From assembly GCF_033845285.1 (NCBI RefSeq), contig NZ_JAWXCX010000001.1, forward strand, positions 325,495 through 389,494: DNA of 64,000 nucleotides, written 5' to 3'. This document shows positions 1 to 64,000 of this stretch, piece after piece. Made by a program: the position numbers and the translations under genes. The stretch comes from Marinococcus sp. PL1-022 (lineage in GTDB: Bacteria; Bacillota; Bacilli; Bacillales; Marinococcaceae). Every line of letters begins with the position of its first letter. Positions within the stretch are counted from its first letter, which is position 1. Below the pieces are notes generated by a model. That model had not been told where the DNA came from. It did not search any database and was given only the letters and a program-made list of their open reading frames with translations.

Positions 1-861
1 CGGGGAGCCAATAACAGCTCGCCGCCGATTCTCCTGTACCTTTTCCCTCTCCTCCTGTGTCCAGGAGTCGGGATTTACGCTATCCGGGGCAGGCACTTTC
101 GTATTAGTGCCCTTTTCGACATTCAGCAGCCATTGATCCTGGCTGAGCGCCAGAAAATCAGCCTCTTCGTCAGTAGCCGCGCAGACAATAAATACACAGG
201 CAGCAGTCACTGGCTGTGGCTGCCGGCTGCTTGGCACAAAGGAGGAGTGGTATTTACGGACCGCCCAGGCGCCCTGGTCCGGACTGATAAACTGGCCGAA
301 CATGAATCCGGCACTTTGCCTGCCGGCATCCCGCGCGCCGCGCTCGGACAAACCGAGTACCCAGGTTTCGGGCAGGGAGCTGCTCATCGGAGATGCTTTA
401 ATGGAGGCATAGGGATGATCACTGGGAAGGGATCGGTCAATAAATCCCTGAACCTCCTGAAGAAGGCGGGGGAAGGCGGACATGCTTTTTTTATTACCGT
501 CTGTCAAGGCTTCCCGGATCGTGTTGCCCCCGCCGGGAGATCTTCCAATGCCCAGGTCGATCCGGCCGGGAAATAAAGCTTCAAGCACTTTAAAGTTTTC
601 GGCTACCTTGTATGGGCTGTACTGTGGGAGCAGGACGCCTCCCGAGCCGATACGGATGCTTGTGGTGACGCTTGCGAGGTGTGACATCAGAATTTCCGGC
701 GAGGAGCCGGCCAGGCCGCTGGTGCTGTGATGCTCGGCCACCCAAAAGCGGTGAAATCCCCATTTCTCCGCCATTTGAACGAGTTCACGGGTATGTTCGA
801 AGGCTTTTTCGGGGGTATCGCCTTCTGCAATCGGTGACTGATCAAGAATACTGATATTCAT
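1..861 (-). CDS. LLM-class (luciferase-like) flavin-dependent oxidoreductase, C-terminus off window
   Basis: The reverse strand encodes at least 287 residues of a bacterial luciferase-like TIM barrel and runs off the left edge. It opens with MNISILDQSPIAEG, followed by FHRFWVAEHHS and a stretch with IRIGSGGVLLPQYSPYKVAE, the usual N-terminal signature of the single-component LLM oxidoreductases annotated as alkanal monooxygenase-like (B. subtilis YwcH type). Such proteins use reduced flavin supplied by a partner; the substrate cannot be inferred. The start at 861 is supported by GGAGG about 7 bases upstream. It is transcribed divergently from the next gene. The family call is firm; the physiological role is unknown. 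Confidence 0.85.
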   Translation of the reverse strand, partial: MNISILDQSPIAEGDTPEKAFEHTRELVQMAEKWGFHRFWVAEHHSTSGLAGSSPEILMSHLASVTTSIRIGSGGVLLPQYSPYKVAENFKVLEALFPGRIDLGIGRSPGGGNTIREALTDGNKKSMSAFPRLLQEVQGFIDRSLPSDHPYASIKASPMSSSLPETWVLGLSERGARDAGRQSAGFMFGQFISPDQGAWAVRKYHSSFVPSSRQPQPVTAACVFIVCAATDEEADFLALSQDQWLLNVEKGTNTKVPAPDSVNPDSWTQEEREKVQENRRRAVIGSP

Positions 862-955
862 GCGCGTTCCTCCAAATAAACAGAATGCTTTTCTATGCTA
901 GTCCAGTGTAAAAGAAAAACGAAAAAATCTACAGTAAATGAAATGGGGGCAACAA

Positions 956-1855
956 ATGAACACCGAATCAATACGTAATTGGATTTACCAGATGTATGAC
1001 ATAGAAGCAGCTTCGCTTGGACAATGCCGAGCCAGGGGCTGGTGCATAAGGGACAGTAAAGGATCGGAGTGGGTGCTTGTGACCGGGGAGGCTGTGCTGC
1101 CGGAGGAAGAGACGGTCCAGTGGCTTGAAGCTGAGAGTGATATCAGTATAAAAAAGACAGTAGAGGGAGATAAACTGGCGGACACCGGGGAGAGAGGCCT
1201 GGCCTATATGTATGAGAAGAAGCCGAAAAACCATGGGAGCGTCCGAATGGAAGAATCAGATTACCAGCAGCTTGGCGCCTCCCTGGCAGTAAAGCACCGC
1301 AGCTGGCATGAGAAATTACCGATGAACGACAAAAAAAGCATCTCCCTGTCGGAGCAGACCATAAAGGCAGAACACCAGCAGATGGACATGCTGCTTCCGA
1401 AAGGCCAGACGATTATCCGGCAAAGTATTGATGCACTTTTTCCTGTAATGCAGCGTGCGGCCCTCCACTCGGATGGCACAGGTTTTGTTTTCAGGGAAAT
1501 GAATTGGAAGCATGGGGGTCCTGGGAAGGGATTTCTTTTTCCGGGAGCGATGCCTGGGGTTCATGTGAGTTTATACGATCTTGCGGCGCTGCTTCGGGGT
1601 CTTCTGCTTTCCTTTTCCGGCACAGAAGACTATCAGCCCTTTGCCCGAATGGTTTTTAATGAACTGCTTGCCGGCTATGACAGCGTAAGGAGCATACCGC
1701 TGCCTTCGCTGCAGCAGTTTGCGAATATTTTAGAGTGGCACGACCTGTATCAATATGCTCTCCTCTGGCAAAAACCTGTTGCGGGGACAGAGAGGCCACT
1801 CAGAATGAGGGAGCAGCACCGGCTTGAGCACCGGGTTCCGCTGCTTGAAATTTAA
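956..1855 (+). CDS. hypothetical protein, possibly a degenerate CotS/YutH-like kinase-fold protein
   Basis: A 299-residue soluble protein. I prefer the ATG at 956 over the in-frame ATG at 938 because GGGGG lies about 7 bases before it. No clear motif is present. The layout recalls the CotS/YutH aminoglycoside-phosphotransferase-like family of sporulating Bacillaceae: an N-terminal lobe, a central LGASLAVKHRSWH segment (the LG..LA..H helix) and a late YDLAALLRGLL segment resembling the DLA..L.R helix of that family. The catalytic HGDLH..N motif is not visible (ALHSDGTGF stands where it might be), so if related it would be a pseudokinase. The assignment is tentative. Confidence 0.45.
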   Translation: MNTESIRNWIYQMYDIEAASLGQCRARGWCIRDSKGSEWVLVTGEAVLPEEETVQWLEAESDISIKKTVEGDKLADTGERGLAYMYEKKPKNHGSVRMEESDYQQLGASLAVKHRSWHEKLPMNDKKSISLSEQTIKAEHQQMDMLLPKGQTIIRQSIDALFPVMQRAALHSDGTGFVFREMNWKHGGPGKGFLFPGAMPGVHVSLYDLAALLRGLLLSFSGTEDYQPFARMVFNELLAGYDSVRSIPLPSLQQFANILEWHDLYQYALLWQKPVAGTERPLRMREQHRLEHRVPLLEI

Positions 1856-1863
1856 AACAGCAC

Positions 1864-2406
1864 TTACTTTGGGGGGATCATCGAAAAAATTTCACCGCTT
1901 TCAAAAATGCTTATTACTTCATCAAGCCATTCATAATAGTGCAGTGCGTAATCGATTTTTTCAAGATCGTGCTTAAGTACGTCAATAAGATAGGGATCCT
2001 CCGCTTCCTCTAAAAATGCTTCGAATTCCTCTTTGGCACGGCGGGCGGCTTTCTGATTATTGTCTGCCGCCTCTCTCCACCGGTTCACAAAAACGGAGGT
2101 GAACGATTGATACCAGTCGTCGTGGGACTGGTACAAATCCTTCCGTACCCCTTTTTCCCATACCCGTTCGACCATATCTGCATCCATGAGGGCCCGTATT
2201 CCTGTACTCATACTCATTTTACTCATGCCGAGTGCTTCGCTCATGTCATCGAGTGTCATGGGACGCTTGGAAAACAACACGGTGCCGTAAAGACGTCCGT
2301 TCGTATCGGAAACGCCGTATAAGCCCATGTTCTGGGCAATTGTGGCAATGAACTGGTGTCTCGCTTCGTCCAGCTTGTCCTGAATGTTTTTTTGTTCCCT
2401 TTCCAT
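1864..2406 (-). CDS. GbsR/MarR-family transcriptional regulator, likely repressor of the opuA operon
   Basis: A 180-residue winged-helix protein of the GbsR family. Residues about 40-90 (GVSDTNGRLYGTVLFS, MTLDDMSEALGMSKMSMSTG, MERVWEKGVRKDLY-like) form the helix-turn-helix and wing. The C-terminal half is helical and acidic and includes DPYLIDVLKHDLEKIDYALHYY. In B. subtilis GbsR is a choline-sensing repressor of glycine betaine synthesis and choline import; related proteins sit beside opuA-type transporters. Here the gene is divergent from the opuA operon, and the 257-base gap contains two strong inverted repeats. Control of opuA is an inference from position. Confidence 0.85.
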   Translation of the reverse strand: MEREQKNIQDKLDEARHQFIATIAQNMGLYGVSDTNGRLYGTVLFSKRPMTLDDMSEALGMSKMSMSTGIRALMDADMVERVWEKGVRKDLYQSHDDWYQSFTSVFVNRWREAADNNQKAARRAKEEFEAFLEEAEDPYLIDVLKHDLEKIDYALHYYEWLDEVISIFESGEIFSMIPPK

Positions 2407-2516
2407 ACGGGGCCCCCTTTTTGCATGTATGTTTAAAGTTTAGCAAACTGCTGAACAATAAAAAAATTGAATATTCGGTCGTTAGGTCTTCTAATCAGCA
2501 GATATCGATAGATATA

Positions 2517-2544
2517 AGTATATAATGTATGTACAGTATATACT
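2517..2544. promoter_or_regulatory. candidate operator dyad between gbsR-like gene and opuA
   Basis: AGTATATA at 2517-2524 and TATATACT at 2537-2544 form an 8-bp perfect inverted repeat with a 12-base spacer. It lies in the divergent region and could bind the GbsR-type regulator. No binding data are available; the region is AT-rich, so chance is possible. Confidence 0.4.
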
Positions 2545-2572
2545 TTACGGCTAAAACAGCCTCAAATGGCAT

Positions 2573-2611
2573 GATAAAAGTTTTGTATCTTTTATCCTAA
2601 TACTATATAGT
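2573..2611 (+). promoter_or_regulatory. candidate sigma-A promoter of opuA with overlapping dyad
   Basis: TTGTAT at 2583-2588 and TATAGT at 2606-2611 are spaced 17 bases apart. GATAAAAG (2573-2580) and CTTTTATC (2589-2596) form a perfect 8-bp dyad that covers the -35 box, the geometry expected of a repressor site. Confidence 0.5.
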
Positions 2612-2663
2612 AAAAGAGTGATAATAAATACAGACACAGACATAGTAAACGAGGTGTGAAACG

Positions 2664-3860
2664 TTGGCGAAGATAGAAGTGGAGAACTTAACCAAGGTCT
2701 TCGGCAAACGCCCAAGCCGTGCGATTAAGCTGCTGGAACAGGGGAAATCAAAGGATGAAATCCTGGAAGAGACCGGCTGCACGGTCGGTGTGAACCGAAC
2801 CAATTTTTCGGTGGAGGCCGGAGAAATATTTGTCATCATGGGACTTTCCGGGAGCGGAAAATCTACTCTTGTGCGACTTCTGAACCGGTTAATTGATCCG
2901 ACCGAAGGAAGCGTCTGGGTGGACGGCGATGATCTGGCCCGTATGGACGATAAAGGGCTGAGAGCGGTACGCCGGGAAAAAATGAGCATGGTTTTCCAAC
3001 AATTCGGACTATTTCCCTTCCGTACGATTCTCGATAACGTAGCGTACGGTCTGGAAATACAGGGTCTCGAGGAGCAGGAAAAAAAGAAAAAAGCAGATGA
3101 AGCCCTGCAGCTGGTCGGCCTTGGCGGCTACGGCAACATGTATCCGGATGAACTTTCCGGCGGGATGCAGCAGCGTGTCGGCCTGGCAAGGGCACTGGCG
3201 GCAGATACGGATATTCTGCTGATGGATGAGGCCTTCTCGGCACTCGACCCGCTGATCCGGAAGGAAATGCAGGATGAACTGCTCGAGCTTCAGGGCCGGA
3301 TGAAAAAGACGATCGTGTTTATTACCCACGACCTGGACGAAGCGCTCCGGCTCGGCGACCGCATTACGATCATGAAGGACGGACGGGTTGTCCAGATCGG
3401 CACGCCGGAGGATATTCTTCAGCACCCGGCTGATGACTACGTCGCCAAATTCGTGGAAGACGTGGATCGCTCCAAGGTATTTACCGCGGAAGCTGTCATG
3501 AAACGGCCGGAAGTGCTGACGATCGATAAAGACGGGCCGCGGGTGGCACTTCAGCGCATGAAAAAGGAAGGCATTTCGAGCCTGTATGTAACCAATAAAG
3601 ACCGCACGCTGCTTGGTATTGTCCATGCCGATGAAGTATCGGAATTGGCAGAGCAGGGATCCGAAGATATTCGGAGCATACTTCATGAAGACGTGCCGAC
3701 AGTTCAAAAGGATACCGTGGTCAAGGAAATGATCGAGCTGCTTACATACAAAAACACACCAGTAGCCGTCGTAGATGAAGAAAACAAAATTGTCGGCATT
3801 GTTGTAAGAGGCTCCGTTATGGCACTGCTTTCCGGCAAGGAGGTGTCGGCCGTTGAGTAA
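2664..3860 (+). CDS. opuAA: glycine betaine/proline ABC transporter, ATP-binding subunit
   Basis: A 398-residue ATPase that powers import of glycine betaine (and related osmoprotectants) with the OpuAB/OpuAC-like subunits that follow. Walker A GLSGSGKST is at residues 60-68, followed by the Q-loop FQQFGLFPFRT, the signature LSGGMQQRV and Walker B DILLMDEAFSALDP. The last ~115 residues are two CBS domains, as in OpuA enzymes that sense ionic strength. The N-terminal extension before the ABC core (KRPSRAIKLLEQGKSKDEI) is typical of ProV/OpuAA. Translation starts at TTG 2664 behind GAGGTG. The stop codon overlaps the start of the permease gene, indicating translational coupling. Confidence 0.95.
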   Translation: MAKIEVENLTKVFGKRPSRAIKLLEQGKSKDEILEETGCTVGVNRTNFSVEAGEIFVIMGLSGSGKSTLVRLLNRLIDPTEGSVWVDGDDLARMDDKGLRAVRREKMSMVFQQFGLFPFRTILDNVAYGLEIQGLEEQEKKKKADEALQLVGLGGYGNMYPDELSGGMQQRVGLARALAADTDILLMDEAFSALDPLIRKEMQDELLELQGRMKKTIVFITHDLDEALRLGDRITIMKDGRVVQIGTPEDILQHPADDYVAKFVEDVDRSKVFTAEAVMKRPEVLTIDKDGPRVALQRMKKEGISSLYVTNKDRTLLGIVHADEVSELAEQGSEDIRSILHEDVPTVQKDTVVKEMIELLTYKNTPVAVVDEENKIVGIVVRGSVMALLSGKEVSAVE

Positions 3861-4692
3861 CATCACCCCGCTGCCACTTGCTGCCTGGATTGATGCGTTT
3901 GTCGAATGGCTGACCCAGGCGGAATTTATTTTTGGCCCCCTTACGAACTTTATTGGCTATATTATCAGCGGCTTTGAATGGTTTTTCGGCATTTTTCCGC
4001 CGTGGCTGCTGCTCATTATTATTGTCGGGTTAACGTTCTGGTTTGCCGGACGGAAAATCGGGCTCACGGTGTTTGTCCTGCTCGGGCTGCTGCTCATCTG
4101 GAACCTGGGCTACTGGGAAGACATGGTGCTGACGCTTGCAATCGTTCTGACTGCCGGGGTGATTTCCATTGTTATCGGGGTGCCGGTCGGCATCTGGATG
4201 TCCCGGAGCCCGGTGGTTGAGGGCACGATTAAGCCGGTGCTCGACTTTATGCAGACAATGCCTGCCTTTGTGTACCTGATCCCGGCCGTTGCCTTTTTTG
4301 GCATCGGGATGGTACCGGGTGTCGTCGCCTCGGTCATCTTTGCGATGCCGCCGACGATCCGTTTTACGAACCTCGGCATCCGCCAGGTGCCGACCGAAAT
4401 CATCGAAGCCTCGGAGGCCTTCGGGTCCACGGGCAATCAGAAGCTTTTCAAGGTACAGCTGCCGATGGCGAAAACGACCATTATGGCCGGGATTAACCAG
4501 ACAATCATGCTGGCGCTGTCGATGGTCGTGATCGCCTCGATGATCGGGGCGGACGGCCTCGGGACGGCCGTATACTTTGCAGTCGGCAGAAACGATGTCG
4601 GCGGCGGCTTTGAAGCCGGTCTTGCGATCGTAATTGTGGCGATTATTCTCGACCGGCTGACGCAGGGCATTGGAGCAAGTAATCGAAAATAG
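3853..4692 (+). CDS. opuAB: glycine betaine/proline ABC transporter, permease subunit
   Basis: A 279-residue integral membrane protein of the BPD_transp_1 family. Hydrophobic segments start near residue 40 (FEWFFGIFPPWLLLIIIVGL) and continue to the C-terminus. The EAA-type loop that contacts the ATPase is visible as EIIEASEAFGSTGNQKLFKVQLP. The TTG start at 3853 lies inside the end of the ATPase gene, with AAGGAGG just upstream, so the two are co-translated. Its partners are the ATPase before it and the lipoprotein after it. Length and topology match OpuAB/ProW. Confidence 0.94.
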   Translation: MSNITPLPLAAWIDAFVEWLTQAEFIFGPLTNFIGYIISGFEWFFGIFPPWLLLIIIVGLTFWFAGRKIGLTVFVLLGLLLIWNLGYWEDMVLTLAIVLTAGVISIVIGVPVGIWMSRSPVVEGTIKPVLDFMQTMPAFVYLIPAVAFFGIGMVPGVVASVIFAMPPTIRFTNLGIRQVPTEIIEASEAFGSTGNQKLFKVQLPMAKTTIMAGINQTIMLALSMVVIASMIGADGLGTAVYFAVGRNDVGGGFEAGLAIVIVAIILDRLTQGIGASNRK

Positions 4693-4751
4693 GTATACCT
4701 CCCGGAACAGGGAGTATCCATACAATTAAGAACAAAAGGGGAGTAATTCAC

Positions 4752-5699
4752 ATGGAAAAATTATGGAAAAAAGCTGGTTTAGGCGCAGCCGGAATATCAA
4801 TGGCAGCGGTGATGACTGCCTGCGGCGGCGGAGGCGGAGATTCAGAAGAATCCGGCGGCTCTGACGATTCCGGATCGAGTGAAGAATCCTCTTCCGGTGG
4901 AGCATTTGGCGAAGAAGTGGACTACACAATTACCGGTATTGATGCCGGTGCTGGTATTATGTCTCAAACGCAGACAGCGATAGAAGACTACGGTCTCAGT
5001 AACTGGAACCTGCAACAGAGCTCGGGCGCAGCAATGACAAGCGCACTGGGCGATGCGGTTGAAAACGAAGAGCCAATCATTGTTACCGGCTGGACCCCGC
5101 ACTGGATGTTCTCAGAATATGACCTGAAGTATTTGGAGGATCCGGAGGGTTCCTACGGCGATGGTGACGATATTCATACTGTTGTACGTCAGGGACTTGA
5201 AGAAGACATGCCGGGGGCGTATCAGTTCCTCGATCAGTTCCAGTGGGAAGCTTCTAACATGGAAGAAATTATGGTAGAAATTCAGAATGGTACTGAGCCG
5301 GCTGAAGCCGCTGCTACCTGGGTGGATGAAAACGAAGATATGGTGTCTGAATGGACCGATGGCGTGGAAGAGGTTGACGGCGAAGCGATTGAACTCGTAT
5401 ATGTAGCCTGGGATTCTGAGATTGCCTCCACCAACGTGGTCGGGGAAGTACTCACCGATCTTGGGTATGACGTAACTTTAACCCAGCTTGAAGCTGGCCC
5501 AATGTTTGCGGCTGTTGCTGACGGCGAAGCAGACGGCATGGTTGCCGGCTGGTTCCCGAATACACACGCAAGCCAGATGGAAGAGTACGGCGATGACTAT
5601 GAAGATCTTGGTGCGAACCTCGAAGGCGCGATTACCGGCCTGGTCGTTCCAGAATACATGGACATCGAATCAATTGAAGACCTTGAAGCAGAGGAATAA
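4752..5699 (+). CDS. opuAC: glycine betaine-binding lipoprotein of the OpuA transporter
   Basis: A 315-residue extracellular substrate-binding lipoprotein. The signal peptide ends in a lipobox (VMTACG), followed by a Gly/Ser/Asp/Glu-rich linker. The mature part is an OpuAC-type domain with the WTPHWMFSEYDLKYLEDP segment and later Trp residues (AGWFPNTHA), typical of the aromatic cage for quaternary amines. It is strongly acidic, as expected for an exported protein of a halophile. It is the third gene of the opuA operon, 59 bases after the permease gene, and is followed by a terminator. Confidence 0.94.
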   Translation: MEKLWKKAGLGAAGISMAAVMTACGGGGGDSEESGGSDDSGSSEESSSGGAFGEEVDYTITGIDAGAGIMSQTQTAIEDYGLSNWNLQQSSGAAMTSALGDAVENEEPIIVTGWTPHWMFSEYDLKYLEDPEGSYGDGDDIHTVVRQGLEEDMPGAYQFLDQFQWEASNMEEIMVEIQNGTEPAEAAATWVDENEDMVSEWTDGVEEVDGEAIELVYVAWDSEIASTNVVGEVLTDLGYDVTLTQLEAGPMFAAVADGEADGMVAGWFPNTHASQMEEYGDDYEDLGANLEGAITGLVVPEYMDIESIEDLEAEE

Positions 5700-5711
5700 G
5701 TATAACGATAA

Positions 5712-5742
5712 GCCGGAGCTCTCAGGAGCTTCGGTTTTATTT
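5712..5742 (+). terminator. terminator of the opuA operon
   Basis: CCGGAGCT (5713-5720) pairs with AGCTTCGG (5727-5734, one G-T pair), followed by a T run. A second hairpin without a clear T tract, CCGCAGGC/GCCTGCGG, follows at 5766-5785. Confidence 0.75.
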
Positions 5743-5921
5743 GTGTCTTTATAAGCACCAAATGCCCGCAGGCATCAGCCTGCGGACATTAGGAAGTGGC
5801 ACAATTATGAACCGGGCCAGCAGATAATGCTGGTTTCAAATGGTCCAATAATCGAGGTATGGGGTGGGGTAGTAATGATATACCCGTTTTCCCCCGATTT
5901 AATCTGCCTAATTGTAAAAAT

Positions 5922-5951
5922 ATAAAAATCCCGCTGATGGAAAGCGGGATT
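5922..5951 (-). terminator. terminator of the ferredoxin gene
   Basis: On the minus strand ATCCCGCT and AGCGGGAT (5928-5935/5943-5950) form an 8-bp stem followed by a U run, directly after the ferredoxin stop codon. Confidence 0.8.
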
Positions 5952-5955
5952 CGAT

Positions 5956-6195
5956 TTATTCTGTACCGAAATATTGTTTTGCTTTTTCCAGGTATGGTTC
6001 TGTTTCCGGTGTCAGTTCAGTATCCTCCACGATAGCTTCTACTGGACAAACAACTACACAGGCACCACAGTCGATACAGACGTCGGGATCAATATAAAAT
6101 TGCTCTTTTCCTTCTTCAATACAGTCTACAGGACAAACATCCACGCATTCCCCTGCTTTTTCCTCTATACATGGCGATGTAATGACGAATGCCAT
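5956..6195 (-). CDS. ferredoxin, 3Fe-4S/4Fe-4S type
   Basis: A 79-residue acidic bacterial ferredoxin, a small cytoplasmic electron carrier. The first cluster region is C-(x7)-C-(x3)-C-P (PCIEEKAGECVDVCPVDC), the spacing of seven-iron ferredoxins; the second is CIDCGACVVVCP, a regular CxxCxxC...CP 4Fe-4S site. Its length matches B. subtilis Fer. It is a single gene with its own terminator; on the minus strand AAAGAGGTG precedes the ATG at 6195. Confidence 0.93.
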   Translation of the reverse strand: MAFVITSPCIEEKAGECVDVCPVDCIEEGKEQFYIDPDVCIDCGACVVVCPVEAIVEDTELTPETEPYLEKAKQYFGTE

Positions 6196-6422
6196 TTTGG
6201 TTCACCTCTTTTCAAAGTATTTCAAGAGATTTATGATTACGCGCCGAAAAACTGTCTCTCCATTGAAGAAAGCCAGCGCCTAGTAAGAAACCTCTCTTTC
6301 TCTAGTGTAAAACATATAGTGCTCCTTTACAATTACCTGGCGATAAGTATAATAGGTTGTGAGTCTAAAATTGATTAAACATATTAAAATACTATGAATT
6401 ATAAAAAAAGGGAGGTGACGGC

Positions 6423-8201
6423 GTGTCCTGGGAGATTGCGTGGGTGCTGATTATCGTATTGGCGATGATTGGTGCTTTGATGAAAGAAATAGCGCGGCCG
6501 GGTATTATTTTTTTATTCGTCCTTTCTCTGCTGCTTATCACAGGGATCATTACACCACAACAAGGGCTGAAGGGGTTTGCCAACCAGGGCATGCTGACTG
6601 TAGGCCTTCTTTGTATTGTTGCAGGCGCGGTCCAGCAGACCGGCATCGTGGACCGGTTCGTTGAAGGGGTGCTGAGTAAAGGCCGTACCCCTAGAGGGTC
6701 GCTAATGAAAATGCTCGTTCCTTCGGCGCTCATGAGTGGTTTTCTGAATAATACGCCGATTGTAGCAACGTTCTCGCCGCTGGTGAAACGGTGGTGCGAG
6801 AAATATGATCTGGCGCCGTCCAAATTTCTGCTTCCCTTGTCCTATGCCACGATTATCGGCGGTACGATTACACTGATAGGAACGTCCACCAATCTCGTCG
6901 TACATGGACTCCTGCTGGAGAGGGGCTATGCGGGGTTTCATTTTTTTCAGCTCGCGCTGATCGGCATACCGGCAACAATTGCTGTCACGATCTTCATTTT
7001 AACGGTCGGCATAAAGATTCTGCCGGACCGGAAGCCGCCGCTGTTTTATCAGAAGGAAGGCCGGCGGAAATACATGCTCAAGCTCGAAATCACCCCGGAT
7101 TATAAACATCTCGGGGATACGCTGAAGCGGGCAGGCTTTATTAATGACCCGTCTCTGCAGCTGCTGGCTGTGCTGCCAAACGGCGAATCAGAAGGCAGGG
7201 AGGTCGGTGAACACCACATTCTTGAGCCGGGAGACTGTCTGGTAGTATACGGAGACCTCACCCAGATCGCGATGCTCGAAAATACGGATGGTCTCGATAT
7301 TAGAACGGAAAAGAGTGAGAAAAAAACGGCTGAAGAGCCGAATGAACGCAAGCTGATGGAAGTAATGGTAACCCACTACTCCAATATTTTATTTACGAAG
7401 CTAAAGGATATTTTCTTTGACCAGCGATTTGATGCTGCGATTATCGGCATTCATCGCTATGATGAGAGCTATTCCTCCGAAATGAAAGAAATGGTGGTAA
7501 AGCCCGGGGATACGCTCCTGCTTTTGGCCGGACCGGAGTTTGAACAAAGGACGAGTGCCCATAATGACTTTCACGTGCTGAAAAACAGCGTAAATCCTTT
7601 TTTGAAGGGACCAAGGTGGAAAAGCTGGCTGCCGCTCGTCATGATGATGCTCATGGTCAGCCTGGCTGCTCTGCAGGTTGTTCCTATTTTCTATGCAGCG
7701 CTGTTCGCCGTCGCCGGACTGCTTTTGACACGTTCACTTTCGCTTAAGGATGCTCACCGGTATCTTCCATATGAAGTGCTGATCGTCATTGCCGCTGCCT
7801 TCGGGCTTGGGGAAGCGATGACGAGTACGGGAGCTGCCCCGCTTCTTGCGGAGCGGATGATTGACTGGTTTATGCCGTTCGGAGTGCTGGGGGTGTTTAC
7901 AGCCCTGTACGTGCTGACAAATGTGTTTACAGAAGTGGTAACCAACAATGCGGCGGCTATCGTTATGCTCCCGGTGGCGCTGGAAACAGCGGATATTTTG
8001 TCTGTTTCTCCACTGGCGGCTGCGGTAATTGTCGCGATTGCAGCTTCTGCAAGCTTTATTACGCCAATCGGCTACCAGACGAATCTGTTTGTGTATACGC
8101 AGGGCGGCTACCGGTTTACGGATTTTATGAAAATCGGCATTCCGGTGAGTCTGATTGTTATGGTTATTACGATCAGTATTACATGGACGGTATGGGGGTA
8201 A
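6423..8201 (+). CDS. SLC13-family (divalent anion/sodium symporter-like) permease with two RCK_C domains
   Basis: A 592-residue membrane protein of the DASS/ArsB-like superfamily. Two membrane halves, each with an NTP-type hairpin (NNTPIVATFSPL and TNNAAAIVMLPVALE), flank a cytoplasmic insert at about residues 205-385. The insert has two TrkA-C-like lobes (one containing GEHHILEPGDCLVVYGD, one containing VVKPGDTLLLLAGPEFE). Such proteins move anions such as sulfate or dicarboxylates, often sodium-coupled; the substrate here is unknown. It starts at GTG 6423 behind a near-perfect GGGAGGTGA. It stands alone apart from the VanZ-like gene 62 bases later. Confidence 0.9.
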   Translation: MSWEIAWVLIIVLAMIGALMKEIARPGIIFLFVLSLLLITGIITPQQGLKGFANQGMLTVGLLCIVAGAVQQTGIVDRFVEGVLSKGRTPRGSLMKMLVPSALMSGFLNNTPIVATFSPLVKRWCEKYDLAPSKFLLPLSYATIIGGTITLIGTSTNLVVHGLLLERGYAGFHFFQLALIGIPATIAVTIFILTVGIKILPDRKPPLFYQKEGRRKYMLKLEITPDYKHLGDTLKRAGFINDPSLQLLAVLPNGESEGREVGEHHILEPGDCLVVYGDLTQIAMLENTDGLDIRTEKSEKKTAEEPNERKLMEVMVTHYSNILFTKLKDIFFDQRFDAAIIGIHRYDESYSSEMKEMVVKPGDTLLLLAGPEFEQRTSAHNDFHVLKNSVNPFLKGPRWKSWLPLVMMMLMVSLAALQVVPIFYAALFAVAGLLLTRSLSLKDAHRYLPYEVLIVIAAAFGLGEAMTSTGAAPLLAERMIDWFMPFGVLGVFTALYVLTNVFTEVVTNNAAAIVMLPVALETADILSVSPLAAAVIVAIAASASFITPIGYQTNLFVYTQGGYRFTDFMKIGIPVSLIVMVITISITWTVWG

Positions 8202-8263
8202 AAGCTGGAAAAGGCCCGGCGGGTTTTTTATACTGAAAATAAAGAAGAAAGAAGGTAAGCACC

Positions 8264-8779
8264 TTGGATATACGTGCAGAAGGTCTGTCCACGCATAAAT
8301 GGCTGTTTGCACTGCCGCTTGCGGGTGCTGTGCTGACCATTCTCATTTCAACCTCCATGCCGTATCAGCAGCAGGACATTCGCCCTTGGCTTGAGCATAT
8401 CCCGTTTGAGTGGCTGCAGCCGTATGTGTCCGTGCCCTCCTTTTCCTATGGCGGGGATCCGGTAAGTGTAGCTGCCTCCGGCGTGGAAGGCTATGTGGAA
8501 TTTTTTATCCGAAAGGCAAGCCACGTGTTTATGTTCACCGTTATATTTCTGGCGGCGCTGCTCGCGGCATATCCGTACCGAATTCCGGTTTGGGGGAAGC
8601 TTGCAGGGGCTTACGGGTTTGTGTTTATGTTTGCCGTGCTTGATGAGTTCCGGCAGCATTTCAGCCCGGACAGGCATGGCATGTGGCAGGACGTTCTCCT
8701 CGACATGACCGGGGTGTCCGCTGCGGCGGTGATTGTTGTTTTATGCTGGCTGTGGAGATACGGATCACGGTTTATGTAA
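8264..8779 (+). CDS. VanZ-family membrane protein
   Basis: A 171-residue membrane protein with about four hydrophobic segments. The VanZ-like core is visible as VEFFIRKASHVFMFTVIFLAALL, written here only as its key elements F-I-R-K-x-x-H and the later DEFRQHFSPDRHGMWQDVLLD motif. VanZ proteins are of unknown biochemical function, one being linked to teicoplanin resistance. It starts at TTG 8264 behind AGAAGGT. The spacing suggests it could be read with the upstream permease gene. Confidence 0.85.
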   Translation: MDIRAEGLSTHKWLFALPLAGAVLTILISTSMPYQQQDIRPWLEHIPFEWLQPYVSVPSFSYGGDPVSVAASGVEGYVEFFIRKASHVFMFTVIFLAALLAAYPYRIPVWGKLAGAYGFVFMFAVLDEFRQHFSPDRHGMWQDVLLDMTGVSAAAVIVVLCWLWRYGSRFM

Positions 8780-8781
8780 AA

Positions 8782-8809
8782 AGACCCCTGCAGAGGATTG
8801 CGGGGGTCC
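8782..8809 (+). terminator. hairpin after the VanZ-family gene
   Basis: GACCCC(T)GC and GC(G)GGGGTC form a stem just after the stop codon; the following T tract is poor, so termination is only likely. Confidence 0.5.
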
Positions 8810-8861
8810 CTGTTGTTATAGAGGGAATAAAGCGGAGAAGGTAATACGGGGGAAAAGACTG

Positions 8862-9248
8862 CTACATGCCGGCAGGGAAAGGCTCCGTGTTTAAGCCGAT
8901 GCTTTCCGGTGGCGCGTCAGAAGAACCGGTTTGCAGCTTCAAAAAACGGACGTCTTCAGCGTTTACTTCAACCACCTGCACACGCTTGTTATCCTTGTTG
9001 TCATAAAGACGGGTATTGATTCTTCCTTTCACACCGACCATAGCGCCTTTGTGGCAGTATTCGCACGTGGTTTCCGCCTGGCGCCGCCATACGGTCACGG
9101 GAACGAAATCGGCATCGTATTCCCCTTCCTGGTTGCGAAAGGACCGCTGGACAGCAAGGGTGAAGTTGCATACCGGGGTCCCGTCTTTTGTATAGGTTAA
9201 TTCGGGATCTCGGGTGAATCTGCCGACAAGCGTCACCTGGTTAAACAT
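8862..9248 (-). CDS. ssbB: single-stranded DNA-binding protein, SsbB-like
   Basis: A 128-residue OB-fold protein beginning MFNQVTLVGRFTRDPELTY, with the conserved FTLAVQRSFRNQEGEYDADFVPVTVWRR and GRINTRLYDNKDNKRV segments (quoted in parts). It is shorter than the general replication SSB and lacks the acidic DDDIPF-type tail that recruits partners, ending EPFPAGM. In Bacillus the short paralogue SsbB acts in natural transformation, which would fit the comF and comK genes in this window; that link is an inference. The gene starts 18 bases after the RAYT-like gene on the same strand, suggesting co-transcription. Confidence 0.85.
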   Translation of the reverse strand: MFNQVTLVGRFTRDPELTYTKDGTPVCNFTLAVQRSFRNQEGEYDADFVPVTVWRRQAETTCEYCHKGAMVGVKGRINTRLYDNKDNKRVQVVEVNAEDVRFLKLQTGSSDAPPESIGLNTEPFPAGM

Positions 9249-9266
9249 GTAATCACTCCTGAATAG

Positions 9267-9839
9267 TTAGTGGGTCTGGGTTACAGACGTGTGGTATAAA
9301 AATCGGTGAAAGTATTCATGTCTGGGAGAAGGAAAAAAGGCAAGGGTGCGTTCGAGGGATAAAAAGGGATGTCTCGGGGCGTATTCGGGCTGCGGCGCAA
9401 GATAGTCACGTGCGCTGCACCACCGGTACGTGCCGGGATAGGGATGATCCAGCTTCTCAGAAGGAAGCAGATGTATCCGGCGGCTCTGCTCAAAAAAAGA
9501 CGTTTCGTCGGGAAGAAGCTCGGAATGGTAGCGGGCCTGAAAAACGGAGCCGCCGGTTTCGTAATGGCGTCGGTAGTGCATGGCATAGGATGCATGCAGC
9601 TCCCGCATAATAGTGGAGATAGAGACGTAGGTGGACTCGGCCAGCAGGTGAATGCTGTCCGGAAGAAGACAGTAGGCGTGAAGATCGAGCTTCGTGGTAT
9701 TGATTACTTTGGCTAATAAGTATACGTATTGTTTATAGTCTTTTTCGTCGGGAAATAACGTACGGCCGGAAGCTCCAGCTGCAGTAATGGAATAGACGGT
9801 GCCTGGAAACCAAAGGCGTTCGTCCCGGGGCAAGGGCAT
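9267..9839 (-). CDS. RAYT-like (Y1/HUH) transposase homologue, probably catalytically dead
   Basis: A 190-residue protein matching REP-associated tyrosine transposases: an N-terminal YSITAAGASGRTLFPDEKDY, then LDLHAYCLLPDSIHLLAE, then SISTIMRELHASYAMHYRRH and GGSVFQARYHSELL. In active members the centre reads NHVHLL (the HUH motif); here it is D-S-I-H (residues 61-64), so the first histidine is serine. The catalytic tyrosine expected in RYIHLNP is replaced by arginine (RRIHLLP, about residue 121). It heads a two-gene unit with an SSB gene. A role as a domesticated DNA-binding protein is an inference; a decaying mobile gene is the alternative. Confidence 0.75.
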   Translation of the reverse strand: MPLPRDERLWFPGTVYSITAAGASGRTLFPDEKDYKQYVYLLAKVINTTKLDLHAYCLLPDSIHLLAESTYVSISTIMRELHASYAMHYRRHYETGGSVFQARYHSELLPDETSFFEQSRRIHLLPSEKLDHPYPGTYRWCSARDYLAPQPEYAPRHPFLSLERTLAFFPSPRHEYFHRFLYHTSVTQTH

Positions 9840-10180
9840 ACACCTCTTTCGGTAAAAGTTTGTAGGGAATATTTCACCAAGAGGAGGGGGGTTGGTGAAA
9901 ATCAGGCCGCAGACAGGGCCTGGGGAGCAGAAAAAAACGCGGTTGCGCCTCCTTTCGTGTTAGAATATAACTACTATACCATATATCCCAACAAAAGGAA
10001 GAAGCAGAATGTGACAACATTTTGGGAGCCCTGTCCCTGCTTTTGGAAAATTTAAGCAGAGTGATTTTGTTCCATGTATTTGTAATTCCTATTCATTATG
10101 GTATGTTGAATACAGCTTGATTTGTCTTGTATTTGACATGCGTGCGAGGCACGCAGCACAGTTATCAAGGAGGAAAAAAG
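9840..10180. other. gene-free stretch with palindromes between RAYT-like gene and galU
   Basis: This divergent region holds TTTCACCAA/TTGGTGAAA (9872-9880 and 9892-9900, perfect 9-bp stem, loop GAGGAGGGGGG), then CAGGCC/GGCCTG (9903-9908 and 9917-9922), and nearer galU a 7-bp stem TGCGTGC-GAG-GCACGCA (10139-10155). The first two resemble REP-type palindromes beside a RAYT gene. The third lies in the galU leader. No gene is visible. Confidence 0.6.
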
Positions 10181-11068
10181 ATGAAAGTACGTAAAGCTAT
10201 TATTCCGGCCGCAGGGCTTGGAACGCGTTTTCTGCCGGCGACAAAGGCACAGCCGAAGGAAATGCTTCCGATTGTGGATAAACCCACTATTCAATACATA
10301 GTAGAAGAAGCGATTGCTGCCGGCATTGAAGACATTATCATTGTAAGCGGGCGCGGCAAGCGTGCAATTGAGGATCATTTCGATGTTTCGTATGAGCTCG
10401 AACAGACGCTCGAAAAGAAAAACAAAACGAAGCAGCTTGAGGAAGTCCAGCAGATTTCCAATATGGCAAATATCCACTACATCCGCCAGAAGGAGCCAAA
10501 GGGTCTTGGACACGCCATCTGGTGTGCCCACCGTTTTATCGGGGACGAGCCGTTTGCTGTTCTGCTTGGTGACGATATTGTGCATTCGGACGAGCCGTGC
10601 ATGAAGCAGCTCACAGACGTCTTTGATAAGTACCAGAGCTCGGTGGTCGGTGTCCAGCAGGTGCCGGATCAGGACGTTTCCAAGTACGGCATCATTGATC
10701 CGAAAAGCGAAGAAGAACCGGGCGTTCATAAAGTCCAGGGCTTAAAGGAAAAGCCGGATCTTGCGGATGCGCCGTCCAACTACGCAGTGATGGGTCGCTA
10801 CGTTCTGACACCGGAAATCTTCGACATTCTCGAAACGCTGCCACCAGGCTCGGGCAATGAGATTCAGCTGACGGATGCGATTACGAAGCTGAATGAAAGC
10901 CAGGACGTGCTGGCGTATGAATTTGACGGCGTGCGTTACGATGTCGGCGATAAATTCGGCTTTGTCAAAGCGACAATCGATTTCGCGCTCGACCGGGAGG
11001 ATCTGCGCGGTCCGCTTGAGGATTACCTGCAGAACAATATTCTGCAAAAAGAAACGGATAAAAACTAG
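10181..11068 (+). CDS. galU: UTP-glucose-1-phosphate uridylyltransferase
   Basis: A 295-residue enzyme that makes UDP-glucose from UTP and glucose-1-phosphate for wall teichoic acid, glycolipid and exopolysaccharide synthesis. The nucleotide-binding motif [20 protein letters not shown] is at the N-terminus, followed by the conserved EPKGLGHAI and GDDIVHSD motifs and a C-terminal VGDKFGF. I chose the ATG at 10181 because AAGGAGG sits about 8 bases upstream; an upstream TTG at 10127 has no support. Together with the dehydrogenase at 14.4 kb it gives a route to UDP-glucuronate. A strong terminator follows. Confidence 0.96.
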
Positions 11069-11082
11069 ACATATCAGATGAA

Positions 11083-11116
11083 AAGGCCGCCGGGCACTGG
11101 TCCGGCGGCCTTTTTT
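11083..11116 (+). terminator. galU terminator
   Basis: AAGGCCGCCGG (11083-11093) and CCGGCGGCCTT (11102-11112) form a perfect 11-bp stem followed by a T run. Confidence 0.92.
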
Positions 11117-11121
11117 GCGTC

Positions 11122-11148
11122 AAAAAAGAGCCCGCACGGGGCTCTTTC
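11122..11148 (-). terminator. terminator of the SLAP-domain protein gene
   Basis: AAAGAGCCC and GGGCTCTTT (about 11125-11146) form a stem immediately after the minus-strand stop codon, with a U run on that strand. Confidence 0.8.
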
Positions 11149-11149
11149 G

Positions 11150-12085
11150 TTACGCGTTTTCTTCGTTTTTCTTCTTTTTAATCGGATATGCTCTCCATTT
11201 GGAAAGATCGATTTCTTCTTTTTTAAGCAGACGATGTGGAAAGACAAACGTCCATGGCCGGCTTGAGAAAGGCTGTACAGCGAAGTTGTCGAGCTTAAAT
11301 CCGCCCCGGGCGATGACTTCTCCGTGCGCATCCTCCACCTGCAGCGGCACGTTGTCGAGCCGGAGCTCATTGTTGCCACCATTGCGGATAAGAAGCGTCA
11401 CATGCAGGTCGCCGTTTTCCGACTGCACGGCGCGCATCCCCATAAAGTTAACCTCACCGGCACGCGGCGGCTTCATATCGCGGATCATGTCCTTCAGCTT
11501 GTCCACCTGCTGCTCGCTAAGCGCATTTTTCCAGCTGTCGGCAAGGTCGAGGTGGTGTTCGCGCTTTGGTTTTTCCACATGAAAGCCGATTTTCCATCCG
11601 TCTTTTGGAAATTCCTGCTGAAGCTGTTCCTTGGGCGCGAAATAAAAGTTCCACGGCCGGGCACTTCTAGGCGGAATATCGCCGACACCGCTTAAATCCA
11701 CTTTCTTTTTCGCAATCACCTGGTTGTCATTACTCATCAAAAGCACTGTGGAGTGCTTCAAACGGATGGCTTTTTCTGCGCCGTTGCGGATAAAGGCAGT
11801 GACAAGCATCAATCCGTTTTCATCCCGCTGGGCGCTTATGCCCGATAAAGCCACCTGTCCGGGCTTCAGCCGGGGCGCTTCGCCGTTTAAAAAGCGCAGG
11901 TAATATTCATCCTCCTCCGGAATTTCAGCTTCCGGATGCAGGCTTAGTGTCGTCTCTACGGTCCGGCCGCTGTCATCGTGTGCTTCGTCGATAGCTTCCT
12001 CATCGGCCGGGGTTTGTTCAGCCAACTCGTCTGGTTTGGCAGCATCGCCCTGGGACGATTGCTTTTTTTTACCGAATAAAGCCAT
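11150..12085 (-). CDS. SLAP-domain (accessory Sec/S-layer assembly-type) protein
   Basis: A 311-residue protein with no signal peptide. After a charged, acidic N-terminus (about residues 1-60) come two copies of one domain, about residues 65-185 and 186-305. Each copy has a line of the type G-(I/M)-x-A-x-x-x-x-N-G-x-L-x-V-T and ends in a SRPW or ARPWNFYF-like segment followed by a basic stretch. This matches my memory of the SLAP_DUP proteins found with accessory SecA2 systems in Bacillus and described as S-layer assembly proteins. No secA2 is in the window. The gene has its own terminator and stands alone; its partner is unknown. Confidence 0.75.
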   Translation of the reverse strand: MALFGKKKQSSQGDAAKPDELAEQTPADEEAIDEAHDDSGRTVETTLSLHPEAEIPEEDEYYLRFLNGEAPRLKPGQVALSGISAQRDENGLMLVTAFIRNGAEKAIRLKHSTVLLMSNDNQVIAKKKVDLSGVGDIPPRSARPWNFYFAPKEQLQQEFPKDGWKIGFHVEKPKREHHLDLADSWKNALSEQQVDKLKDMIRDMKPPRAGEVNFMGMRAVQSENGDLHVTLLIRNGGNNELRLDNVPLQVEDAHGEVIARGGFKLDNFAVQPFSSRPWTFVFPHRLLKKEEIDLSKWRAYPIKKKKNEENA

Positions 12086-12305
12086 ACTTTTTCACCCTTT
12101 TATAAATGTCATAGTTATAAAGTTTGTTATATAGATGTACCAGCGTTGAAGATAGTCTGTACGTCCTTATAGTATATCACTCTGCCGGAGGACTTTTAAG
12201 GGAAATCTCCAAATGCAAGTTAATATTCCCCCGGGCCTTTTTCCTGTACAATTACTATATACAAGTAAAACAAATAATAAATGAACAAATAGAGGAGTTA
12301 TGCAC

Positions 12306-13421
12306 ATGAAGGGTCTGGTTGGCACGGCGGTGTTAGTGGCTCTGTTGGCAGCGCTTATAGTTTACAGCCCGGCGGATTCTCCCTGGAGCGGGGTTAAAGA
12401 CCGTATCGAAGAAGCAGGCGGCACGACATATGAAGGCACGGACACGCAGGGTGAAAGAATGGCGCTTTTTTTATCCAATCTGCTCGGTGAAAACCTGCAG
12501 GCGGATGAAAGCAGCAGGGGCGCTCCGGAGGCAGGCACCGTGGAAACGGAAGTGCCTGAAGGCACAGGGGACTGGGAAGTTGCAGGTGTAAGCCTCGGGG
12601 ACAGCCTTGAAGAGGTGGAGGCGGCACGCGGGGAAGCGAAGGACGTACAGCCCGGAAGCTATTCGTTCGACTGGCATATTTATTACGAAGACGATTACGG
12701 GCAGTACGCCCAGTACGGGATTGAGGACGGACGTGTGGTGGCGCTTTATTCCAATCAGCAGACGTGGCAGGACGATGAAGGAAACGGCTGGGGCACCGGA
12801 CGCAGTGCTATCCGGGATACGTACGGAGACTCTATGGAAACGGTAACCCGCGGAAGCATCCGCACGGAAACGAATGAACAGCAGCAGGGCGTTTACGAGG
12901 TGGAGGAAGGCTTTGCGACCTTTTTCTACGATGTTCATGAAGAAAACAGGGTGAATGCTCTGCTGCTGGTGGATAAAGAGGTGGAAAGGACTTCTTCCTT
13001 TTATGCCGAAGGGTCTGAAGAAGTGCGGAATTCGTATGAACGGCTCGTATGGCACTTAACCAACGCCCAGCGTGTACAGCTCGGCCGGGACACGCTCGCC
13101 TACAATGAGCCAGTGGCAGGTGTCGCAAGAGCGCACAGTGAAAACATGGCTGAAAACCAGTTTTTCGATCACGTGAATCCGGAGGGGCAGTCCCCGTTTG
13201 ACCGCCTGGAACAGGGCGGCATACGGTACGTACAGGCTGCCGAAAACATTGCTTCCGGCCAGCGGTCGCCGCTGTACGCCACGGCCGGATGGATGAATTC
13301 ATATGAAGGGCACCGCGAAGCGATGCTCGGCAATTACGACGGTCTCGGTATCGGGGTGGCATTTGACGACGAAAACCGTCCGTTTTATACGCAGAATTTT
13401 GTTAGTCCAAGCAGGGAGTGA
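12306..13421 (+). CDS. secreted CAP-domain protein (YkwD-like) with N-terminal CAP-associated domain
   Basis: A 371-residue protein with an uncleaved-anchor or signal segment at residues 4-22 (LVGTAVLVALLAALIVY). A CAP-associated region follows at about residues 85-225, beginning GVSLGDSLEEVEAARG and including DWHIYYEDDYGQYAQYGI. The CAP/SCP domain covers about residues 245-365, with the conserved HSENMAENQFFDHVNPEG and HREAMLGNYDGLGIG segments. The family is extracellular with unknown molecular function; it is common in sporulating Bacillaceae. The start at 12306 is preferred over the ATG at 12300 because AGAGGAG is then 8 bases away. Confidence 0.85.
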   Translation: MKGLVGTAVLVALLAALIVYSPADSPWSGVKDRIEEAGGTTYEGTDTQGERMALFLSNLLGENLQADESSRGAPEAGTVETEVPEGTGDWEVAGVSLGDSLEEVEAARGEAKDVQPGSYSFDWHIYYEDDYGQYAQYGIEDGRVVALYSNQQTWQDDEGNGWGTGRSAIRDTYGDSMETVTRGSIRTETNEQQQGVYEVEEGFATFFYDVHEENRVNALLLVDKEVERTSSFYAEGSEEVRNSYERLVWHLTNAQRVQLGRDTLAYNEPVAGVARAHSENMAENQFFDHVNPEGQSPFDRLEQGGIRYVQAAENIASGQRSPLYATAGWMNSYEGHREAMLGNYDGLGIGVAFDDENRPFYTQNFVSPSRE

Positions 13422-13428
13422 TGGATGA

Positions 13429-14307
13429 ATGCCAGCAAATATAGTGGTTGTGGGAAGTATTAACATGGATCTGGTCACAACAGCAGAACGGATGCCCTCC
13501 CGGGGAGAAACAATCCTCGGGGAAGGCTTTCATACATATTTTGGCGGAAAAGGGGCCAATCAGGCGGTGGCCGCTGCCCGCCTCGGTGCCCGCGTATCGA
13601 TGATTGGGGCTGTTGGAAGCGATGCTTTTGGAACAGAATATTTGGAGCACCTGCGAACCGAAGGCATCAATACAGAGCACGTTCGCATGCGCCCAGGTCC
13701 GGCGACTGGTGTTGCCACAATTATTGTATCCGGGGGAGACAATTGCATTATTGTGACGCCGGGGGCGAACGCCACTGTCAGTCCCGACGATATCGAAAAA
13801 AGCCGTTCGCTCCTGAGAGAGGCAGACGCAGTGCTCGTACAGCTTGAAATTCCAGGGCCGGCGGTGGAAAAGGTGCTTCAGACCGCCGAAGAGGAGCAGA
13901 CGCCGGTTATTTTAAACCCGGCACCGATGCAGCCGCTGTCACCGGTGTATTGGGATAAAGCGGCCTACCTGACACCGAATGAGCAGGAATTTGAACAGCT
14001 GCGGAGCGAGTACCCGGCGGTTGCCGGCAGCCGTGAAAATGTGGTGGTGACGAAAGGAGCGGCGGGAGTATCCATTCTCCGTGCAGACGGCAGAGAAGAA
14101 GTAATTCCTGTGCGTACGGCGGACGTGCGCGATACGACAGGGGCTGGTGATACGTTTAACGGAGCGTTAGCCACAGCAGTGGCTGAAGGGATGTCTCTTG
14201 AAGATGCCTGCCGGTTTGCCAATGCTGCTTCAGCGGCCTCAGTTGAAAAAGAAGGAGCCCAGAACGGAATGCCGGTACGTTCGCAGATCGAAGGCCGGGG
14301 CCTTTAA
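13429..14307 (+). CDS. rbsK: ribokinase (PfkB-family sugar kinase)
   Basis: A 292-residue PfkB-family kinase that would phosphorylate ribose at O5 using ATP. It has the N-terminal VVVGSINMDLV and GGKGANQAVAAARLG signature 1 and the C-terminal DTTGAGDTFNGALA signature 2, which contains the catalytic aspartate and anion hole. Length and motifs match RbsK closely. No ribose transporter lies next to it, so it may serve ribose salvage. The start ATG at 13429 follows GGGAGTG by about 8 bases and comes 7 bases after the CAP-protein stop codon, so the two may be co-transcribed. Confidence 0.9.
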   Translation: MPANIVVVGSINMDLVTTAERMPSRGETILGEGFHTYFGGKGANQAVAAARLGARVSMIGAVGSDAFGTEYLEHLRTEGINTEHVRMRPGPATGVATIIVSGGDNCIIVTPGANATVSPDDIEKSRSLLREADAVLVQLEIPGPAVEKVLQTAEEEQTPVILNPAPMQPLSPVYWDKAAYLTPNEQEFEQLRSEYPAVAGSRENVVVTKGAAGVSILRADGREEVIPVRTADVRDTTGAGDTFNGALATAVAEGMSLEDACRFANAASAASVEKEGAQNGMPVRSQIEGRGL

Positions 14308-14444
14308 CATGTATGCAGAAGTGAATGTAGAATAATTGGTAAAATATGATACAATAAAATCTGATAATCACGCTTAAACGCTAAGCGCTCATTCACGCGT
14401 ATATTAAAGTACGAAAATACATAAATTAAAGGTTGGGAAGACGT

Positions 14445-15746
14445 ATGAAGCTAACAGTAGTAGGTACCGGCTATGTGGGCCTTGTATCAGGAACAAGCTT
14501 TGCAGAGCTTGGCAATGACGTAATCTGTGTGGATAAACTTCCGGAGAAGGTGGACCGGCTGAATAACGGAGAGATCCCGATTTATGAGCCGGGTCTGAAG
14601 GAATTAGTGGACTCCAACCGGGCAGCCGGACGTCTGCAGTTTACAACAGAGCTGCAGCCCGCTGTCCAGGCGTCAGACGTGGTGGTTATTGCCGTCGGTA
14701 CGCCGGAATCGGAAACAGGAGCTGCCAACATGTCCTATGTGTACGGCGTAGCGGACGAAATCGGGGAAGCGGTGAATGACGACAAATTTCGTGTCGTGGT
14801 AAATAAATCGACTGTGCCCGTGGGAACCGCGGACCGCGTACGCTCGCTGATCGCGGACAAAAATCCGGATGCCCAGGTCGAAGTATGCTCCGTGCCGGAA
14901 TTTCTCCGGGAGGGGTCAGCTGTTAAGGATACATTTAATCCGGACCGCGTGATTATCGGCACAAATTCCGACAAAGCAGCGGAGATTTTAACAGAGCTGC
15001 ATCAGCCGCTCACAGAAAACATTGTCGTGACAGACCCGCGCAGCTCTGAAATGATCAAATACGCCTCCAACGCCTTTCTCGCCACGAAGATCTCTTTCGT
15101 GAACGAGGTGGCGAACATCTGTGATTATTACGGTGCAGATATCAATGCGGTTACACGCGGAATGGGAATGGACAACCGGATCGGGCCGAAGTTTTTGAAC
15201 GCAGGCATCGGCTACGGGGGCTCCTGCTTCCCGAAGGACGTAAAAGCAATCAAACACCTGGCGGAGGTTAAAGGCTACTATCCGCAGCTGCTGCAGGCCG
15301 TAAACGATGTGAACGAAAAGCAGAGCCTGCGCATGGTGGACCACCTGAATGTGATTTTTAACGAAGATATCCGCAATATTACAGTGGCGCTCCTCGGCCT
15401 CGCGTTTAAGCCGAACACAGACGATATGCGGGAAGCCCCTTCGCTGAAAATTATCCGTTCGCTCCAGGAATACGGCGTGAAGGTGCGTGCCTTTGACCCG
15501 GTAGCAGAGGACAATGCCAAACAGCTGCTCGGGGGAGACATCTACTTTGCGGAAAACGCGCTGGATGCCTGCGAAGGTGCAGATGCGGCGATGCTTGTGA
15601 CAGAGTGGGACGAATGCCTGCAGGTGACACCGGAGAAATTAAAAAGCATCATGAACAAGCCGGTGATGATTGACGGCAGAAATGCATTTGAAGCAAAAGA
15701 ATTTAAGGAAGCCGGCTTTATTTATCACGGTATCGGCCGGAAATAG
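14445..15746 (+). CDS. UDP-glucose 6-dehydrogenase
   Basis: A 433-residue NAD-dependent enzyme that oxidises UDP-glucose to UDP-glucuronate for teichuronic acid or capsule. The Rossmann motif VVGTGYVGLVSG is at the start, KSTVPVGT and the substrate-binding region are central, and the catalytic cysteine lies in GYGGSCFPKD. The C-terminal domain includes LGLAFKPNTDDMREAPS. I chose the ATG at 14445 rather than TTG 14433 since MKLTVVGTGY is the family start. Family members in Bacillus are named TuaD or Ugd; which applies here cannot be told from context. Confidence 0.94.
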   Translation: MKLTVVGTGYVGLVSGTSFAELGNDVICVDKLPEKVDRLNNGEIPIYEPGLKELVDSNRAAGRLQFTTELQPAVQASDVVVIAVGTPESETGAANMSYVYGVADEIGEAVNDDKFRVVVNKSTVPVGTADRVRSLIADKNPDAQVEVCSVPEFLREGSAVKDTFNPDRVIIGTNSDKAAEILTELHQPLTENIVVTDPRSSEMIKYASNAFLATKISFVNEVANICDYYGADINAVTRGMGMDNRIGPKFLNAGIGYGGSCFPKDVKAIKHLAEVKGYYPQLLQAVNDVNEKQSLRMVDHLNVIFNEDIRNITVALLGLAFKPNTDDMREAPSLKIIRSLQEYGVKVRAFDPVAEDNAKQLLGGDIYFAENALDACEGADAAMLVTEWDECLQVTPEKLKSIMNKPVMIDGRNAFEAKEFKEAGFIYHGIGRK

Positions 15747-15752
15747 TTATAG

Positions 15753-15793
15753 AAAAGCCCGAAAGGAGTAGGCTCTCCTTCCGGGCTCTTTTT
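15753..15793. terminator. bidirectional terminator between UDP-glucose dehydrogenase and LCP genes
   Basis: AGCCCG(A)AAGGAG and CTCCTT(C)CGGGCT form a long stem with a T run on the plus strand and an A-rich start that serves the minus strand. Confidence 0.8.
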
Positions 15794-15811
15794 ATGCGGT
15801 TAAGCTTTAGT

Positions 15812-17131
15812 TTACGGTGTCGTTTCCTCGTAGCCTTCTTCCTCGGCGGGAGCTTCTTCGTACGATTCCTCTTCAGCCGGCGCTTCTTCTTCCGTAGCAG
15901 GCTCTTCGTAGGATTCCTCAGCCGGGGCTTCTTCTGTCGCAGGCGCCTCGTAGGACTCTTCCACCGGAGCTTCTTCCTCTGTCGCTGGAGATTCCTCATA
16001 CGATTCTTCCTCTGCAGGCACTTCTTCCTCAGCAGCCGGTGCTTCATAGGATTCCTCGGTCGGTGCCTCTTCCTCGGCAGCCGGCTCCTCGTAGGATTCT
16101 TCAGCCGGCGCTTCTTCCTCCGTCACAGGCGCTTCATTGTTTGCCTGTGTACCCGGGAGGGTCAGTGGCTCCTCTGAAGCCGGGAGATCGAGCTGTTTAC
16201 GCAGGCTGTTGGAGGTTTCAAGTGTCGCCTCCGGGTTCAGCTGGTAGTAATAGATGCCGTTGATCGTAGCATCCGAACCCTGCAGTTGATTGGAATCGAT
16301 TTTGTCTAATGAATCGGCATACTGCTGCAGGGCAATCATGTTGCCAAACGTGAAGTTGGTGCTCACATTTTCACTGACGCTGTCAAATACGTCATCGTAA
16401 TTATCGATGGATTCGATGGACCCGGCTTTTTTGATCAGGCTCTCAAGCACTTCCTGCTGGCGTTCACCTCGTCCAAGGTCACCCCGGGGGTCCTGTTTTC
16501 TCATCCGTACGTATTTGAGCGCTTCTTCACCGTTTAGTGTTGCCGGTCCTTCTGTAAATTCTGTTCCTTCTTCCGTGAAATCAAACGGCACGTTGACGTC
16601 GACGCCGTCAAGATCGTTAATAATGTCGGTAAAGGCGGCAAAATCAGATTTTACGTAATAGTCAATCGGGATGTTCAGCGTATTTTCAACAGTCTGGACC
16701 GCTAAATCCGTTCCGCCATAGGCATGGGCGTGTGCGATTTTGTCTTCCCCGTGGCCTTCAATGTTTACGAGCGAGTCTCTCGGGATACTCACCAGCTTCA
16801 CTTTTTTGGAGTCCTTGTTGAATGTACCGACGACCATCGCATCGGAGCGTCCGTCCATGGATCCTTCTTCGCGGTCATCCACACCCAGGAATAAAACCGA
16901 GAAGCTGTCCTCTGACGGGTCAACGGCCTGGTCCCGGAGATCCGATTTTTCCCCGCGTTCAAGCTCTTCCTCTGTATCAGCGGACACGCTGTTGAGCTGC
17001 TGGAGAAAGTAAGCGGAAGCTCCCCCGGCAAGCAGGAGAAAAAGTAAAGCAGTGATGGCTGTGGTTTTCCAGATGAAGGATTTCTTTCTTCTTTTACGAA
17101 GGCTTCTCCGTTGAGACGTTGAGCTTGGCAT
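15812..17131 (-). CDS. LytR-CpsA-Psr (LCP) family cell-wall glycopolymer transferase with repetitive acidic tail
   Basis: A 439-residue membrane-anchored extracellular protein. A basic N-terminus is followed by one membrane helix (about residues 24-45), then an LCP domain with FLGVDDREEGSMDGRSDAM, SIPRDSLVNI, the DLDGVDVNVPF strand and YVRMRKQDPRGDLGRGERQQ (each the expected arginine/aspartate motif). LCP proteins attach teichoic acids or other polymers to peptidoglycan. After about residue 335 the protein becomes a Glu/Ala/Pro tail with seven SYE- or GYE-centred repeats. In B. subtilis TagU (LytR) lies in the same neighbourhood, close to yvyE-degS. Its promoter region faces yvyE. Confidence 0.93.
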   Translation of the reverse strand: MPSSTSQRRSLRKRRKKSFIWKTTAITALLFLLLAGGASAYFLQQLNSVSADTEEELERGEKSDLRDQAVDPSEDSFSVLFLGVDDREEGSMDGRSDAMVVGTFNKDSKKVKLVSIPRDSLVNIEGHGEDKIAHAHAYGGTDLAVQTVENTLNIPIDYYVKSDFAAFTDIINDLDGVDVNVPFDFTEEGTEFTEGPATLNGEEALKYVRMRKQDPRGDLGRGERQQEVLESLIKKAGSIESIDNYDDVFDSVSENVSTNFTFGNMIALQQYADSLDKIDSNQLQGSDATINGIYYYQLNPEATLETSNSLRKQLDLPASEEPLTLPGTQANNEAPVTEEEAPAEESYEEPAAEEEAPTEESYEAPAAEEEVPAEEESYEESPATEEEAPVEESYEAPATEEAPAEESYEEPATEEEAPAEEESYEEAPAEEEGYEETTP

Positions 17132-17374
17132 GTCGGCACTTCTCCTTTGGATTGTATAATGATCGTGGCATAGAAAACGGCAAAAGCGTCTGTAGACACG
17201 CTGTTATATGAAAATCAGCTAAAATGGAAGCATTTTGAAAAATATTGTATTCTTTCATTGTAGCCGAGGCAGAAACGATAGTAAACAAAATAAACATCCG
17301 GCACAAAACTATTTCCGTGCGGAAACGCAGCTAATAGCGGCTGCTTTGTATTACCGGGGAAATAAATGAAAGGA

Positions 17375-18013
17375 CTATGAAGGCTCATCGGCTTCCACGA
17401 AGGCCTGTTTTCCTTCTTCAATGCCGGCCTGGCCGCTGCTTATGTTCACAAGCCACTCCTGGCAGGCCTCCACCTCTTCAACCGGTGTATAAAGATGAAG
17501 CTTCACCTGCTCTTCGTAGTCAATCGTATCAAGAATATAAGCGGATTTCCGGGCTTCGTATTCCAGTTTGCCGAGCAGGCTGTAGTCGGCGGAAACCACG
17601 AGCTCCTGCATCAGCGTACGGCGCACGATTCCGATATGGTTCAACGCCTCGGAAACTGAGGAGCCGTAGGCCCGTATCAGGCCGCCGGCGCCAAGCTTGA
17701 TTCCGCCGAAATAGCGGGTGACAACGACTGCGGTATCTTTCAGCTCGCGTTTTTTCAGCACCTCGAGCATCGGTACGCCTGCGGTGCCGTTCGGTTCGCC
17801 GTCATCATTGGCTTTTTGAATATGGTCCTGCTCACCGATCAAATACGCTGAACAGTTGTGGGCAGCGTTCCAGTGCTCCTTTTTTATTTGCTCAATGAAT
17901 GAATGAGCGGTTACTTCGTCTGCTGCGCGGGTAATGTGGGTAATGAAGCGTGATTTATTTATGGTGAATTCATGATGGCCGCTTTGTTTAATGGTACGAT
18001 ATGAAGTAAGCAT
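17375..18013 (-). CDS. yvyE: YigZ/IMPACT-family protein YvyE
   Basis: A 212-residue cytoplasmic protein of the IMPACT/YigZ family. The N-terminal domain has KSRFITHITRAADEVTA, HNCSAYLIGE, NDDGEPNGTAG and VVVTRYFGGIKLGAGGLIRA (motifs quoted separately), and a C-terminal ferredoxin-like domain follows. The eukaryotic relative modulates eIF2-kinase signalling; the bacterial role is unclear. Position directly divergent from degS is conserved in B. subtilis. The start ATG at 18013 follows an AGGAGGAAT-type site. Confidence 0.93.
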   Translation of the reverse strand: MLTSYRTIKQSGHHEFTINKSRFITHITRAADEVTAHSFIEQIKKEHWNAAHNCSAYLIGEQDHIQKANDDGEPNGTAGVPMLEVLKKRELKDTAVVVTRYFGGIKLGAGGLIRAYGSSVSEALNHIGIVRRTLMQELVVSADYSLLGKLEYEARKSAYILDTIDYEEQVKLHLYTPVEEVEACQEWLVNISSGQAGIEEGKQAFVEADEPS

Positions 18014-18252
18014 ACGGTAACATTCCTCCTAGGTAATGTCATTACCGTATAATATGATTGTAATGGTTGCAACATTTTGGCCAGTATATAACAGGAAATG
18101 GGCGAAAATGCAACGAAATTAGAGTTAAATATGTAAATTTGTGATTTTTCATTACATAGCGGAATAGGTCCAAAAGAATATGCTAAACTATTCATGAACC
18201 GTTCCAAACGGTATTGAAGATTCGCAGGCAAGTATAGAGGGTGATGGTAGCC

Positions 18253-19377
18253 TTGCGAAACGCAGCAGACTTAGATCAAATTATTGAGCAAATGCTTCAG
18301 ACAGTAGAGAAAAGCAAAGAAGAAATTTTTGAAATCAGTGAAACCTCCAGAAAAGAACTTCACACACTCCAGGAAGAGTTAAAGGAAATACAGGAACACA
18401 TTTCTGAAACGATTGAACGCTCCGATCAGCTGGAGGTTGAAGCCAGGGTGGCAAGAAATCAACTGGCAGAGGTAAGCAAACGGTTTCGGCAGTTCAGCGA
18501 TGAAGAAGTGCAGAAGGTGTATGAGAAAGCCAACGAGTCACAGGTAAATCTTGCCGTAGTGCGGCAGGAGGAAAAACGCCTCCGCGACCGAAGGGACAAT
18601 ATCGAACGCCGCCTGATTCAACTGGATGAAACCATTGAACGGGCTGAAACGCTTGTATCCCAGGTAGGCATCGTTTATAACTTTCTTGCCGGCGACCTTC
18701 AGGATGTCGGGGAGTTCGTCGAAAATGCCCGGGAAAAGCATGAGTTCGGCCTGCAGATCATTGAAGCGCAGGAGGACGAGCGCAAGCGGGTGGCCCGTGA
18801 AATTCACGACGGTCCGGCGCAGACGCTCGCGCACGTGCTGCTCCGCTCGGAGCTTGTCGAGAAAATCTCCCGTGAAAAAAGCGCGGAGGAAGCGATCCAG
18901 GAGTTCCGGGAGCTGCGTGTTCTGATCCGCTCAAGCCTCGGGGAAGTCCGCAGGATTATTTATGACCTGCGGCCGATGGCGATTGATGATCTCGGTCTCG
19001 TGCCGACGCTTCAGAAGTATCTGCGTCACCTTGAAGACAACACAGGCATGGTGACGGAGTTTACCACGAAGGGGAAGGAAGCAAGAGTCGCCCCGAACCT
19101 TGAGATCGGACTGTTCCGCATTGTACAGGAGGCGGCCCAGAACGCCTATAAGCATGCAAAGCCGGATCTTCTCCGGGTGCAGCTCGAACAGAGACCGACG
19201 AGCATTACGATTTTAATCAAGGATGACGGCAAAGGATTCGACGTGAATAAAGAACGGGACAAATCATTCGGCCTTCTCGGCATGAGAGAGCGTGTGAACG
19301 CACTTGGCGGGGAGCTGACGATTGATTCCGTGGTCGGGCAGGGCACGAGAGTGAAGGTGTTCGTGCCGGTTCATTAA
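18253..19377 (+). CDS. degS: two-component sensor histidine kinase DegS
   Basis: A 374-residue cytoplasmic kinase without membrane segments, the partner of DegU. An N-terminal coiled-coil sensor domain (about residues 1-165) precedes the HisKA_3 dimerisation domain with EDERKRVAREIHDGPAQTLA, where the histidine (about residue 185) is phosphorylated. The HATPase domain has NAYKHAKPDLL, DDGKGFD and GLLGMRERV. I place the start at TTG 18253 because GAGGGTG lies 9 bases upstream; GTG 18241 and ATG 18244 are too close to that site. DegSU controls exoenzymes, motility and competence in B. subtilis. degU follows after 59 bases. Confidence 0.95.
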   Translation: MRNAADLDQIIEQMLQTVEKSKEEIFEISETSRKELHTLQEELKEIQEHISETIERSDQLEVEARVARNQLAEVSKRFRQFSDEEVQKVYEKANESQVNLAVVRQEEKRLRDRRDNIERRLIQLDETIERAETLVSQVGIVYNFLAGDLQDVGEFVENAREKHEFGLQIIEAQEDERKRVAREIHDGPAQTLAHVLLRSELVEKISREKSAEEAIQEFRELRVLIRSSLGEVRRIIYDLRPMAIDDLGLVPTLQKYLRHLEDNTGMVTEFTTKGKEARVAPNLEIGLFRIVQEAAQNAYKHAKPDLLRVQLEQRPTSITILIKDDGKGFDVNKERDKSFGLLGMRERVNALGGELTIDSVVGQGTRVKVFVPVH

Positions 19378-19436
19378 AAATAATAACAGCAATAAACAAC
19401 CAAATGATAAGTGAAGCGAAGAAAGGATGAGAACGT

Positions 19437-20153
19437 ATGCAAGAACGTATCGATGAAAAAATCAAATTGTTGTTGGTTGACGATCATCAGCTTTTCCGTG
19501 AAGGCGTCAAACGCATTCTGGATATGGAAGAAAACTTTGAAATTGTTGCAGAAGGCAGTGACGGAGAAGAAGCGTTTACTCTTGTCGACGATTATCATCC
19601 GGACGTGGTGCTGATGGATATCAACATGCCCGGGGTCAACGGCGTCGAAGCGACCAAAACGCTGATCGAACGCCACCCGGATTTGAAGGTGCTGATCCTG
19701 AGCATTCACGATGATGAATCGTACGTGACGCACGTGCTGAAAACTGGAGCTTCCGGTTACCTGCTGAAGGAAATGGATGCGGACGCCCTGATTGAAGCAG
19801 TGAAGGTTGTCGGCTCCGGCGGCGCCTACATTCATCCAAAGGTAACGCAGAACCTGATTAACGAATACCGCCGCCTCGCTCATGAAGGCGACGACCACGG
19901 TGCAGACGATACCGAAATTGGCTACAAAGAGGTTGAATACCGCAAGCCGCTTCATATTCTGACGCGCCGCGAGTGCGAGGTGCTTCAGCTGATGACAGAC
20001 GGCTACAGCAACCGGATGATCGGGGAATCGCTCTACATCAGTGAAAAAACGGTGAAAAACCATGTGAGTAACATTCTGCAGAAAATGAATGTAAATGACC
20101 GGACGCAGGCGGTTGTCGAATCAATCAAAAAGGGCTGGGTTAAAGTCCGCTAA
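19437..20153 (+). CDS. degU: response regulator DegU
   Basis: A 238-residue NarL/LuxR-type response regulator. The receiver carries the acidic pair D15-D16 and the phosphoacceptor D61 ([10 protein letters not shown]), with the conserved K in [10 protein letters not shown]. The C-terminal helix-turn-helix is [20 protein letters not shown] then [17 protein letters not shown]. Extra N-terminal residues (MQERIDEK) precede the usual start of the family. It is phosphorylated by DegS. A GC-rich terminator follows. In this window it probably governs flagellar and competence genes, by analogy with B. subtilis. Confidence 0.96.
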
Positions 20154-20160
20154 ATGAGCA

Positions 20161-20193
20161 AGGGCTGCCGGTTTGATATCGGCAGCCTTTTTG
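20161..20193 (+). terminator. degSU terminator
   Basis: GGCTGCCG (20163-20170) and CGGCAGCC (20180-20187) form a perfect 8-bp stem followed by five T residues. Confidence 0.9.
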
Positions 20194-20288
20194 CGCTTTG
20201 GCATTGACTTCCACCGGGAAGTCCGTAAAATGAAAACGAACTCATACATATACGCCTGCTGTAGACAGAACGAAAGGAGAGGGCCAGA

Positions 20289-21146
20289 TTGCCAAAAATC
20301 GCCATAGTAACCGACAGCACCTCGTACCTGAATCCTGAAGAACTCAGACAGTGGAGCATTCATGAAATCCCGCTCAATGTGGTGGTGAATGAAGAAACGA
20401 TGCCGGAGACCGACTGGGACGTTGCCACGTATTATCAGGCGATGAGAAATTCGGAAACGCTTCCGACCACGTCGCAGCCGTCACCGGGAAAAATGGAGGA
20501 CCTGTACCGGGAGCTTGCCCGGGAGGCCGATGAAATTATTTCCATTCATTTAAGCAGCGGTATCAGTGGCACGCACCAGACAGCTGTCGCCGTCGCTGAC
20601 GATATTAAGGATACGGTCCACGTGCACTGCTATGACTCGGAAATCAGTGCCCGGGCCCAGGGCTATTTTGTATTAACCGCCGCCCGGATGGCCTCGGAAG
20701 GATATGATATGGCAGCTATTTTCGCCAAGCTCGATAAAATTAAAGAAACGATGCGGGCGTACTTTATCGTCGAGGACCTGCGCCACCTGCAGCGGGGCGG
20801 CCGGCTGAGCGGGGCGCAGGCCATGGTTGGCAGCATGCTGCGTATCAAGCCGGTGCTCGAATTTACTGACAAAAAGATTATACCGTATGAAAAGGTACGC
20901 ACCTCCAAAAAAGCACTAGCCCGTATTCAGTCCCTCTTTTTGGAGGAAGCCGCCAAGGGGCCGCTTGAAGCGAGCGTCCTGCACGCAAACGCTGAAGAGG
21001 CCGGGGAGGCATTTCGCAGGCAGCTGCAGGAAGCCTCGCCGGAGTCCCGGATCTCCCTCGAACACCTTGGTCCGGTGATTGGCACCCATCTCGGGGAAAA
21101 CGCCATAGGGCTCGCCTGGTACCGCCCCGAAACCCTCTCTGAGTAA
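20289..21146 (+). CDS. degV: DegV-family fatty-acid-binding protein
   Basis: A 285-residue protein of the DegV/FakB fold, which holds a fatty acid for phosphorylation by a FakA kinase. It opens KIAIVTDSTSYLNPEEL, has the LPTTSQPSPG loop and IHLSSGISGTHQTA (Ser motif), and EDLRHLQRGGRLSGAQA with the conserved arginine/glycine region. It starts at TTG 20289 behind AAAGGAGAGGG. In B. subtilis degV (yviA) likewise lies between degU and comFA, so the location is conserved. A hairpin terminator separates it from comFA. Confidence 0.93.
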   Translation: MPKIAIVTDSTSYLNPEELRQWSIHEIPLNVVVNEETMPETDWDVATYYQAMRNSETLPTTSQPSPGKMEDLYRELAREADEIISIHLSSGISGTHQTAVAVADDIKDTVHVHCYDSEISARAQGYFVLTAARMASEGYDMAAIFAKLDKIKETMRAYFIVEDLRHLQRGGRLSGAQAMVGSMLRIKPVLEFTDKKIIPYEKVRTSKKALARIQSLFLEEAAKGPLEASVLHANAEEAGEAFRRQLQEASPESRISLEHLGPVIGTHLGENAIGLAWYRPETLSE

Positions 21147-21149
21147 CAC

Positions 21150-21178
21150 CGGCGGCCGGCAGGCCGCCTCCTCTTTTT
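21150..21178 (+). terminator. terminator between degV and comFA
   Basis: GGCGGCC and GGCCGCC (21151-21157/21162-21168) with a four-base loop and a T-rich tail. comFA begins 30 bases later, so read-through or a promoter within the short gap is needed for comFA. Confidence 0.8.
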
Positions 21179-21207
21179 AAACCCTCCCACGAAAGGAACC
21201 ACCTCCC

Positions 21208-22665
21208 ATGAATAAGCTATCCAACTGGTTTGCCGGCAGCAAGCGGCCGGATTCCCCCTTTTCTTCCTTATCCTCTGATGCAGAGATCCCCGCTATACCC
21301 TTACCAGATTATAAACAGATGCAGTTCCACTGCAGCGGCCGGGCCCTTCTGGCTCAGGAGCTGCCGTACGATCAAAAAATTATTCAAGACTATGTGCAGG
21401 CGGGAATGCTGCAGGAGGTGCCTGCCATCATGAAGCAGGGCGCTTTTTGGCGGTGCCTGCGCTGCAGCAGCCAGAGCCCCGGCTTGTTCGGTGCCCACGC
21501 ATGTGCGTGCGGGCGTGAGCGGTGCGTCTATTGCCGCGAGTGTCTGGAAATGGGGCGGGTGTCGGCCTGCACGCCGCTCTATTATTGGGCCGGGCCCGAA
21601 TCCCGCGAAGTGTTTACCGATCCGCTCATATGGAGCGGCCGGCTGTCTTCAGGACAGGAACGTGCCTCCCGTGCCGCTGCCGGGGCCGGTCTGCGGAAGC
21701 AGGAGCTGTATATCTGGGCGGTGTGCGGCGCCGGGAAAACCGAAATGATGTTTCAGGCAGTGGCCGGGGCACTCGCCAGAGGCGAGCGGGTGCTGTGGAC
21801 GACGCCGCGGACGGATGTCGTGCGCGAGCTGTACCCGCGTCTTTTGGGCGTGTTTCCCGGGGTGCCGGCTGCAGCCTGGTATGCAGGCAGCCCCGATGCC
21901 CGGCCGGAGGCACGTCTTGTGCTCGCAACGGCCCATCAGGTGCGCCGGTTCAAAGGGGCCTTCGATGTAGTGATAATTGATGAGGTGGACGCGTTTCCGT
22001 ACGTGTTTGATCCAGGCCTCCAGCGGGCCGTGCGGGAAGCATGCCGACGGGAAACGGCAGTTATCTACTTAAGTGCGACGCCCGGAAAGGACGAACAGCG
22101 GCGGATGAAGAGCGGGGGTCTGTCGTACGTGAAGGTGCCGCGCCGCTTTCACGGCCAGCCGCTTCCGGTGCCGGAGTGCCGGTGGGCCGGTAACTGGAGG
22201 CTGCACCTCTCCCGCGGGCGTCTGCCGCATACGCTGCTGCAGTGGTGCCAGTCGCGGGACACCGCTTATCCGCTGTTTGTGTTCGTCCCATCGGTAGCGG
22301 CTGTTCGCCCGGTGGTGGAAGCGCTCCGGGCGGAGGACTTTCGCTGCGAGGGCGTGCACGCAGAAGACGAAAAGCGCGAGGGAAAAATTACGGCCTTCCG
22401 CGAGGGGCATATCGATATTCTGGTGACAACGACAATTCTGGAGCGGGGCGTCACGATACCCAAAGCGGACGTGGCGGTGATTGGCGCCGACGATGATATT
22501 TTCAGCGAAAGTGCCCTCGTGCAAATCGCCGGCAGAGCCGGACGGAATCCGGAGCGGCCGGAGGGGGACGTGGTTTTCTTTCACTACGGCCGTACAAAAG
22601 CGATGCAGCAGACGATCCGCCATATCCAAACAATGAACCGGGAGGAGGCGGCGCCCGTTGAATGA
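21208..22665 (+). CDS. comFA: competence DNA-translocase helicase ComFA
   Basis: A 485-residue DEAD-type ATPase thought to pull transforming single-stranded DNA into the cell. An N-terminal zinc-binding region has CLRCSS and later CACGRERCVYCREC, the four-cysteine motif typical of ComFA. Walker A is CGAGKTE, the Walker B variant is IIDEVDAFPY, motif III is YLSATPG, and motif VI-like QIAGRAGRNP closes the helicase core. The ATG at 21208 follows GAAAGGAA. comFC overlaps its end by 8 bases. comFB, found between them in B. subtilis, is absent. Confidence 0.96.
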   Translation: MNKLSNWFAGSKRPDSPFSSLSSDAEIPAIPLPDYKQMQFHCSGRALLAQELPYDQKIIQDYVQAGMLQEVPAIMKQGAFWRCLRCSSQSPGLFGAHACACGRERCVYCRECLEMGRVSACTPLYYWAGPESREVFTDPLIWSGRLSSGQERASRAAAGAGLRKQELYIWAVCGAGKTEMMFQAVAGALARGERVLWTTPRTDVVRELYPRLLGVFPGVPAAAWYAGSPDARPEARLVLATAHQVRRFKGAFDVVIIDEVDAFPYVFDPGLQRAVREACRRETAVIYLSATPGKDEQRRMKSGGLSYVKVPRRFHGQPLPVPECRWAGNWRLHLSRGRLPHTLLQWCQSRDTAYPLFVFVPSVAAVRPVVEALRAEDFRCEGVHAEDEKREGKITAFREGHIDILVTTTILERGVTIPKADVAVIGADDDIFSESALVQIAGRAGRNPERPEGDVVFFHYGRTKAMQQTIRHIQTMNREEAAPVE

Positions 22666-23371
22666 AACTTCTCTTTTATCGTTTGCACGTGGATACTGCC
22701 TGTCCTGCCGCGAGCGCCTGCAGACGTCCTGGACGTACCATAACCTGTTTGCGTGGAGAGAAGCAAAGCTCTGCGACACCTGCGCCGGCCAGCTGCCTGC
22801 GATCACCGGACCGGTGTGTCCGGAGTGCTCGTCCCCGGGGCACGTGGACGTCTGTTCCGACTGCCTGAGCTGGCGCCGGCGTACCGGGGACAAGGGATGG
22901 ATAAAAAACGTATCGCTGTTTCACTACGACGACTGGATGCAGGCGTGGACGGCCCGCTGGAAATTCCGCGGCGACGCAGTAATGGCCGCCGCATTTTATC
23001 ACGACCTTCGCCGGGTGTACCGGCAGCATTTTCGCGGTTTTGTACCGGTTCCGGTGCCGCTTGCGCCTGTGCGGATGCAGGAACGCCGGTTTAATCAGGC
23101 GGAGGTGCTTGCAGCCGCCCTCAAAGTGCCGTATGTTCTGGCACTCGAACGCCCGGACGGGGAGGCCGGCAAACAAAGCAAGCAGACAAAACGGGAGCGG
23201 CTGCAGACGGTGCGCGGATTTACCGTCGCTGCTCCGGATCAGATTTCCGGCCGGAACGTTCTGCTCATTGACGATATTTACACGACTGGTGCAACGGTCC
23301 GCGAAGCAGCGCAAGTGCTTGAGGCGGCAGGAGCTTCTTTGACGGCTTCGCTCACATTGATTCGTGCTTAA
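22658..23371 (+). CDS. comFC: ComFC, phosphoribosyltransferase-like competence protein
   Basis: A 237-residue protein needed for DNA uptake in B. subtilis. The N-terminus carries a zinc-type cysteine set (YCLSCRERL, CDTCAGQ, CPECSS, CSDCLSW) and the C-terminus a PRPP-binding PRTase motif, LLIDDIYTTGATVREA. FVPVPVPLAPVRMQERRFNQ is the conserved central segment. It starts at TTG 22658, preceded by GGGAGGAGG inside comFA, so the two genes are translationally coupled. Its stop codon overlaps a sigma-D promoter for the following flagellar genes. Confidence 0.95.
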   Translation: MNETSLLSFARGYCLSCRERLQTSWTYHNLFAWREAKLCDTCAGQLPAITGPVCPECSSPGHVDVCSDCLSWRRRTGDKGWIKNVSLFHYDDWMQAWTARWKFRGDAVMAAAFYHDLRRVYRQHFRGFVPVPVPLAPVRMQERRFNQAEVLAAALKVPYVLALERPDGEAGKQSKQTKRERLQTVRGFTVAAPDQISGRNVLLIDDIYTTGATVREAAQVLEAAGASLTASLTLIRA

Positions 23372-23395
23372 ACTCTCCGTTGGTTGTGCCGATAT
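23369..23395 (+). promoter_or_regulatory. sigma-D promoter of the yvyF-flgM-flgN-flgK-flgL operon
   Basis: TAAA (23369-23372), 15 bases, GCCGATAT (23388-23395): an exact match to the B. subtilis sigma-D consensus. The -35 box overlaps the comFC stop codon, so the flagellar operon gains sigma-D transcription independent of the comF genes. Confidence 0.88.
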
Positions 23396-23430
23396 AATAG
23401 GCAAAGTAAACGAGAAGGAGAAGACGAGCT

Positions 23431-23835
23431 ATGGCCGAATTAAAAAACTGTCCGTCATGCGGCAATTTATTTGTACAGGCTCTCCGTGCCGTCTGTCTGG
23501 AATGCCACCGGGCGGAGGAGGCGCGGTTCCAGAAGGTGTACACGCACGTAAGAAAGAGTAAGCACCGGCAGTCAACGATTACGGATGTTACCGAGGCGAC
23601 CGGGGTCAGCGAGGAAGATATTTTCCGCTATATTCGCGAGGGACGCCTGAGCCTGGCAAATCTGCCGAACTTCAGCTATCCGTGTGAGGGATGCGGTGAA
23701 CCAATCCGGGAGTACCGGCTCTGCCGGTCGTGTACCAGCCGTATTTCTTCAGGGCTGAAGGCGGAAGAAAAACAGAGGGAGTGGGAAGCCCGGCAGATTA
23801 AGAACAAACGGTCAACGTACCGGGCGCGGGAATAA
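23431..23835 (+). CDS. yvyF: flagellar operon protein YvyF
   Basis: A 134-residue protein with two paired-cysteine knuckles (CPSCGNL...CLECH near the start, and YPCEGCGEPI...CRSC near residue 90) flanking a helical segment with a MerR-like VTEATGVSEEDIFRYIREGRL. It matches the TIGR03826-type flagellar operon protein that precedes flgM in Bacillus. Its function is not established; the zinc knuckles and helix-turn-helix suggest nucleic acid or protein binding. The ATG at 23431 follows GAGAAGGAGAAG. Confidence 0.92.
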   Translation: MAELKNCPSCGNLFVQALRAVCLECHRAEEARFQKVYTHVRKSKHRQSTITDVTEATGVSEEDIFRYIREGRLSLANLPNFSYPCEGCGEPIREYRLCRSCTSRISSGLKAEEKQREWEARQIKNKRSTYRARE

Positions 23836-23889
23836 CGAATGAGTCAAAAAGCATGTATGTATGTTAAAATTTAAGTCTTAAGTACCAAG

Positions 23890-23915
23890 GAAATCATCGG
23901 CGGAATGACCGATAT
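23890..23915 (+). promoter_or_regulatory. possible second sigma-D promoter directly before flgM
   Basis: GAAA (23890-23893), 14 bases, ACCGATAT (23908-23915). It is weaker than the promoter at 23369 but lies where B. subtilis flgM has a sigma-D start. Confidence 0.4.
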
Positions 23916-23968
23916 AAACAGTAACAAAACAGCCGGAGCAGAACGTCCGGATGGGAGGGACCATACAG

Positions 23969-24235
23969 ATGAAAATTCATTCCGCGCATTCCGCTAATGC
24001 CATATACCGCAGCCAGGCCGCCCAGCAGCAGAAGCTGCCGCAGGGAGAGCAGGCGGGGAAAAAAGATTCTGTCGAAATTTCAAGCGCAGCCAAGGAGCTG
24101 CAGCAGTCGGAAGCGATCGACCCGGCCCGCAGGGAAAAGGTCGAACAGCTGAAAGCCCAGATTGAAAACGGCACGTACGAAGTACGGGCGGAGCAGACAG
24201 CAAAGAAAATGCAGGACTACTGGAACAATCAGTAA
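23969..24235 (+). CDS. flgM: anti-sigma-D factor FlgM
   Basis: An 88-residue protein that binds and blocks the flagellar sigma factor until the hook is complete. The sequence is typical: a flexible Q-rich N-terminus, then KKDSVEISSAAKELQQSE and a C-terminal helix with REKVEQLKAQIENGTYEV that contacts sigma. The ATG at 23969 is preceded by GGGAGGG at 9 bases; the in-frame ATG at 23951 lies before that site and is less likely. It is the second gene of the late flagellar operon. Confidence 0.93.
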   Translation: MKIHSAHSANAIYRSQAAQQQKLPQGEQAGKKDSVEISSAAKELQQSEAIDPARREKVEQLKAQIENGTYEVRAEQTAKKMQDYWNNQ

Positions 24236-24283
24236 CGGGCCACCAGCCGGCCTGTTGATACATATACCTAAAGGAGCGGTTGC

Positions 24284-24769
24284 ATGAGCGTACAGATAGT
24301 AGTAGAGCAGCTTGGCGCCCTGATCGAGGAACACCGGTTACTGCTTGATATGTCCGAACGAAAAACGCAGGTGCTGAAAAAAAATGACGCAGAAGCCCTG
24401 CAGCAGCTCGTCCGCGACGAACGCCGCCAGGTGCAGCGCATTACACGGATCGAGCGGGAGCGCCACCAGCAGGCCGCAGCACTTGCAGGGTCCAACCCCG
24501 AGGACGCCGTATCCATCGATGCGTTAAAGCTGCTTGCCGATGATAAGGAGCGCGCACGTCTCGAAGCGCTGCAGTACGAGCTGATTCAGTTGATGACCGC
24601 TCTGCAGCACCAGGAGGAGCTGAACCGGGCGATTCTCGAGGACGCGATGAAATACACGCAGGTGATGCTTGGCGCCATGCAGCCGCAGGAGTCGGCGCAG
24701 TACGGCCGGCAGGGTCTGGCCCCGCAGCGCACGAAGCGGGAGTACTCGGTCTTTGATTCACGGGCGTAA
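24284..24769 (+). CDS. flgN: flagellar export chaperone FlgN
   Basis: A 161-residue helical protein of the FlgN family (YvyG in B. subtilis), which escorts FlgK and FlgL to the export gate. It is almost all heptad-like helix (LIEEHRLLLDMSERKTQVL, LQQLVRDERRQVQRITRIE) with a short disordered tail ending SVFDSRA. Identification rests on position between flgM and flgK plus length and helical pattern. GGAGCGG precedes the ATG. Confidence 0.88.
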   Translation: MSVQIVVEQLGALIEEHRLLLDMSERKTQVLKKNDAEALQQLVRDERRQVQRITRIERERHQQAAALAGSNPEDAVSIDALKLLADDKERARLEALQYELIQLMTALQHQEELNRAILEDAMKYTQVMLGAMQPQESAQYGRQGLAPQRTKREYSVFDSRA

Positions 24770-24802
24770 GCAGAAGGTACATAGAAACGGGGAGGAAAAT
24801 GC

Positions 24803-26404
24803 ATGAGTTCAACATTCATGGGGCTTGAAACAGCGAAACGGGCACTCACTGCCCAGCAGCACGCGCTGCAGACGACAGGACATAACATTGCCAATGCCAA
24901 TACGCCGGGGTTCACGCGGCAGCGGGTCGACCTGCAGCAGAGTGATGCTTTTTCAAAAGCCGGCATGAACCAGCCGAGCACACCGGGCCAGATGGGCACC
25001 GGGGTGGACTCGAACACGGTCGCGCGAATCCGGGACCAGTATCTTGATGTGCAGTACCGGGGCGAAAACGCGAAGCTCGGCTACTGGGAAACGAAAAACG
25101 AAAACCTTTCCCGCATGGAGGACCTGATGAACGAGCCAACTGATGAAGGCGTCGCCAATGCGATGGACGAATTCTGGAAGTCGCTGCAGGACCTGTCGGC
25201 CAATCCGGAGGACTCCGGGGCGCGCTCAGTCGTTCGCCAGCGCGGGGAAGCAATGGTGGACACCTTTTCCTACATATCTAATTCGCTGCAGGCGAATAAA
25301 ACTGACCTCGACGCCCAGATTGATAACGAAACCGGGCAGTTTAATTCGCTTCTCAGCCAGATCAGCAGCGTGAACGAACAGATCGCGGGCGTGGAGCCGC
25401 ACGGCAAGGTGCCAAACGACCTGTATGATGAACGGGACCGGCTGATTGACGAGCTTTCGTCCATGGCCACCGTGGAAGTGAAGCGCAATCCGAGCGGCGG
25501 GAACGCAAACAGCAACGCTGAAGGCACCGTCGATATTTTCATGACGAGCGATACCGGCGAGCGGCTGCAGAAGCTGGTGGACGGCAATGCTCTTGCGTAC
25601 CAGGAAGTGAACGTGGAGAAATCCGCCGGCCGTGACGGGCACGTGGAAACGGCCAGCTTTGAATGGGCGAACGGCAAAGCAGGCACAAATATTACCAATC
25701 CATCGGACAGTGCCAATGCGTTTATGCAGTCGAGCGGCAGCATGCAGGGCCTGCATGAGGCCTACGGCTACATGGATGAAGCCTCCGGGGAGGTAGAGGG
25801 TCTGTACACGGACATGCTCGACAGCATTGACACAATGGTTACCACCTTTGCGAACGCGCTCAATGAGACCCACCGGGAAGGGTGGACGATGAACGATGTT
25901 GAAGCGGGCACCAAGGGCGCCGGCGTTGACTTTTTCAGCTTCGATCCGGCCGTTCTCGAAAATAAAGGAGCAGCGAGTGCACTTCGTGTGAGCGAAGATG
26001 TCAAAGCTGACTTAAACAATATCGCTGCCGCCACGGAATCGGAAAACGGGACCGGCTACGCCGGCAATGGCAGTAATGCGCTGAACCTGGCCAATGTGAA
26101 GGACGCGGACCTGAACTTCGGGGAAAACGGCGAAAACTCGACAAGCGTGCAGCGGTTCTACCAGGGCGTGATCGGCCAGATGGCGGTTGATGCAAGCGAA
26201 GCGAACCAGAAAACAAACATTACCCAGTCGCTCACCTCAAGCGCCGACGAGCGCCGCATGTCAGTGAGCGGGGTAAGCATGGATGAGGAAATGGCCAACA
26301 TGATTCAGTTCCAGCACGCCTACAATGCGGCGTCGCGGAGCGTAACGACGTTTGACGAAATGCTCGACCGCATCATCAACAACATGGGTCTGGTCGGCCG
26401 TTAA
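24803..26404 (+). CDS. flgK: flagellar hook-associated protein 1 FlgK
   Basis: A 533-residue secreted hook-filament junction protein. The N-terminus has MGLETAKRALTAQQHALQTT then ANANTPGFTRQRV, the flagellar basal-body-rod signature; the C-terminal helix has GVSMDEEMANMIQFQHAYNA and ends with MLDRIINNMGLVGR. Both termini form the coiled-coil D0 domain needed for assembly. The middle is acidic and variable. GGGAGGAAAA precedes the ATG. FlgN is the expected chaperone. Confidence 0.97.
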   Translation: MSSTFMGLETAKRALTAQQHALQTTGHNIANANTPGFTRQRVDLQQSDAFSKAGMNQPSTPGQMGTGVDSNTVARIRDQYLDVQYRGENAKLGYWETKNENLSRMEDLMNEPTDEGVANAMDEFWKSLQDLSANPEDSGARSVVRQRGEAMVDTFSYISNSLQANKTDLDAQIDNETGQFNSLLSQISSVNEQIAGVEPHGKVPNDLYDERDRLIDELSSMATVEVKRNPSGGNANSNAEGTVDIFMTSDTGERLQKLVDGNALAYQEVNVEKSAGRDGHVETASFEWANGKAGTNITNPSDSANAFMQSSGSMQGLHEAYGYMDEASGEVEGLYTDMLDSIDTMVTTFANALNETHREGWTMNDVEAGTKGAGVDFFSFDPAVLENKGAASALRVSEDVKADLNNIAAATESENGTGYAGNGSNALNLANVKDADLNFGENGENSTSVQRFYQGVIGQMAVDASEANQKTNITQSLTSSADERRMSVSGVSMDEEMANMIQFQHAYNAASRSVTTFDEMLDRIINNMGLVGR

Positions 26405-26422
26405 GAAAAGGAGGAAGCCAAT

Positions 26423-27322
26423 ATGCGAGTCACCCAGCAGATGATGACCCAGCGCTCCACCGGGCATATCAGCCAGAGCTATGATCAGATGATGAATCTG
26501 CAGGACCAGCTGTCCACCGGTAAAAAAATCACCCGGGCCTCCCAGGACCCGGTCGTTGCGATGAACGGCATGCGCTACCGCTCCCAGGTCGGTGAGGTGG
26601 AGCAGTTTGAACGGAACGTCGGCGAAGCGCACAACTGGCTCGACACCAGCGACGCCGCGCTCGGGGAAGCAACCCAGGTGATGCAGCGGGTGCGCGAGCT
26701 TGTTACCCAGGCGTCGAACGACACCTACGAAGGTGAACAGCGCGGTAACATCGCCAAAGAGATCAGTGAGCTGAAGGAGCAGCTGATCAGCTCCGCCAAC
26801 TCCAAGATCGGGGACAAATACATTTTTAACGGCTCCAACACCACGAACCCGCCAATTGATACTGACGCGACCGCGGACGGTGTGACGGCAGACAGCTTCA
26901 CCGGCCACGGCGATGCGGTAGAAATGGAGCTCATGAAGGGCATCAAGATCGATGTCAGCTCCACTCCGGGCGAAGTGTTTTCCGAGCAGCTGTTTTCCGA
27001 GCTTGAACAGCTGCAGGCCGATCTGGAAAACCTGGACACCACCGGTGAAGACCTGCAGAAATATCTGGGCACGCTTGACGAACAGATGAACAGCATCGTA
27101 AACGAGAGGGCCGAGCTCGGCGCCCGATCCAACCGGATCGAAATGATCGAAAGCCGGCTCGCCGACCAGAAGGTCATCTCCAACAAAATCATGTCCAACA
27201 ATGAAAACGCCGATCTCGAAGAAGTGATTACCAATTTAACGAACCAGCAGACCGTGCACCAGGCGGCGCTCGCCTCGGCTGGGCGGATTATGCAGACGAC
27301 GCTTCTGGACTTTTTAAGGTAA
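26423..27322 (+). CDS. flgL: flagellar hook-associated protein 3 FlgL
   Basis: A 299-residue flagellin-like junction protein, last in this operon before a short gap. N-terminal MRVTQQMMTQRSTGHISQSY and LQDQLSTGKKITRASQDP match FlgL; the C-terminal part has GARSNRIEMIESRLADQK and QTVHQAALASAGRIMQTTLL. It starts 18 bases after flgK behind AAAGGAGG. In B. subtilis yviE lies between flgL and fliW; no such gene is visible here. Confidence 0.96.
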   Translation: MRVTQQMMTQRSTGHISQSYDQMMNLQDQLSTGKKITRASQDPVVAMNGMRYRSQVGEVEQFERNVGEAHNWLDTSDAALGEATQVMQRVRELVTQASNDTYEGEQRGNIAKEISELKEQLISSANSKIGDKYIFNGSNTTNPPIDTDATADGVTADSFTGHGDAVEMELMKGIKIDVSSTPGEVFSEQLFSELEQLQADLENLDTTGEDLQKYLGTLDEQMNSIVNERAELGARSNRIEMIESRLADQKVISNKIMSNNENADLEEVITNLTNQQTVHQAALASAGRIMQTTLLDFLR

Positions 27323-27436
27323 AAAATTTATAAAATGTGGTAAAATCTGTTTTATTATGAAGAGCGATTCAGTATACTGGTTTTTGTGACTGTTTATCTG
27401 TTTCGTGTACGTATTCAATGATAAGGGGGCAAAGGT

Positions 27437-27889
27437 GTGGAAATCGAAACGAAGCATTTAGGTGCTGTCACGGTTGAAGAAAAAGATATTACCCGTTTTT
27501 CGCAGGGGATTCCGGCGTTTGAAGAGGAACGTGACTTCGTGTTTCTTCCGTTCGATGACAGCGGCAGCCTGTTTATTATGCAGTCGGTGCAGCATGCACA
27601 TATTGCCTTTATTACAGCTGATCCGTTTGTGTTTTTTCCGGACTACGAGCTTGAAGTCCCGGATGCTGTCACGGAGCAGCTGCATATCGAAAACCCGGAG
27701 CAGGTACTTGTGTATGTCACCCTGACGCTTGCGAACACGCTTGAAGACAGTACGGCGAACCTGCAGGCACCGCTGATTATCAATGTCGAACAAAAGCTCG
27801 GCAAGCAGTGGCCCATGGCGCAGTCACCGTATGAAACGAAGCATCTGCTGTTTCAGCGGACACAGAAAGAAGGCACAGGATCATGTTAG
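27437..27889 (+). CDS. fliW: flagellar assembly factor FliW
   Basis: A 150-residue protein that binds flagellin and, when flagellin is exported, is freed to inhibit CsrA. It shows the typical [40 protein letters not shown] and [16 protein letters not shown] segments. The start is GTG 27437. Its last codons overlap the start of csrA, so FliW and its target are made together. With hag downstream this gives the full FliW-CsrA-Hag switch known from B. subtilis. Confidence 0.95.
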
Positions 27890-28110
27890 TACTCACACGA
27901 AAGAAAAAAGAATCGATTCGTGTCGGGGATGATATTGCGATCACTGTACTCGGAATTGAAGGGGACCAGGTGAAGCTGGGTATCGATGCCCCGGAGCATA
28001 TTGATATACACCGCCAGGAAGTATATGTCTCTATCCAGCAGGAAAACCGACAGTCGCTCGCAGGCGACATTACGCTTTTGCAGAAATTATCGGAAAATAT
28101 CAAAAAATAA
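27883..28110 (+). CDS. csrA: carbon storage/translation regulator CsrA
   Basis: A 75-residue RNA-binding protein starting [18 protein letters not shown] and continuing with [24 protein letters not shown], the canonical CsrA strand order with the binding arginines (R6 and R44-type). It represses flagellin translation by binding GGA motifs in the hag leader; two matching sites are present before hag here. It overlaps fliW by 7 bases. Confidence 0.97.
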
Positions 28111-28460
28111 TTAAATGACTATTCATTCACTACATACAACTTATGCACTAATAAAAATACTAAAAAATATGTAAATGTATCTAAAAAATGAACAATAAGG
28201 AAAAATAATAGTTCTTTATTCATATTTATGATATAATTAATTTACGATAAGTGGAAAATGCCTAGGGTCATAGGGCTTCTTGTCGGAACCTGTGAAGAAA
28301 AGGTAGAATTTGTATACGGTCGTTCGAGTTCAGGGGATTGGTTGTCCTGCTGCAGTTTACAGAGAGAAATCAACAGACAAAAACGCAGAGGGCATGCTTG
28401 GGGAAAGTGTGTTCAACAAAAATAACATCACTTTCGGTGAGGTCTCAGGAGGAATACATA
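28111..28460. other. gene-free AT-rich stretch before the LuxR-type regulator gene
   Basis: The first 140 bases are AT-rich with no terminator hairpin after csrA that I can see. A TATAAT at 28232-28237 could be a -10 box, but the matching -35 is poor. The remaining 200 bases form an untranslated leader of unknown function; I recognise no riboswitch or tRNA in it. Confidence 0.4.
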
Positions 28461-29165
28461 ATGGCCAGGACTTACAGTCGTAACATCCCGGGAAGCAGGG
28501 TGCCGATTTTATTTATCGACCTGCAGGGCTCAGAAGTACTGCCGCAGGCAGCAGAATCAATGGGGAAGCTGGCTGTGCGCACGAATGGGGAAGAGTGGAC
28601 CACGCTTATGCAGCGCGGTCTGCAGAAGGACACGCTTTATTACACAGCGTGCAGTGATTTGGATGCGTTTGTGCGGCTTCAGGAAGCAAAACGGGTCGGC
28701 TCCGCCTGCAGGATTGGTGTGAACCTGCCGGAGCGTCTCAGGCACCTGGTGGATGAATTTATCTGCCAGGAGGTAACGATGCTTTTAGCCGCCGAGCGCG
28801 AAGAAGACGACTGGCGCAAGCATTTTATGCGTGCCACGCAGTTTCAAACGTACATCGACCCGGTGTTTCAACCGCAGGTCGTTGAACGGTACCGCCGCAT
28901 GAATCAGCTGCAGGAAGAACCCCCCGAACAGCAGCTCGAACTCGACGTGCATAAAGCACGCGGCACGCTGTCCGAAGCAGAAATCCGGATTTTGGAAAAA
29001 ATCCTCGAAGGCAAAAGCAACCGCAAAATTGCCGAAGAATGCTTTCTGGCCGTCGCCACCGTGAACAACCACGTCAGCCACCTGACGAAAAAGATGCAGG
29101 CCAACGACCGCACGCACACCATAAAGCGCGCGATCGAAGAAAACTGGGTCGAGTTTATCACGTGA
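28461..29165 (+). CDS. DegU-like LuxR/NarL-type regulator with pseudo-receiver N-terminus
   Basis: A 234-residue protein. The C-terminus is a clear LuxR-type helix-turn-helix (LSEAEIRILEKILEGKSNRK, then VATVNNHVSHLTKKMQANDR) and resembles DegU through NDRTHTIKRAIEENWV. The linker segment QTYIDPVFQPQVVERYRRM also parallels the DegU linker. The N-terminal ~120 residues can be laid along a receiver fold (ILFIDLQG for strand 1), but the acidic pair and phosphoacceptor aspartate are not found. It is therefore likely controlled by something other than phosphorylation. The ATG at 28461 follows AGGAGGAA. It sits between csrA and comK/hag, suggesting a role in motility or competence. Confidence 0.75.
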   Translation: MARTYSRNIPGSRVPILFIDLQGSEVLPQAAESMGKLAVRTNGEEWTTLMQRGLQKDTLYYTACSDLDAFVRLQEAKRVGSACRIGVNLPERLRHLVDEFICQEVTMLLAAEREEDDWRKHFMRATQFQTYIDPVFQPQVVERYRRMNQLQEEPPEQQLELDVHKARGTLSEAEIRILEKILEGKSNRKIAEECFLAVATVNNHVSHLTKKMQANDRTHTIKRAIEENWVEFIT

Positions 29166-29473
29166 TCGAAAGGCGTAGGTCCGCCGCTCAGGAGCCTCGT
29201 ACGGCTGGCCACGCCCTGCTTGGACTTGTTGTCAAACAAGGCAGGCAGGGCAAGGTCAACGGAACGAGCGACTGCGGACCGAAGCTGGACAGCTAGAAAA
29301 GCGAAGAGCGTTTGTTTACCACCCGGGACGGCTCGCGGCTTTCGGTCGGCTTGAGACGAAGTCGCAAACGATCCGAAACAGCGAATGGACCCGGGTGGTA
29401 ACGCTCGGAGCTGGACAACGAAAACTTGCCGTTCGAGTCTATGTTAAATAACCCGAGGGTTCGAGCGGCAAAA
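29166..29473 (+). repeat. modular structured repeat element, copy A
   Basis: Starts at the stop codon of the LuxR-type gene. Positions 29177-29219 (AGGTCCGCCGCTCAGGAGCC...) and 29244-29310 (GGCAGGG...AGCTGGACAGCTAGAAAAGC) match copy B at 48.4-48.9 kb read on the minus strand, with a different hairpin (CTTGTT/AACAAG) between them. It continues with TTACCACCCGGG/CCCGGGTGGTAA (29316-29327 and 29390-29401), another AGCTGGACA-ACGAAAA unit, and TTGCCGTTCGA/TTCGAGCGGCAA (from 29426 to 29470). The repeats are plainly visible; the function is unknown. Confidence 0.85.
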
Positions 29474-29483
29474 TTTGTGCACC

Positions 29484-29526
29484 AAAAAATGCCATGCTCT
29501 ATATTTCAGCACGGCATTATTTTTAG
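29484..29526 (+). terminator. hairpin with T run after repeat copy A
   Basis: AATGCC(A)TGCT and AGCA(C)GGCATT form a stem followed by ATTTTT, a likely terminator for the LuxR-type transcript that includes the repeat element. Confidence 0.65.
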
Positions 29527-29640
29527 TATTATTAGCGAACATGCTGACGCAGCCTTGAAACTACTTCTTAGAATTATAGCATCGTAGCTAGACAGCAACG
29601 TCGCTGAACTTTTCAGGCATTATACTTTTCTAACCAAGCA

Positions 29641-29685
29641 TAAACAGAGCGGGAGCCCTTGTACTCCATGCTCTGTTTTTTTGCT
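29641..29685. terminator. terminator downstream of comK, usable in both directions
   Basis: AAACAGAGC (29642-29650) and GCTCTGTTT (29670-29678) form a 9-bp stem with an internal GGAG/CTCC extension. The T run is on the plus strand, and the stem lies just after the minus-strand comK stop codon. The 29527-29640 stretch before it shows no gene. Confidence 0.7.
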
Positions 29686-29687
29686 TT

Positions 29688-30155
29688 TTAGGCGGTAAAC
29701 ATGCTTTGGCAGTGGCCGGTACGGAACAGCTGCTGTTGGATCATAAAAGTACTCGCTTTTGTCGGAAGCGAAGCGCCGTCTGTAAATCGGATCATTGTTC
29801 CATCATCGGAAGTGACAAACTGGCCGGGCTGCACATGATTATAAAAGATCCAAATGTTTTCCGGATCGCGCAGTGACGAAATTGGAAATGCATAAATACC
29901 TTCCGACGGATTTACTGGCACCGGCAGCTTCTTGCGGATATGTAAGTAATGCTTTACCGCTTTGCTTCGTCCTTCAAAAGAAGATCCTCCCCGCAGGCAT
30001 CCTCGTTTAATAATAGCCGTCGGCGTACATGAAGCGGGTATGCGAGCTCCGTCCTTTTCCCATATAATACTTTTTGCCTCTCCTTCAAAATTTGGCACAA
30101 TCGCCATTGTGTTTTCATTTACTTCGTACTCTTCTAATACCATTGTCTTCTGCAT
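29688..30155 (-). CDS. comK: competence transcription factor ComK homologue
   Basis: A 155-residue protein clearly related to ComK. It shares the YEVN start (LEEYEVNENTMAIVP), the RGCLRGGSSFEGRSKAVKHY block (B. subtilis SCRFFGSSYAGRK), PVNPSEGIYAFPISSLRDP and the later FYNHVQPGQFV and RTGHCQSMF segments. It is shorter than the 192-residue B. subtilis protein and stops soon after the RT..-QS region, so the C-terminal part involved in activation and degradation control is missing or very short. It is divergent from hag; in B. subtilis comK lies elsewhere. AGAGGTG precedes the ATG at 30155. Confidence 0.88.
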   Translation of the reverse strand: MQKTMVLEEYEVNENTMAIVPNFEGEAKSIIWEKDGARIPASCTPTAIIKRGCLRGGSSFEGRSKAVKHYLHIRKKLPVPVNPSEGIYAFPISSLRDPENIWIFYNHVQPGQFVTSDDGTMIRFTDGASLPTKASTFMIQQQLFRTGHCQSMFTA

Positions 30156-30257
30156 AACCCAACACCTCTGTTTGAATATTTTCCCAACTGCTCTGACACA
30201 TAAGTAAGTATACGAATGCTATGTGAAAATAACTAGTACTTTTTGCATAATATAACT

Positions 30258-30270
30258 AAAAGAATATTTT
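30258..30270. promoter_or_regulatory. candidate ComK AT-box between comK and hag
   Basis: AAAA (30258-30261), 5 bases, TTTT (30267-30270) matches one AT-box of the B. subtilis K-box. A second correctly spaced box is not evident, and the region is AT-rich. Confidence 0.3.
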
Positions 30271-30291
30271 TAAGAGAATTACAGAAAATAC

Positions 30292-30318
30292 TAAATACAT
30301 AAAACAAGCAGCCGATAT
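30292..30318 (+). promoter_or_regulatory. hag: sigma-D promoter of hag
   Basis: TAAA (30292-30295), 15 bases, GCCGATAT (30311-30318): an exact sigma-D consensus match about 120 bases before the flagellin start codon. Confidence 0.93.
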
Positions 30319-30388
30319 AAAGAGTGTAAGCAGGAAATGCCAAAACGCAGCGTACGGGCGTGAAAGCAAATTCTGTGACATAGGCTTA

Positions 30389-30426
30389 CCACAAGGACGT
30401 GGAAAGTACTTACACATTCAGGGAGG
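30389..30426 (+). promoter_or_regulatory. two CsrA-type binding sites in the hag leader
   Basis: Site 1: CCAC-AAGGAC-GTGG (30389-30402) puts GGA in the loop of a 4-bp hairpin and contains ACAAGGACGT. Site 2: CAGGGAGG (30419-30426) overlaps the ribosome binding site. Both fit the CANGGANG consensus. This is the B. subtilis arrangement by which CsrA blocks hag translation. Confidence 0.8.
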
Positions 30427-30435
30427 AATTTTATA

Positions 30436-31815
30436 ATGATTATTAACCACAACCTCGGTGCGATGAACGCACAGCGTCAAATGAGCACAAACCAGAACAA
30501 CATGAGTGACTCGATGGAAAAACTGTCTTCTGGCCTTCGCATTAACCGCGCGGGTGACGATGCAGCTGGTCTTGCGATCAGTGAAAAAATGCGTGGGCAG
30601 ATTCGTGGTTTGGAACAGGCAGACCGTAATGCTCAAGATGGTATTTCACTAATTCAAACAGCAGAAGGCGCTTTGAATGAATCTCATAGTATTTTGCAAC
30701 GCATGCGTGAACTTTCAGTTCAATCATCGAACGATACGAATACTTCTGAGGATAGAGCAGAAATTCAAAAAGAAGTAGACCAGTTAACCTCTGAAATAGA
30801 CCGTATTGCTAACTCCACAGAATTCAATACTAAAAAATTGTTGAACGGCGATTCAGGAGCGAAAGTTAACTTTTCTAGTAATGCTAACGTGGATGTTGCA
30901 TCAGCTACCGAAAAAACGGCCGCTGGTACTTACAGTTTAGAAGTGACTACAATAGCAGAACAAGCTGCAGTTGATTCTACAGGTTTTGCTAATACGGATC
31001 TCGTTCAAAGCGATGGTGCGAAAACAGTAGAAATTAATGGTAGGAGTATCTCTTTTGACTATGATGCTGATGATGCGGCAGCTACAGCTGATAATTTTAA
31101 AAATGCGGTCAATAACGCTAGTATTGGAGTTTCAGTGACAGGTGATAATACGAATCTTTCCATTAAAAGTGACAATTATGGCTCAGATGCTAATGTAACT
31201 GTTACAGCTAATACAATTACTGAAGAATTTGGTTTAACTAGTGATACTACCACAGATGCCTCGGACAATGGTGTAGACGTTGGAGGAGAAATCGATGGGG
31301 TAGCAGCGGGGGGCAAAGGTCTTACTTTAACAGGCACAGGAGATACGACAGGTTTAACTGTTAAGTTATCCGCAGCAGCAGCTACTTCTGCAACTGCCAA
31401 AGGTAATATCGATGTTAGTCAAAATGCATTAACTGCTCAAATTGGGGCAAACGAAGGTCAAGAAATGTCAATTAATTTAAAGAGTATGGGCTCAGCAGAT
31501 TTGAATGTAAATAGCATTGATGTAACTTCTCAAGATGGAGCTAGTGCGGCTATTACCACTCTAGATGATGCGATTAAATCAGTTTCTGCTGAACGTTCTA
31601 AGCTAGGTGCTTATCAAAATCGTCTTGAACACACAATCAATAATCTCGGTACTTCTGCAGAAAATTTAACTGCTGCGGAATCCCGTATCCGTGATGTAGA
31701 TATGGCGAAAGAAATGATGAACATGACGAAAAACAACATTCTTTCCCAAGCTTCACAGTCAATGCTTGCTCAAGCTAACCAACAGCCGCAATCGGTTCTT
31801 CAGTTACTTCAATAA
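30436..31815 (+). CDS. hag: flagellin
   Basis: A 459-residue filament subunit. The conserved N-terminal D0/D1 part begins MIINHNLGAMNAQRQMSTNQ with LSSGLRINRAGDDAAGLAIS; the C-terminal part includes TAAESRIRDVDMAKEMM and ends QANQQPQSVLQLLQ. The central 260 residues are Thr/Ala/Asp/Asn-rich and form the variable surface domain. From about 30600 the coding sequence turns notably AT-rich with T-ending codons compared with the neighbouring genes, consistent with high-expression codon choice or with an acquired variable domain. GGGAGGAA precedes the ATG and overlaps a CsrA site. Confidence 0.98.
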   Translation: MIINHNLGAMNAQRQMSTNQNNMSDSMEKLSSGLRINRAGDDAAGLAISEKMRGQIRGLEQADRNAQDGISLIQTAEGALNESHSILQRMRELSVQSSNDTNTSEDRAEIQKEVDQLTSEIDRIANSTEFNTKKLLNGDSGAKVNFSSNANVDVASATEKTAAGTYSLEVTTIAEQAAVDSTGFANTDLVQSDGAKTVEINGRSISFDYDADDAAATADNFKNAVNNASIGVSVTGDNTNLSIKSDNYGSDANVTVTANTITEEFGLTSDTTTDASDNGVDVGGEIDGVAAGGKGLTLTGTGDTTGLTVKLSAAAATSATAKGNIDVSQNALTAQIGANEGQEMSINLKSMGSADLNVNSIDVTSQDGASAAITTLDDAIKSVSAERSKLGAYQNRLEHTINNLGTSAENLTAAESRIRDVDMAKEMMNMTKNNILSQASQSMLAQANQQPQSVLQLLQ

Positions 31816-31830
31816 AATTTATTTTTATCA

Positions 31831-31867
31831 AAGAGGTTCCAGTTATAATGTCGGAACCTCTTTCTTT
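31831..31867 (+). terminator. hag terminator
   Basis: AGAGGTTCC (31832-31840) and GGAACCTCT (31853-31861) form a perfect 9-bp stem followed by a T-rich tail. Confidence 0.9.
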
Positions 31868-32015
31868 ACATAATTGCATTATTCTCAGACGTAACTTATG
31901 TGAAAAATTACTTCTACGCCAAACTCAAGAAATTTTCCAGTCTACTTTAATCCCCAACGTAAAAAAACTGCAGCGCGAGCTGGAACAGCATTTTCAGCCG
32001 TATGTATTATCTTAA
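31848..32015 (+). CDS. possible small ORF, 55 residues, overlapping the hag terminator
   Basis: An open frame from ATG 31848 (inside the loop of the hag terminator) to TAA 32013-32015. Its end, ...VKKLQRELEQHFQPYVLS, looks more protein-like than its start. There is no recognisable ribosome binding site and no known family. It may be the remnant of a longer gene or chance. The rest of the 330-base gap before yjfB holds a sigma-D promoter and a GC hairpin. Confidence 0.2.
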   Translation: MSEPLSLHNCIILRRNLCEKLLLRQTQEIFQSTLIPNVKKLQRELEQHFQPYVLS

Positions 32016-32019
32016 AGAC

Positions 32020-32046
32020 TACACTCCTGCGAATTTCTGCCGATAC
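32020..32046 (+). promoter_or_regulatory. sigma-D promoter before the yjfB-like gene and flaG
   Basis: TACA (32020-32023), 15 bases, GCCGATAC (32039-32046); one mismatch in each box against the consensus. The expected transcript would include the hairpin at 32099 and the yjfB-like and flaG genes. Confidence 0.7.
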
Positions 32047-32098
32047 TATAAACAACTGAGGCACTCTTACACCACATGATCATACATCCAGAGGTTCC

Positions 32099-32118
32099 GG
32101 CGCCCCGGGGCCTTTTTT
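32099..32118 (+). terminator. GC-rich hairpin with T run, possible attenuator
   Basis: GGCGCCCCGGGGCC (32099-32112) can fold into a short GC stem with one bulge and is followed by six T residues. It lies between the sigma-D promoter and the yjfB-like start, so it could attenuate or be an old terminator. Confidence 0.4.
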
Positions 32119-32146
32119 ATACTATTTTAGGAAAGGAGGTGATGGT

Positions 32147-32347
32147 ATCGATGTCGGCAGTGTTTCAATCATAAGCAGTCAATTGCAGGCGCAGCAGCAG
32201 GCGAACATATCGCTCATGCGCCAGTCGATGGAAACGGCATCGAAGCAGAGCGCAGAGCTGCTCGATGACATGACTGGCGGTAACCAGGCTGGAACAATTC
32301 AGAGCGTGGCATCCGGCAAAGGCCAGTCGATCGACGTAAAGGGATAG
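32147..32347 (+). CDS. YjfB-family putative motility protein, apparently starting at ATC
   Basis: A 66-residue product in a frame without any upstream ATG, GTG or TTG. Read from ATC 32147 it gives (M)DVGSVSIISSQLQAQQQA then NISLMRQSMETASKQSAELL, which matches the start and helix pattern of the YjfB family (MDIA.LS....Q...QQ..SI..L..AM). An exceptionally strong site, AAAGGAGGTGATG (32133-32145), places its GGAGG core about 8 bases from the ATC. The first internal ATG would lose the conserved N-terminus. It is followed by flaG after 29 bases and is preceded by a sigma-D promoter, which fits a motility role. The function is unknown. Confidence 0.75.
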   Translation: MDVGSVSIISSQLQAQQQANISLMRQSMETASKQSAELLDDMTGGNQAGTIQSVASGKGQSIDVKG

Positions 32348-32376
32348 GGATCATCCCAGGAGGAGGTAGGTGGGAG

Positions 32377-32730
32377 ATGGATGTTTCTATTCGATCAGCC
32401 GGGGGCGAGGGAGCTTCGCCCAAGCGGGAAGCGGGCGTTATAGACGCGTCGAAAGTAACGCCGAACGAATTGGTGGCAGCAGAGACCAATTCCGCGCTTC
32501 ACGTGACGAAGAAGGAAGTGGAAAAATCAGTCGAAACGTTGAGTGCGATGCTCGATCCGCATTTAACACGTCTGAAGTTCAACGTTCACGAAGACACCGA
32601 CCGGGTGTATGTGCAGGTGATCGACCGCGAAACGGAGGAAGTCGTACGGGAAATCCCGCCCGAGTCGCTTCTCGATTTTAACGCTTCGATTCTTCGCCAG
32701 GCCGGGCTGTTAGTAAACGAGAAAGGGTAA
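32377..32730 (+). CDS. flaG: flagellar protein FlaG
   Basis: A 117-residue FlaG-family protein (YvyC in B. subtilis). The conserved C-terminal half contains HVTKKEVEKSVETLSAMLDP, LKFNVHEDTDRVYVQVIDRE, EEVVREIPPESLLDF and a final helix. The N-terminal 40 residues are disordered. FlaG affects filament length in several bacteria. It lies after hag as expected but, unlike in B. subtilis, is not followed by fliD, which is 21 kb away. AGGAGGAGG lies upstream of the ATG. Confidence 0.92.
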   Translation: MDVSIRSAGGEGASPKREAGVIDASKVTPNELVAAETNSALHVTKKEVEKSVETLSAMLDPHLTRLKFNVHEDTDRVYVQVIDRETEEVVREIPPESLLDFNASILRQAGLLVNEKG

Positions 32731-32734
32731 GTGA

Positions 32735-32767
32735 AAAGCGTCTTCCTTCGGGGGGAGGCGTTTTTTG
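32735..32767 (+). terminator. flaG terminator
   Basis: AGCGTCTTCC pairs with GGGGAGGCGT with two G-T pairs, followed by a run of T. A very similar stem ends the next transcription unit. Confidence 0.75.
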
Positions 32768-32872
32768 TTTTCGTGATAAAAGTTTTGATTCTTAAGTCAT
32801 AATAAAGTTTATAAATGAGATTGAAAAGGAAAGGTTTATTAGTTCGAAAATAATGAATGGAGGGTGAAATTC

Positions 32873-33643
32873 ATGAGTAAAACAGCAGTCGTTACCGGGT
32901 CGGGCCAGGGGATTGGGAAAGGCATTGCGACGCGCCTTGCGAAGGATGGATTCAACCTTGTGATCAGTGATATTGATAAAGAAAAAATGGAGGAAACGGT
33001 GCGGGCCATCAAAGACAGTGGCAGTGAAGCCCTGGCTGTGGAAGCCAATGTAACGAGCAGGCAGGACGTTAACGACCTAGTGAAAAAAGCCGCGGATCAT
33101 TTCGGAAGCGTCGATGTGTTTGTAAACAATGCCGGTATTGATCACGTGGCCCCGCTTTTAAAAGTAGAGGAAGAGGATATCGAGAAAATTTTCGCGGTGA
33201 ATGTGAACGGCGTTATTTTTGGCATTCAGGCAGCGGCCGAGCAGATGAAAAAGCAGGGCGGCGGCAAAATTATTAACGCCTGCAGCATCGCCGGCCATAA
33301 AGGCTTCCCAATGCTCGGTATTTATTCGGCGACAAAGTTTGCGGTTAAAGGTTTAACGCAGGCCTCAGCCCAGGAACTGGCCCCGGACAAGATTACCGTT
33401 AATGCCTACTGCCCGGGCGTGGTCGGAACGAGCATGTGGGAGCGCATTGATGCCCGGATGGTCGAAGAAATGGGGCTCGAAAAGCCGGGGGACGCATTCG
33501 AGAAATTTACTGCAGGTATCGCCCTGGGGCGCCCGCAGACACCGGAGGATGTAGCGAATTTCGTTTCGTATCTGGCTTCGCCGGACTCGGATTACATGAC
33601 CGGCCAGGCAGTACTGATTGATGGCGGTATTGTTTATAACTAA
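32873..33643 (+). CDS. short-chain dehydrogenase, acetoin/diacetyl reductase-like
   Basis: A 256-residue SDR enzyme. [12 protein letters not shown] is the NAD-binding loop, NNAGI follows strand 4, and the catalytic Ser-Tyr-Lys set is in [21 protein letters not shown]. The sequence is closest in pattern to meso-2,3-butanediol dehydrogenase/diacetyl reductase (conserved [17 protein letters not shown]). These interconvert diacetyl, acetoin and butanediol. I choose the ATG at 32873, 8 bases after GGAGGG. It is monocistronic between two terminators and is the first gene of the accessory block inserted in the flagellar cluster. Confidence 0.88.
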
Positions 33644-33668
33644 GAATAATTGAATTGAATATGGTTCA

Positions 33669-33703
33669 AAGAAGCGTCTTCCTTATAGGGAGGCGTCTTC
33701 TTT
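33669..33703 (+). terminator. terminator of the SDR gene
   Basis: GAAG(C)GTCTTCC and GGGAGGCGTCTTC form a stem close to that of flaG. A further weaker hairpin with a T run lies at 33819-33850. Confidence 0.65.
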
Positions 33704-33846
33704 ATACAAAATGATCTACTTAGCGAATGTGTAAAAAGCATATTAAGCGATTCGTACATATGTAGATGAAAGTACTGGTATTAAAAATAGCGGTGTAATT
33801 CATATGTTCAAATCATCTGCGCCTATCCTTCGGGAGAGACGCTTTT

Positions 33847-34062
33847 TTATTTCTCGAACAGATACTTCCGGTACTTCCGCACGGAACTAACACAGAGAAG
33901 CATGGCAATAGCTACCGCTACGCTTACCTTGCTTGCCATACCCGGAGGCTCACCGGCAGAAAGACTGTCAATACCGATCAGCATCGCAAACATCACGGCA
34001 AAATTTCCGATAATACTCGCAATCAGATTCCAATGCTCATCCACAAACACGCGGGAATACAT
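33847..34062 (-). CDS. small hypothetical membrane protein
   Basis: A 71-residue protein starting MYSRVFVDEHWNLIASIIGN with two predicted membrane segments (about residues 12-30 and 42-60) and a basic C-terminus SSVRKYRKYLFEK. AAAGGAG lies 6 bases before the ATG at 34062, which I prefer over the upstream ATG at 34089. I do not recognise a family. It is divergent from the IclR-type regulator gene. Confidence 0.6.
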   Translation of the reverse strand: MYSRVFVDEHWNLIASIIGNFAVMFAMLIGIDSLSAGEPPGMASKVSVAVAIAMLLCVSSVRKYRKYLFEK

Positions 34063-34164
34063 ACAAATCTCCTTTCCGTACTTTTCCAATTGCTGTGTAG
34101 TTTTATACTAACATACAGGGAAAATGTGCTACGATGACAACAGTACCGAAAGGAGGAAGGCTGC

Positions 34165-34923
34165 ATGAATACCAACGGAGTTCAGTCCGTCGACCGAGCC
34201 CTCCGAATTATTGACCTGCTCGCCGAAGCGCCGGAAGGGTTGGGAGTCACGGAGCTTGCGAACCGCCTGGACGTTGCCAAGAGTACAGTGCACCGGCTGC
34301 TGGCATCACTTCTGCAGAAGGGATACGTGAAGCAGGGAAGCGAGCGCGATGTGTATACGCTCGGGTTCACATTCATGGAAATGGGCGAGCGGGTGGCGGA
34401 ATCCATTGACGTGCGAAAGGCGTCGGGAGAAATCATTCATGACCTCGCGAAAGCCACGGCAAGCACTGTGCACCTCGTGCAGCTTGAAGGCGCCCAGGTC
34501 GTCTACATCGATAAAGTGGAGACGTATGCGCGGCTGCGGCTGTTTTCCCGCGTCGGACGTAAAGCCCCGCTCTACTGCACCGGCGTCGGCAAAGCGCTGC
34601 TGGCGTTTCATTCCCCGTATATGCAGGAAAAGCTCCTCGACGAGCAGGAGATGATCCGCCATACACCGCATACGATTACATCCAAAGAAGCAATGATGCC
34701 GGAGCTGGATAAAATAGCTCAGGAAGGCGTGGCCTATGACCGGGAGGAGCACGAGCTCGGAGTGACCTGCGTAGCGGCCCCCATTTTTGATTTCCACCGG
34801 CGCGCAGTGGCAGCGGTCAGTGTGACGATGCCGCACATGAACGCGGAAACGATCGACTGGGAAAAAACGGTGCAGCAGGTGCAGCGGGCGGCGGCAGCCA
34901 TATCACGGGAGCTTGGCCATTAA
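34165..34923 (+). CDS. IclR-family transcriptional regulator of the galactonate operon
   Basis: A 252-residue regulator. The N-terminal winged helix is SVDRALRIIDLLAEAPEGLG then NRLDVAKSTVHRLLASLLQK; the effector domain has the IclR core with GRKAPLYCTGVGKALLAF and a C-terminal FDFHRRAVAAVSVTMP. AAAGGAGG precedes the ATG. It lies just before the aldolase-kinase-dehydratase genes in the same direction, with three GGAAC/GTTCC half-sites between, and likely controls them; sugar-acid regulators of the KdgR group belong to this family. Confidence 0.9.
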   Translation: MNTNGVQSVDRALRIIDLLAEAPEGLGVTELANRLDVAKSTVHRLLASLLQKGYVKQGSERDVYTLGFTFMEMGERVAESIDVRKASGEIIHDLAKATASTVHLVQLEGAQVVYIDKVETYARLRLFSRVGRKAPLYCTGVGKALLAFHSPYMQEKLLDEQEMIRHTPHTITSKEAMMPELDKIAQEGVAYDREEHELGVTCVAAPIFDFHRRAVAAVSVTMPHMNAETIDWEKTVQQVQRAAAAISRELGH

Positions 34924-35006
34924 AAGAACGCTTTCAATCTTCCGTTCGGTCTGCTACACTATAAGCGACATTTCCCGCAGAGGAATTTTGTTTTCATTCA
35001 TAATAC

Positions 35007-35031
35007 GGAACATTGTTCCTTAATAAGGAAC
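35007..35031. promoter_or_regulatory. candidate operator of the galactonate operon
   Basis: Three half-sites in a row: GGAAC (35007-35011), GTTCC (35015-35019) and GGAAC (35027-35031). The last two form the palindrome GTTCC-TTAATAA-GGAAC just before the aldolase ribosome binding site, a likely IclR-family target. Confidence 0.55.
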
Positions 35032-35050
35032 AAAAGGAGGCCGCAGGCTG

Positions 35051-35689
35051 ATGAGTATTATTCAGACGATTGAACAGGAGAAAATAGTGCCGATCATCCG
35101 CAGCAGCGACAAAACGCAGCTGCAGCAGGTGATTGAGTCGTTGTACGCCGGCGGGGCCCGGGTGCTTGAAGTGACGATGAACACGCCGGGGGCGCTCGCG
35201 GCGATTGAATGGGCGAAGGCGACCCACAGTGATCTGCATATCGGCGCCGGCACAGTACTGGACGCCGAATCTGCTCGCACTGCGATTTTGTCCGGCGCAG
35301 AGTTTCTGCTTGCTCCGACGCTTGACGCGAAGACCATTGAAACCGGCAGCCGCTACGGTGTACCGGTCATTCCGGGTGTGCTCACGCCGACCGAGATTCT
35401 GCAGGCGACCGAGGCCGGAGCGGAAATGGTGAAAATTTTCCCAATCCGCGCGTTCGGAGCGTCGTACTTAAAAGACGTACACGGTCCGCTTCCGCACGTG
35501 CGTGCGATGGCGGTGGGCGGGGTGTCGCTCGACAACATGCAGGAATACCTGCAGCACGGCTGGCATGCGGTCGGCCTCGGCAGCCAGGTGGTGGATCCGA
35601 AGGCAATGGAGCGCGGAGACATGAAGCAGCTGACCCGCAACATGGAGCAGGCCCGCGCCGTGCTCCGTGAAGGCGGTGGAACCCGATGA
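35051..35689 (+). CDS. 2-dehydro-3-deoxy-phosphogluconate/phosphogalactonate aldolase
   Basis: A 212-residue class I aldolase that splits a KDPG/KDPGal substrate into pyruvate and glyceraldehyde-3-phosphate. IVPIIRSSD, the E of VLEVTMNTPGAL, IGAGTVLDAESA and the Schiff-base lysine in EMVKIFPI are all present, and AVGGVSLDNMQEYL ends the barrel. Since the kinase and dehydratase next to it are of galactonate type, the natural substrate is probably KDPGal. AAAGGAGG precedes the ATG. Its end overlaps the kinase start. Confidence 0.92.
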   Translation: MSIIQTIEQEKIVPIIRSSDKTQLQQVIESLYAGGARVLEVTMNTPGALAAIEWAKATHSDLHIGAGTVLDAESARTAILSGAEFLLAPTLDAKTIETGSRYGVPVIPGVLTPTEILQATEAGAEMVKIFPIRAFGASYLKDVHGPLPHVRAMAVGGVSLDNMQEYLQHGWHAVGLGSQVVDPKAMERGDMKQLTRNMEQARAVLREGGGTR

Positions 35690-36633
35690 ACGTCATTGTT
35701 ATTGACGGCGGTACGACCAATACGCGTCTCCGGGTCGTAGATGCCGAGACACTCGATGTGAAAAAACGCGTCTCGCTTGATCAGGGCGTGCGCAACCAGG
35801 CGATGGAGCAGGACTTTTCATTGCTCGAGCGGCTGATCGATAACGAGCTCGATAAGCTGGCCGCTCAGTTTAAGTTCCGTGACGTGATCGGCTACGGGAT
35901 GCTGACGGCGAACATCGGCATGCGCGAAGTGCCCCACGCGCCGTCGCCGCTTACGATGGAGGAGCTTGCTGCGCAAACAGTGCACGAGCGCTACAACGCC
36001 CGGCGCTGGCACTGGATTACGGGCATGAAAAACGGCGGGGAGCCGGTTGATGTGATGCGCGGCGAGGAAGTCGAAGCGTTCGGCATGCTGCGCCATACGC
36101 CGGCTGAAGGAAGCGGCCTGATTATTCTGCCGGGCTCGCATACCAAATACATCCGGGTCGAGGACGGCTCGCGGCTGCTCAGCTGCACATCCACCCTGGC
36201 CGGCGAAACGCTCTCCGCACTTCGGACGTCCACGATTTTATCCGATTCGGTCGGGCCGAAGCTCGTAGAAGCGCTCGAGCCGGAGGTGCTGATGGAGGGC
36301 TGGGAGCTGGCGGAAGCAGAAGGGTTCACGCGGGCGGCGTATTACGTGCGTCTGCGCCATCTGTTTGCTGATTACACGGAAAATGCCCGGGCGAATCTGT
36401 TGCTCGGTGCGGTATTATATGAGGATATGAAAGCATTTGAACACGCTGCTGACGGTGCCGGCTGGCTGTATCTTGGCGGCCACGGGGAGATGCAGGAGGC
36501 GTACCGGCACGTGCTGGAACAGAAGCAGGAGCGTCCGGTCCACGTCTTTACGAAGCATGATCTTGAAAAAGCGTCGCTGCAGGGAGCCCTGCAGCTGGCC
36601 AATCTGGAACAAACGAAAGGGGAACCCCGATGA
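35686..36633 (+). CDS. dgoK: 2-dehydro-3-deoxygalactonokinase
   Basis: A 315-residue sugar-acid kinase of the DgoK family. It starts [19 protein letters not shown] (phosphate-1 motif) and has [27 protein letters not shown] and the [13 protein letters not shown] segment. It phosphorylates 2-keto-3-deoxygalactonate at O6 before the aldolase step. Its start overlaps the aldolase stop by 4 bases and its stop overlaps the dehydratase start, so the three are translationally coupled. Confidence 0.93.
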
Positions 36634-37778
36634 AAATCCGATCCTACGAACTATTTCAGGTGCCGCCGCGGTGGCTGTTTCTAAAAATTACGACTGATGA
36701 AGGCCTCGAAGGCTGGGGCGAGCCGATCGTGGAAGGGCGCGCTGCTTCGGTCAAGGCGGCCGTTGATGAATTGATGGAATACATGATTGGGGAGGATCCG
36801 ATGCGGATCGAGGACCACTGGAACAAGCTGTACCGCTCCGGGTTCTACCGCGGCGGACCGATTCACATGAGTGCGCTCGCCGGCATTGATCAGGCGCTCT
36901 GGGACATTAAAGGCAAATACTACAATGCGCCGATTTATGACCTGATGGGCGGCGCCTGTCGCGACAACATTAACATCTACTCCTGGATCGGCGGCGACCG
37001 TCCGAGCGACGTCGGCGCAGCGGCGAAGGAAACCGTGGATTCCGGCTTCCGGGCAATTAAAATGAACGGCACGGAGGAGATGCAGTACATTGATTCGTTC
37101 GATAAAGTCGAAGAAGCGGTCGCGCGCGTAGCGGCCGTACGGGAAGCGGTCGGCACAGGCGTTGGCATTGGCATCGATTTTCACGGGCGGGTGCACCGGC
37201 CGATGGCAAAGGTAATTGCCAAAGAGCTCGAGCCATATCATCCGATGTTTATCGAAGAGCCGGTACTGACTGAAAACATGGAGGCGCTGCAGGAGCTTCG
37301 CCAGCATACGCATATCCCGATTGCGACCGGAGAGCGTATGTATTCGCGCTGGGAGTTTAAGCATATGCTCGCGAACGGCTGGGTCGATATTATTCAGCCG
37401 GACCTCTCGCACGCCGGCGGCATTACCGAGGGCAAAAAAATTGCCACAATGGCGGAAGCGTATGACGTAGCCCTGGCGCCGCACTGCCCGCTCGGCCCAA
37501 TTGCACTTGCGGCCTGCCTACAGGTGGACGCCACAAGCCACAACGCCTTCATTCAGGAGCAGAGCCTCGGCATCCACTACAACCAGAGCAACGACCTGCT
37601 CGACTATATTGAAGACAAAAGCGTGTTTGCCTATGAAGACGGCGCGGTGAAAATGCCGCAGGGGCCGGGTCTTGGCATTACGATCAATGAAGACTACGTG
37701 CGTGAGCGCGCCAGGGAAAGCCACAACTGGAAAAACCCGGTATGGCGGCATAAGGACGGCACGATTGCCGAATGGTAA
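36630..37778 (+). CDS. dgoD: D-galactonate dehydratase
   Basis: A 382-residue enolase-superfamily enzyme that converts D-galactonate to 2-keto-3-deoxygalactonate. It has the N-terminal cap ([17 protein letters not shown]), [20 protein letters not shown], metal ligands in [14 protein letters not shown] (D and H) and IEEPVLTEN (E), and the [11 protein letters not shown] and [12 protein letters not shown] loops with the catalytic histidine. It completes the De Ley-Doudoroff route with DgoK and the aldolase. No galactonate transporter lies next to it. A terminator follows. Confidence 0.93.
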
Positions 37779-37782
37779 CAAG

Positions 37783-37817
37783 AAATCCAGCATGCGCGAG
37801 GCGTGCTGGATATTTTT
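37783..37817. terminator. terminator shared by dgoD and the alpha/beta hydrolase gene
   Basis: TCCAGCATGC (37786-37795) and GCGTGCTGGA (37801-37810) form a stem with one G-T pair, followed by a T run on the plus strand. Confidence 0.75.
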
Positions 37818-38640
37818 ATTTCTCCGATAAAAAGTCGGTGATACAGGCGAGCAGGTGCGTCGGCGCATCCTCCTGCACAAGGTGGCCGGCACCGGGAATA
37901 AGCTCCAGGCAGGACCCAGGGATAGCTTTATGCAGCGTATGGGCGCGGTCGACCGGAATCCAGGCATCCTTTTCGCCCCACACAATCAAGGCAGGGGCAG
38001 ATACCTCCCCGTAGCGGGGTTCGATTGCGTCGGTATATTTTTGGTCGGCCTGGGCCATCTGCCGGTAAAAGGCGTGCTGTCCCTCCGTGCCGAGCCATGG
38101 CGCTTTAATGCCCGCAAGCGTTTCCGCCGTCATCGGCTTATAGGTCGCGCCCTGCACGTAGGCCTCGACCATCGCTTCATGAATAAAGTCCGGAACGCCC
38201 TGAAATGCGTCCATATGATGGGACACGTGGGTAAAAAACGAAGAGCCCCACGGGGCGACGGCCACCGGGTCGATCAGAATCATCTGTTGGAAGGAGCGTT
38301 CGTTTAACAAATGAGTAAGGAGCGCGGTGGTACCACCAAAGTCATGGCCGATAATGATAGGAGCTTCGAGGCTCCAGACGTCCAACAGCTCATCTAAAAC
38401 CTGGTTTTGTACGCCGAGCGAGACGTCCTGGCTGTCTCGTTTCTCCGACTGCCCGTATCCCAGCAGGTCATAGTAGTAAATGGTATACGAGCGCCCGAGG
38501 GCCGGAAGCAGGTGGCGCCAGTTAAACGACGACCACGGCGTGCCGTGTATGAGCACGAGCGGCGGGCCGCTTCCTTGAACATCATAGCGGATGCTTCCGT
38601 ACGTGGTTCGGATTTCCTTGGTTAAATTCCAGTGCTGCAT
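37816..38640 (-). CDS. alpha/beta hydrolase with aspartate nucleophile
   Basis: A 274-residue alpha/beta hydrolase. The oxyanion region is LIHGTPWSS and the nucleophile elbow is GHDFGG (D100), so the nucleophile is aspartate as in haloalkane dehalogenases and epoxide hydrolases rather than the serine of esterases. A later WGEKDAWIP holds the acid and GAGHLVQED the catalytic histidine. The substrate is unknown. AAAGGGGTG precedes the ATG at 38640. The next gene upstream ends 6 bases earlier, so they form an operon. Confidence 0.88.
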   Translation of the reverse strand: MQHWNLTKEIRTTYGSIRYDVQGSGPPLVLIHGTPWSSFNWRHLLPALGRSYTIYYYDLLGYGQSEKRDSQDVSLGVQNQVLDELLDVWSLEAPIIIGHDFGGTTALLTHLLNERSFQQMILIDPVAVAPWGSSFFTHVSHHMDAFQGVPDFIHEAMVEAYVQGATYKPMTAETLAGIKAPWLGTEGQHAFYRQMAQADQKYTDAIEPRYGEVSAPALIVWGEKDAWIPVDRAHTLHKAIPGSCLELIPGAGHLVQEDAPTHLLACITDFLSEK

Positions 38641-38646
38641 GAACGT

Positions 38647-38943
38647 TCACCCCTTTGAAGTTTTTAACGCTTTCCGGATGCCGAGGAGGCATACGCCGGC
38701 TCCGGCACCGAGCCACACCATTGCAGCGAGAAACGCGAAGCTGAGGGCAGTCACGGCATCCGATGATTCCCACCATCCGTACACAGCTGCACCTGCCGCA
38801 CCCAACAGCAGAAGTATACAGAAAACAGTCACGGTACGTCTCGGCCGCCGGCGGTTACGGGCGAGCAGCCGGCTGAACACGACAAGAAGCGCCGCTGTGA
38901 AAAAGACAGCGGCCATCACGCCGTAATGCTGAAACCATTCCAT
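38647..38943 (-). CDS. small hypothetical membrane protein
   Basis: A 98-residue protein with three hydrophobic segments (about residues 9-27, 38-58 and 66-88) and basic loops (ARNRRRPRRTV). No family is recognised. It lies between the racemase gene (upstream on this strand) and the alpha/beta hydrolase gene, close enough for one transcript. Confidence 0.6.
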   Translation of the reverse strand: MEWFQHYGVMAAVFFTAALLVVFSRLLARNRRRPRRTVTVFCILLLLGAAGAAVYGWWESSDAVTALSFAFLAAMVWLGAGAGVCLLGIRKALKTSKG

Positions 38944-38962
38944 CGTAATCCCTCCATAGTGA

Positions 38963-39655
38963 TTAGTGACTGAGCGCCTCGTTCACGGCTTCGAGCGCGT
39001 GGATGCGGGTCGTATCGATCACCGGAAGGTCGGTGTCCTCCGGGGTGACCAGCATGCCAAGCTCCGTGCAGCCTAAAATAACGCCTTCCGCTCCGGCTTT
39101 CTTAAGCTGGTCCATAACCCTGAGCAGATAGCTTTTGGATTCCGGCCGGATTGTACCGTGGCAGAGCTCGTCAAAGATGATACGGTTGATCTCCGTACGT
39201 GCTTCTGGATCAGGCAGCGTCACCTCCAGGCCGCCTGCCTGGAGCCCTTCAGTATAAAACATTTCCTCCATCGTATATTTGGTGCCGAGCAGGCCGACAC
39301 GTGAAAGGTGCTGCCGGTGGATCTCACGAATGGTGGCTTCGGCGATATGCAGCACCGGAATATTTATGTAGCTTTCGATCGTCCCGGCGACCTTGTGCAT
39401 CGTGTTCGTGCAGAGCACAATAAAATCTGCGCCCCCGCGTTCAAGGGCCGCGGCCGCTTCGCCGAGCCGTTCTCCGGCTTTCTTCCAGCTGCCGGAGGCC
39501 TGAATCTGTTCAATCTCTTCAAAGTCAACGCTGTACAGGAGGCAGCGGGCCGAATGCAGCCGCCCGAGCCGGCGGTTTACCTCTTCATTAATCAGCTGGT
39601 AGTACAGCGCGGACGACTCCCAACTCATCCCTCCCAGTAATCCAATCGTCTGCAT
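38963..39655 (-). CDS. aspartate/glutamate-type amino-acid racemase
   Basis: A 230-residue cofactor-independent racemase. Two catalytic cysteines are visible, C82 in VLCTNTMH and C196 in ILGCTELGML, in the expected contexts, and the start MQTIGLLGGMSWESS is typical. The LCTNTMH variant fits the broad-specificity YgeA/aspartate racemase group rather than MurI. It could supply D-amino acids or degrade them. It is the first gene of a three-gene minus-strand unit. Confidence 0.88.
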   Translation of the reverse strand: MQTIGLLGGMSWESSALYYQLINEEVNRRLGRLHSARCLLYSVDFEEIEQIQASGSWKKAGERLGEAAAALERGGADFIVLCTNTMHKVAGTIESYINIPVLHIAEATIREIHRQHLSRVGLLGTKYTMEEMFYTEGLQAGGLEVTLPDPEARTEINRIIFDELCHGTIRPESKSYLLRVMDQLKKAGAEGVILGCTELGMLVTPEDTDLPVIDTTRIHALEAVNEALSH

Positions 39656-40211
39656 TTTTTCTGTCCCCTTTCTGTCAGATAGCTCACATTTGGCGTTATA
39701 TGCTTATATTACCATTTTTATCATACTTTATTGGCGTGACGTAGTTACTGTGTTATGCTTGGAATACTAGAAAATAGTTTTAGTATACATTTGGTAACTG
39801 CAGCTTAAGCCAAGGGCGATAAACATTCTGGACAAAAGCGCCGGTAATGTACTGCCGTTGAAGAGAAATACTGGTTATATGGATGAGCATATACGATTAA
39901 CGAAATCTTGAAAAGCCTGCGCCAATATTTTGCGGCCGGAGCTTTGTGGAATAAGGAAAAGCATTTAAGTAAAAACAGGCGGGAATCTTCAGACAATCAG
40001 CGCTGACAGATAAGCTGCAGAGAGCCATACCTCTCTGTGGTTTTTTATATTTATACGTATTAAAAAGCCAGGCCGATGGCCAGAGTACAAGATAATACAC
40101 CGGCAGTAGTTGAAAAGAAAAAAGCTTTTCTTCGCAGCCAGTACTAAGGAGGCTTCTTAGTGCTGGCTTTTTATCTGCCGGGCCATATCCTACAGAAAAG
40201 AGGCTGAAACG
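39656..40211. other. gene-free stretch with several hairpins
   Basis: No open frame of note. Hairpins visible: CAGAGAG/CTCTCTG with a T run (40018-40043), CCAGGCC-GATGGCCAG near 40068-40083, and a strong stem AGCCAGTACTAAG/CTTAGTGCTGGCT (40136-40168) followed by TTTTTA. The two T-run hairpins on the plus strand suggest that a short untranslated transcript could end here, but no promoter is clear. Confidence 0.45.
40135..40173 (+). terminator. strong hairpin terminator of unknown transcript
   Basis: A 13-bp stem (AGCCAGTACTAAG with CTTAGTGCTGGCT, one mismatch pair) followed by a T run, ending 39 bases before the next start codon. The plus-strand gene it would serve is not visible. Confidence 0.7.
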
Positions 40212-40475
40212 ATGAGTTCTCCCGCATTTATTTACTGCTACAGCTCGAAGGAACGCGAAGTAATTGTAGGCCGGTGCCAGGACATGGATACTGAAGGATG
40301 GAAGCAAAAAGAGTATACGGTCGTGGAATGCAGCGATGAGGAGGAGCTGTATGAAGGAGTGAAAGGCTTCCGAATGAACGAGTGGATTGTGACGATTATG
40401 TCGAATCTCTCGCTGTTTGAAAAATTTCTGCATGAATCCTCCACTGTCACAGAAAGCAGGCAAAAAAACAGGTAA
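40212..40475 (+). CDS. hypothetical protein
   Basis: An 87-residue protein, MSSPAFIYCYSSKEREVIVG..., acidic, with no membrane segment or known motif. AGAGG lies about 9 bases before the ATG, and a good terminator follows, so it looks like a real single gene. I do not recognise it. Confidence 0.6.
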   Translation: MSSPAFIYCYSSKEREVIVGRCQDMDTEGWKQKEYTVVECSDEEELYEGVKGFRMNEWIVTIMSNLSLFEKFLHESSTVTESRQKNR

Positions 40476-40498
40476 TGTTTTCATCGATACTGAGAAAG

Positions 40499-40533
40499 CG
40501 GGCTGTGCTAACCATTGGCGCAGCCCTTTTTTA
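40499..40533 (+). terminator. terminator before the siderophore transporter operon
   Basis: GGGCTGTGC (40500-40508) and GCGCAGCCC (40518-40526) form a stem followed by six T residues. Confidence 0.85.
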
Positions 40534-40550
40534 TAAGCAGAAATATGAAT

Positions 40551-40607
40551 TTGACATTCTCACAAAATTCCTCTATATTTATCGATATTGATAATCATTA
40601 TCAATAT
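40551..40607 (+). promoter_or_regulatory. Fur-controlled sigma-A promoter of the iron-siderophore transporter
   Basis: TTGACA (40551-40556), 17 bases, TATATT (40574-40579). Directly downstream is TGATAATCATTATCA (40589-40603), an exact 7-1-7 Fur box, inside a 23-bp perfect palindrome (40585-40607) that would cover the transcription start. Confidence 0.92.
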
Positions 40608-40644
40608 TGTTTTTTATTACATAAACATATGTGGGGGAGAAAAT

Positions 40645-41697
40645 ATGGGCATTGTTCAACATCCAAAGCGTTTACTGGGAATGACAGCTGCTTCTATCGG
40701 AATCATGGGGGCTCTTGCCGGCTGCTCCGGGCAAAATGATTCCAGCGGCCAGGAATCATCGGGATCGGAAGAAAGCAAGGGGGAAGAGGAGATTGTGATT
40801 GAGCACGCCTTTGGGGAAACGGTCATTGAAGGAGAGCCGGAGCGGGTAGCGACGGTACAGTGGGGGAATCAGGACACGGTGCTTGCGTTGGATGAGGTGC
40901 CTGTCGGGTTTTCTGCCGCCAATTTCGGCGTGACGAATGACCAGGGGCTTCTGCCATGGACGGAGGAAAAGCTGGATGAGCTCGGTGCTGAAGATCCGAA
41001 TGTCTTCCAGGACACGGATGGCCTGGATTTCGAAGCCGTATCGGACAGCAATCCCGACGTCATTTTGGCTGCGTATTCCGGTATTACCCAGGAGGATTAC
41101 GATCTGTTGAGCGAAATTGCCCCGGTCGTGGCCTATCCGGAATCGCCGTGGACGACATCGTGGCGGGACCAGATTCGTCTGAATTCTAAAGGCATGGCGA
41201 TGGAAGAGGAAGGCGAAGAGCTTATCACCGAAACGGAAAACCTGATCGAAGAGAAGGCCTCCGAATATCCGGAAATCGAAGGCAAAACCGTCGCATGGGT
41301 GAATTTTTCCGCCAACGATCTCTCTGAGCTGCATTTCTACACGCCAGCAGATCCACGAGTGTCCTTTTTAAATGAATTAGGGTTTGAAAACCCGGACAGC
41401 GTCACAGAATTAGTGGAGGACGAATCGGCATTTTCGGTAACGATGAGTGCTGAAAATGCGGATGCGCTTAACGATGTGGATCTTATCATGGGCTACGGGG
41501 ATGAGGAGCTGTATGAAGCCGTCCGCGCCGATCCTCAGCTGGGACAGATCTCGGCCATTAAAGAGGGCAACGTAGCATTTGTGGAAGACGGCTCTGAACT
41601 GGGAGCGTCGGGCACGCCAACGGCGCTGTCGATTCCTTATACGATTGATGACTATATGGAATTGATCGGAGAAGCGCTCAACGAATCCGATGAGTAG
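40645..41697 (+). CDS. iron-siderophore ABC transporter substrate-binding lipoprotein
   Basis: A 350-residue FecB/FepB-type lipoprotein. The signal peptide ends in the lipobox ALAGC, followed by a Ser/Glu/Gly linker. The domain contains EPERVATVQWGNQDTVLALD, NPDVILAAYSGIT and a long bridging helix (WRDQIRLNSKGMAMEEEGEE), as in family III binding proteins for ferric siderophores. ATG 40645 lies 5 bases after GGGGGAG. The gene heads a four-gene operon under a Fur box. The specific siderophore is unknown. Confidence 0.93.
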   Translation: MGIVQHPKRLLGMTAASIGIMGALAGCSGQNDSSGQESSGSEESKGEEEIVIEHAFGETVIEGEPERVATVQWGNQDTVLALDEVPVGFSAANFGVTNDQGLLPWTEEKLDELGAEDPNVFQDTDGLDFEAVSDSNPDVILAAYSGITQEDYDLLSEIAPVVAYPESPWTTSWRDQIRLNSKGMAMEEEGEELITETENLIEEKASEYPEIEGKTVAWVNFSANDLSELHFYTPADPRVSFLNELGFENPDSVTELVEDESAFSVTMSAENADALNDVDLIMGYGDEELYEAVRADPQLGQISAIKEGNVAFVEDGSELGASGTPTALSIPYTIDDYMELIGEALNESDE

Positions 41698-42727
41698 TAT
41701 CGTAAAGAAAAGAAGCGCTGCGAATGTTCATGTGCCGAGGCACCTGACGAAGGTGCTTGCTTTCTTTTCTGTTGCCCTTACTGCCTGTGTGCTGGCGTCG
41801 CTCGTGTTTGGTGCGCGGACGCTCACGTGGGAGGAAATAACAGCTGGATTATCCTATTCCAGTACGGAGTCGTATGCCGTGAGCGTCGTGCAGGAGAGGG
41901 TCCCCCGGACCGTGTTCAGCCTGTGCTGCGGCGCGGCGCTTGGCATCTCAGGAGCGTTGATGCAGGCCGTGACCAGAAATCCGATTGCTGACCCGAGCAT
42001 CCTGGGGGTGAATACCGGGGCGGCACTGTTTGTGGTGGCCGGTCTTGCATTTTGGAATATAAGCACGGCCGGTCAGTACATAGGGTTTGCGATTGTAGGA
42101 GCCATTTTGACGGCCATTTTCGTGTACGGAATAGGGACGATGGGCCCGGCCGGCGCGACCCCGTTGAAGCTTGTACTCGCCGGAGCTGCGACAAGCGCTG
42201 CTTTGTCTTCGGTCATCAGCATGATTATTCTGCCGCGGTCGAACATTCTGGACCAGTTCCGGTTCTGGCAGGTGGGAAGCGTCGGTTCGGGCAGCTGGAG
42301 CAGCATATTAGCGTTTTCCCCCTTTTTAGTGGTTGGGGTAATCCTCGCTGTGCTGTCAGCTTCGGCATTGAATGCGCTCGCCCTTGGGGATGAGGTGGCT
42401 ACCGGGCAGGGCGTCCGGACCGGGGTGCTGAGAATTATCGCCGCCTTTGCGGGGGTCATCCTGTGCGGTGCGGTCACGGCGCTTGCCGGGCCGATAGGCT
42501 TTATCGGGCTTATGGCCACTCATTTTATCCGCCTGCTGCTCGGGCCTGATTTGCGCTTGATTATCCCCATATCAGCGATGGTCGGAGCCATTATCCTTAC
42601 GACAGCGGACGTTTTGGGACGGGTCATCGTCAGCCCCGGGGAGCTCGAAGCGGGTGTGGTGACGGCATTTATCGGCGCCCCGCTGTTAATCTTTTTAGCT
42701 ATGCGAATGAAAGTGCGGTCGTTATGA
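41690..42727 (+). CDS. siderophore ABC transporter permease (FecCD family)
   Basis: A 345-residue membrane protein with about ten membrane segments. RVPRTVFSLCCGAALGISGA, MQAVTRNPIADPSILGVNTG and GPIGFIGLMATHFIRLLLGPD are FecCD landmarks. Its start overlaps the binding-protein gene, and its stop overlaps the next permease, as is usual in these operons. Confidence 0.94.
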   Translation: MSSIVKKRSAANVHVPRHLTKVLAFFSVALTACVLASLVFGARTLTWEEITAGLSYSSTESYAVSVVQERVPRTVFSLCCGAALGISGALMQAVTRNPIADPSILGVNTGAALFVVAGLAFWNISTAGQYIGFAIVGAILTAIFVYGIGTMGPAGATPLKLVLAGAATSAALSSVISMIILPRSNILDQFRFWQVGSVGSGSWSSILAFSPFLVVGVILAVLSASALNALALGDEVATGQGVRTGVLRIIAAFAGVILCGAVTALAGPIGFIGLMATHFIRLLLGPDLRLIIPISAMVGAIILTTADVLGRVIVSPGELEAGVVTAFIGAPLLIFLAMRMKVRSL

Positions 42728-43752
42728 ATAATGTAATCAATGTAATCATTGCCGAACGGCGGCAGCGGCGCCGGAAATGGCTTATCGTTAATGCGCTTCT
42801 GGTAGTTCTGTGTCTCGCTCTCTGCGGTGCCATGCTGCTGCTCGGCAATACCATCTATTCCGTCCCGGAGGTGTTTCGGGCGCTGACGGGCGAGGCGGCA
42901 GGCAGTGCTTCTTTTGCGGTTAACACGATCCGGCTGCCGCGAATGCTTGCGGGGCTGCTGGCGGGCTTTGCGTTTGGTATCGCCGGTAACGTCTTTCAGA
43001 CCATGCTGGGCAACCCTCTGGCCAACCCGGAAATACTGGGCATCACCGCTGGTTCGAGTGCGGCGGCGCTTTTTTGCATTCTGATTCTGCATACGAGCGA
43101 TGCGATCGTTTCGGCTGCTGCGCTGGTAGCGGGGCTCGTTACCGTTATTATTATCTATGGTTTCTCGAAGGCGGGCTCGTTTTCCACGGGACGGTTGATT
43201 TTAATCGGTATCGGCGTGCAGGCGATGCTCACTGCCTTTATTTCGTATCTCCAGCTGATTGGGCGGCAGGAGGATTTGTCGAAGGCGCTGCAGTGGCTCA
43301 GCGGCAGCCTGAATGGTGTGCAGCTCGATTCCATGCTGCCGCTGATGATCGGTATCGTTCTCGGTGCGCCTGTCGTCATTGGACTCGGGAGGCATTTAAG
43401 CATCCTCGAGCTCGGAGAACAGTCGGCCGTCTCTCTCGGGTTGAATACGGATATAACAAGAATCCTGCTTATTCTAAGCTCAGTCTGCATGCTCGCTCTT
43501 GCAACATCGGTGACCGGTCCAATCGCTTTTGTGGCTTTCCTGTCCGGCCCCATTGCCAAACGGCTGACAGGAAGCGGCTTTACAAGCGTAGTCCCTGCCG
43601 GTCTGATCGGGACCAATCTGGTGCTGGCTGCGGATCTGCTCGGCCAGTTCGCTTTCGATACAAGATTTCCGGTCGGCATTATTACCGGTGTCCTTGGCGC
43701 CCCGTTTCTGCTGTATCTGCTTATTCGAATGAACCGAAAGGGAAGTTTATGA
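42724..43752 (+). CDS. siderophore ABC transporter permease (FecCD family)
   Basis: A 342-residue second permease. RLPRMLAGLLAGFAFGIAGN, FQTMLGNPLANPEILGITAG and GPIAFVAFLSGPIAKRL correspond to the landmarks of the first. The pair would form the heterodimeric channel of the transporter. The gene begins four bases inside its predecessor. Confidence 0.94.
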   Translation: MNNVINVIIAERRQRRRKWLIVNALLVVLCLALCGAMLLLGNTIYSVPEVFRALTGEAAGSASFAVNTIRLPRMLAGLLAGFAFGIAGNVFQTMLGNPLANPEILGITAGSSAAALFCILILHTSDAIVSAAALVAGLVTVIIIYGFSKAGSFSTGRLILIGIGVQAMLTAFISYLQLIGRQEDLSKALQWLSGSLNGVQLDSMLPLMIGIVLGAPVVIGLGRHLSILELGEQSAVSLGLNTDITRILLILSSVCMLALATSVTGPIAFVAFLSGPIAKRLTGSGFTSVVPAGLIGTNLVLAADLLGQFAFDTRFPVGIITGVLGAPFLLYLLIRMNRKGSL

Positions 43753-44561
43753 TGAAATCAAGCCATCAGTTCCAAACAGAAGATATTGTTGCCGGCTATG
43801 AACAGAAAATGGTTCTTGATCACATTAATGTCGAGCTTAGAAGCAACCAGATCAATACGATCATCGGTGCAAATGCGTGCGGAAAGTCTACGCTGCTAAA
43901 AGCGATGGCCCGTCTGCTTAAGCCCCGTGAAGGGAAAATCACTCTCGACGGCAAAGCCATACATAAAATTCCATCGAAACAGCTGGCGCGGACGCTGGGG
44001 CTGCTGCCGCAGTCCCCCATTGTGCCGGAGGGCATCACAGTTGCGGACCTGGTCGGAAGAGGAAGATTCCCGCACCAGTCTCTTCTGAAGGGGTGGAGCC
44101 TGAAGGATTATCAGGCGGTGGCGGAGGCGATGGAGACCATGAATATCACTGAACTCGCGGAGCAAAATATTGATGAACTTTCCGGCGGCCAGCGTCAGCG
44201 CGTGTGGATTGCGATGGCCCTGACCCAGCAGACCGATATTTTATTTCTGGACGAGCCTACGACGTTTTTGGATATTACCTACCAGCTTGAAATCCTCGAC
44301 CTGCTTACCGATTTGAACCGCAGGCATGGAACGACTATTGTAATGGTGCTTCATGACGTAAACTTATCCGCCCGCTACGCTGACCATATTTTTGCCCTCC
44401 GCGAAGGCCGGCTTACGGCAAGCGGAGCACCGTCCGAAGTGATCACGGCAGATATGATGAAGGAGATTTACGGGCTCGACTGTACGGTGATTGAGGATCC
44501 TGTATCGCTTTCTCCTATGGTCGTGCCAAAGGGGCGTTATCATAATGAAAGCGAAGGATAA
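43752..44561 (+). CDS. siderophore ABC transporter ATP-binding protein
   Basis: A 269-residue FecE/FepC-type ATPase. Walker A is GANACGKST (with Ala-Cys in place of the more usual Gly), then the Q-loop LLPQSP, signature LSGGQRQRVWIAMAL, Walker B ILFLDEPTTFLD, and the switch histidine in VLHDVNLSARYAD. The start at ATG 43752 is 8 bases after AAAGGGA; the ATG at 43749 is an alternative. The same frame is open much further upstream, across the end of the permease gene, but without support as coding. Confidence 0.94.
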   Translation: MKSSHQFQTEDIVAGYEQKMVLDHINVELRSNQINTIIGANACGKSTLLKAMARLLKPREGKITLDGKAIHKIPSKQLARTLGLLPQSPIVPEGITVADLVGRGRFPHQSLLKGWSLKDYQAVAEAMETMNITELAEQNIDELSGGQRQRVWIAMALTQQTDILFLDEPTTFLDITYQLEILDLLTDLNRRHGTTIVMVLHDVNLSARYADHIFALREGRLTASGAPSEVITADMMKEIYGLDCTVIEDPVSLSPMVVPKGRYHNESEG

Positions 44562-44979
44562 TAGCATTAACCACGTTTTTAAATACCATGAAGGCATGTC
44601 TGAGATCATTTCCTCCGGAAAAGCTGTCGCGATAATCTTTTTTAATTGAGACTGTTCCTTTAAAACGGGCAGTCTTTTTTGCTTTCACCAATATAGGAAA
44701 ATTATCACGATGGTGGATAGGTTTATGCATAGAGAAAATTGGTTATAAAGGGTTTTATTAACGCAATAAACAGGAATATATAAGAGTTAAGCGCTTCGGG
44801 ATGATATTATTTGTTACAAATAGTGAGTACAGATGAAGAAAAATAATTTCTATTATTGATTACATATACCTAAAACTTAAGGCATGTGGTAAAATGAGTC
44901 AATACTACGGCCACTATCGTTTGTTTACATAAATGCTCCAGAAAATATACTAGCGTTCATGAGCAGAACGGGGGATAAA
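44562..44979. other. gene-free stretch after the siderophore operon
   Basis: Contains the operon terminator (GACTG at 44649-44653, CAGTC at 44670-44674, then TTTTTT). The remaining 300 bases are AT-rich and serve as the leader of the diguanylate cyclase gene; I see no other structure or gene. Confidence 0.5.
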
Positions 44980-46077
44980 ATGAAGCATAAGGAAATAACG
45001 CAGATTAAGACCCAGGAAGTGGTGAAGCGTGTCAGTCTGGCAATGCTTGTTTTAATTCCGGTATTTATGCTGGTGAATTTTTATGATGTATTCTTTATGG
45101 GCGCACCGCTTGAAAGAGACGGGCTGATTACAAGACTGCTGACGGGCATAGTTCTCCTGGGGCTCGTTCTCTGGATAATATTTAAGCGCAGCGTGGAGCA
45201 GCAGGTGCAGCGAAACTACTACCATGCTTTATTTGACCAGCCGCTTTCCCCGGTATTTCTGCTGAATGACCGTGGCAAGGTGATTGAAGTAAACGAAAAG
45301 CTGCTTGAAATGCTGAATAAAGAACGTGATACAGTGATCGGCCTTTCGATGAAGGAATTAAATTTTACAGACCAGGCTCTGGTCGAAAAGTATACAGACC
45401 GGGTCATGAAGGGAAATTCCCAGCATTTCGAAGTAAACCTGCGGCGGCAGAACGATTCGGTCATGGAGCTTGAAGTAATGGCCAGTCCGGTTTTTATGTA
45501 TAAACGCATTATTGGAATGATCGGCATTATCCGGGATCGTTCCAAGCATAATTCGAATGTTCGTAAGCTTGAGCGTCTCGCGAATGTGGACGGCTTAACG
45601 GGCCTGTCCAACCGGAGGGCATTTGATGACGCCTTTGACCGGTACTGGGCTGAAGGGATGGAACGCCAGTCTCCGCTTGCGGTGATGATGATCGATCTGG
45701 ACGAATTTAAAAATTTCAATGACACCTACGGACACCTCGAAGGGGATGAATGCCTGAAGCAGATTGCCGGGGCTGTCCACGAGGTGTGCATGCGTTCCGG
45801 GGGCATGGCCTCCCGCTTTGGCGGAGAAGAATTTGCCCTGCTGCTTCCAAAAACAAACAACAAAGAAGCCCGGGCGATTGCCCACACGATCAGCGAGGAA
45901 GTAAGCAGACTGAATATTCGTCATGAAACGTCAAGAGTGAGCTCGAAGGTGACAGTCAGTATTGGCGTGAATGTCGTTGTGCCTGCCCTGCACCGCCACA
46001 GGGAGGACATGGTGCTCAAAGCGGACCAGGCCCTGTATGATGCGAAAAGCAGTGGGAAAAACATGGTGAAAATATAA
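44980..46077 (+). CDS. diguanylate cyclase with two membrane helices, PAS and GGDEF domains
   Basis: A 365-residue membrane enzyme. Two membrane helices (about residues 18-40 and 52-72) are followed by a PAS domain (YHALFDQPLSPVFLLNDRG...) and a GGDEF domain (DGLTGLSNRRAFDDAFDRYW, SRFGGEEFALLLP, ending DQALYDAKSSGKN). The active site reads GGEEF, so it should make cyclic-di-GMP. The RxxD inhibitory site normally five residues before GGEEF is absent (RSGG). ATG 44980 follows GGGGGA. In Bacillus c-di-GMP restrains motility, a relevant neighbour to flagellar genes. Confidence 0.92.
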   Translation: MKHKEITQIKTQEVVKRVSLAMLVLIPVFMLVNFYDVFFMGAPLERDGLITRLLTGIVLLGLVLWIIFKRSVEQQVQRNYYHALFDQPLSPVFLLNDRGKVIEVNEKLLEMLNKERDTVIGLSMKELNFTDQALVEKYTDRVMKGNSQHFEVNLRRQNDSVMELEVMASPVFMYKRIIGMIGIIRDRSKHNSNVRKLERLANVDGLTGLSNRRAFDDAFDRYWAEGMERQSPLAVMMIDLDEFKNFNDTYGHLEGDECLKQIAGAVHEVCMRSGGMASRFGGEEFALLLPKTNNKEARAIAHTISEEVSRLNIRHETSRVSSKVTVSIGVNVVVPALHRHREDMVLKADQALYDAKSSGKNMVKI

Positions 46078-46110
46078 TAGAAGGCTGGACTGGATAAAGA
46101 GGTGACAGAG

Positions 46111-46359
46111 ATGGACACCAGACAGCAAAAAGCTGTAAATAAAAAATCAATCTATGCAGGGCGCTTAAAGAAGGATCTCTTCGGCAGCGTCCTGCTTCTT
46201 TTAGTGACCATTATTCATTGGCTGTCAGCTGATTTCACAGCGGGGACCTATTTGTTTTACGGAGTGGTTTATATGGTCATGGCCCTGGAGGACGTATACA
46301 TTTACCGGAAAATGAAGGCAGAGCAGAAATGGATAGAAAAGAGTATGCGGCATAAATGA
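46111..46359 (+). CDS. small hypothetical membrane protein
   Basis: An 82-residue protein with two hydrophobic segments (FGSVLLLLVTIIHWLSA and GTYLFYGVVYMVMALED) between charged ends (KKSIYAGRLKKD and YRKMKAEQKW). AGAGGTGA lies 6 bases before the ATG. It follows the diguanylate cyclase by 33 bases and may share its transcript. I do not recognise it. Confidence 0.6.
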   Translation: MDTRQQKAVNKKSIYAGRLKKDLFGSVLLLLVTIIHWLSADFTAGTYLFYGVVYMVMALEDVYIYRKMKAEQKWIEKSMRHK

Positions 46360-46383
46360 TAAACGAAGGGAGGGAAATGTCAG

Positions 46384-47232
46384 ATGGTACTTACGATACA
46401 CCGGTTAAATGAAAATGATATTCCGTCACTTGTAGAGCTCCCCCGGCAGGCCGGATGGGACTATGATGAAGCGGAAATGAAAGCGGTACTAGCTTCCGGG
46501 ATAGTATACGGACATAAAACCCTGGAGGGCACGGTGGTCTCCAGCTCGGCTGTAGTTTCATACAAGGAAACGGCGGCGCTCGGACTCGTTATTGTCCGGA
46601 AGGATTACCGCCGGCGGGGCCTGGCCAGGGAAGCAGTGCAGGCGTGTCTGGATATTTTACCGGCAGATACCGGTGTTATGCTGTTTGCTACTGACGAAGG
46701 GAAGCCGTTATACCGCGAACTCGGGTTTGAAGAAGCAGGCAGGGTGTACAAATATATCGCTCAGGGGCAAGAGATGAAGAAAAACAGCACTGCTCTGCCG
46801 AATAACATAGAGGGGTATAAGGTTTCCGACTGGGAGAGCGTGAAGCACCTGGACCGCGAGGCGTTTGGGGAAGGACGGGATGTCTTTTTGCACCACCGGC
46901 TTCATCAGGCGCATCAGTGTCTTGTATTAAAGGATGACCAAAATCATCCGGCTGGCTTTGGTTTGTCGATCTGGAATGAAGATCAGCTGCTGATTGGTCC
47001 GGTCACGGCTCCAGATGAACGAGAGGCAGCTGCGTTAATCGAGCAGCTGATAGAGGCGCATTCGGTAAAGGTTCGGATCGATCTTACCGCAGAAAGCAGA
47101 ATTATTACGTCCATGCTTGAGCAGTACGGCTTTGAAAAGCATAGCGAGCCGCCTATGATGAAGCGTGGCCCCTGGAATGCAGACACCCGGAACAGGGGTC
47201 TCTACGCTATCGCATCACAGATCTTCGGGTAA
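46384..47232 (+). CDS. GNAT-family N-acetyltransferase with C-terminal GNAT-like domain
   Basis: A 282-residue protein. The N-terminal half is a GNAT domain: LGLVIVRKDYRRRGLAREAV is the acetyl-CoA loop (R/Q-x-x-G-x-A) and LFATDEGKPLYRELGFEEAG the C-terminal motif. The second half (about residues 145-280) looks like the Acetyltransf_18-type domain that often follows in such proteins, with GPVTAPDEREAAALIEQLI. The substrate is unknown. GGAGGG lies upstream of the ATG. Confidence 0.85.
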   Translation: MVLTIHRLNENDIPSLVELPRQAGWDYDEAEMKAVLASGIVYGHKTLEGTVVSSSAVVSYKETAALGLVIVRKDYRRRGLAREAVQACLDILPADTGVMLFATDEGKPLYRELGFEEAGRVYKYIAQGQEMKKNSTALPNNIEGYKVSDWESVKHLDREAFGEGRDVFLHHRLHQAHQCLVLKDDQNHPAGFGLSIWNEDQLLIGPVTAPDEREAAALIEQLIEAHSVKVRIDLTAESRIITSMLEQYGFEKHSEPPMMKRGPWNADTRNRGLYAIASQIFG

Positions 47233-47386
47233 GGAGAAGGTCTTTCTTAAAAATAAATTTTCACAGGTGTTGCTGCCTGAAACAGGATTTATGGTGCCAG
47301 ATTATGTTATTTTATTAGGAGAGAAGTGCGGGGCCATGAACATTTGACCGCCTTTTATTAATGGTGGGAACCGTGGGAGAGATATC

Positions 47387-47665
47387 ATGATCAGTGGACC
47401 ATTCACAACATCTATACTTCCAGGAATCATAGCCTTCCTTTTCACGCTGTTGTTTGTGCTGAAAGGATGGGCGCTCTGGGTCAAATTGCTGCCGGGCATT
47501 ATACTTATGGCTTCAGCCATTTCCCTTTTTTATTACGGCTATATGCACGTTCGGGGGTTTGAGGGAGCATCGTATGGCATTCTCGGAGGATTTTTAAGCC
47601 TCTTTGCTATTGTATGCTTTGTAATGGCCGGATGGGATTTGCGTAATAGTAATTTTTTTAAGTAG
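47387..47665 (+). CDS. small YesK-like membrane protein
   Basis: A 92-residue protein with three hydrophobic segments and little else (SILPGIIAFLFTLLFVLKGW, then LLPGIILMASAISLFYYG, then a C-terminal segment ending VMAGWDLRNSNFFK). The pattern resembles YesK-type proteins of Bacillus; the match is by impression only. Function unknown. Confidence 0.5.
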   Translation: MISGPFTTSILPGIIAFLFTLLFVLKGWALWVKLLPGIILMASAISLFYYGYMHVRGFEGASYGILGGFLSLFAIVCFVMAGWDLRNSNFFK

Positions 47666-47707
47666 CAGACGTTAGGGTACATAAGCTGTAAAAGGAGGTC
47701 TCTCGTA

Positions 47708-48367
47708 ATGTGCGGAAGATACACCCTTGTTCATTCTAAAGAGGCGTTGGAACAGGCCTTTGGCGCAGCATTTCCGGAAGGGCAGGAAAGCTACAACATA
47801 GCCCCGTCCCAGAAAGTGCTGGCGGTAGCTTCCTCCACTGAACAGACGAAAGCCGGCTGGCTGCAGTGGGGGCTGATCCCGTCCTGGGCAGACGATAAGA
47901 AAATAGGCCATAAAATGATCAATGCCCGGGCAGAAAGTGTCGACACCAAACCGGCATTCCGCCGCCTGCTTGAGCGCCGGCGCTGCCTCGTGATTGCCGA
48001 TGGCTTCTATGAATGGGACCGCGAAGGCGGGACAAAGCAGCCGTACCGGATAACGGTCGACAACGAAGCACTGTTCGCGTTCGCCGGGCTGTGGGACAGA
48101 TGGGAAGGCGAGGAAGAAACGATTACGTCGTGCACGATCATTACGACTGAAGCAAACGATTTAATGCAGAGCATTCACCACCGGATGCCGGTCATCCTGG
48201 ATGAAGAAGCACGACAAACCTGGCTCGACCCGCATGAAACCGATAAACAAGTGTTGAAATCGCTGCTGCAGCCATTCGACGATTCCCGGGTGACAATGTA
48301 TCCTGTAAGCAATGAAGTAAACAGTCCAAAGCATAATCATGCCGCTTTAATAGAACGTGTGAAATAA
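47708..48367 (+). CDS. SRAP (SOS response-associated peptidase, YedK/HMCES-like) protein
   Basis: A 219-residue protein that would form a thiazolidine crosslink with abasic sites in single-stranded DNA to protect them. The N-terminus is MCGRYTLV with the catalytic Cys2 exposed after Met removal; YNIAPSQKVLAV, INARAESVDTKPAFR, DGFYEWDR and HHRMPVIL (catalytic His) are all present. AAAGGAGG lies upstream of the ATG. A strong terminator follows. It is intact. Confidence 0.94.
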   Translation: MCGRYTLVHSKEALEQAFGAAFPEGQESYNIAPSQKVLAVASSTEQTKAGWLQWGLIPSWADDKKIGHKMINARAESVDTKPAFRRLLERRRCLVIADGFYEWDREGGTKQPYRITVDNEALFAFAGLWDRWEGEEETITSCTIITTEANDLMQSIHHRMPVILDEEARQTWLDPHETDKQVLKSLLQPFDDSRVTMYPVSNEVNSPKHNHAALIERVK

Positions 48368-48372
48368 AAGAA

Positions 48373-48419
48373 ACAGCCCGGCTTTTCCTATTTTATAAGG
48401 AGAAGCCGGGCTGCTTTTG
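48373..48419 (+). terminator. terminator of the SRAP gene
   Basis: AGCCCGGCTTTTCC (48375-48388) and GGAGAAGCCGGGCT (48399-48412) form a 14-bp stem with one mismatch, followed by TTTT. Confidence 0.88.
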
Positions 48420-48420
48420 T

Positions 48421-48865
48421 ATGGGCTCTGCGAAGCAGATCAGTTCGATGGTGTCACGATAGTGACGTCTTTCATCGAACTTCCTTTTTTTACCGAACGC
48501 TCTCCGCTTTTCCTGGTGTCCAGCTTCGCCACCCAGCCGTCCAGTCCATTGGCTGCATCCTGACTTCACCGTCTTACGACGCTTCCAGCCAGGATTACGC
48601 CAGCCGTCTGAGGCCTGCGGAGCAGGTCAGTTCGGTGGTGAAATGTAACTTTCACCACCGAACTTCCTTAAAGCAGGGTGGCTCCGCTTTTCCTAATGTC
48701 CAGCTTCGGTCCGCAGTCGCTCGTTCCGTTGACCCTGCCCTGCCTTAGGCCCACATGATGTGGGTCAGTTCGACGTTGCCACAGGACGTGGCGAGGTTAG
48801 TCGAACTTCCTTCGCAGGGCGTGGTCAGCCGTACGAGACTCCTGAACAGCGGACCTCCGCTTTTC
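48421..48865 (-). repeat. modular structured repeat element, copy B (three hairpin units)
   Basis: Read on the minus strand it starts with GAAAAGCGGAGGTCCG directly after the rpiR-type stop codon. Three units each carry AAGGAAGTTCG-[stem]-CGAACTGA; their hairpins are at 48768-48806 (GTTCGAC/GTCGAAC, inner GCCAC/GTGGC), 48630-48663 (GTTCGGTGGTGAAA with TTTCACCACCGAAC, perfect 14 bp) and 48443-48480 (GTTCGATG/CATCGAAC, inner GTCAC/GTGAC). A further stem CCCACA-TGA-TGTGGG lies at 48750-48764. The linkers share AGCTGGACA...AGGAAAAGCGGAG. Parts are near-identical to copy A at 29.2 kb. No coding gene is visible. Confidence 0.88.
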
Positions 48866-49720
48866 TTATAGCTTTTTCCGGGCGACGGCTTTGCGTATTT
48901 TGGCCACGGCTTCCTGGGCCTGGTCTTTCTTTTTGATGCAGTAATTTACATACAGGCCGTCGAGGAGCGAAAGCTCGGCTAGTCTGGAGGCGAGCGCTTC
49001 GGAGCGGTATTCGGTTTCGCGCGAAATAGTTTGCAGCGTCAGGTCGGCCTTTTGGCTGATGGGCGTTTTGGCGTAGCTTGTGATTGCGATAATGCGGGCC
49101 CCCTGTTCTTTGGCTACATCCATCGCTTCGAGTACGTCTTCGTTGGCTCCGGAGTGTGAAATCACAATCGTGACGTCGTTTGGCTTTAGCTGGGACGCAG
49201 CCATCACCTGCCAGTGGGAATCGGTATAGGCATGGCTCGGAAGTCCGGTGCGCATAAATTTATGCTGGCCGTCCTGGGCAGTGACGCCGGAGCCGCCGCT
49301 TCCATAAAAATGAAGCTCTGACGCTTCAAGCAGGTACTGAACCGCCTGGCGGACCGTGCTTTCATCAAGCACCTCCTGGGTGTAGGTGAGTGCATTTTTA
49401 TTACTTTGAAATACCTTGGACATAACCTCTGCTTCGGTGTCGTTTTCCTGGATCGTTTCATGAATGTCTTCGATCGGTTCTATAATGTCGGAAGCGAGCG
49501 CGATTTTCATCGCCTGATAGCCCTTAAAGCCGAGCCGCTTACAGAAACGGAAGACGGTGGCGTCTGCCAGGGAAAGCTGGTCGGCTACCTGATTGATGGT
49601 CGAGTGGACGATGGTTTCGGGATTTTGCAGCATATAATCGGCAATTTGCTTTTCTTTGTCGCTAAAAGTGTTGTACAGCGACTGGATGCGCTGACGGACG
49701 TGAGTCGTTTCGGTAGCCAT
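48866..49720 (-). CDS. MurR/RpiR-family transcriptional regulator, likely of the gluconate operon
   Basis: A 284-residue regulator. The N-terminal HTH_6 domain has LYNTFSDKEKQIADYMLQNP and QVADQLSLADATVFRFCKRL; the C-terminal SIS domain (about residues 125-265) has LHFYGSGGSGVTAQD and VTIVISHSGANEDVLEAM, the phosphosugar site. The start at 49720 (MATETTHVRQ) is preferred because GGAGG is 7 bases away; the ATG at 49726 is too close to it. The gene is divergent from the gluconate genes, with a 21-bp palindrome between, and probably responds to a phosphorylated sugar acid. Confidence 0.9.
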   Translation of the reverse strand: MATETTHVRQRIQSLYNTFSDKEKQIADYMLQNPETIVHSTINQVADQLSLADATVFRFCKRLGFKGYQAMKIALASDIIEPIEDIHETIQENDTEAEVMSKVFQSNKNALTYTQEVLDESTVRQAVQYLLEASELHFYGSGGSGVTAQDGQHKFMRTGLPSHAYTDSHWQVMAASQLKPNDVTIVISHSGANEDVLEAMDVAKEQGARIIAITSYAKTPISQKADLTLQTISRETEYRSEALASRLAELSLLDGLYVNYCIKKKDQAQEAVAKIRKAVARKKL

Positions 49721-49768
49721 GAGCATTCCTCCGGTGAAAAAAGTCTTACCTTCATCATAAAGGAATAA

Positions 49769-49789
49769 ATTTCACTTAGCTAATGAAAT
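49769..49789. promoter_or_regulatory. candidate RpiR-type operator
   Basis: ATTTCA and TGAAAT bracket CTTAGCTAA, giving a 21-bp near-perfect palindrome between the divergent regulator and gluconate kinase genes, of the TTTCA...TGAAA kind seen for several RpiR-family regulators. Confidence 0.5.
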
Positions 49790-49807
49790 GTACGAAAAAA
49801 ATTTTCT

Positions 49808-49886
49808 TAAAACGCTTGCATAGAATTTTATTTCACGTATAATAACGAATTGAGAAAAATATTTTCATCAATTGAAAGCGTTACCG
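49808..49886 (+). promoter_or_regulatory. sigma-A promoter of the gluconate operon with two cre-like sites
   Basis: TTGCAT (49816-49821), 16 bases, TATAAT (49838-49843). A CcpA-type cre-like sequence on the minus strand overlaps the -35 region (ATGCAAGCGTTTTAAG, about 49807-49822), and another, TTGAAAGCGTTACC, lies at 49871-49884 in the leader. Both have two or so mismatches to the cre consensus. Confidence 0.55.
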
Positions 49887-49906
49887 AAAGCGAGGGAGTA
49901 AATGTT

Positions 49907-51484
49907 ATGGCTGAATCACTTACAGCCGGCGTGGACATAGGCACCACGAGCACAAAAACGCTGGCGTACGATATAGACGGAAAGATCTGGGCGGAACGGG
50001 AGCTTGAATATCCAATTTATTCTCCGGACCCGGCCTGGAAGGAGCAGGACCCTTACGAAATTCTTCGCGCCGTTGAACAGACGCTGAAAAACGTCGTTGA
50101 AGACGTCGCGAAAGAAGGAAAACATATTGGCACAATTGGCTTCAGTGCAGCGATGCACAGCATACTCGCTGTGGATGAAAACGGCGAGCCGCTTACACAG
50201 GCACTCACATGGGCAGATCAGCGGTCGGTGCATGAAACCGAAACAGTAAAAGCCGAAAACGGGCAGGACATTTTTGAACGCACGGGCACGCCGATCCATC
50301 CGATGGCGCCGCTGACCAAGATTATGTGGTTTCAGAAGCACCGGGAAGAAATTGCCGCACAGGCGGCGAAGTGGATTTCGGTGAAGGAGTTTCTGTTCCA
50401 TAAATGGTTCGGGGAATACATCGTTGATTACTCCATCGCTTCTGCCTCCGGCCTTTTCAATATTCATAAAAAGCAGTGGGACGATAGAGCGCTTGGGCTC
50501 GCCGGTATCACGGAAAACCATTTATCCTCTCCGGTAAGCACGACCTATCAGCGCAGCGACTTACGCAAAGAGGTCTGTAAGCGTCTGGATCTGCAGGAAA
50601 CGACAACAGTCGTGATCGGGGCAAGCGACGGTGTGCTTGCAAACGTCGGATCCGGAGCACTCGAGGAAGGCGTGGTTGCCTGCTCGATCGGTACAAGCGG
50701 AGCGATACGAACCGTCATCGACCGGCCGTACACGGATCCGAAGGGACGGATATTCTGCTACGCGCTGACCGATGAGCTGTGGGTGATTGGCGGCCCAATC
50801 AACAACGGCGGTATTGCGCTGCGCTGGATGCGGGATAAAATCATGCCGGACCTAAAGGAAGAGTGCCGGAAAAACGGTACAGACCCGTACGACGTTCTGA
50901 CGGAAATGGCGGAAAGCGTGATGCCTGGCTCCGACGGTCTGCTGTTTCTGCCGTATATGACCGGCGAACGTGCTCCGTTCTGGAACAGCGACACAAAGGG
51001 AGTATTCTTCGGACTGACGCTGCACCATGGGCGTGAACAGATGGTCCGGAGCGTCATGGAGGGCGTCATGATGCAGATGTACGCTGTCGTCGTAGCGCTG
51101 ATTGAGGCCGGCATCAACATTAAGGAATTCCGTGCCAACGGCGGGTTCGCCCGCTCGGAGCTCTGGAAGCAGATGATGGCGGACATATTCGAAAGCGACA
51201 TTGTTGTTCCGGACAGCCACCAGAGTGCCTGCTTCGGTGCTGCCTGGCTCGCCATGACTGCAACCGGGCAGAAGGAAAGCCTGGACACGATTCACGAGCT
51301 GATTCCAATCGAAATACGGCAGTCACCGATCATGGACAATGTGACGGCGTACCGGGATTTAAAGCCGATCTTCCTCCGGCTTGCACGCAATCTTCAATCG
51401 GAATTTTCCGCGATTGCCGACGTGCAGCGTGCACACGCAGAAGGCAAACGCACACTATCAACTGAAAAAGGAGAAATACTATGA
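49907..51484 (+). CDS. gntK: gluconokinase (FGGY family)
   Basis: A 525-residue FGGY carbohydrate kinase. GVDIGTTSTKTLAYD is the N-terminal phosphate motif; AMHSILAVDENGEPLT and TWADQRS form the substrate side; GASDGVLANVGSGA, CSIGTSGAIR, FLPYMTGERAPFW and GGFARSELWKQMMADIF belong to the ATPase lobe. The match to GntK is by these motifs and by the permease and 6-phosphogluconate dehydrogenase that follow. The ATG at 49907 is 8 bases after GAGGGAG. Its stop overlaps the permease start by four bases. Confidence 0.92.
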   Translation: MAESLTAGVDIGTTSTKTLAYDIDGKIWAERELEYPIYSPDPAWKEQDPYEILRAVEQTLKNVVEDVAKEGKHIGTIGFSAAMHSILAVDENGEPLTQALTWADQRSVHETETVKAENGQDIFERTGTPIHPMAPLTKIMWFQKHREEIAAQAAKWISVKEFLFHKWFGEYIVDYSIASASGLFNIHKKQWDDRALGLAGITENHLSSPVSTTYQRSDLRKEVCKRLDLQETTTVVIGASDGVLANVGSGALEEGVVACSIGTSGAIRTVIDRPYTDPKGRIFCYALTDELWVIGGPINNGGIALRWMRDKIMPDLKEECRKNGTDPYDVLTEMAESVMPGSDGLLFLPYMTGERAPFWNSDTKGVFFGLTLHHGREQMVRSVMEGVMMQMYAVVVALIEAGINIKEFRANGGFARSELWKQMMADIFESDIVVPDSHQSACFGAAWLAMTATGQKESLDTIHELIPIEIRQSPIMDNVTAYRDLKPIFLRLARNLQSEFSAIADVQRAHAEGKRTLSTEKGEIL

Positions 51485-52833
51485 CGACTTCAGCACCGTG
51501 GCTCATTATTGTAGCCGTTTTAGCAATTGTTGCACTGTTATTTTTAGTGATGAGGACGAAGCTTCAGGCCTTTATCGCCTTGCTCGTCGTCAGTTTCCTC
51601 GTCGGTATTGCCGTTGGCATGCCGCCAGGCGAAATTATAACGACCATTGAAGAAGGGATGGGCGGCACCCTTGGATTTATTGCCGTCGTTATCGGCCTTG
51701 GGGCCATGTTTGGGGAAATGCTCCGGGTGTCCGGCGGCGCCGAGCGCCTGGCGCTGACACTCGTTGATAAATTTGGAGAAAAGAACGTCAGCTGGGCGCT
51801 TGCGCTTACAGGCTTTATCGTATCTATTCCCGTCTTTTTGGACGTTGCACTTGTTATCTTAATTCCAATTGTATACAGCCTTGTCCGTAAAACGAAAAAA
51901 TCACTCGTGTACTACGGCATTCCGCTTGTAGCGGGTCTTGCCGTAACGCACAGCTTTATTCCGCCAACGCCGGGACCGATTTCGGTTGCTTCGATTATCG
52001 GCGCTGACCTTGGCTGGGTTATTCTGTTTGGTACACTTGCCGGTCTTCCGGCAGTAGCGATTGCCGGCCCGATGTTCGGGAAATACATGGCGAAAAAAAT
52101 CGACATCGGTGTTCCGGAATACATGATGGAGCAGATGAGAAACGTCGAGTATGACCGTGAGCTGCCGAGCTTCCGCAGCGTAATTGCAATCATTCTGCTT
52201 CCGCTAGTGTTGATTCTGCTTAATACAGGATCCGGAGTTTTCCTCTCGGAGGAAAGCACAGCGTATGCCGTCCTTTCCTTTATCGGGGATCCGTTCTTTG
52301 CCCTGACTGTGGCGGCGCTTTTAACCTTTTATGTATTCGGTATCCGCCGGGGTTATTCGAAGGAAGAAGTTCAGCAGATTACGACGAAAGCCCTCGAGCC
52401 TGCCGGGATTATTATTCTTGTTACCGGTGCCGGTGGTGTATTCGGTGAAATGCTGATCCAGTCCGGTGTCGGCGACGTGCTCGCAAACGCAATGGAAAAT
52501 GCGAACATGCCAATTCTTGTCTTTGCCTTTATCACAGCTGTTCTTGTCCGTGTAGCCCAGGGCTCTGCGACCGTGGCAATGGTAACTGCCGCCGGACTTG
52601 TAGCACCGCTGCTTGAAACATATGACGTCAGCGAGCCGATGCTCGGGCTGCTCGTTATTACAATTGCTTCCGGTGCGACAGCCTTCTCCCACGTAAACGA
52701 CTCCGGGTTCTGGCTGGTCAGCAGGTACTTCGGCCTGAACGAAAAACAAACGCTGCAGACATGGACCGTCATGGAAACAATTATCGGATTTGTCGGCTTT
52801 GGTGTAGCACTGATTTTAAGTATCTTCGTATAA
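51481..52833 (+). CDS. gntP: gluconate:H+ symporter, GntP family
   Basis: A 450-residue membrane protein with about 12-14 membrane segments. GntP landmarks are FGEMLRVSGGAERLALTLVD, the TPGPISVASIIGADLG loop, TGAGGVFGEMLIQSGVGD and the HVNDSGFWLVSRYF motif near the C-terminus. It imports gluconate, matching the kinase before and the dehydrogenase after it. Start and stop overlap or abut its neighbours, so it belongs to one operon. Confidence 0.95.
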   Translation: MTTSAPWLIIVAVLAIVALLFLVMRTKLQAFIALLVVSFLVGIAVGMPPGEIITTIEEGMGGTLGFIAVVIGLGAMFGEMLRVSGGAERLALTLVDKFGEKNVSWALALTGFIVSIPVFLDVALVILIPIVYSLVRKTKKSLVYYGIPLVAGLAVTHSFIPPTPGPISVASIIGADLGWVILFGTLAGLPAVAIAGPMFGKYMAKKIDIGVPEYMMEQMRNVEYDRELPSFRSVIAIILLPLVLILLNTGSGVFLSEESTAYAVLSFIGDPFFALTVAALLTFYVFGIRRGYSKEEVQQITTKALEPAGIIILVTGAGGVFGEMLIQSGVGDVLANAMENANMPILVFAFITAVLVRVAQGSATVAMVTAAGLVAPLLETYDVSEPMLGLLVITIASGATAFSHVNDSGFWLVSRYFGLNEKQTLQTWTVMETIIGFVGFGVALILSIFV

Positions 52834-52855
52834 ATAGAAAAGAGGAGTGGAGAAC

Positions 52856-53755
52856 ATGAAAGCAGGAATTATTGGGTTAGGAAAAATGGGGTATAATATC
52901 GGCCTGCAGATGCTTGATAAACATCACGACGTTGTTGCCTATGATCTGTCCGAAGAGTTTCGCGAAAGCTTTAAAGGTGATGGAGGCAACACGGCGTCGT
53001 CCCTGCAGGAGCTCGTAGATCAGCTGCCGAAGCCGCGTATCATCTGGGTGATGGTGCCGGCGGGAGACGCTACGGACCAGGTGCTTACCGAAACGGCATC
53101 GTACCTTGATGAAGGAGACATTTTAATTGATGCCGGTAACTCCCACTACAAGCGGACGCTTGCTCATTATGAAGCGCTTGAAGCAAGAGGCGTCCACTTC
53201 TTTGACGTCGGTACAAGCGGCGGCATTTCCGGTGCCAGAAACGGTGCCTGTCTGATGATCGGTGGACGCAAGGACGTCTTTCCGGTGCTTGAGCCTCTGA
53301 TGGAGGACCTGTCGGTGGAAAATGGCTATCACTACACCGGGGAAGGCGGCAGTGCCCACTATTTGAAAATGGTGCATAACGGCATCGAGTACGGCATGAT
53401 GGCTGCGATGGGCGAAGGCTTTGAACTGCTTGAAAAAGGGCCGTTTGACTATGACTACGAGCAGGTCGCCCGTGTCTGGAACAACGGATCGGTCATCCGC
53501 GGCTGGCTGATGGAGCTGATGGAGGAAGCCTTCCGCGGCGATGCCAGGCTCGATGATATCCGCGGCGTCATGCACTCTTCCGGCGAAGGCAAGTGGAGCG
53601 TAGAATCCGCACTCGAATACGAGGCAACGACTCCGGTCATTGCGCTCTCGCTCATGATGCGCTACCGTTCGCAGGAAACCGACACCTTTAACGGCAAAGT
53701 GGTGGCAGCCCTTCGTAAAGGGTTCGGCGGCCACGCCGTGGAAAAAAGTGAATAG
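52856..53755 (+). CDS. 6-phosphogluconate dehydrogenase (decarboxylating), short form
   Basis: A 299-residue enzyme of the short (YqeC/GndA-like) class, about 170 residues shorter than the classical form. GIIGLGKMGYNIGLQ is the nucleotide motif, IDAGNSHYKRT and DVGTSGGISGARNG line the active site, and the conserved Lys-x-x-Asn pair is in YLKMVHNGIEYGMMAA. It converts 6-phosphogluconate to ribulose-5-phosphate and CO2. The ATG at 52856 is preceded by GAGGAGTGG. It ends the gluconate operon with a terminator. Confidence 0.93.
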   Translation: MKAGIIGLGKMGYNIGLQMLDKHHDVVAYDLSEEFRESFKGDGGNTASSLQELVDQLPKPRIIWVMVPAGDATDQVLTETASYLDEGDILIDAGNSHYKRTLAHYEALEARGVHFFDVGTSGGISGARNGACLMIGGRKDVFPVLEPLMEDLSVENGYHYTGEGGSAHYLKMVHNGIEYGMMAAMGEGFELLEKGPFDYDYEQVARVWNNGSVIRGWLMELMEEAFRGDARLDDIRGVMHSSGEGKWSVESALEYEATTPVIALSLMMRYRSQETDTFNGKVVAALRKGFGGHAVEKSE

Positions 53756-53766
53756 CAATGTCTCAG

Positions 53767-53797
53767 AGGCCCGGATGGTATCCGGGTCTTTTTTCGT
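53767..53797 (+). terminator. terminator of the gluconate operon
   Basis: GGCCCGGAT (53768-53776) and ATCCGGGTC (53780-53788) form a stem with a tight loop and a T run. Confidence 0.88.
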
Positions 53798-53823
53798 ATT
53801 TTAGAAAAAATGCGGCAAATGCT

Positions 53824-53850
53824 TCAACTGGCTCAAGGTATTTCCGATAG
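53824..53850 (+). promoter_or_regulatory. candidate sigma-D promoter of fliD-fliS-fliT
   Basis: TCAA (53824-53827), 15 bases, TCCGATAG (53843-53850). Three of four and six of eight bases match the consensus, with the correct spacing and position before fliD. Confidence 0.6.
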
Positions 53851-53891
53851 TAAGAGTAACGAAGAAAACGGCAGAAGGGAGCCTATCATTC

Positions 53892-55907
53892 ATGCGAGTA
53901 TCCGGGTTTGCTTCAGGAATGGATATTGACCAGACGGTGAAGGATTTAATGCGGGCGGAACGCCAGCCGATCAACAAGCTGAATCAGCAGAAACAGACGC
54001 TCGAGTGGCAGACGGAAATGTACCAGGACGTCAACAAACAGTTTTTTGATTTCCGGAACACAATTTTTGATTCGATTATGAAAAAGTCATCGATGACAGA
54101 CCGCTCGGCCACCTCCACCAACGACAGCCGGGTGAGCGCCACGGCGTCAGCGGACGCCGGCAATGCCACCTATTCGATCAGCGAGGTCAAGCAGCTGGCC
54201 AAATCAGCGTCGCAGAGCAGCTCCGAACGGGCGACCGGAACTGATTTTTCCGCCTCAGAAGCCATCGGCAGCCAGGAATTTGCGACCGGGAAATCTCCGC
54301 AGTGGAGTGAAGGCGTGATTCAAAGCAAAACGATTAACGCTGATGGAGGCACGTCCTACAGCGTGGAAGGCAGCAATCTTAAAACAAACACTGATGATAT
54401 GATTGTGAAGGTAAGCGGCAAGCAGTATGAGGTGGTGACCGGCGAAGGCCCGCTGGAGGCCGGTCAGGTGCGTGCCAGCTTCAGCGACGGCCAGATTGAT
54501 TTAGAATTTGGTTCGGCGGTGACTAGCGGCAAAAGCATCAACGTGCAGTATGCAGCGGAAAATGAAACTAAAACAATTAACGCGGCCGCTCCGACTTCTA
54601 CTTTTTCACTCGGCAAAGGGGCGATTAATCCGGACACCCTGGATATCAGCGTAAACGGAGGCGCCAAGCTGACAATTGTGACAGATCCCGAGAAGGAGCT
54701 TGAAGCGGACGAAGCCTACGTGGATACGAAAACCGGCAGGGTCACGCTCGGCGAAGCGGCGAGCGGAACCATTGCAGCGACATTCACCCAGCAGTATTCC
54801 ACTAACTCGATTACCACCTTTGATAAAGACGGCAACGAGCAGAAAAATAAATTCACGTTCACAAGCGCGCAGTCGATGAATAACATTATGAGCACGATCA
54901 GCTCCTCCGGAGCGGGCGTGAGCGCATTTTACGATGAGTATTCCGGCAAAGCGGCACTCACCCGGTCGGAGACCGGCGACTTTAACAAAGACGGCGATGA
55001 GATGCTTTTTTCAGGTGACTTTTTCAATAATACCCTGGGGCTGAACAATGCGGGCGGGTCCAGCCAGGGCGAACAGAATGCCGTGTTTACGATGAACGGG
55101 CTCGAAACCGAGCGCGCGAAAAATACGTTTGATGTCAATGGAATGAGTATTACGCTTAAAGAAACGTTCACTGAAGCGGACGGTGCGGTAACGCTCGGGT
55201 CGGAGACAAATACCGACGGCGTCATGGATACGATTAAAGGCTTCGTTGAAGAATACAATAAAATTGTTGAAGAGGTGAACGGGAAGCTCAATGAAAAGGT
55301 GAACCGGGACTTTAAGCCGCTCAGCGATGAACAAAAAGAAGAAATGAGTGAAAAAGAAATTGAGCTGTGGGAGGAAAAAGCCCGAAGCGGCCTGCTCCGC
55401 AGTGACAGCTCCATATCGAACGTCATGAACAATATGCGCTCCCTTTTATACGAACAGGTGGATGGCACCGATTCCGCGTACAATACTCTCTATTCGATCG
55501 GCATTACGACAAGCTCGAGCTACACGGACAACGGTAAGCTTGAAATCGATGAAGACCAGCTGCGCCAAGCGATTGAAGATGATAGCGAAGGCGTGTACCA
55601 GCTGTTTGCAGCGAGCGGATCGACAACCGAAACCCAGGGTCTTGCGCGACGGATGAGAGAGACGCTCGACAATGGGGTGTCCGCTCTTGCCGAACGGGCC
55701 GGTGGCTACAAAGGCAAGCTGCTGCCGCATCAGTTTACGCTCGGGCGCAACATGGAAAACATTGAGGACCGTATCGCTCAGTTTGAGGACCGGATGGTAT
55801 CAGTGGAAAACCGGTATTACCGTCAGTTTACAGCGATGGAGCAGGCGATGAGCCGCGCGAATTCACAGTCCAACTACTTGATGCAGTTTATGAACAACGG
55901 TCAGTAA
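53892..55907 (+). CDS. fliD: flagellar filament cap protein FliD
   Basis: A 671-residue secreted cap protein (HAP2). The N-terminus has VSGFASGMDIDQTVKDLMRA and a QKQTLEWQTEMYQDVNKQF coiled segment; the C-terminus has MENIEDRIAQFEDRMVSVEN and MEQAMSRANSQSNYLMQFM. It is about 170 residues longer than the B. subtilis protein, the extra length being in the variable middle, which is acidic and low in repeats. It starts the fliDST operon after the 21-kb accessory block. Confidence 0.95.
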   Translation: MRVSGFASGMDIDQTVKDLMRAERQPINKLNQQKQTLEWQTEMYQDVNKQFFDFRNTIFDSIMKKSSMTDRSATSTNDSRVSATASADAGNATYSISEVKQLAKSASQSSSERATGTDFSASEAIGSQEFATGKSPQWSEGVIQSKTINADGGTSYSVEGSNLKTNTDDMIVKVSGKQYEVVTGEGPLEAGQVRASFSDGQIDLEFGSAVTSGKSINVQYAAENETKTINAAAPTSTFSLGKGAINPDTLDISVNGGAKLTIVTDPEKELEADEAYVDTKTGRVTLGEAASGTIAATFTQQYSTNSITTFDKDGNEQKNKFTFTSAQSMNNIMSTISSSGAGVSAFYDEYSGKAALTRSETGDFNKDGDEMLFSGDFFNNTLGLNNAGGSSQGEQNAVFTMNGLETERAKNTFDVNGMSITLKETFTEADGAVTLGSETNTDGVMDTIKGFVEEYNKIVEEVNGKLNEKVNRDFKPLSDEQKEEMSEKEIELWEEKARSGLLRSDSSISNVMNNMRSLLYEQVDGTDSAYNTLYSIGITTSSSYTDNGKLEIDEDQLRQAIEDDSEGVYQLFAASGSTTETQGLARRMRETLDNGVSALAERAGGYKGKLLPHQFTLGRNMENIEDRIAQFEDRMVSVENRYYRQFTAMEQAMSRANSQSNYLMQFMNNGQ

Positions 55908-55938
55908 GACAGCACCTTCTTGAGGAGGAAGAAAACAT

Positions 55939-56454
55939 ATGAGTTTTAACCAGGCACAGGCAATGTACCAGCAGGCAATGAAGCAGACGGCCGCACCGGA
56001 TAAAGAGAAGCAGCAGAAAACATTCAGCCCAAAACAGGCAGCACCTGCTCCGAAGCCGGCGCCGGTCAAAGCTAACCCTTACCAGCAGCAGGCGATGCAG
56101 ACCGCCTCGCCGGGAGAGCTCACGCTTCTTTTATACAACGGCTGTTTGAAGTTTCTTCAAAAAGCGGAAAAAGCGATGATCGAAGGGAAGGTTGAAGAAA
56201 AAAATAAGCTGATGATCCGGGCGCAGAATATTATCGGTGAGCTGATGATTACGCTGAAAACGGACAGCGAGCTTGGCAGCAGCATGATGCGGATGTATGA
56301 CTACATGTACCGCCGGCTGATCGAAGCCAATGTCAGTAATGACACCGGCGCTCTGCAGGAAGTGTACGGCCTTGTCGAAGAGTTTCGCGACACATGGAAG
56401 CAGGCGATGCAAAAGGACCGGGAGAGCCGATTCCGTGAAGGCGGCCGGGCGTAA
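55939..56454 (+). CDS. fliS: flagellar export chaperone FliS with N-terminal extension
   Basis: A 171-residue flagellin chaperone; usual FliS is about 130. The core begins near residue 46 with NPYQQQAMQTASPGELTLLL then YNGCLKFLQKAEKAMIEGK, and ends with VYGLVEEFRDTWKQAM. Ahead of it is a 45-residue Gln/Ala/Pro-rich extension, whose first 18 residues (MSFNQAQAMYQQAMKQTA) resemble a second copy of the family's own start. It overlaps the fliT-like gene by one base (TAATG). Confidence 0.93.
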   Translation: MSFNQAQAMYQQAMKQTAAPDKEKQQKTFSPKQAAPAPKPAPVKANPYQQQAMQTASPGELTLLLYNGCLKFLQKAEKAMIEGKVEEKNKLMIRAQNIIGELMITLKTDSELGSSMMRMYDYMYRRLIEANVSNDTGALQEVYGLVEEFRDTWKQAMQKDRESRFREGGRA

Positions 56455-56810
56455 TGAGTGTAGTCCGTGAACTGTATGTCACCACCCGAAAACTATACGA
56501 AAAAGTGGCGCAGCCCATGCCGGATAATGAACAGCCGAGGGATGAGTACATTGAGAGCGTGGATCTTTTTCTGCAGGCAAGGGACCGGCAGCTGAAAGAC
56601 CTGCAGCCTGTGGAGGAATGGTCAGAGGCCGAACGGCAGCTCGGGGAAGAAACGGTTAAAATGAACCGTTTTATTGACGTCCAGCTTGGCAATTGGAAAC
56701 AGGTGATCCAGGAAGAGCTGCAGGGGACTCGTCACAAACGCCGTCATATGGGGAAGTATGAACAAAAGAGTGCGACAGCGTCCGCTTATTTTTTCGACAG
56801 CAAAAACTAG
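56454..56810 (+). CDS. fliT: FliT-like flagellar chaperone
   Basis: A 118-residue helical, acidic protein located where FliT lies in Bacillus. Its sequence (VVRELYVTTRKLYEKV, then EYIESVDLFLQARDRQLKDL, later ETVKMNRFIDVQLGNWKQVI) fits the helical FliT pattern but with low similarity, so naming relies on position. FliT binds FliD. A strong terminator follows. Confidence 0.75.
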   Translation: MSVVRELYVTTRKLYEKVAQPMPDNEQPRDEYIESVDLFLQARDRQLKDLQPVEEWSEAERQLGEETVKMNRFIDVQLGNWKQVIQEELQGTRHKRRHMGKYEQKSATASAYFFDSKN

Positions 56811-56815
56811 CATAC

Positions 56816-56849
56816 AAAACCTTCAGGCCCAGTCCTGAAGGTTTTTATG
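56816..56849 (+). terminator. terminator of fliDST
   Basis: AAACCTTCAGG (56817-56827) and CCTGAAGGTTT (56834-56844) form a perfect 11-bp stem followed by T residues. Confidence 0.9.
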
Positions 56850-56909
56850 TGTATGAGTGCCTGGATTATGTTATAAACGGCTTAAAGGATAAAAAAGGGG
56901 CAGGTAACG

Positions 56910-57290
56910 ATGAGCGAGCATCTCCGCCGGGCGGAAGCAACGTTTCTCCAGCAGTACAGTGACTGGCTGGAGATGGTGCAGGAAAGCATGGTACAGGTGA
57001 CGGGCTTTTACCGGGAAGGGTTTGAAGAAAACGGGGACCGGCTGCTCGACAGCACGACCAGAGAATCCTCGCTGTTTTCCTCGCAGACAGTGACGATGGC
57101 GTATCTGTTTGGACAGGAGGAAGAATGGAAGCAGGATCTGGAAGCCTTCGAACAGGCGACCGAAGAAGTGCGGAGCCTGATAGAATCAGAAACGATGGGC
57201 AGTGCCGAGAAGATGCGATACGTCGCCTCGGTATATATGCCGGTGCTTGAACGCTGGAAGCTCCGTGTGACATCGCTCACACGCAAATAA
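56910..57290 (+). CDS. hypothetical protein next to the flagellar genes
   Basis: A 126-residue, wholly helical acidic protein, MSEHLRRAEATFLQQYSDWL..., with no membrane segment, cysteine or known motif. Helical, soluble and chaperone-sized, it could relate to flagellar export or bind a secreted protein, but nothing proves it. AAAGGGGC lies upstream of the ATG. It has its own terminator, shared with the convergent lipoprotein gene. Confidence 0.6.
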   Translation: MSEHLRRAEATFLQQYSDWLEMVQESMVQVTGFYREGFEENGDRLLDSTTRESSLFSSQTVTMAYLFGQEEEWKQDLEAFEQATEEVRSLIESETMGSAEKMRYVASVYMPVLERWKLRVTSLTRK

Positions 57291-57322
57291 ACAGGCAGGG
57301 ATACGGCTCCCTGCCTGTTTTT
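57289..57322. terminator. bidirectional terminator
   Basis: AACAGGCAGGG (57290-57300) and CCCTGCCTGTT (57309-57319), a perfect 11-bp stem between convergent genes, with a T run on the plus strand. Confidence 0.9.
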
Positions 57323-58343
57323 ATTCGTCACTGCCCTGTTCGGAAAGAGGAGGCAGCCCAAGCCTCTGTTCAAGTGTCGGCAGAGACCCGTGCTCAATAA
57401 TCCAATTCGAAGGCTGACGGTCAGGATACATGAGCTCGGAAATACTCTGCCCTTCAATCTGGCTGAACCGCTCACCTTCCTCCCACTCCTGCAGGTTTTC
57501 AAAGTTCAGCTCCTCCGCCGTAGCGACGACATTGGAGGGTGCGCTGATCGTCTGCTCATTGTTTATCTCATTATAGGCAAACGTGAGGGACTGGGTGGAG
57601 GAAGTAGTCTGTGGGCTCTGACTGTTATTCATGGCAATTTGAAAATCTGCCTGAATGCTTTTTGTCTGCATCGAGTCTTTATCAATAGTAATAGTGTAGA
57701 GCGTATCCTCCAGGCTTCCGGTAAACAGCATATCGTCAATTAAGCTGTCAAAGTCTTCGTTAGTGAAGCCGACCGTGCTTTTAACGAGCTCACGCATTTG
57801 ATCGGAACGGCCACGTGCCTCAATCACATATTCCGATTCCTTTTCCTCCAGCTGAAAATCTGCAGCATAGGCCTCGATCAGCTCCAGCACAGCTGCTGGT
57901 TCACCGATGGACTGGCTTGAAGCACTCAAATCGCCGGTGAATTCATCCGGATACTTGATCCACTTTTCTTCTGCAGAATCATAGGTGAAGAAGCCTTCGG
58001 CCGTCAGGTAGCGCTCGATTTCCTTTGGCTCCTGGGCGGTCGTCTGCAGCGTCGAAGACTCATGGTAGGCAAATGGATCGGTACCAACCTCCACGTGGGA
58101 GGTGAGTTCATTGGTGACCGGGTCTTTCTGGGTCAAGCCAATTGTCTGGTCCATGTTTATATCTATAGAATAACGGTTTAATTCGTGCATATAGTCAATA
58201 CTTTCAGAAAGAACCTCATCAGAAGCCGGTTCCTCATCTGAAGCTTGGTTTTCCGTTGGATCTGGTTCATTGTCAATGGATGAACATCCTATCGGAAGGA
58301 CGAGAATTAAAGAAACGAGAAGTACGCCAAATGACTTCCTCAT
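57321..58343 (-). CDS. hypothetical lipoprotein, DUF6612-like
   Basis: A 340-residue exported lipoprotein: MRKSFGVLLVSLILVLPIGC with a lipobox (LPIGC), then an acidic linker (NEPDPTENQASDEEPASDE). The mature part has an alternating-strand pattern with YSIDINMDQTIGL, DPFAYHESSTL, AEGFFTYDSAEEKWIKY and repeated short strands, as in the DUF6612/LolA-like lipid-binding group of Bacillaceae; the family match is from memory. ATG 58343 is preceded by GGAGGT; the ATG at 58361 lies further upstream. The role is unknown. Confidence 0.7.
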   Translation of the reverse strand: MRKSFGVLLVSLILVLPIGCSSIDNEPDPTENQASDEEPASDEVLSESIDYMHELNRYSIDINMDQTIGLTQKDPVTNELTSHVEVGTDPFAYHESSTLQTTAQEPKEIERYLTAEGFFTYDSAEEKWIKYPDEFTGDLSASSQSIGEPAAVLELIEAYAADFQLEEKESEYVIEARGRSDQMRELVKSTVGFTNEDFDSLIDDMLFTGSLEDTLYTITIDKDSMQTKSIQADFQIAMNNSQSPQTTSSTQSLTFAYNEINNEQTISAPSNVVATAEELNFENLQEWEEGERFSQIEGQSISELMYPDRQPSNWIIEHGSLPTLEQRLGLPPLSEQGSDE

Positions 58344-58867
58344 GGAACCTCCGACCTCCATCTAAAATTCGTTTTACATATTTTCTAAGAATACCACACT
58401 TTTACACAAAAAAGAATAAGACCTGGTTCATGGTTGTCTTCCACCGCTTTCCAGAGAGGGGAAGTGGCGAAGGCTGCCTGAAGGAAAGATCTGTAAAAAG
58501 TAAGAGATCATAAGAAAGAAACCCGGCGGATGCCGGGCTTCTGGTGCCCGGGGCGGCCGCTTAGACAAGGGGAGCGGCCGCCCGGGCGGACAGAACAGTG
58601 TGGGAGGTTGCTGCTGTCAGAGGTATAAGGGGAAATATGTAGAAGAGTGGGCAGCCGAAGTGCTGCTGCCTGGTACTATCATATGTCCCGGCACACCGGA
58701 ATACAAGGGGGCACGCCCGTTTAGGCTTTATTTTAAAATAGGAATGCTCTCACGTGTCCTATTCTAAAATAGGCTGCGGCCGATTTATGAATGAGCAGAA
58801 TAATAATTGGAAATTGCGGGTATAGAACGAACGATGCATATTCCGTATGAAAGGGAGTAATGATTGT
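58344..58867. other. gene-free stretch with stacked hairpins and an operator-like repeat
   Basis: Overlapping stems: ACCCGGC-GGAT-GCCGGGC (58521-58538), which competes with pairing of GCCGGGC and GCCCGGG, and CCCGGGGCGGCCGCT with AGCGGCCGCCCGGG (58547-58586). Further on, TATTTTAAAATAGG (58729-58742) and TATTCTAAAATAGG (58760-58773) are repeated 31 bases apart. No gene is seen. The stems could be a terminator/attenuator for the region, and the repeats an operator for the dehydrogenase gene. Confidence 0.5.
58729..58773. promoter_or_regulatory. candidate tandem operator of the succinate-semialdehyde dehydrogenase gene
   Basis: Two near-identical 14-mers, TATTTTAAAATAGG and TATTCTAAAATAGG, lie in direct orientation with starts 31 bases apart (about three helical turns). 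Each has a palindromic core. They are 95-140 bases before the start codon. Confidence 0.45.
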
Positions 58868-60295
58868 ATGTTTGGAAAAATATATATTAATGGCGAATGG
58901 AAACAGGCAGACGAAGGCACCATTGACGTTGTGAATCCGGCAAACGGGGAAGTCGTGGGGGAAACCGCCAACGCAGGCGAAGCGGAAACGAAGGAAGCAA
59001 TCAATGCTGCCCATGAAGCATTTGATTCCTGGTCGAAGACGACGGCGTACGAGCGCGCAGACATTCTCCGCAAGATTCACGGCCTCATGATGGAGCGCCA
59101 GGATGAACTCGGGGAGCTGCTCACAAAGGAAATGGGCAAACCACTGGCGGAGGCCAAAGGGGAAGTGGCCTATGCGGCTTCTTTCATTGAATGGTATGCG
59201 GACGAAGCGAAACGGGTTTACGGCGAGACCATTCCATCCGGCTCGGAAAACAAGCGGCTGATGGTCATTCACCAGCCGGTCGGCGTTGTCGGCGCGATTA
59301 CGCCGTGGAACTTCCCGCAGGCGATGATCACACGTAAAGTAGGACCGGCCCTTGCCGCAGGCTGCACGATCGTACTGAAGCCGGCAAAGAATACGCCGCT
59401 GTCCGCCGTGCGTTTCGTGGAGATCTGCGAAGAAGCGGGCGTGCCAAAAGGCGTGATCAACCTGGTGACCGGCCAAAGCTCGTCAGCGATCGGCAATGAA
59501 TTGATGTCGAACGAAAAAGTCCGCAAGGTCACCTTTACCGGCTCCACCGAAGTCGGAAGCAGCTTAATGGAGCAGGGTGCGCAGGATATTAAAAAGCTGT
59601 CGCTTGAACTCGGCGGCCATGCGCCGGCACTCGTCCTGGACGATGCGGACATCGACAAAGCGGTCAAAGGTGTCGTAGCGTCGAAATTCCGTGCGTCGGG
59701 ACAGACGTGCATCTGCGTCAACCGTGTGTATGCCGATGAAAAGGTGTATGAAGAGTTTGTCGAAAAATTTGCGGATGCCTGCAAGGATCTGAAGGTCGGC
59801 GACGGCATGGACGAAAACGTAAAGGTCGGCCCGCTGATTGATAAAGACGCTTACGACAAAGTCGAGCGCCACGTGCAGGATGCCGTCGATAAAGGCGCGA
59901 AGGTTGTAACCGGCGGCAGTGGTTTTGAAAAGGACGGCGGCTACTACTTTGAACCGACCGTGCTCCGCGACGTGAACCATGACATGATCATCATGCACGA
60001 AGAAACGTTCGGACCGGTTGCGCCGGTGCAGAAAATCACGAGTGATGAAGAGGGTGTCAAGCTCGCGAATACCACGCCGTTTGGTCTTGCTTCCTATTTC
60101 TTTACTGAAAACATGTCCCGGGGCATGAAAGTGGCTGAAGGACTCGAATACGGTATTGTTGGCTGGAACGATGGCGGACCATCGGCTGCCCAGGCGCCGT
60201 TTGGCGGCTGGAAGCAGAGCGGGGTCGGACGCGAAGGCGGCCGTCAGGGCATCATGCCGTTTCTCGAAACCAAATATATTTCAATGGGATTATAA
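58868..60295 (+). CDS. gabD: succinate-semialdehyde dehydrogenase (NAD(P)+)
   Basis: A 475-residue aldehyde dehydrogenase. The start FGKIYINGEWKQADEGTIDV, GVVGAITPWNFPQAMITRKV (cofactor site), the active-site glutamate in LELGGHAPALVLD and the catalytic cysteine in ASGQTCICVNRVY fit GabD, which oxidises succinate semialdehyde to succinate in the GABA shunt. The family also holds glutarate semialdehyde enzymes. The ATG at 58868 lies 10 bases after AAAGGGAG. It is monocistronic with a strong terminator. Confidence 0.88.
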   Translation: MFGKIYINGEWKQADEGTIDVVNPANGEVVGETANAGEAETKEAINAAHEAFDSWSKTTAYERADILRKIHGLMMERQDELGELLTKEMGKPLAEAKGEVAYAASFIEWYADEAKRVYGETIPSGSENKRLMVIHQPVGVVGAITPWNFPQAMITRKVGPALAAGCTIVLKPAKNTPLSAVRFVEICEEAGVPKGVINLVTGQSSSAIGNELMSNEKVRKVTFTGSTEVGSSLMEQGAQDIKKLSLELGGHAPALVLDDADIDKAVKGVVASKFRASGQTCICVNRVYADEKVYEEFVEKFADACKDLKVGDGMDENVKVGPLIDKDAYDKVERHVQDAVDKGAKVVTGGSGFEKDGGYYFEPTVLRDVNHDMIIMHEETFGPVAPVQKITSDEEGVKLANTTPFGLASYFFTENMSRGMKVAEGLEYGIVGWNDGGPSAAQAPFGGWKQSGVGREGGRQGIMPFLETKYISMGL

Positions 60296-60304
60296 TAGAA
60301 ACAG

Positions 60305-60340
60305 AGGCTGCGCCGGACCGTTCCGGCGCAGCTTTTTTTA
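60305..60340 (+). terminator. gabD terminator
   Basis: GCTGCGCCGGA (60307-60317) and TCCGGCGCAGC (60322-60332), a perfect 11-bp stem with a seven-T run. Confidence 0.93.
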
Positions 60341-60521
60341 TACTGAGTTCCAGATTAAGCTACCGGTTACATTTAAAAGGGTTTTATCTGTTTCATAAGT
60401 CCTGAGACCCTGTTGTTATGGCATGTTCTTTTCACTTTTAAAAAAAATTTTGTTGTTTGAAAAGGATTCCGCAAAAGGAATATAGAAAGTAGACACATAA
60501 CGATAAGGAGGGGTTCACTTG

Positions 60522-61118
60522 ATGAACTTTAACATTCGCGGGGAAAACTTAGAGGTGACTCCAGCTCTTCGAGGTTACGTAGAAAAGAAAGTGAGCAAGC
60601 TTGAACGTTACTTTGATACAACCCCTGTGGCGGACGTCCATGTGAATATGGAAGTTCAAAACAGCGAGAAAATTTTAGAAGTGACCATCCCTATGCCGCA
60701 GCTGCTGCTCCGGGCAGAAGAAACGCATACGGATATGTATGCGGCGATCGATCTTGCGACGGACAAGCTCGAACGGCAGATTCGAAAATATAAAACAAAA
60801 GTAAACCGCAAGTTCCGCCAAAATGGCAAAACATCGGAAGTATTTAAAGCTAATATTGAAGAATTGAACGAAGAAATTGCCAATGGCGGGGTAAAAGAAG
60901 CTCCGTTAACTGATGAAGTGACTGAAGAGGACGACTCCCTTGAAATCGTCCGGACCAAACGGTTTAATTTAAAGCCGATGGATACGGAAGAAGCTATCCT
61001 TCAGATGGATATGCTGGGCCACAACTTTTTCGTCTTCGCTAATTCTGTCAGCGGTGACACCTCAGTCGTGTACAAACGTCGGGACGGGCGCTACGGGCTG
61101 ATTGAGCCGGAAGAATAA
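60522..61118 (+). CDS. hpf: long-form ribosome hibernation promoting factor
   Basis: A 198-residue HPF (YvyD). The N-terminal domain (about residues 1-100; MNFNIRGENLEVTPALRGYV, VDVHVNMEVQ-like strand) binds the 30S subunit; the C-terminal domain (IVRTKRFNLKPMDTEEAILQ then MDMLGHNFFVFANSVSG) dimerises ribosomes into 100S particles. The ATG at 60522 is 8 bases after AAGGAGGGG; TTG 60519 is unlikely. A GTTTGA...GGAATA sequence upstream (60455-60482) could be a stress promoter but has a 16-base spacer. Placement before secA is as in B. subtilis. Confidence 0.96.
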   Translation: MNFNIRGENLEVTPALRGYVEKKVSKLERYFDTTPVADVHVNMEVQNSEKILEVTIPMPQLLLRAEETHTDMYAAIDLATDKLERQIRKYKTKVNRKFRQNGKTSEVFKANIEELNEEIANGGVKEAPLTDEVTEEDDSLEIVRTKRFNLKPMDTEEAILQMDMLGHNFFVFANSVSGDTSVVYKRRDGRYGLIEPEE

Positions 61119-61129
61119 TTATATGAATC

Positions 61130-61168
61130 AACAGGCCCTGCGCGGGTAATGCGCAGGGCTTGTTTTGA
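61130..61168 (+). terminator. hpf terminator
   Basis: ACAGGCCCTGCGC (61131-61143) and GCGCAGGGCTTGT (61151-61163) form a 13-bp stem with one mismatch, followed by TTTGATTTT. Confidence 0.88.
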
Positions 61169-61372
61169 TTTTGCCGGGAGCACGGGAACTCGTTGTAACA
61201 ATAACGGAATACTGTTAAAATATACGGTGATGCTTAGAAATACAACGATTCATTTATATATGTAAAACTACAGATAAATAAGGCCCCGGGCCCCCTATTA
61301 ACATTTAAAACAACTATGCGCGTCAATCGTATTTCGGCTAGATGGTACGAAAGAGAGGACGATGATTAAACC

Positions 61373-63865
61373 ATGAGAGGTTTATTGAAGAAAGTTATTG
61401 GAGATACAAATCAAAAATATGTAAAAAAACTGGAGAAGAAAGCGGAAAAAATTGAGGTTTTTTATGAAGATATCCAGGCTTTGAGCGATGAAGACCTTGC
61501 CCGTAAAACCGAAGAGTTTAAAGAACGCTATCAGCAGGGTGAAAAGCTTGAACAGCTGCTTCCGGAAGCCTATGCAGTTGTTGCAGAAGCGTCGACACGC
61601 GTAATGGGAATGACTCCCTTCCGCGTACAGCTGATGGGTGCCATCGTGTTAAACGACGGCGATATTGCGGAAATGAAAACCGGGGAAGGGAAAACCCTGG
61701 TCGCAACCATGCCGGTCTACTTAAACGCCATTACCGGCAAAGGCGTGCACGTTGTGACCGTCAACGACTATCTGGCCAAGCGTGACAGCGAAACGTTAGG
61801 GGAGCTTTACCAGTTCCTCGGATTAACCGTCGGCCTGAATTTAAAGGATATGAGCAAGGAAGCGAAGCGGGAAGCCTATCTGGCTGACATTACGTACGGA
61901 ACCAATAATGAGTTTGGCTTTGACTACCTGCGGGACAATATGGTTCTGTACAAGGAACAAATGGTGCAGCGTCCTCTTCATTTTGCCCTCGTCGACGAAG
62001 TCGACTCGATATTGATCGACGAAGCGAGAACGCCGCTGATTATTTCGGGCTCAGTGGAACAGTCGACCAAGCTTTACGCAGCGGCTAACGTATTTGTGAG
62101 CCGTCTGAAGGAAGAACGGGATTACACGATCGATGAAAAAACCAAAACGGTTCTTCTGACTGATGAGGGTGTTACCCGGGCGGAAAAGGCGTTTCAAATA
62201 GAGAATTTGTATGACCAGCAGCATGTGCAGCTGCTGCACCATATCAATCAGGGGTTAAAAGCCCATGTGACGATGCACCGCGACGAGGACTATGTGGTGC
62301 AGGACGGCAAAGTGGTCATCGTGGACCAGTTTACCGGACGTTTGATGGCCGGCCGCCGGTACAGTGAAGGCCTCCACCAGGCCATTGAAGCGAAGGAAGG
62401 CATGCGGGTGCAGAAGGAAAGCATGACGCTCGCATCAATTACGTTCCAGAACTACTTCCGGATGTATCAGAAGCTCGCCGGGATGACCGGTACTGCGATA
62501 ACGGAAGAAGAAGAATTCCGCAATATTTACGGCACAGACGTTATTTCGATCCCAACGAACAAGCCGGTTGTCCGCGAAGACAAATCCGATTTGATCTTTA
62601 AGACCCGGGAAGCAAAATACCGGGCGGCAGCCGAAAAAATCGCTGAATTGTATGAAACCGGCCAGCCTGTTCTAGTCGGCACGGTAAATGTGGACACATC
62701 AGAGCTGATATCACGGTATCTCAAAAAGAAAAACGTACCGCACAACATTCTTAATGCGAAAAACCACGAAAACGAAGCGAAAATCATCGAAAACGCCGGC
62801 CAGCGCGGTGCTGTCACTATTGCGACCAACATGGCCGGGCGCGGTACCGATATCAAGCTCGGGGACGGAGTAGCCGACCTCGGCGGACTGTTTGTCATCG
62901 GCACCGAACGGCACGAAAGCCGCCGGATCGACAATCAGCTCCGTGGTCGTGCCGGACGTCAGGGGGATCCGGGTGCTTCCCAGTTTTATCTGTCCATGGA
63001 GGATGAACTGATGCGCCGGTTCGGATCTGATAACATGCGCGGCATGATGGAGCGCCTTGGCATGGATGAGGATCAGCCGATCGAAAGCAAGCTGGTCACC
63101 CGCGCAGTGGAACAGTCGCAAAAGCGGGTGGAAGGATCTAACTACGACTCACGGAAGCAGATTCTGCAATACGATGACGTTATGCGCGAACAGCGTGATA
63201 TCATTTATGCCCAGCGGATGGAAGTGCTCGAGTCGGATAATCTGCGTGACATTGTGCTGCGTATGCTTGAATCCACGGTGAAAAACATCGTTGCAGCCTA
63301 CACCCCGGTGGAACAGGTGCCGGAGGACTGGGACCTTGAGGGCATGCTTCACTACCTGAACACGACCGTACTGAATGAAGGCGATTTGACAGAACAGGAC
63401 GTTAAAGGTCTTGAACAGGAAGAAGTTATCGAAAAGGTATGGGAAACAGCAAAAGGTAACTACGAAGCAAAAGAGCAGGAATTTGACGAAGAATCCATGC
63501 GTGAATTCGAAAAAGTACTGCTCCTCCGGTCGGTGGACCGGAAATGGATGAACCATATCGATCAGATGGACCAGCTCCGACAGGGTATTCACCTGCGGGC
63601 CTACGGCCAGAATGATCCGCTTCGGGAGTACAAATTCGAAGGCTTTAACATGTTCGAGGATATGGTGGCGTCAATTGAAGAAGAAGTCGCTACGTACGTA
63701 GTCAAATCGGAAGTAAACGAAGAGAACCTGCAGCGCCAGGAAGTCGCTAAAGGAAAAGCAGTGCGCCAGGACGAGCAGGAAGCAGAAGAAGAGCAGCCGA
63801 AAAACAAAAAGAAATCAGCGCCGGCAAACGGCAACCGGAAAATGCCGGTGCCGAACAAACGGTAA
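61373..63865 (+). CDS. secA: preprotein translocase ATPase SecA, without the C-terminal zinc domain
   Basis: An 830-residue export motor. [14 protein letters not shown] is Walker [21 protein letters not shown] the DEAD region, [13 protein letters not shown] and [12 protein letters not shown] the second nucleotide domain; PPXD, helical scaffold and wing regions follow. The length is close to B. subtilis SecA (841), but the last part is a Glu/Lys/Asn-rich tail ending [10 protein letters not shown], with no CPCGSGKKYKNCHG zinc motif. Otherwise nothing suggests a broken gene, and a terminator follows. Confidence 0.96.
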
Positions 63866-63889
63866 TAAGAAACGAAAAACGGGAGGGAC

Positions 63890-63922
63890 AGGCCCCGAAG
63901 TGCTCAGCTTCGGGCTTTTTCC
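63890..63922 (+). terminator. secA terminator
   Basis: GCCCCGAAG (63892-63900) and CTTCGGGC (63908-63915) form a stem with a T run before prfB. Confidence 0.85.
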
Positions 63923-63955
63923 TTGCCACCTACATTCAGAAAGGGGATTTCTTAC

Positions 63956-64000
63956 ATGGATATGGCAGAAATTCGAAACGAACTTGAAAATATGGCTAAG
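63956..64000 (+). CDS. prfB: peptide chain release factor 2, start only
   Basis: The last 45 bases encode MDMAEIRNELENMAK, which matches the start of RF2 (B. subtilis MELSEIRAELENMA). AAAGGGG lies upstream of the ATG, and prfB follows secA in B. subtilis. The programmed frameshift site near codon 25 lies beyond the window. Confidence 0.85.
   Translation, partial: MDMAEIRNELENMAK

What the first reader, a model, noticed from the sequence alone, without database searches (positions are those of the whole stretch)
48421..48865. Modular repeat with covarying hairpins placed directly after a stop codon (copy B)
Three units share flanks (AAGGAAGTTCG ... CGAACTGA) but their inner stems differ in sequence while staying complementary: GAC/GTC, GTGGTGAAA/TTTCACCAC and ATG/CAT. 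Such compensatory change points to selection on RNA structure. Read on the minus strand the element begins at the base after the stop codon of the RpiR-type gene. The linkers (AGCTGGACA...GGAAAAGCGGAG) recur. It recalls dispersed AAAAGCGGAG-containing repeats I associate with Bacillaceae genomes, but I cannot verify that.
Basis: partly seen in the sequence, partly recalled or inferred. Interest (0 to 1): 0.75.

Follow-up and report, generated by a model that had tools for sequence, protein, structure and literature searches.

The report
Stop-codon-anchored hairpin repeat arrays
Right after the end of a regulator gene lies a head-to-tail array of RNA-like hairpin repeats, one case of a little-studied repeat family in Bacillus-type genomes whose arrays often start exactly at stop codons and, at this site, carry different modules in close relatives.

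Summary
On the minus strand, 48866-48421 is a head-to-tail array of units AGAAAAGCGNA-P1...P1'-GNAGCUGGACA. The three AAGGAAGUUCG hairpins are modules nested in them; one is Rfam Bacillaceae-1 (RF01690, 75 bits). The outer unit matches no Rfam 15 family. A covariance model from other species finds it in the window, 16 times in this genome, and in 28 of 41 genomes searched (this one included; 0-87 copies). Stems covary (88% of cells paired, 60% shuffled) and one strand folds better. A co-directional stop codon abuts the 5' edge in 44 of 120 arrays. In 66 of 130 an apparently 3'-truncated unit follows the last full one; 5'-truncated ones occur in 4. In three congeners the array behind the same RpiR gene starts at the same stop codon and ends before the same terminator, but carries different units. 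Best reading: a proliferating, modular interspersed structured repeat, working like BOX or ERIC, read as 3' UTR where it follows a gene. Its mobility enzyme is unknown; copies follow neither Y1 transposases nor reverse transcriptases. Against a purely RNA role: arrays lie in both orientations. No expression data were available.

The parts
48697..48866 (-). Unit 1 of the array: outer stem GGTCCGC/GCGGACC, with a Bacillaceae-1 module in its apical part
   Evidence: R1 52.2 bits, E 9e-13; fold z -5.07; 7 of 7 pairs
48750..48816 (-). Bacillaceae-1 RNA (RF01690) nested in unit 1
   Evidence: 75.1 bits, gathering score 35
48517..48693 (-). Unit 2: outer stem GCCACCC/GGGTGGC
   Evidence: R1 30.9 bits, E 1e-6; fold z -7.67; 7 of 7 pairs
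48613..48669 (-). AAGGAA double-hairpin module nested in unit 2 (like Bacillaceae-1 in layout, no Rfam match)
   Evidence: Sequence; no Rfam match at E up to 1; G001 has this unit without the module; edges judged by eye
48421..48513 (-). Unit 3: 5' part of a unit (AGCGTT type) with an AAGGAA module at 48486-48424; 3' part missing
   Evidence: No R1 match; full sister units of this type at 29295-29417 and in L005 and G002; fold z -1.97
48374..48413 (.). Terminator hairpin between the array and the convergent SRAP gene, T-rich on both sides (by eye)
   Evidence: 16 pairs, listed on + strand only; the hairpin is kept in G001-G003
48866..49726 (-). RpiR-type regulator gene directly upstream of the array
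   Evidence: ORF; Pfam HTH_6, SIS
29167..29291 (+). Copy A, unit 1 (GGTCCGC type, no Bacillaceae-1 inside), directly behind the stop of a LuxR-type gene
   Evidence: R1 45.4 bits; fold z -4.83; ORF 28338-29165, Pfam GerE
29295..29417 (+). Copy A, unit 2 (AGCGTT type)
   Evidence: R1 50.6 bits; fold z -6.01

Best explanation
The element is a local array of a proliferating, modular, interspersed structured repeat of Bacillales. Shown: each full unit is a long interrupted hairpin with fixed ends (AGC/GCU closing pairs, a symmetrical GNA/GNA loop, then arms that change together). Units stand head to tail a few nt apart, accept nested modules (among them Bacillaceae-1), differ between close relatives at one and the same site, and have a sharp 5' edge, often at a stop codon, and a mostly incomplete 3' edge. 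Inferred: where the array follows a gene it is read as the 3' UTR up to that gene's terminator; folding of this strand keeps the insertion harmless or useful there, for example by blocking 3'-5' exonucleases. New units are added from the fixed 5' end by copying or insertion, and homologous recombination shuffles units between arrays. The enzyme that spreads it is unknown.
For: Covariation; model hits in the untrained window and 16 in the genome; 28 of 41 genomes with 0-87 copies, congeners with 1 and 59 or 0 and 82; different units at one orthologous site in four species; nested module beside an intact sister unit; stop-codon abutment; edge asymmetry; strand asymmetry.
Against: No expression data. 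Among the 56 of 129 arrays with clean context, tandem genes hold 9 sense and 16 antisense arrays, so a general 3'-UTR role is not shown. About half of the strand difference comes from base composition, and the G-T over A-C excess is small (31 to 15). No array-free site and no target duplication were demonstrated. Units are related by descent, so the statistics are not independent.
Confidence: 0.6

Rival explanations
1. DNA-level element: the unit is a single-stranded DNA hairpin or MITE-like substrate of a transposase acting in trans; stem complementarity reflects transposition or quasi-palindrome correction, not RNA function.
For: Arrays in both orientations; wobble pairs are few in the outer stem (43 G-T and 29 A-C of 994 positions); in G021 the 3' tail ends in TTTCTTAC, the complement of the GTAAGAAA seen at some 5' edges (by eye).
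Against: One strand folds better beyond composition in 112 of 143 representatives; G-T exceeds A-C 31 to 15; copies do not follow Y1 transposases; G020, G036 and G037 have 82, 16 and 30 units and no Y1 match.
Confidence: 0.25
2. Domesticated cis element: the arrays are kept because they stabilise mRNAs or terminate transcription (read from the other strand each unit is a hairpin followed by CTCCGCTTTTCT).
For: 5' edges at stop codons; arrays between stop codon and terminator at the RpiR locus in four species; a terminator-like site is predicted in the antisense reading at 48848-48861 (0.9 such sites expected in that scan, 3 found).
Against: Copy number from 0 to 87 and unit turnover at a fixed site do not look like a conserved function; neighbours differ from locus to locus (by eye).
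Confidence: 0.2
3. A trans-acting small RNA (Bacillaceae-1 as filed in Rfam), or a CsrA-binding decoy on the reverse strand as PMC4333381 proposed.
For: RF01690 is filed as an sRNA. [quoted passage not shown]
Against: RF01690 copies run to 90 per genome and none is found in 13 of 41 genomes. In arrays they lie on the strand of the outer unit in 17 of 17 cases in G033 and 8 of 12 elsewhere. They occur as nested insertions.
Confidence: 0.08

Closest known systems
Bacillaceae-1 RNA (Rfam RF01690; Weinberg et al. 2010, PMC2864571, table passage seen)
   Same: The module at 48816-48750 is a full-length member; dispersed in Bacillaceae
   Different: Outer units and the other two modules do not match it; arrays, nesting and stop-codon starts are not in the passages seen
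BOX elements of Streptococcus pneumoniae (PMC3049150, passages)
   Same: Modular, structured, intergenic, found as co-transcribed extensions of operons, over-represented between convergent genes
   Different: In BOX the middle module is multiplied between fixed ends; here whole units with both ends repeat. No sequence comparison was made
ERIC and other bacterial MITEs, bcr1 of the Bacillus cereus group (PMC3733652, PMC3049150, passages)
   Same: Short imperfect palindromes beside genes, transcribed, affecting mRNA
   Different: No terminal inverted repeats or target duplications shown here beyond 3-bp AGC/GCT ends; head-to-tail arrays with incomplete 3' units
REP elements with RAYT (Y1) transposases (GTAG/CGTC-tagged repeats, PMC3733652, abstract and passages)
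   Same: Palindrome with a short tag (GNA) at its 5' foot
   Different: About 120 nt, not 20-40; copies do not follow Y1 genes
Bhal-1 and Bant-1 stem-loop families (PMC2267715, passages)
   Same: Intergenic repeat families of B. halodurans (74 bp) and B. anthracis (72 bp)
   Different: Closer in length to Bacillaceae-1 than to the outer unit; sequences not in the passages, so overlap could not be tested

Membership tests
Bacillaceae-1 RNA (RF01690) | Covariance-model score of at least 35 bits | tested here: met
   Only for the module 48816-48750, 75.1 bits
Bacillaceae-1 RNA (RF01690) | The same score for the other two modules and the outer units | tested here: not met
   No match at E up to 1 in the window; none at the arrays of seven other loci
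Outer-unit family (model R1, built here) | Match to a model trained on other species, with a paired outer stem | tested here: met
   Four window units at 30.9-52.2 bits, each with 7 of 7 outer pairs; unit 3 does not match
REP/RAYT elements | Spread with a Y1 (RAYT) transposase | tested here: not met
   Spearman -0.06 over 41 genomes; G020, G036 and G037 have units and no Y1 match
MITE (including ERIC, bcr1) | Terminal inverted repeats and target-site duplication | tested here: inconclusive
   Flanks inspected by eye; only 3-bp complementary ends; no array-free site was compared
BOX elements | boxA and boxC ends enclosing a variable number of boxB modules | not tested
   No BOX sequence was compared; the layout differs, whole units repeat
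Integron attC sites | GTT/AAC core sites and an integrase | not tested
   Considered because attC sites also follow stop codons (recalled); the unit ends show no such cores by eye; no integrase search
IS remnant | Remains of a transposase gene | tested here: not met
   No ORF of 60 aa or more lies in 48421-48865; shorter or broken remnants were not searched

The most novel reading that the evidence does not exclude
The arrays are the product of an undescribed kind of mobile element: a structured element that is inserted at stop codons, always starts at the same 5' end, is copied head to tail from that end and breaks off within a unit. It needs neither a Y1 transposase nor a PF00078 reverse transcriptase, and it is a landing platform in which other structured modules (Bacillaceae-1) nest.
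Probability: 0.2. Interest if true: 0.85.

Novelty: new variant of a known kind. Interest (0 to 1): 0.62.

Why it matters
A covarying structured repeat with up to 87 copies per genome in Bacillales has no match in Rfam 15, and it gives Bacillaceae-1 RNA, an Rfam family without known function and with an uncertain strand, a context: nesting, arrays and a preferred strand. Starting at stop codons with a fixed 5' edge and a mostly incomplete 3' edge is an unusual signature, and it makes the open question of how short bacterial repeats spread testable by strain comparison. If sense arrays are transcribed, many mRNAs of these bacteria carry long, fast-changing structured 3' UTRs.

Tried and rejected
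Plain IS remnant: not supported (no ORF of 60 aa or more; wide covariation). RAYT/Y1-driven REP: no dependency seen. Retrotransposition by a resident PF00078 protein: not supported; 9 of the 17 genomes with at least 10 units have no match. A housekeeping small RNA: not supported, because copies range from 0 to 87. The exact motif AGGAAAAGCGGAG found only the two window copies; the gapped linker and the covariance model found the rest. Ten paper searches listed nothing I recognised as the outer unit or such arrays; one search listed 20 of 210 papers, most subscription papers are not held, and Bhal-1 and Bant-1 could not be compared.

Weak points of method. The first strand test used units chosen by folding the favoured strand, so with a symmetric filter replaced it (143 of 147 representatives passed). 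Units of L091, L145, L124 and L109 and those weaker than -0.33 kcal/mol per nt were dropped before and the model. Of 55 non-redundant units of 104-125 nt the model's alignment used 47; I left out 8 by hand. One search gave clean gene context for 56 of 129 arrays, because simple ORFs overlap many arrays. In one search, 7 arrays at stretch ends were dropped; of the 66 trailing partial units, 59 match a unit of the same array over less than 60 nt (many only over the end motif, so some may be units of another type) and 5 over 100 nt or more, which may be complete with a changed 3' end.

Full report
What is there. Read on the minus strand, the finding is an array of head-to-tail hairpin units that begins at the last base of the TAA stop of an RpiR-type regulator (Pfam HTH_6 and SIS; ORF ends at 48866) and runs to a palindromic terminator at 48413-48374 shared with a convergent SRAP gene. 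Unit 1 (48866-48697) is AGAAAAGCGGA-GGTCCGC ... GCGGACC-GAAGCTGGACA; unit 2 (48693-48517) has the outer stem GCCACCC/GGGTGGC; both stems are perfect. Unit 3 (48513-48421) has only the 5' part. Units 1 and 2 fold better than all 200 shuffles (z -5.07 and -7.67); unit 3 with its module reaches z -1.97, and its complement -2.69. The module in unit 1 is a full-length Bacillaceae-1 RNA (75.1 bits); the other two modules match no Rfam family at E up to 1.

The outer unit is a family of its own. The linker AGCTGGACA-N(2-10)-AAAAGCG occurs 12 times in this genome and the pattern read backwards never. Hits in distant phyla are probably chance, but many Bacillaceae and Planococcaceae records and Pilibacter show arrays: 17 of the 120 loci have two to six linkers in a row, mostly 121-128 nt apart (24 of 30 spacings; the rest 151, 195 or 196; examples). 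From 47 units (55 non-redundant ones were available) I built covariance model R1. The window was not in the training set; R1 finds four of its units (52.2, 50.6, 45.4 and 30.9 bits), 16 units in this genome, and units in 28 of 41 genomes, this one included, with 0-87 copies (stricter filters). Congeners can differ strongly (1 and 59; 0 and 82). In 299 genomes drawn over the phylum it occurs in 4: this one, 2 of 3 others of the order, 1 of 7 of other orders of the class, and 0 of 288 others (stricter filters, 11 candidates scored per genome; 275 rows without match are not listed, and I take them to be of other classes as the listing is sorted). In seven array loci of other species no Rfam 15 family matches the arrays at E up to 1.

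Covariation. RNAalifold gives 32 pairs, 29 with double changes. On the alignment 88.1% of cells pair against 60.4% in shuffles, and the covariation score is 0.691 against 0.199; sliding the partners by 1-3 columns gives 34-49%. The structure came from this alignment, which favours it. To avoid bias from folding or alignment I also took the seven bases at fixed offsets inside the two end motifs: in 142 distinct arm pairs 791 of 994 positions are Watson-Crick against 377-412 in five re-pairings, and 97 stems have at least 6 of 7 pairs against 3-5. Between the closing AGC/GCT and this stem lies a GNA/GNA loop in 159 of 192 distinct cases; I recall such loops as tandem sheared G-A motifs.

Strand. 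The AGAAAAGCG...GCTRGACA strand folds better than its complement in 130 of 143 representatives (mean -6.0 kcal/mol). Shuffles show that composition accounts for -3.2; the excess is -2.8, in the same direction in 112 of 143. In the outer stem G-T mismatches outnumber A-C 31 to 15 in the 123 arm pairs with at least four Watson-Crick pairs (binomial p 0.026), and 43 to 29 in all 142. This favours a role of this strand as RNA or as single-stranded DNA, not decisively.

Edges. In 130 arrays from the 120 scan loci and the 60 fetched stretches, a partial unit follows the last full unit in 66, a unit of another type in 15 and none in 49; a 5'-truncated unit precedes the first in 4, a unit of another type in 6 and none in 120. 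Some of the 66 may be units of another type or have only a changed end. A co-directional stop codon closing an open frame of at least 70 codons ends within -6 to +3 nt of the 5' edge in 44 of 120 arrays: 45 such stops, against 8 in -50..-7, 9 in +4..+50, and 2 in the matching band at the 3' edge. The stop is often completed by the first bases of the unit, as in the window. The other arrays start mostly at A/T-rich positions, a few just outside promoter-like or ribosome-binding-like sequence of an opposed gene (by eye). Orientation is mixed: among the 56 of 129 arrays with clean context, 24 lie between convergent genes, 9 are sense and 16 antisense between tandem genes, and 7 lie between divergent genes.

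Turnover at a fixed site. In three congeners (RpiR 97-99% identical) the array starts at the same stop codon (TAA, in G003 TAG) and ends before the same terminator hairpin, but with other units. With a, b and c for the stems GGTCCGC, GCCACCC and AGCGTT: this genome has a with Bacillaceae-1, b with module, partial c with module; G001 has b, partial c with module; G002 has c, a without Bacillaceae-1, partial b with module; G003 has b, partial b with module. In this genome's L005 locus an intact c unit stands beside one with the AAGGAA module inserted. So modules behave as insertions, and arrays gain, lose or exchange units. In G033, Bacillaceae-1 copies lie between outer units and on their strand in 17 of 17 cases; in loci of G012, G017 and G021 in 8 of 12.

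What spreads it. Unit number does not correlate with Y1 transposases (Spearman -0.06) or PF00078 reverse transcriptases (-0.20) over 41 genomes; G020 has 82 units and no match to either. It correlates moderately with RF01690 copies (0.42). Other mobility genes were not searched. A fixed 5' and a mostly incomplete 3' edge suggest addition from the 5' end by copying, or by insertion in front of an existing end; this is inference.

Interpretation. [quoted passage not shown] It differs in repeating whole units, in its starts at stop codons and in its incomplete 3' ends. Behind an expressed gene the array would be the 3' UTR; whether it stabilises the message, is only tolerated, or matters as DNA cannot be settled without expression data. 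The CsrA proposal for Bacillaceae-1 concerns the opposite strand (PMC4333381, passages) and is not favoured by the shared orientation found here.

Limits. Genes near arrays are simple ORF calls. Units are related by descent, so no p-value is for independent data. Ten paper searches covered open-access papers only. Of the papers cited I saw passages, and for some the abstract in a listing; none was read whole.

Noticed in passing
L118 1476-1623, L059 7398-7542, L119 583-1031, L087 4271-4422: A second unit type of about 145-152 nt with the inner motif GAGATAAAGGAAACACG...CGATGTTGACTTATCG shares the outer ends and stands in the same arrays.
   Followed up: no
L269-L279 (G021), after the last unit: Nearly all G021 copies carry a 3' tail ending in TTTCTTAC, the complement of GTAAGAAA at some 5' edges, which looks like a MITE-type terminal repeat.
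   Followed up: partly
41 genomes: RF01690 (Bacillaceae-1) itself reaches 90 copies per genome and is not found in 13 of 41, like a mobile repeat more than a housekeeping RNA.
   Followed up: partly
L005 1340-1600 and window 48816-48750 against 29167-29291: AAGGAA modules are present in one unit and absent from its closest sister, so they look like insertions into the larger units.
   Followed up: partly
window 48848-48861, + strand: Read antisense, the end of unit 1 is a terminator-like hairpin with TTTCTT; units read antisense end in CTCCGCTTTTCT or similar.
   Followed up: no
window 11041-11114, + strand: Weak sub-threshold match to RF02901 (25.6 bits, gathering 97) that seems to rest on a strong terminator-like hairpin; probably chance.
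   Followed up: no
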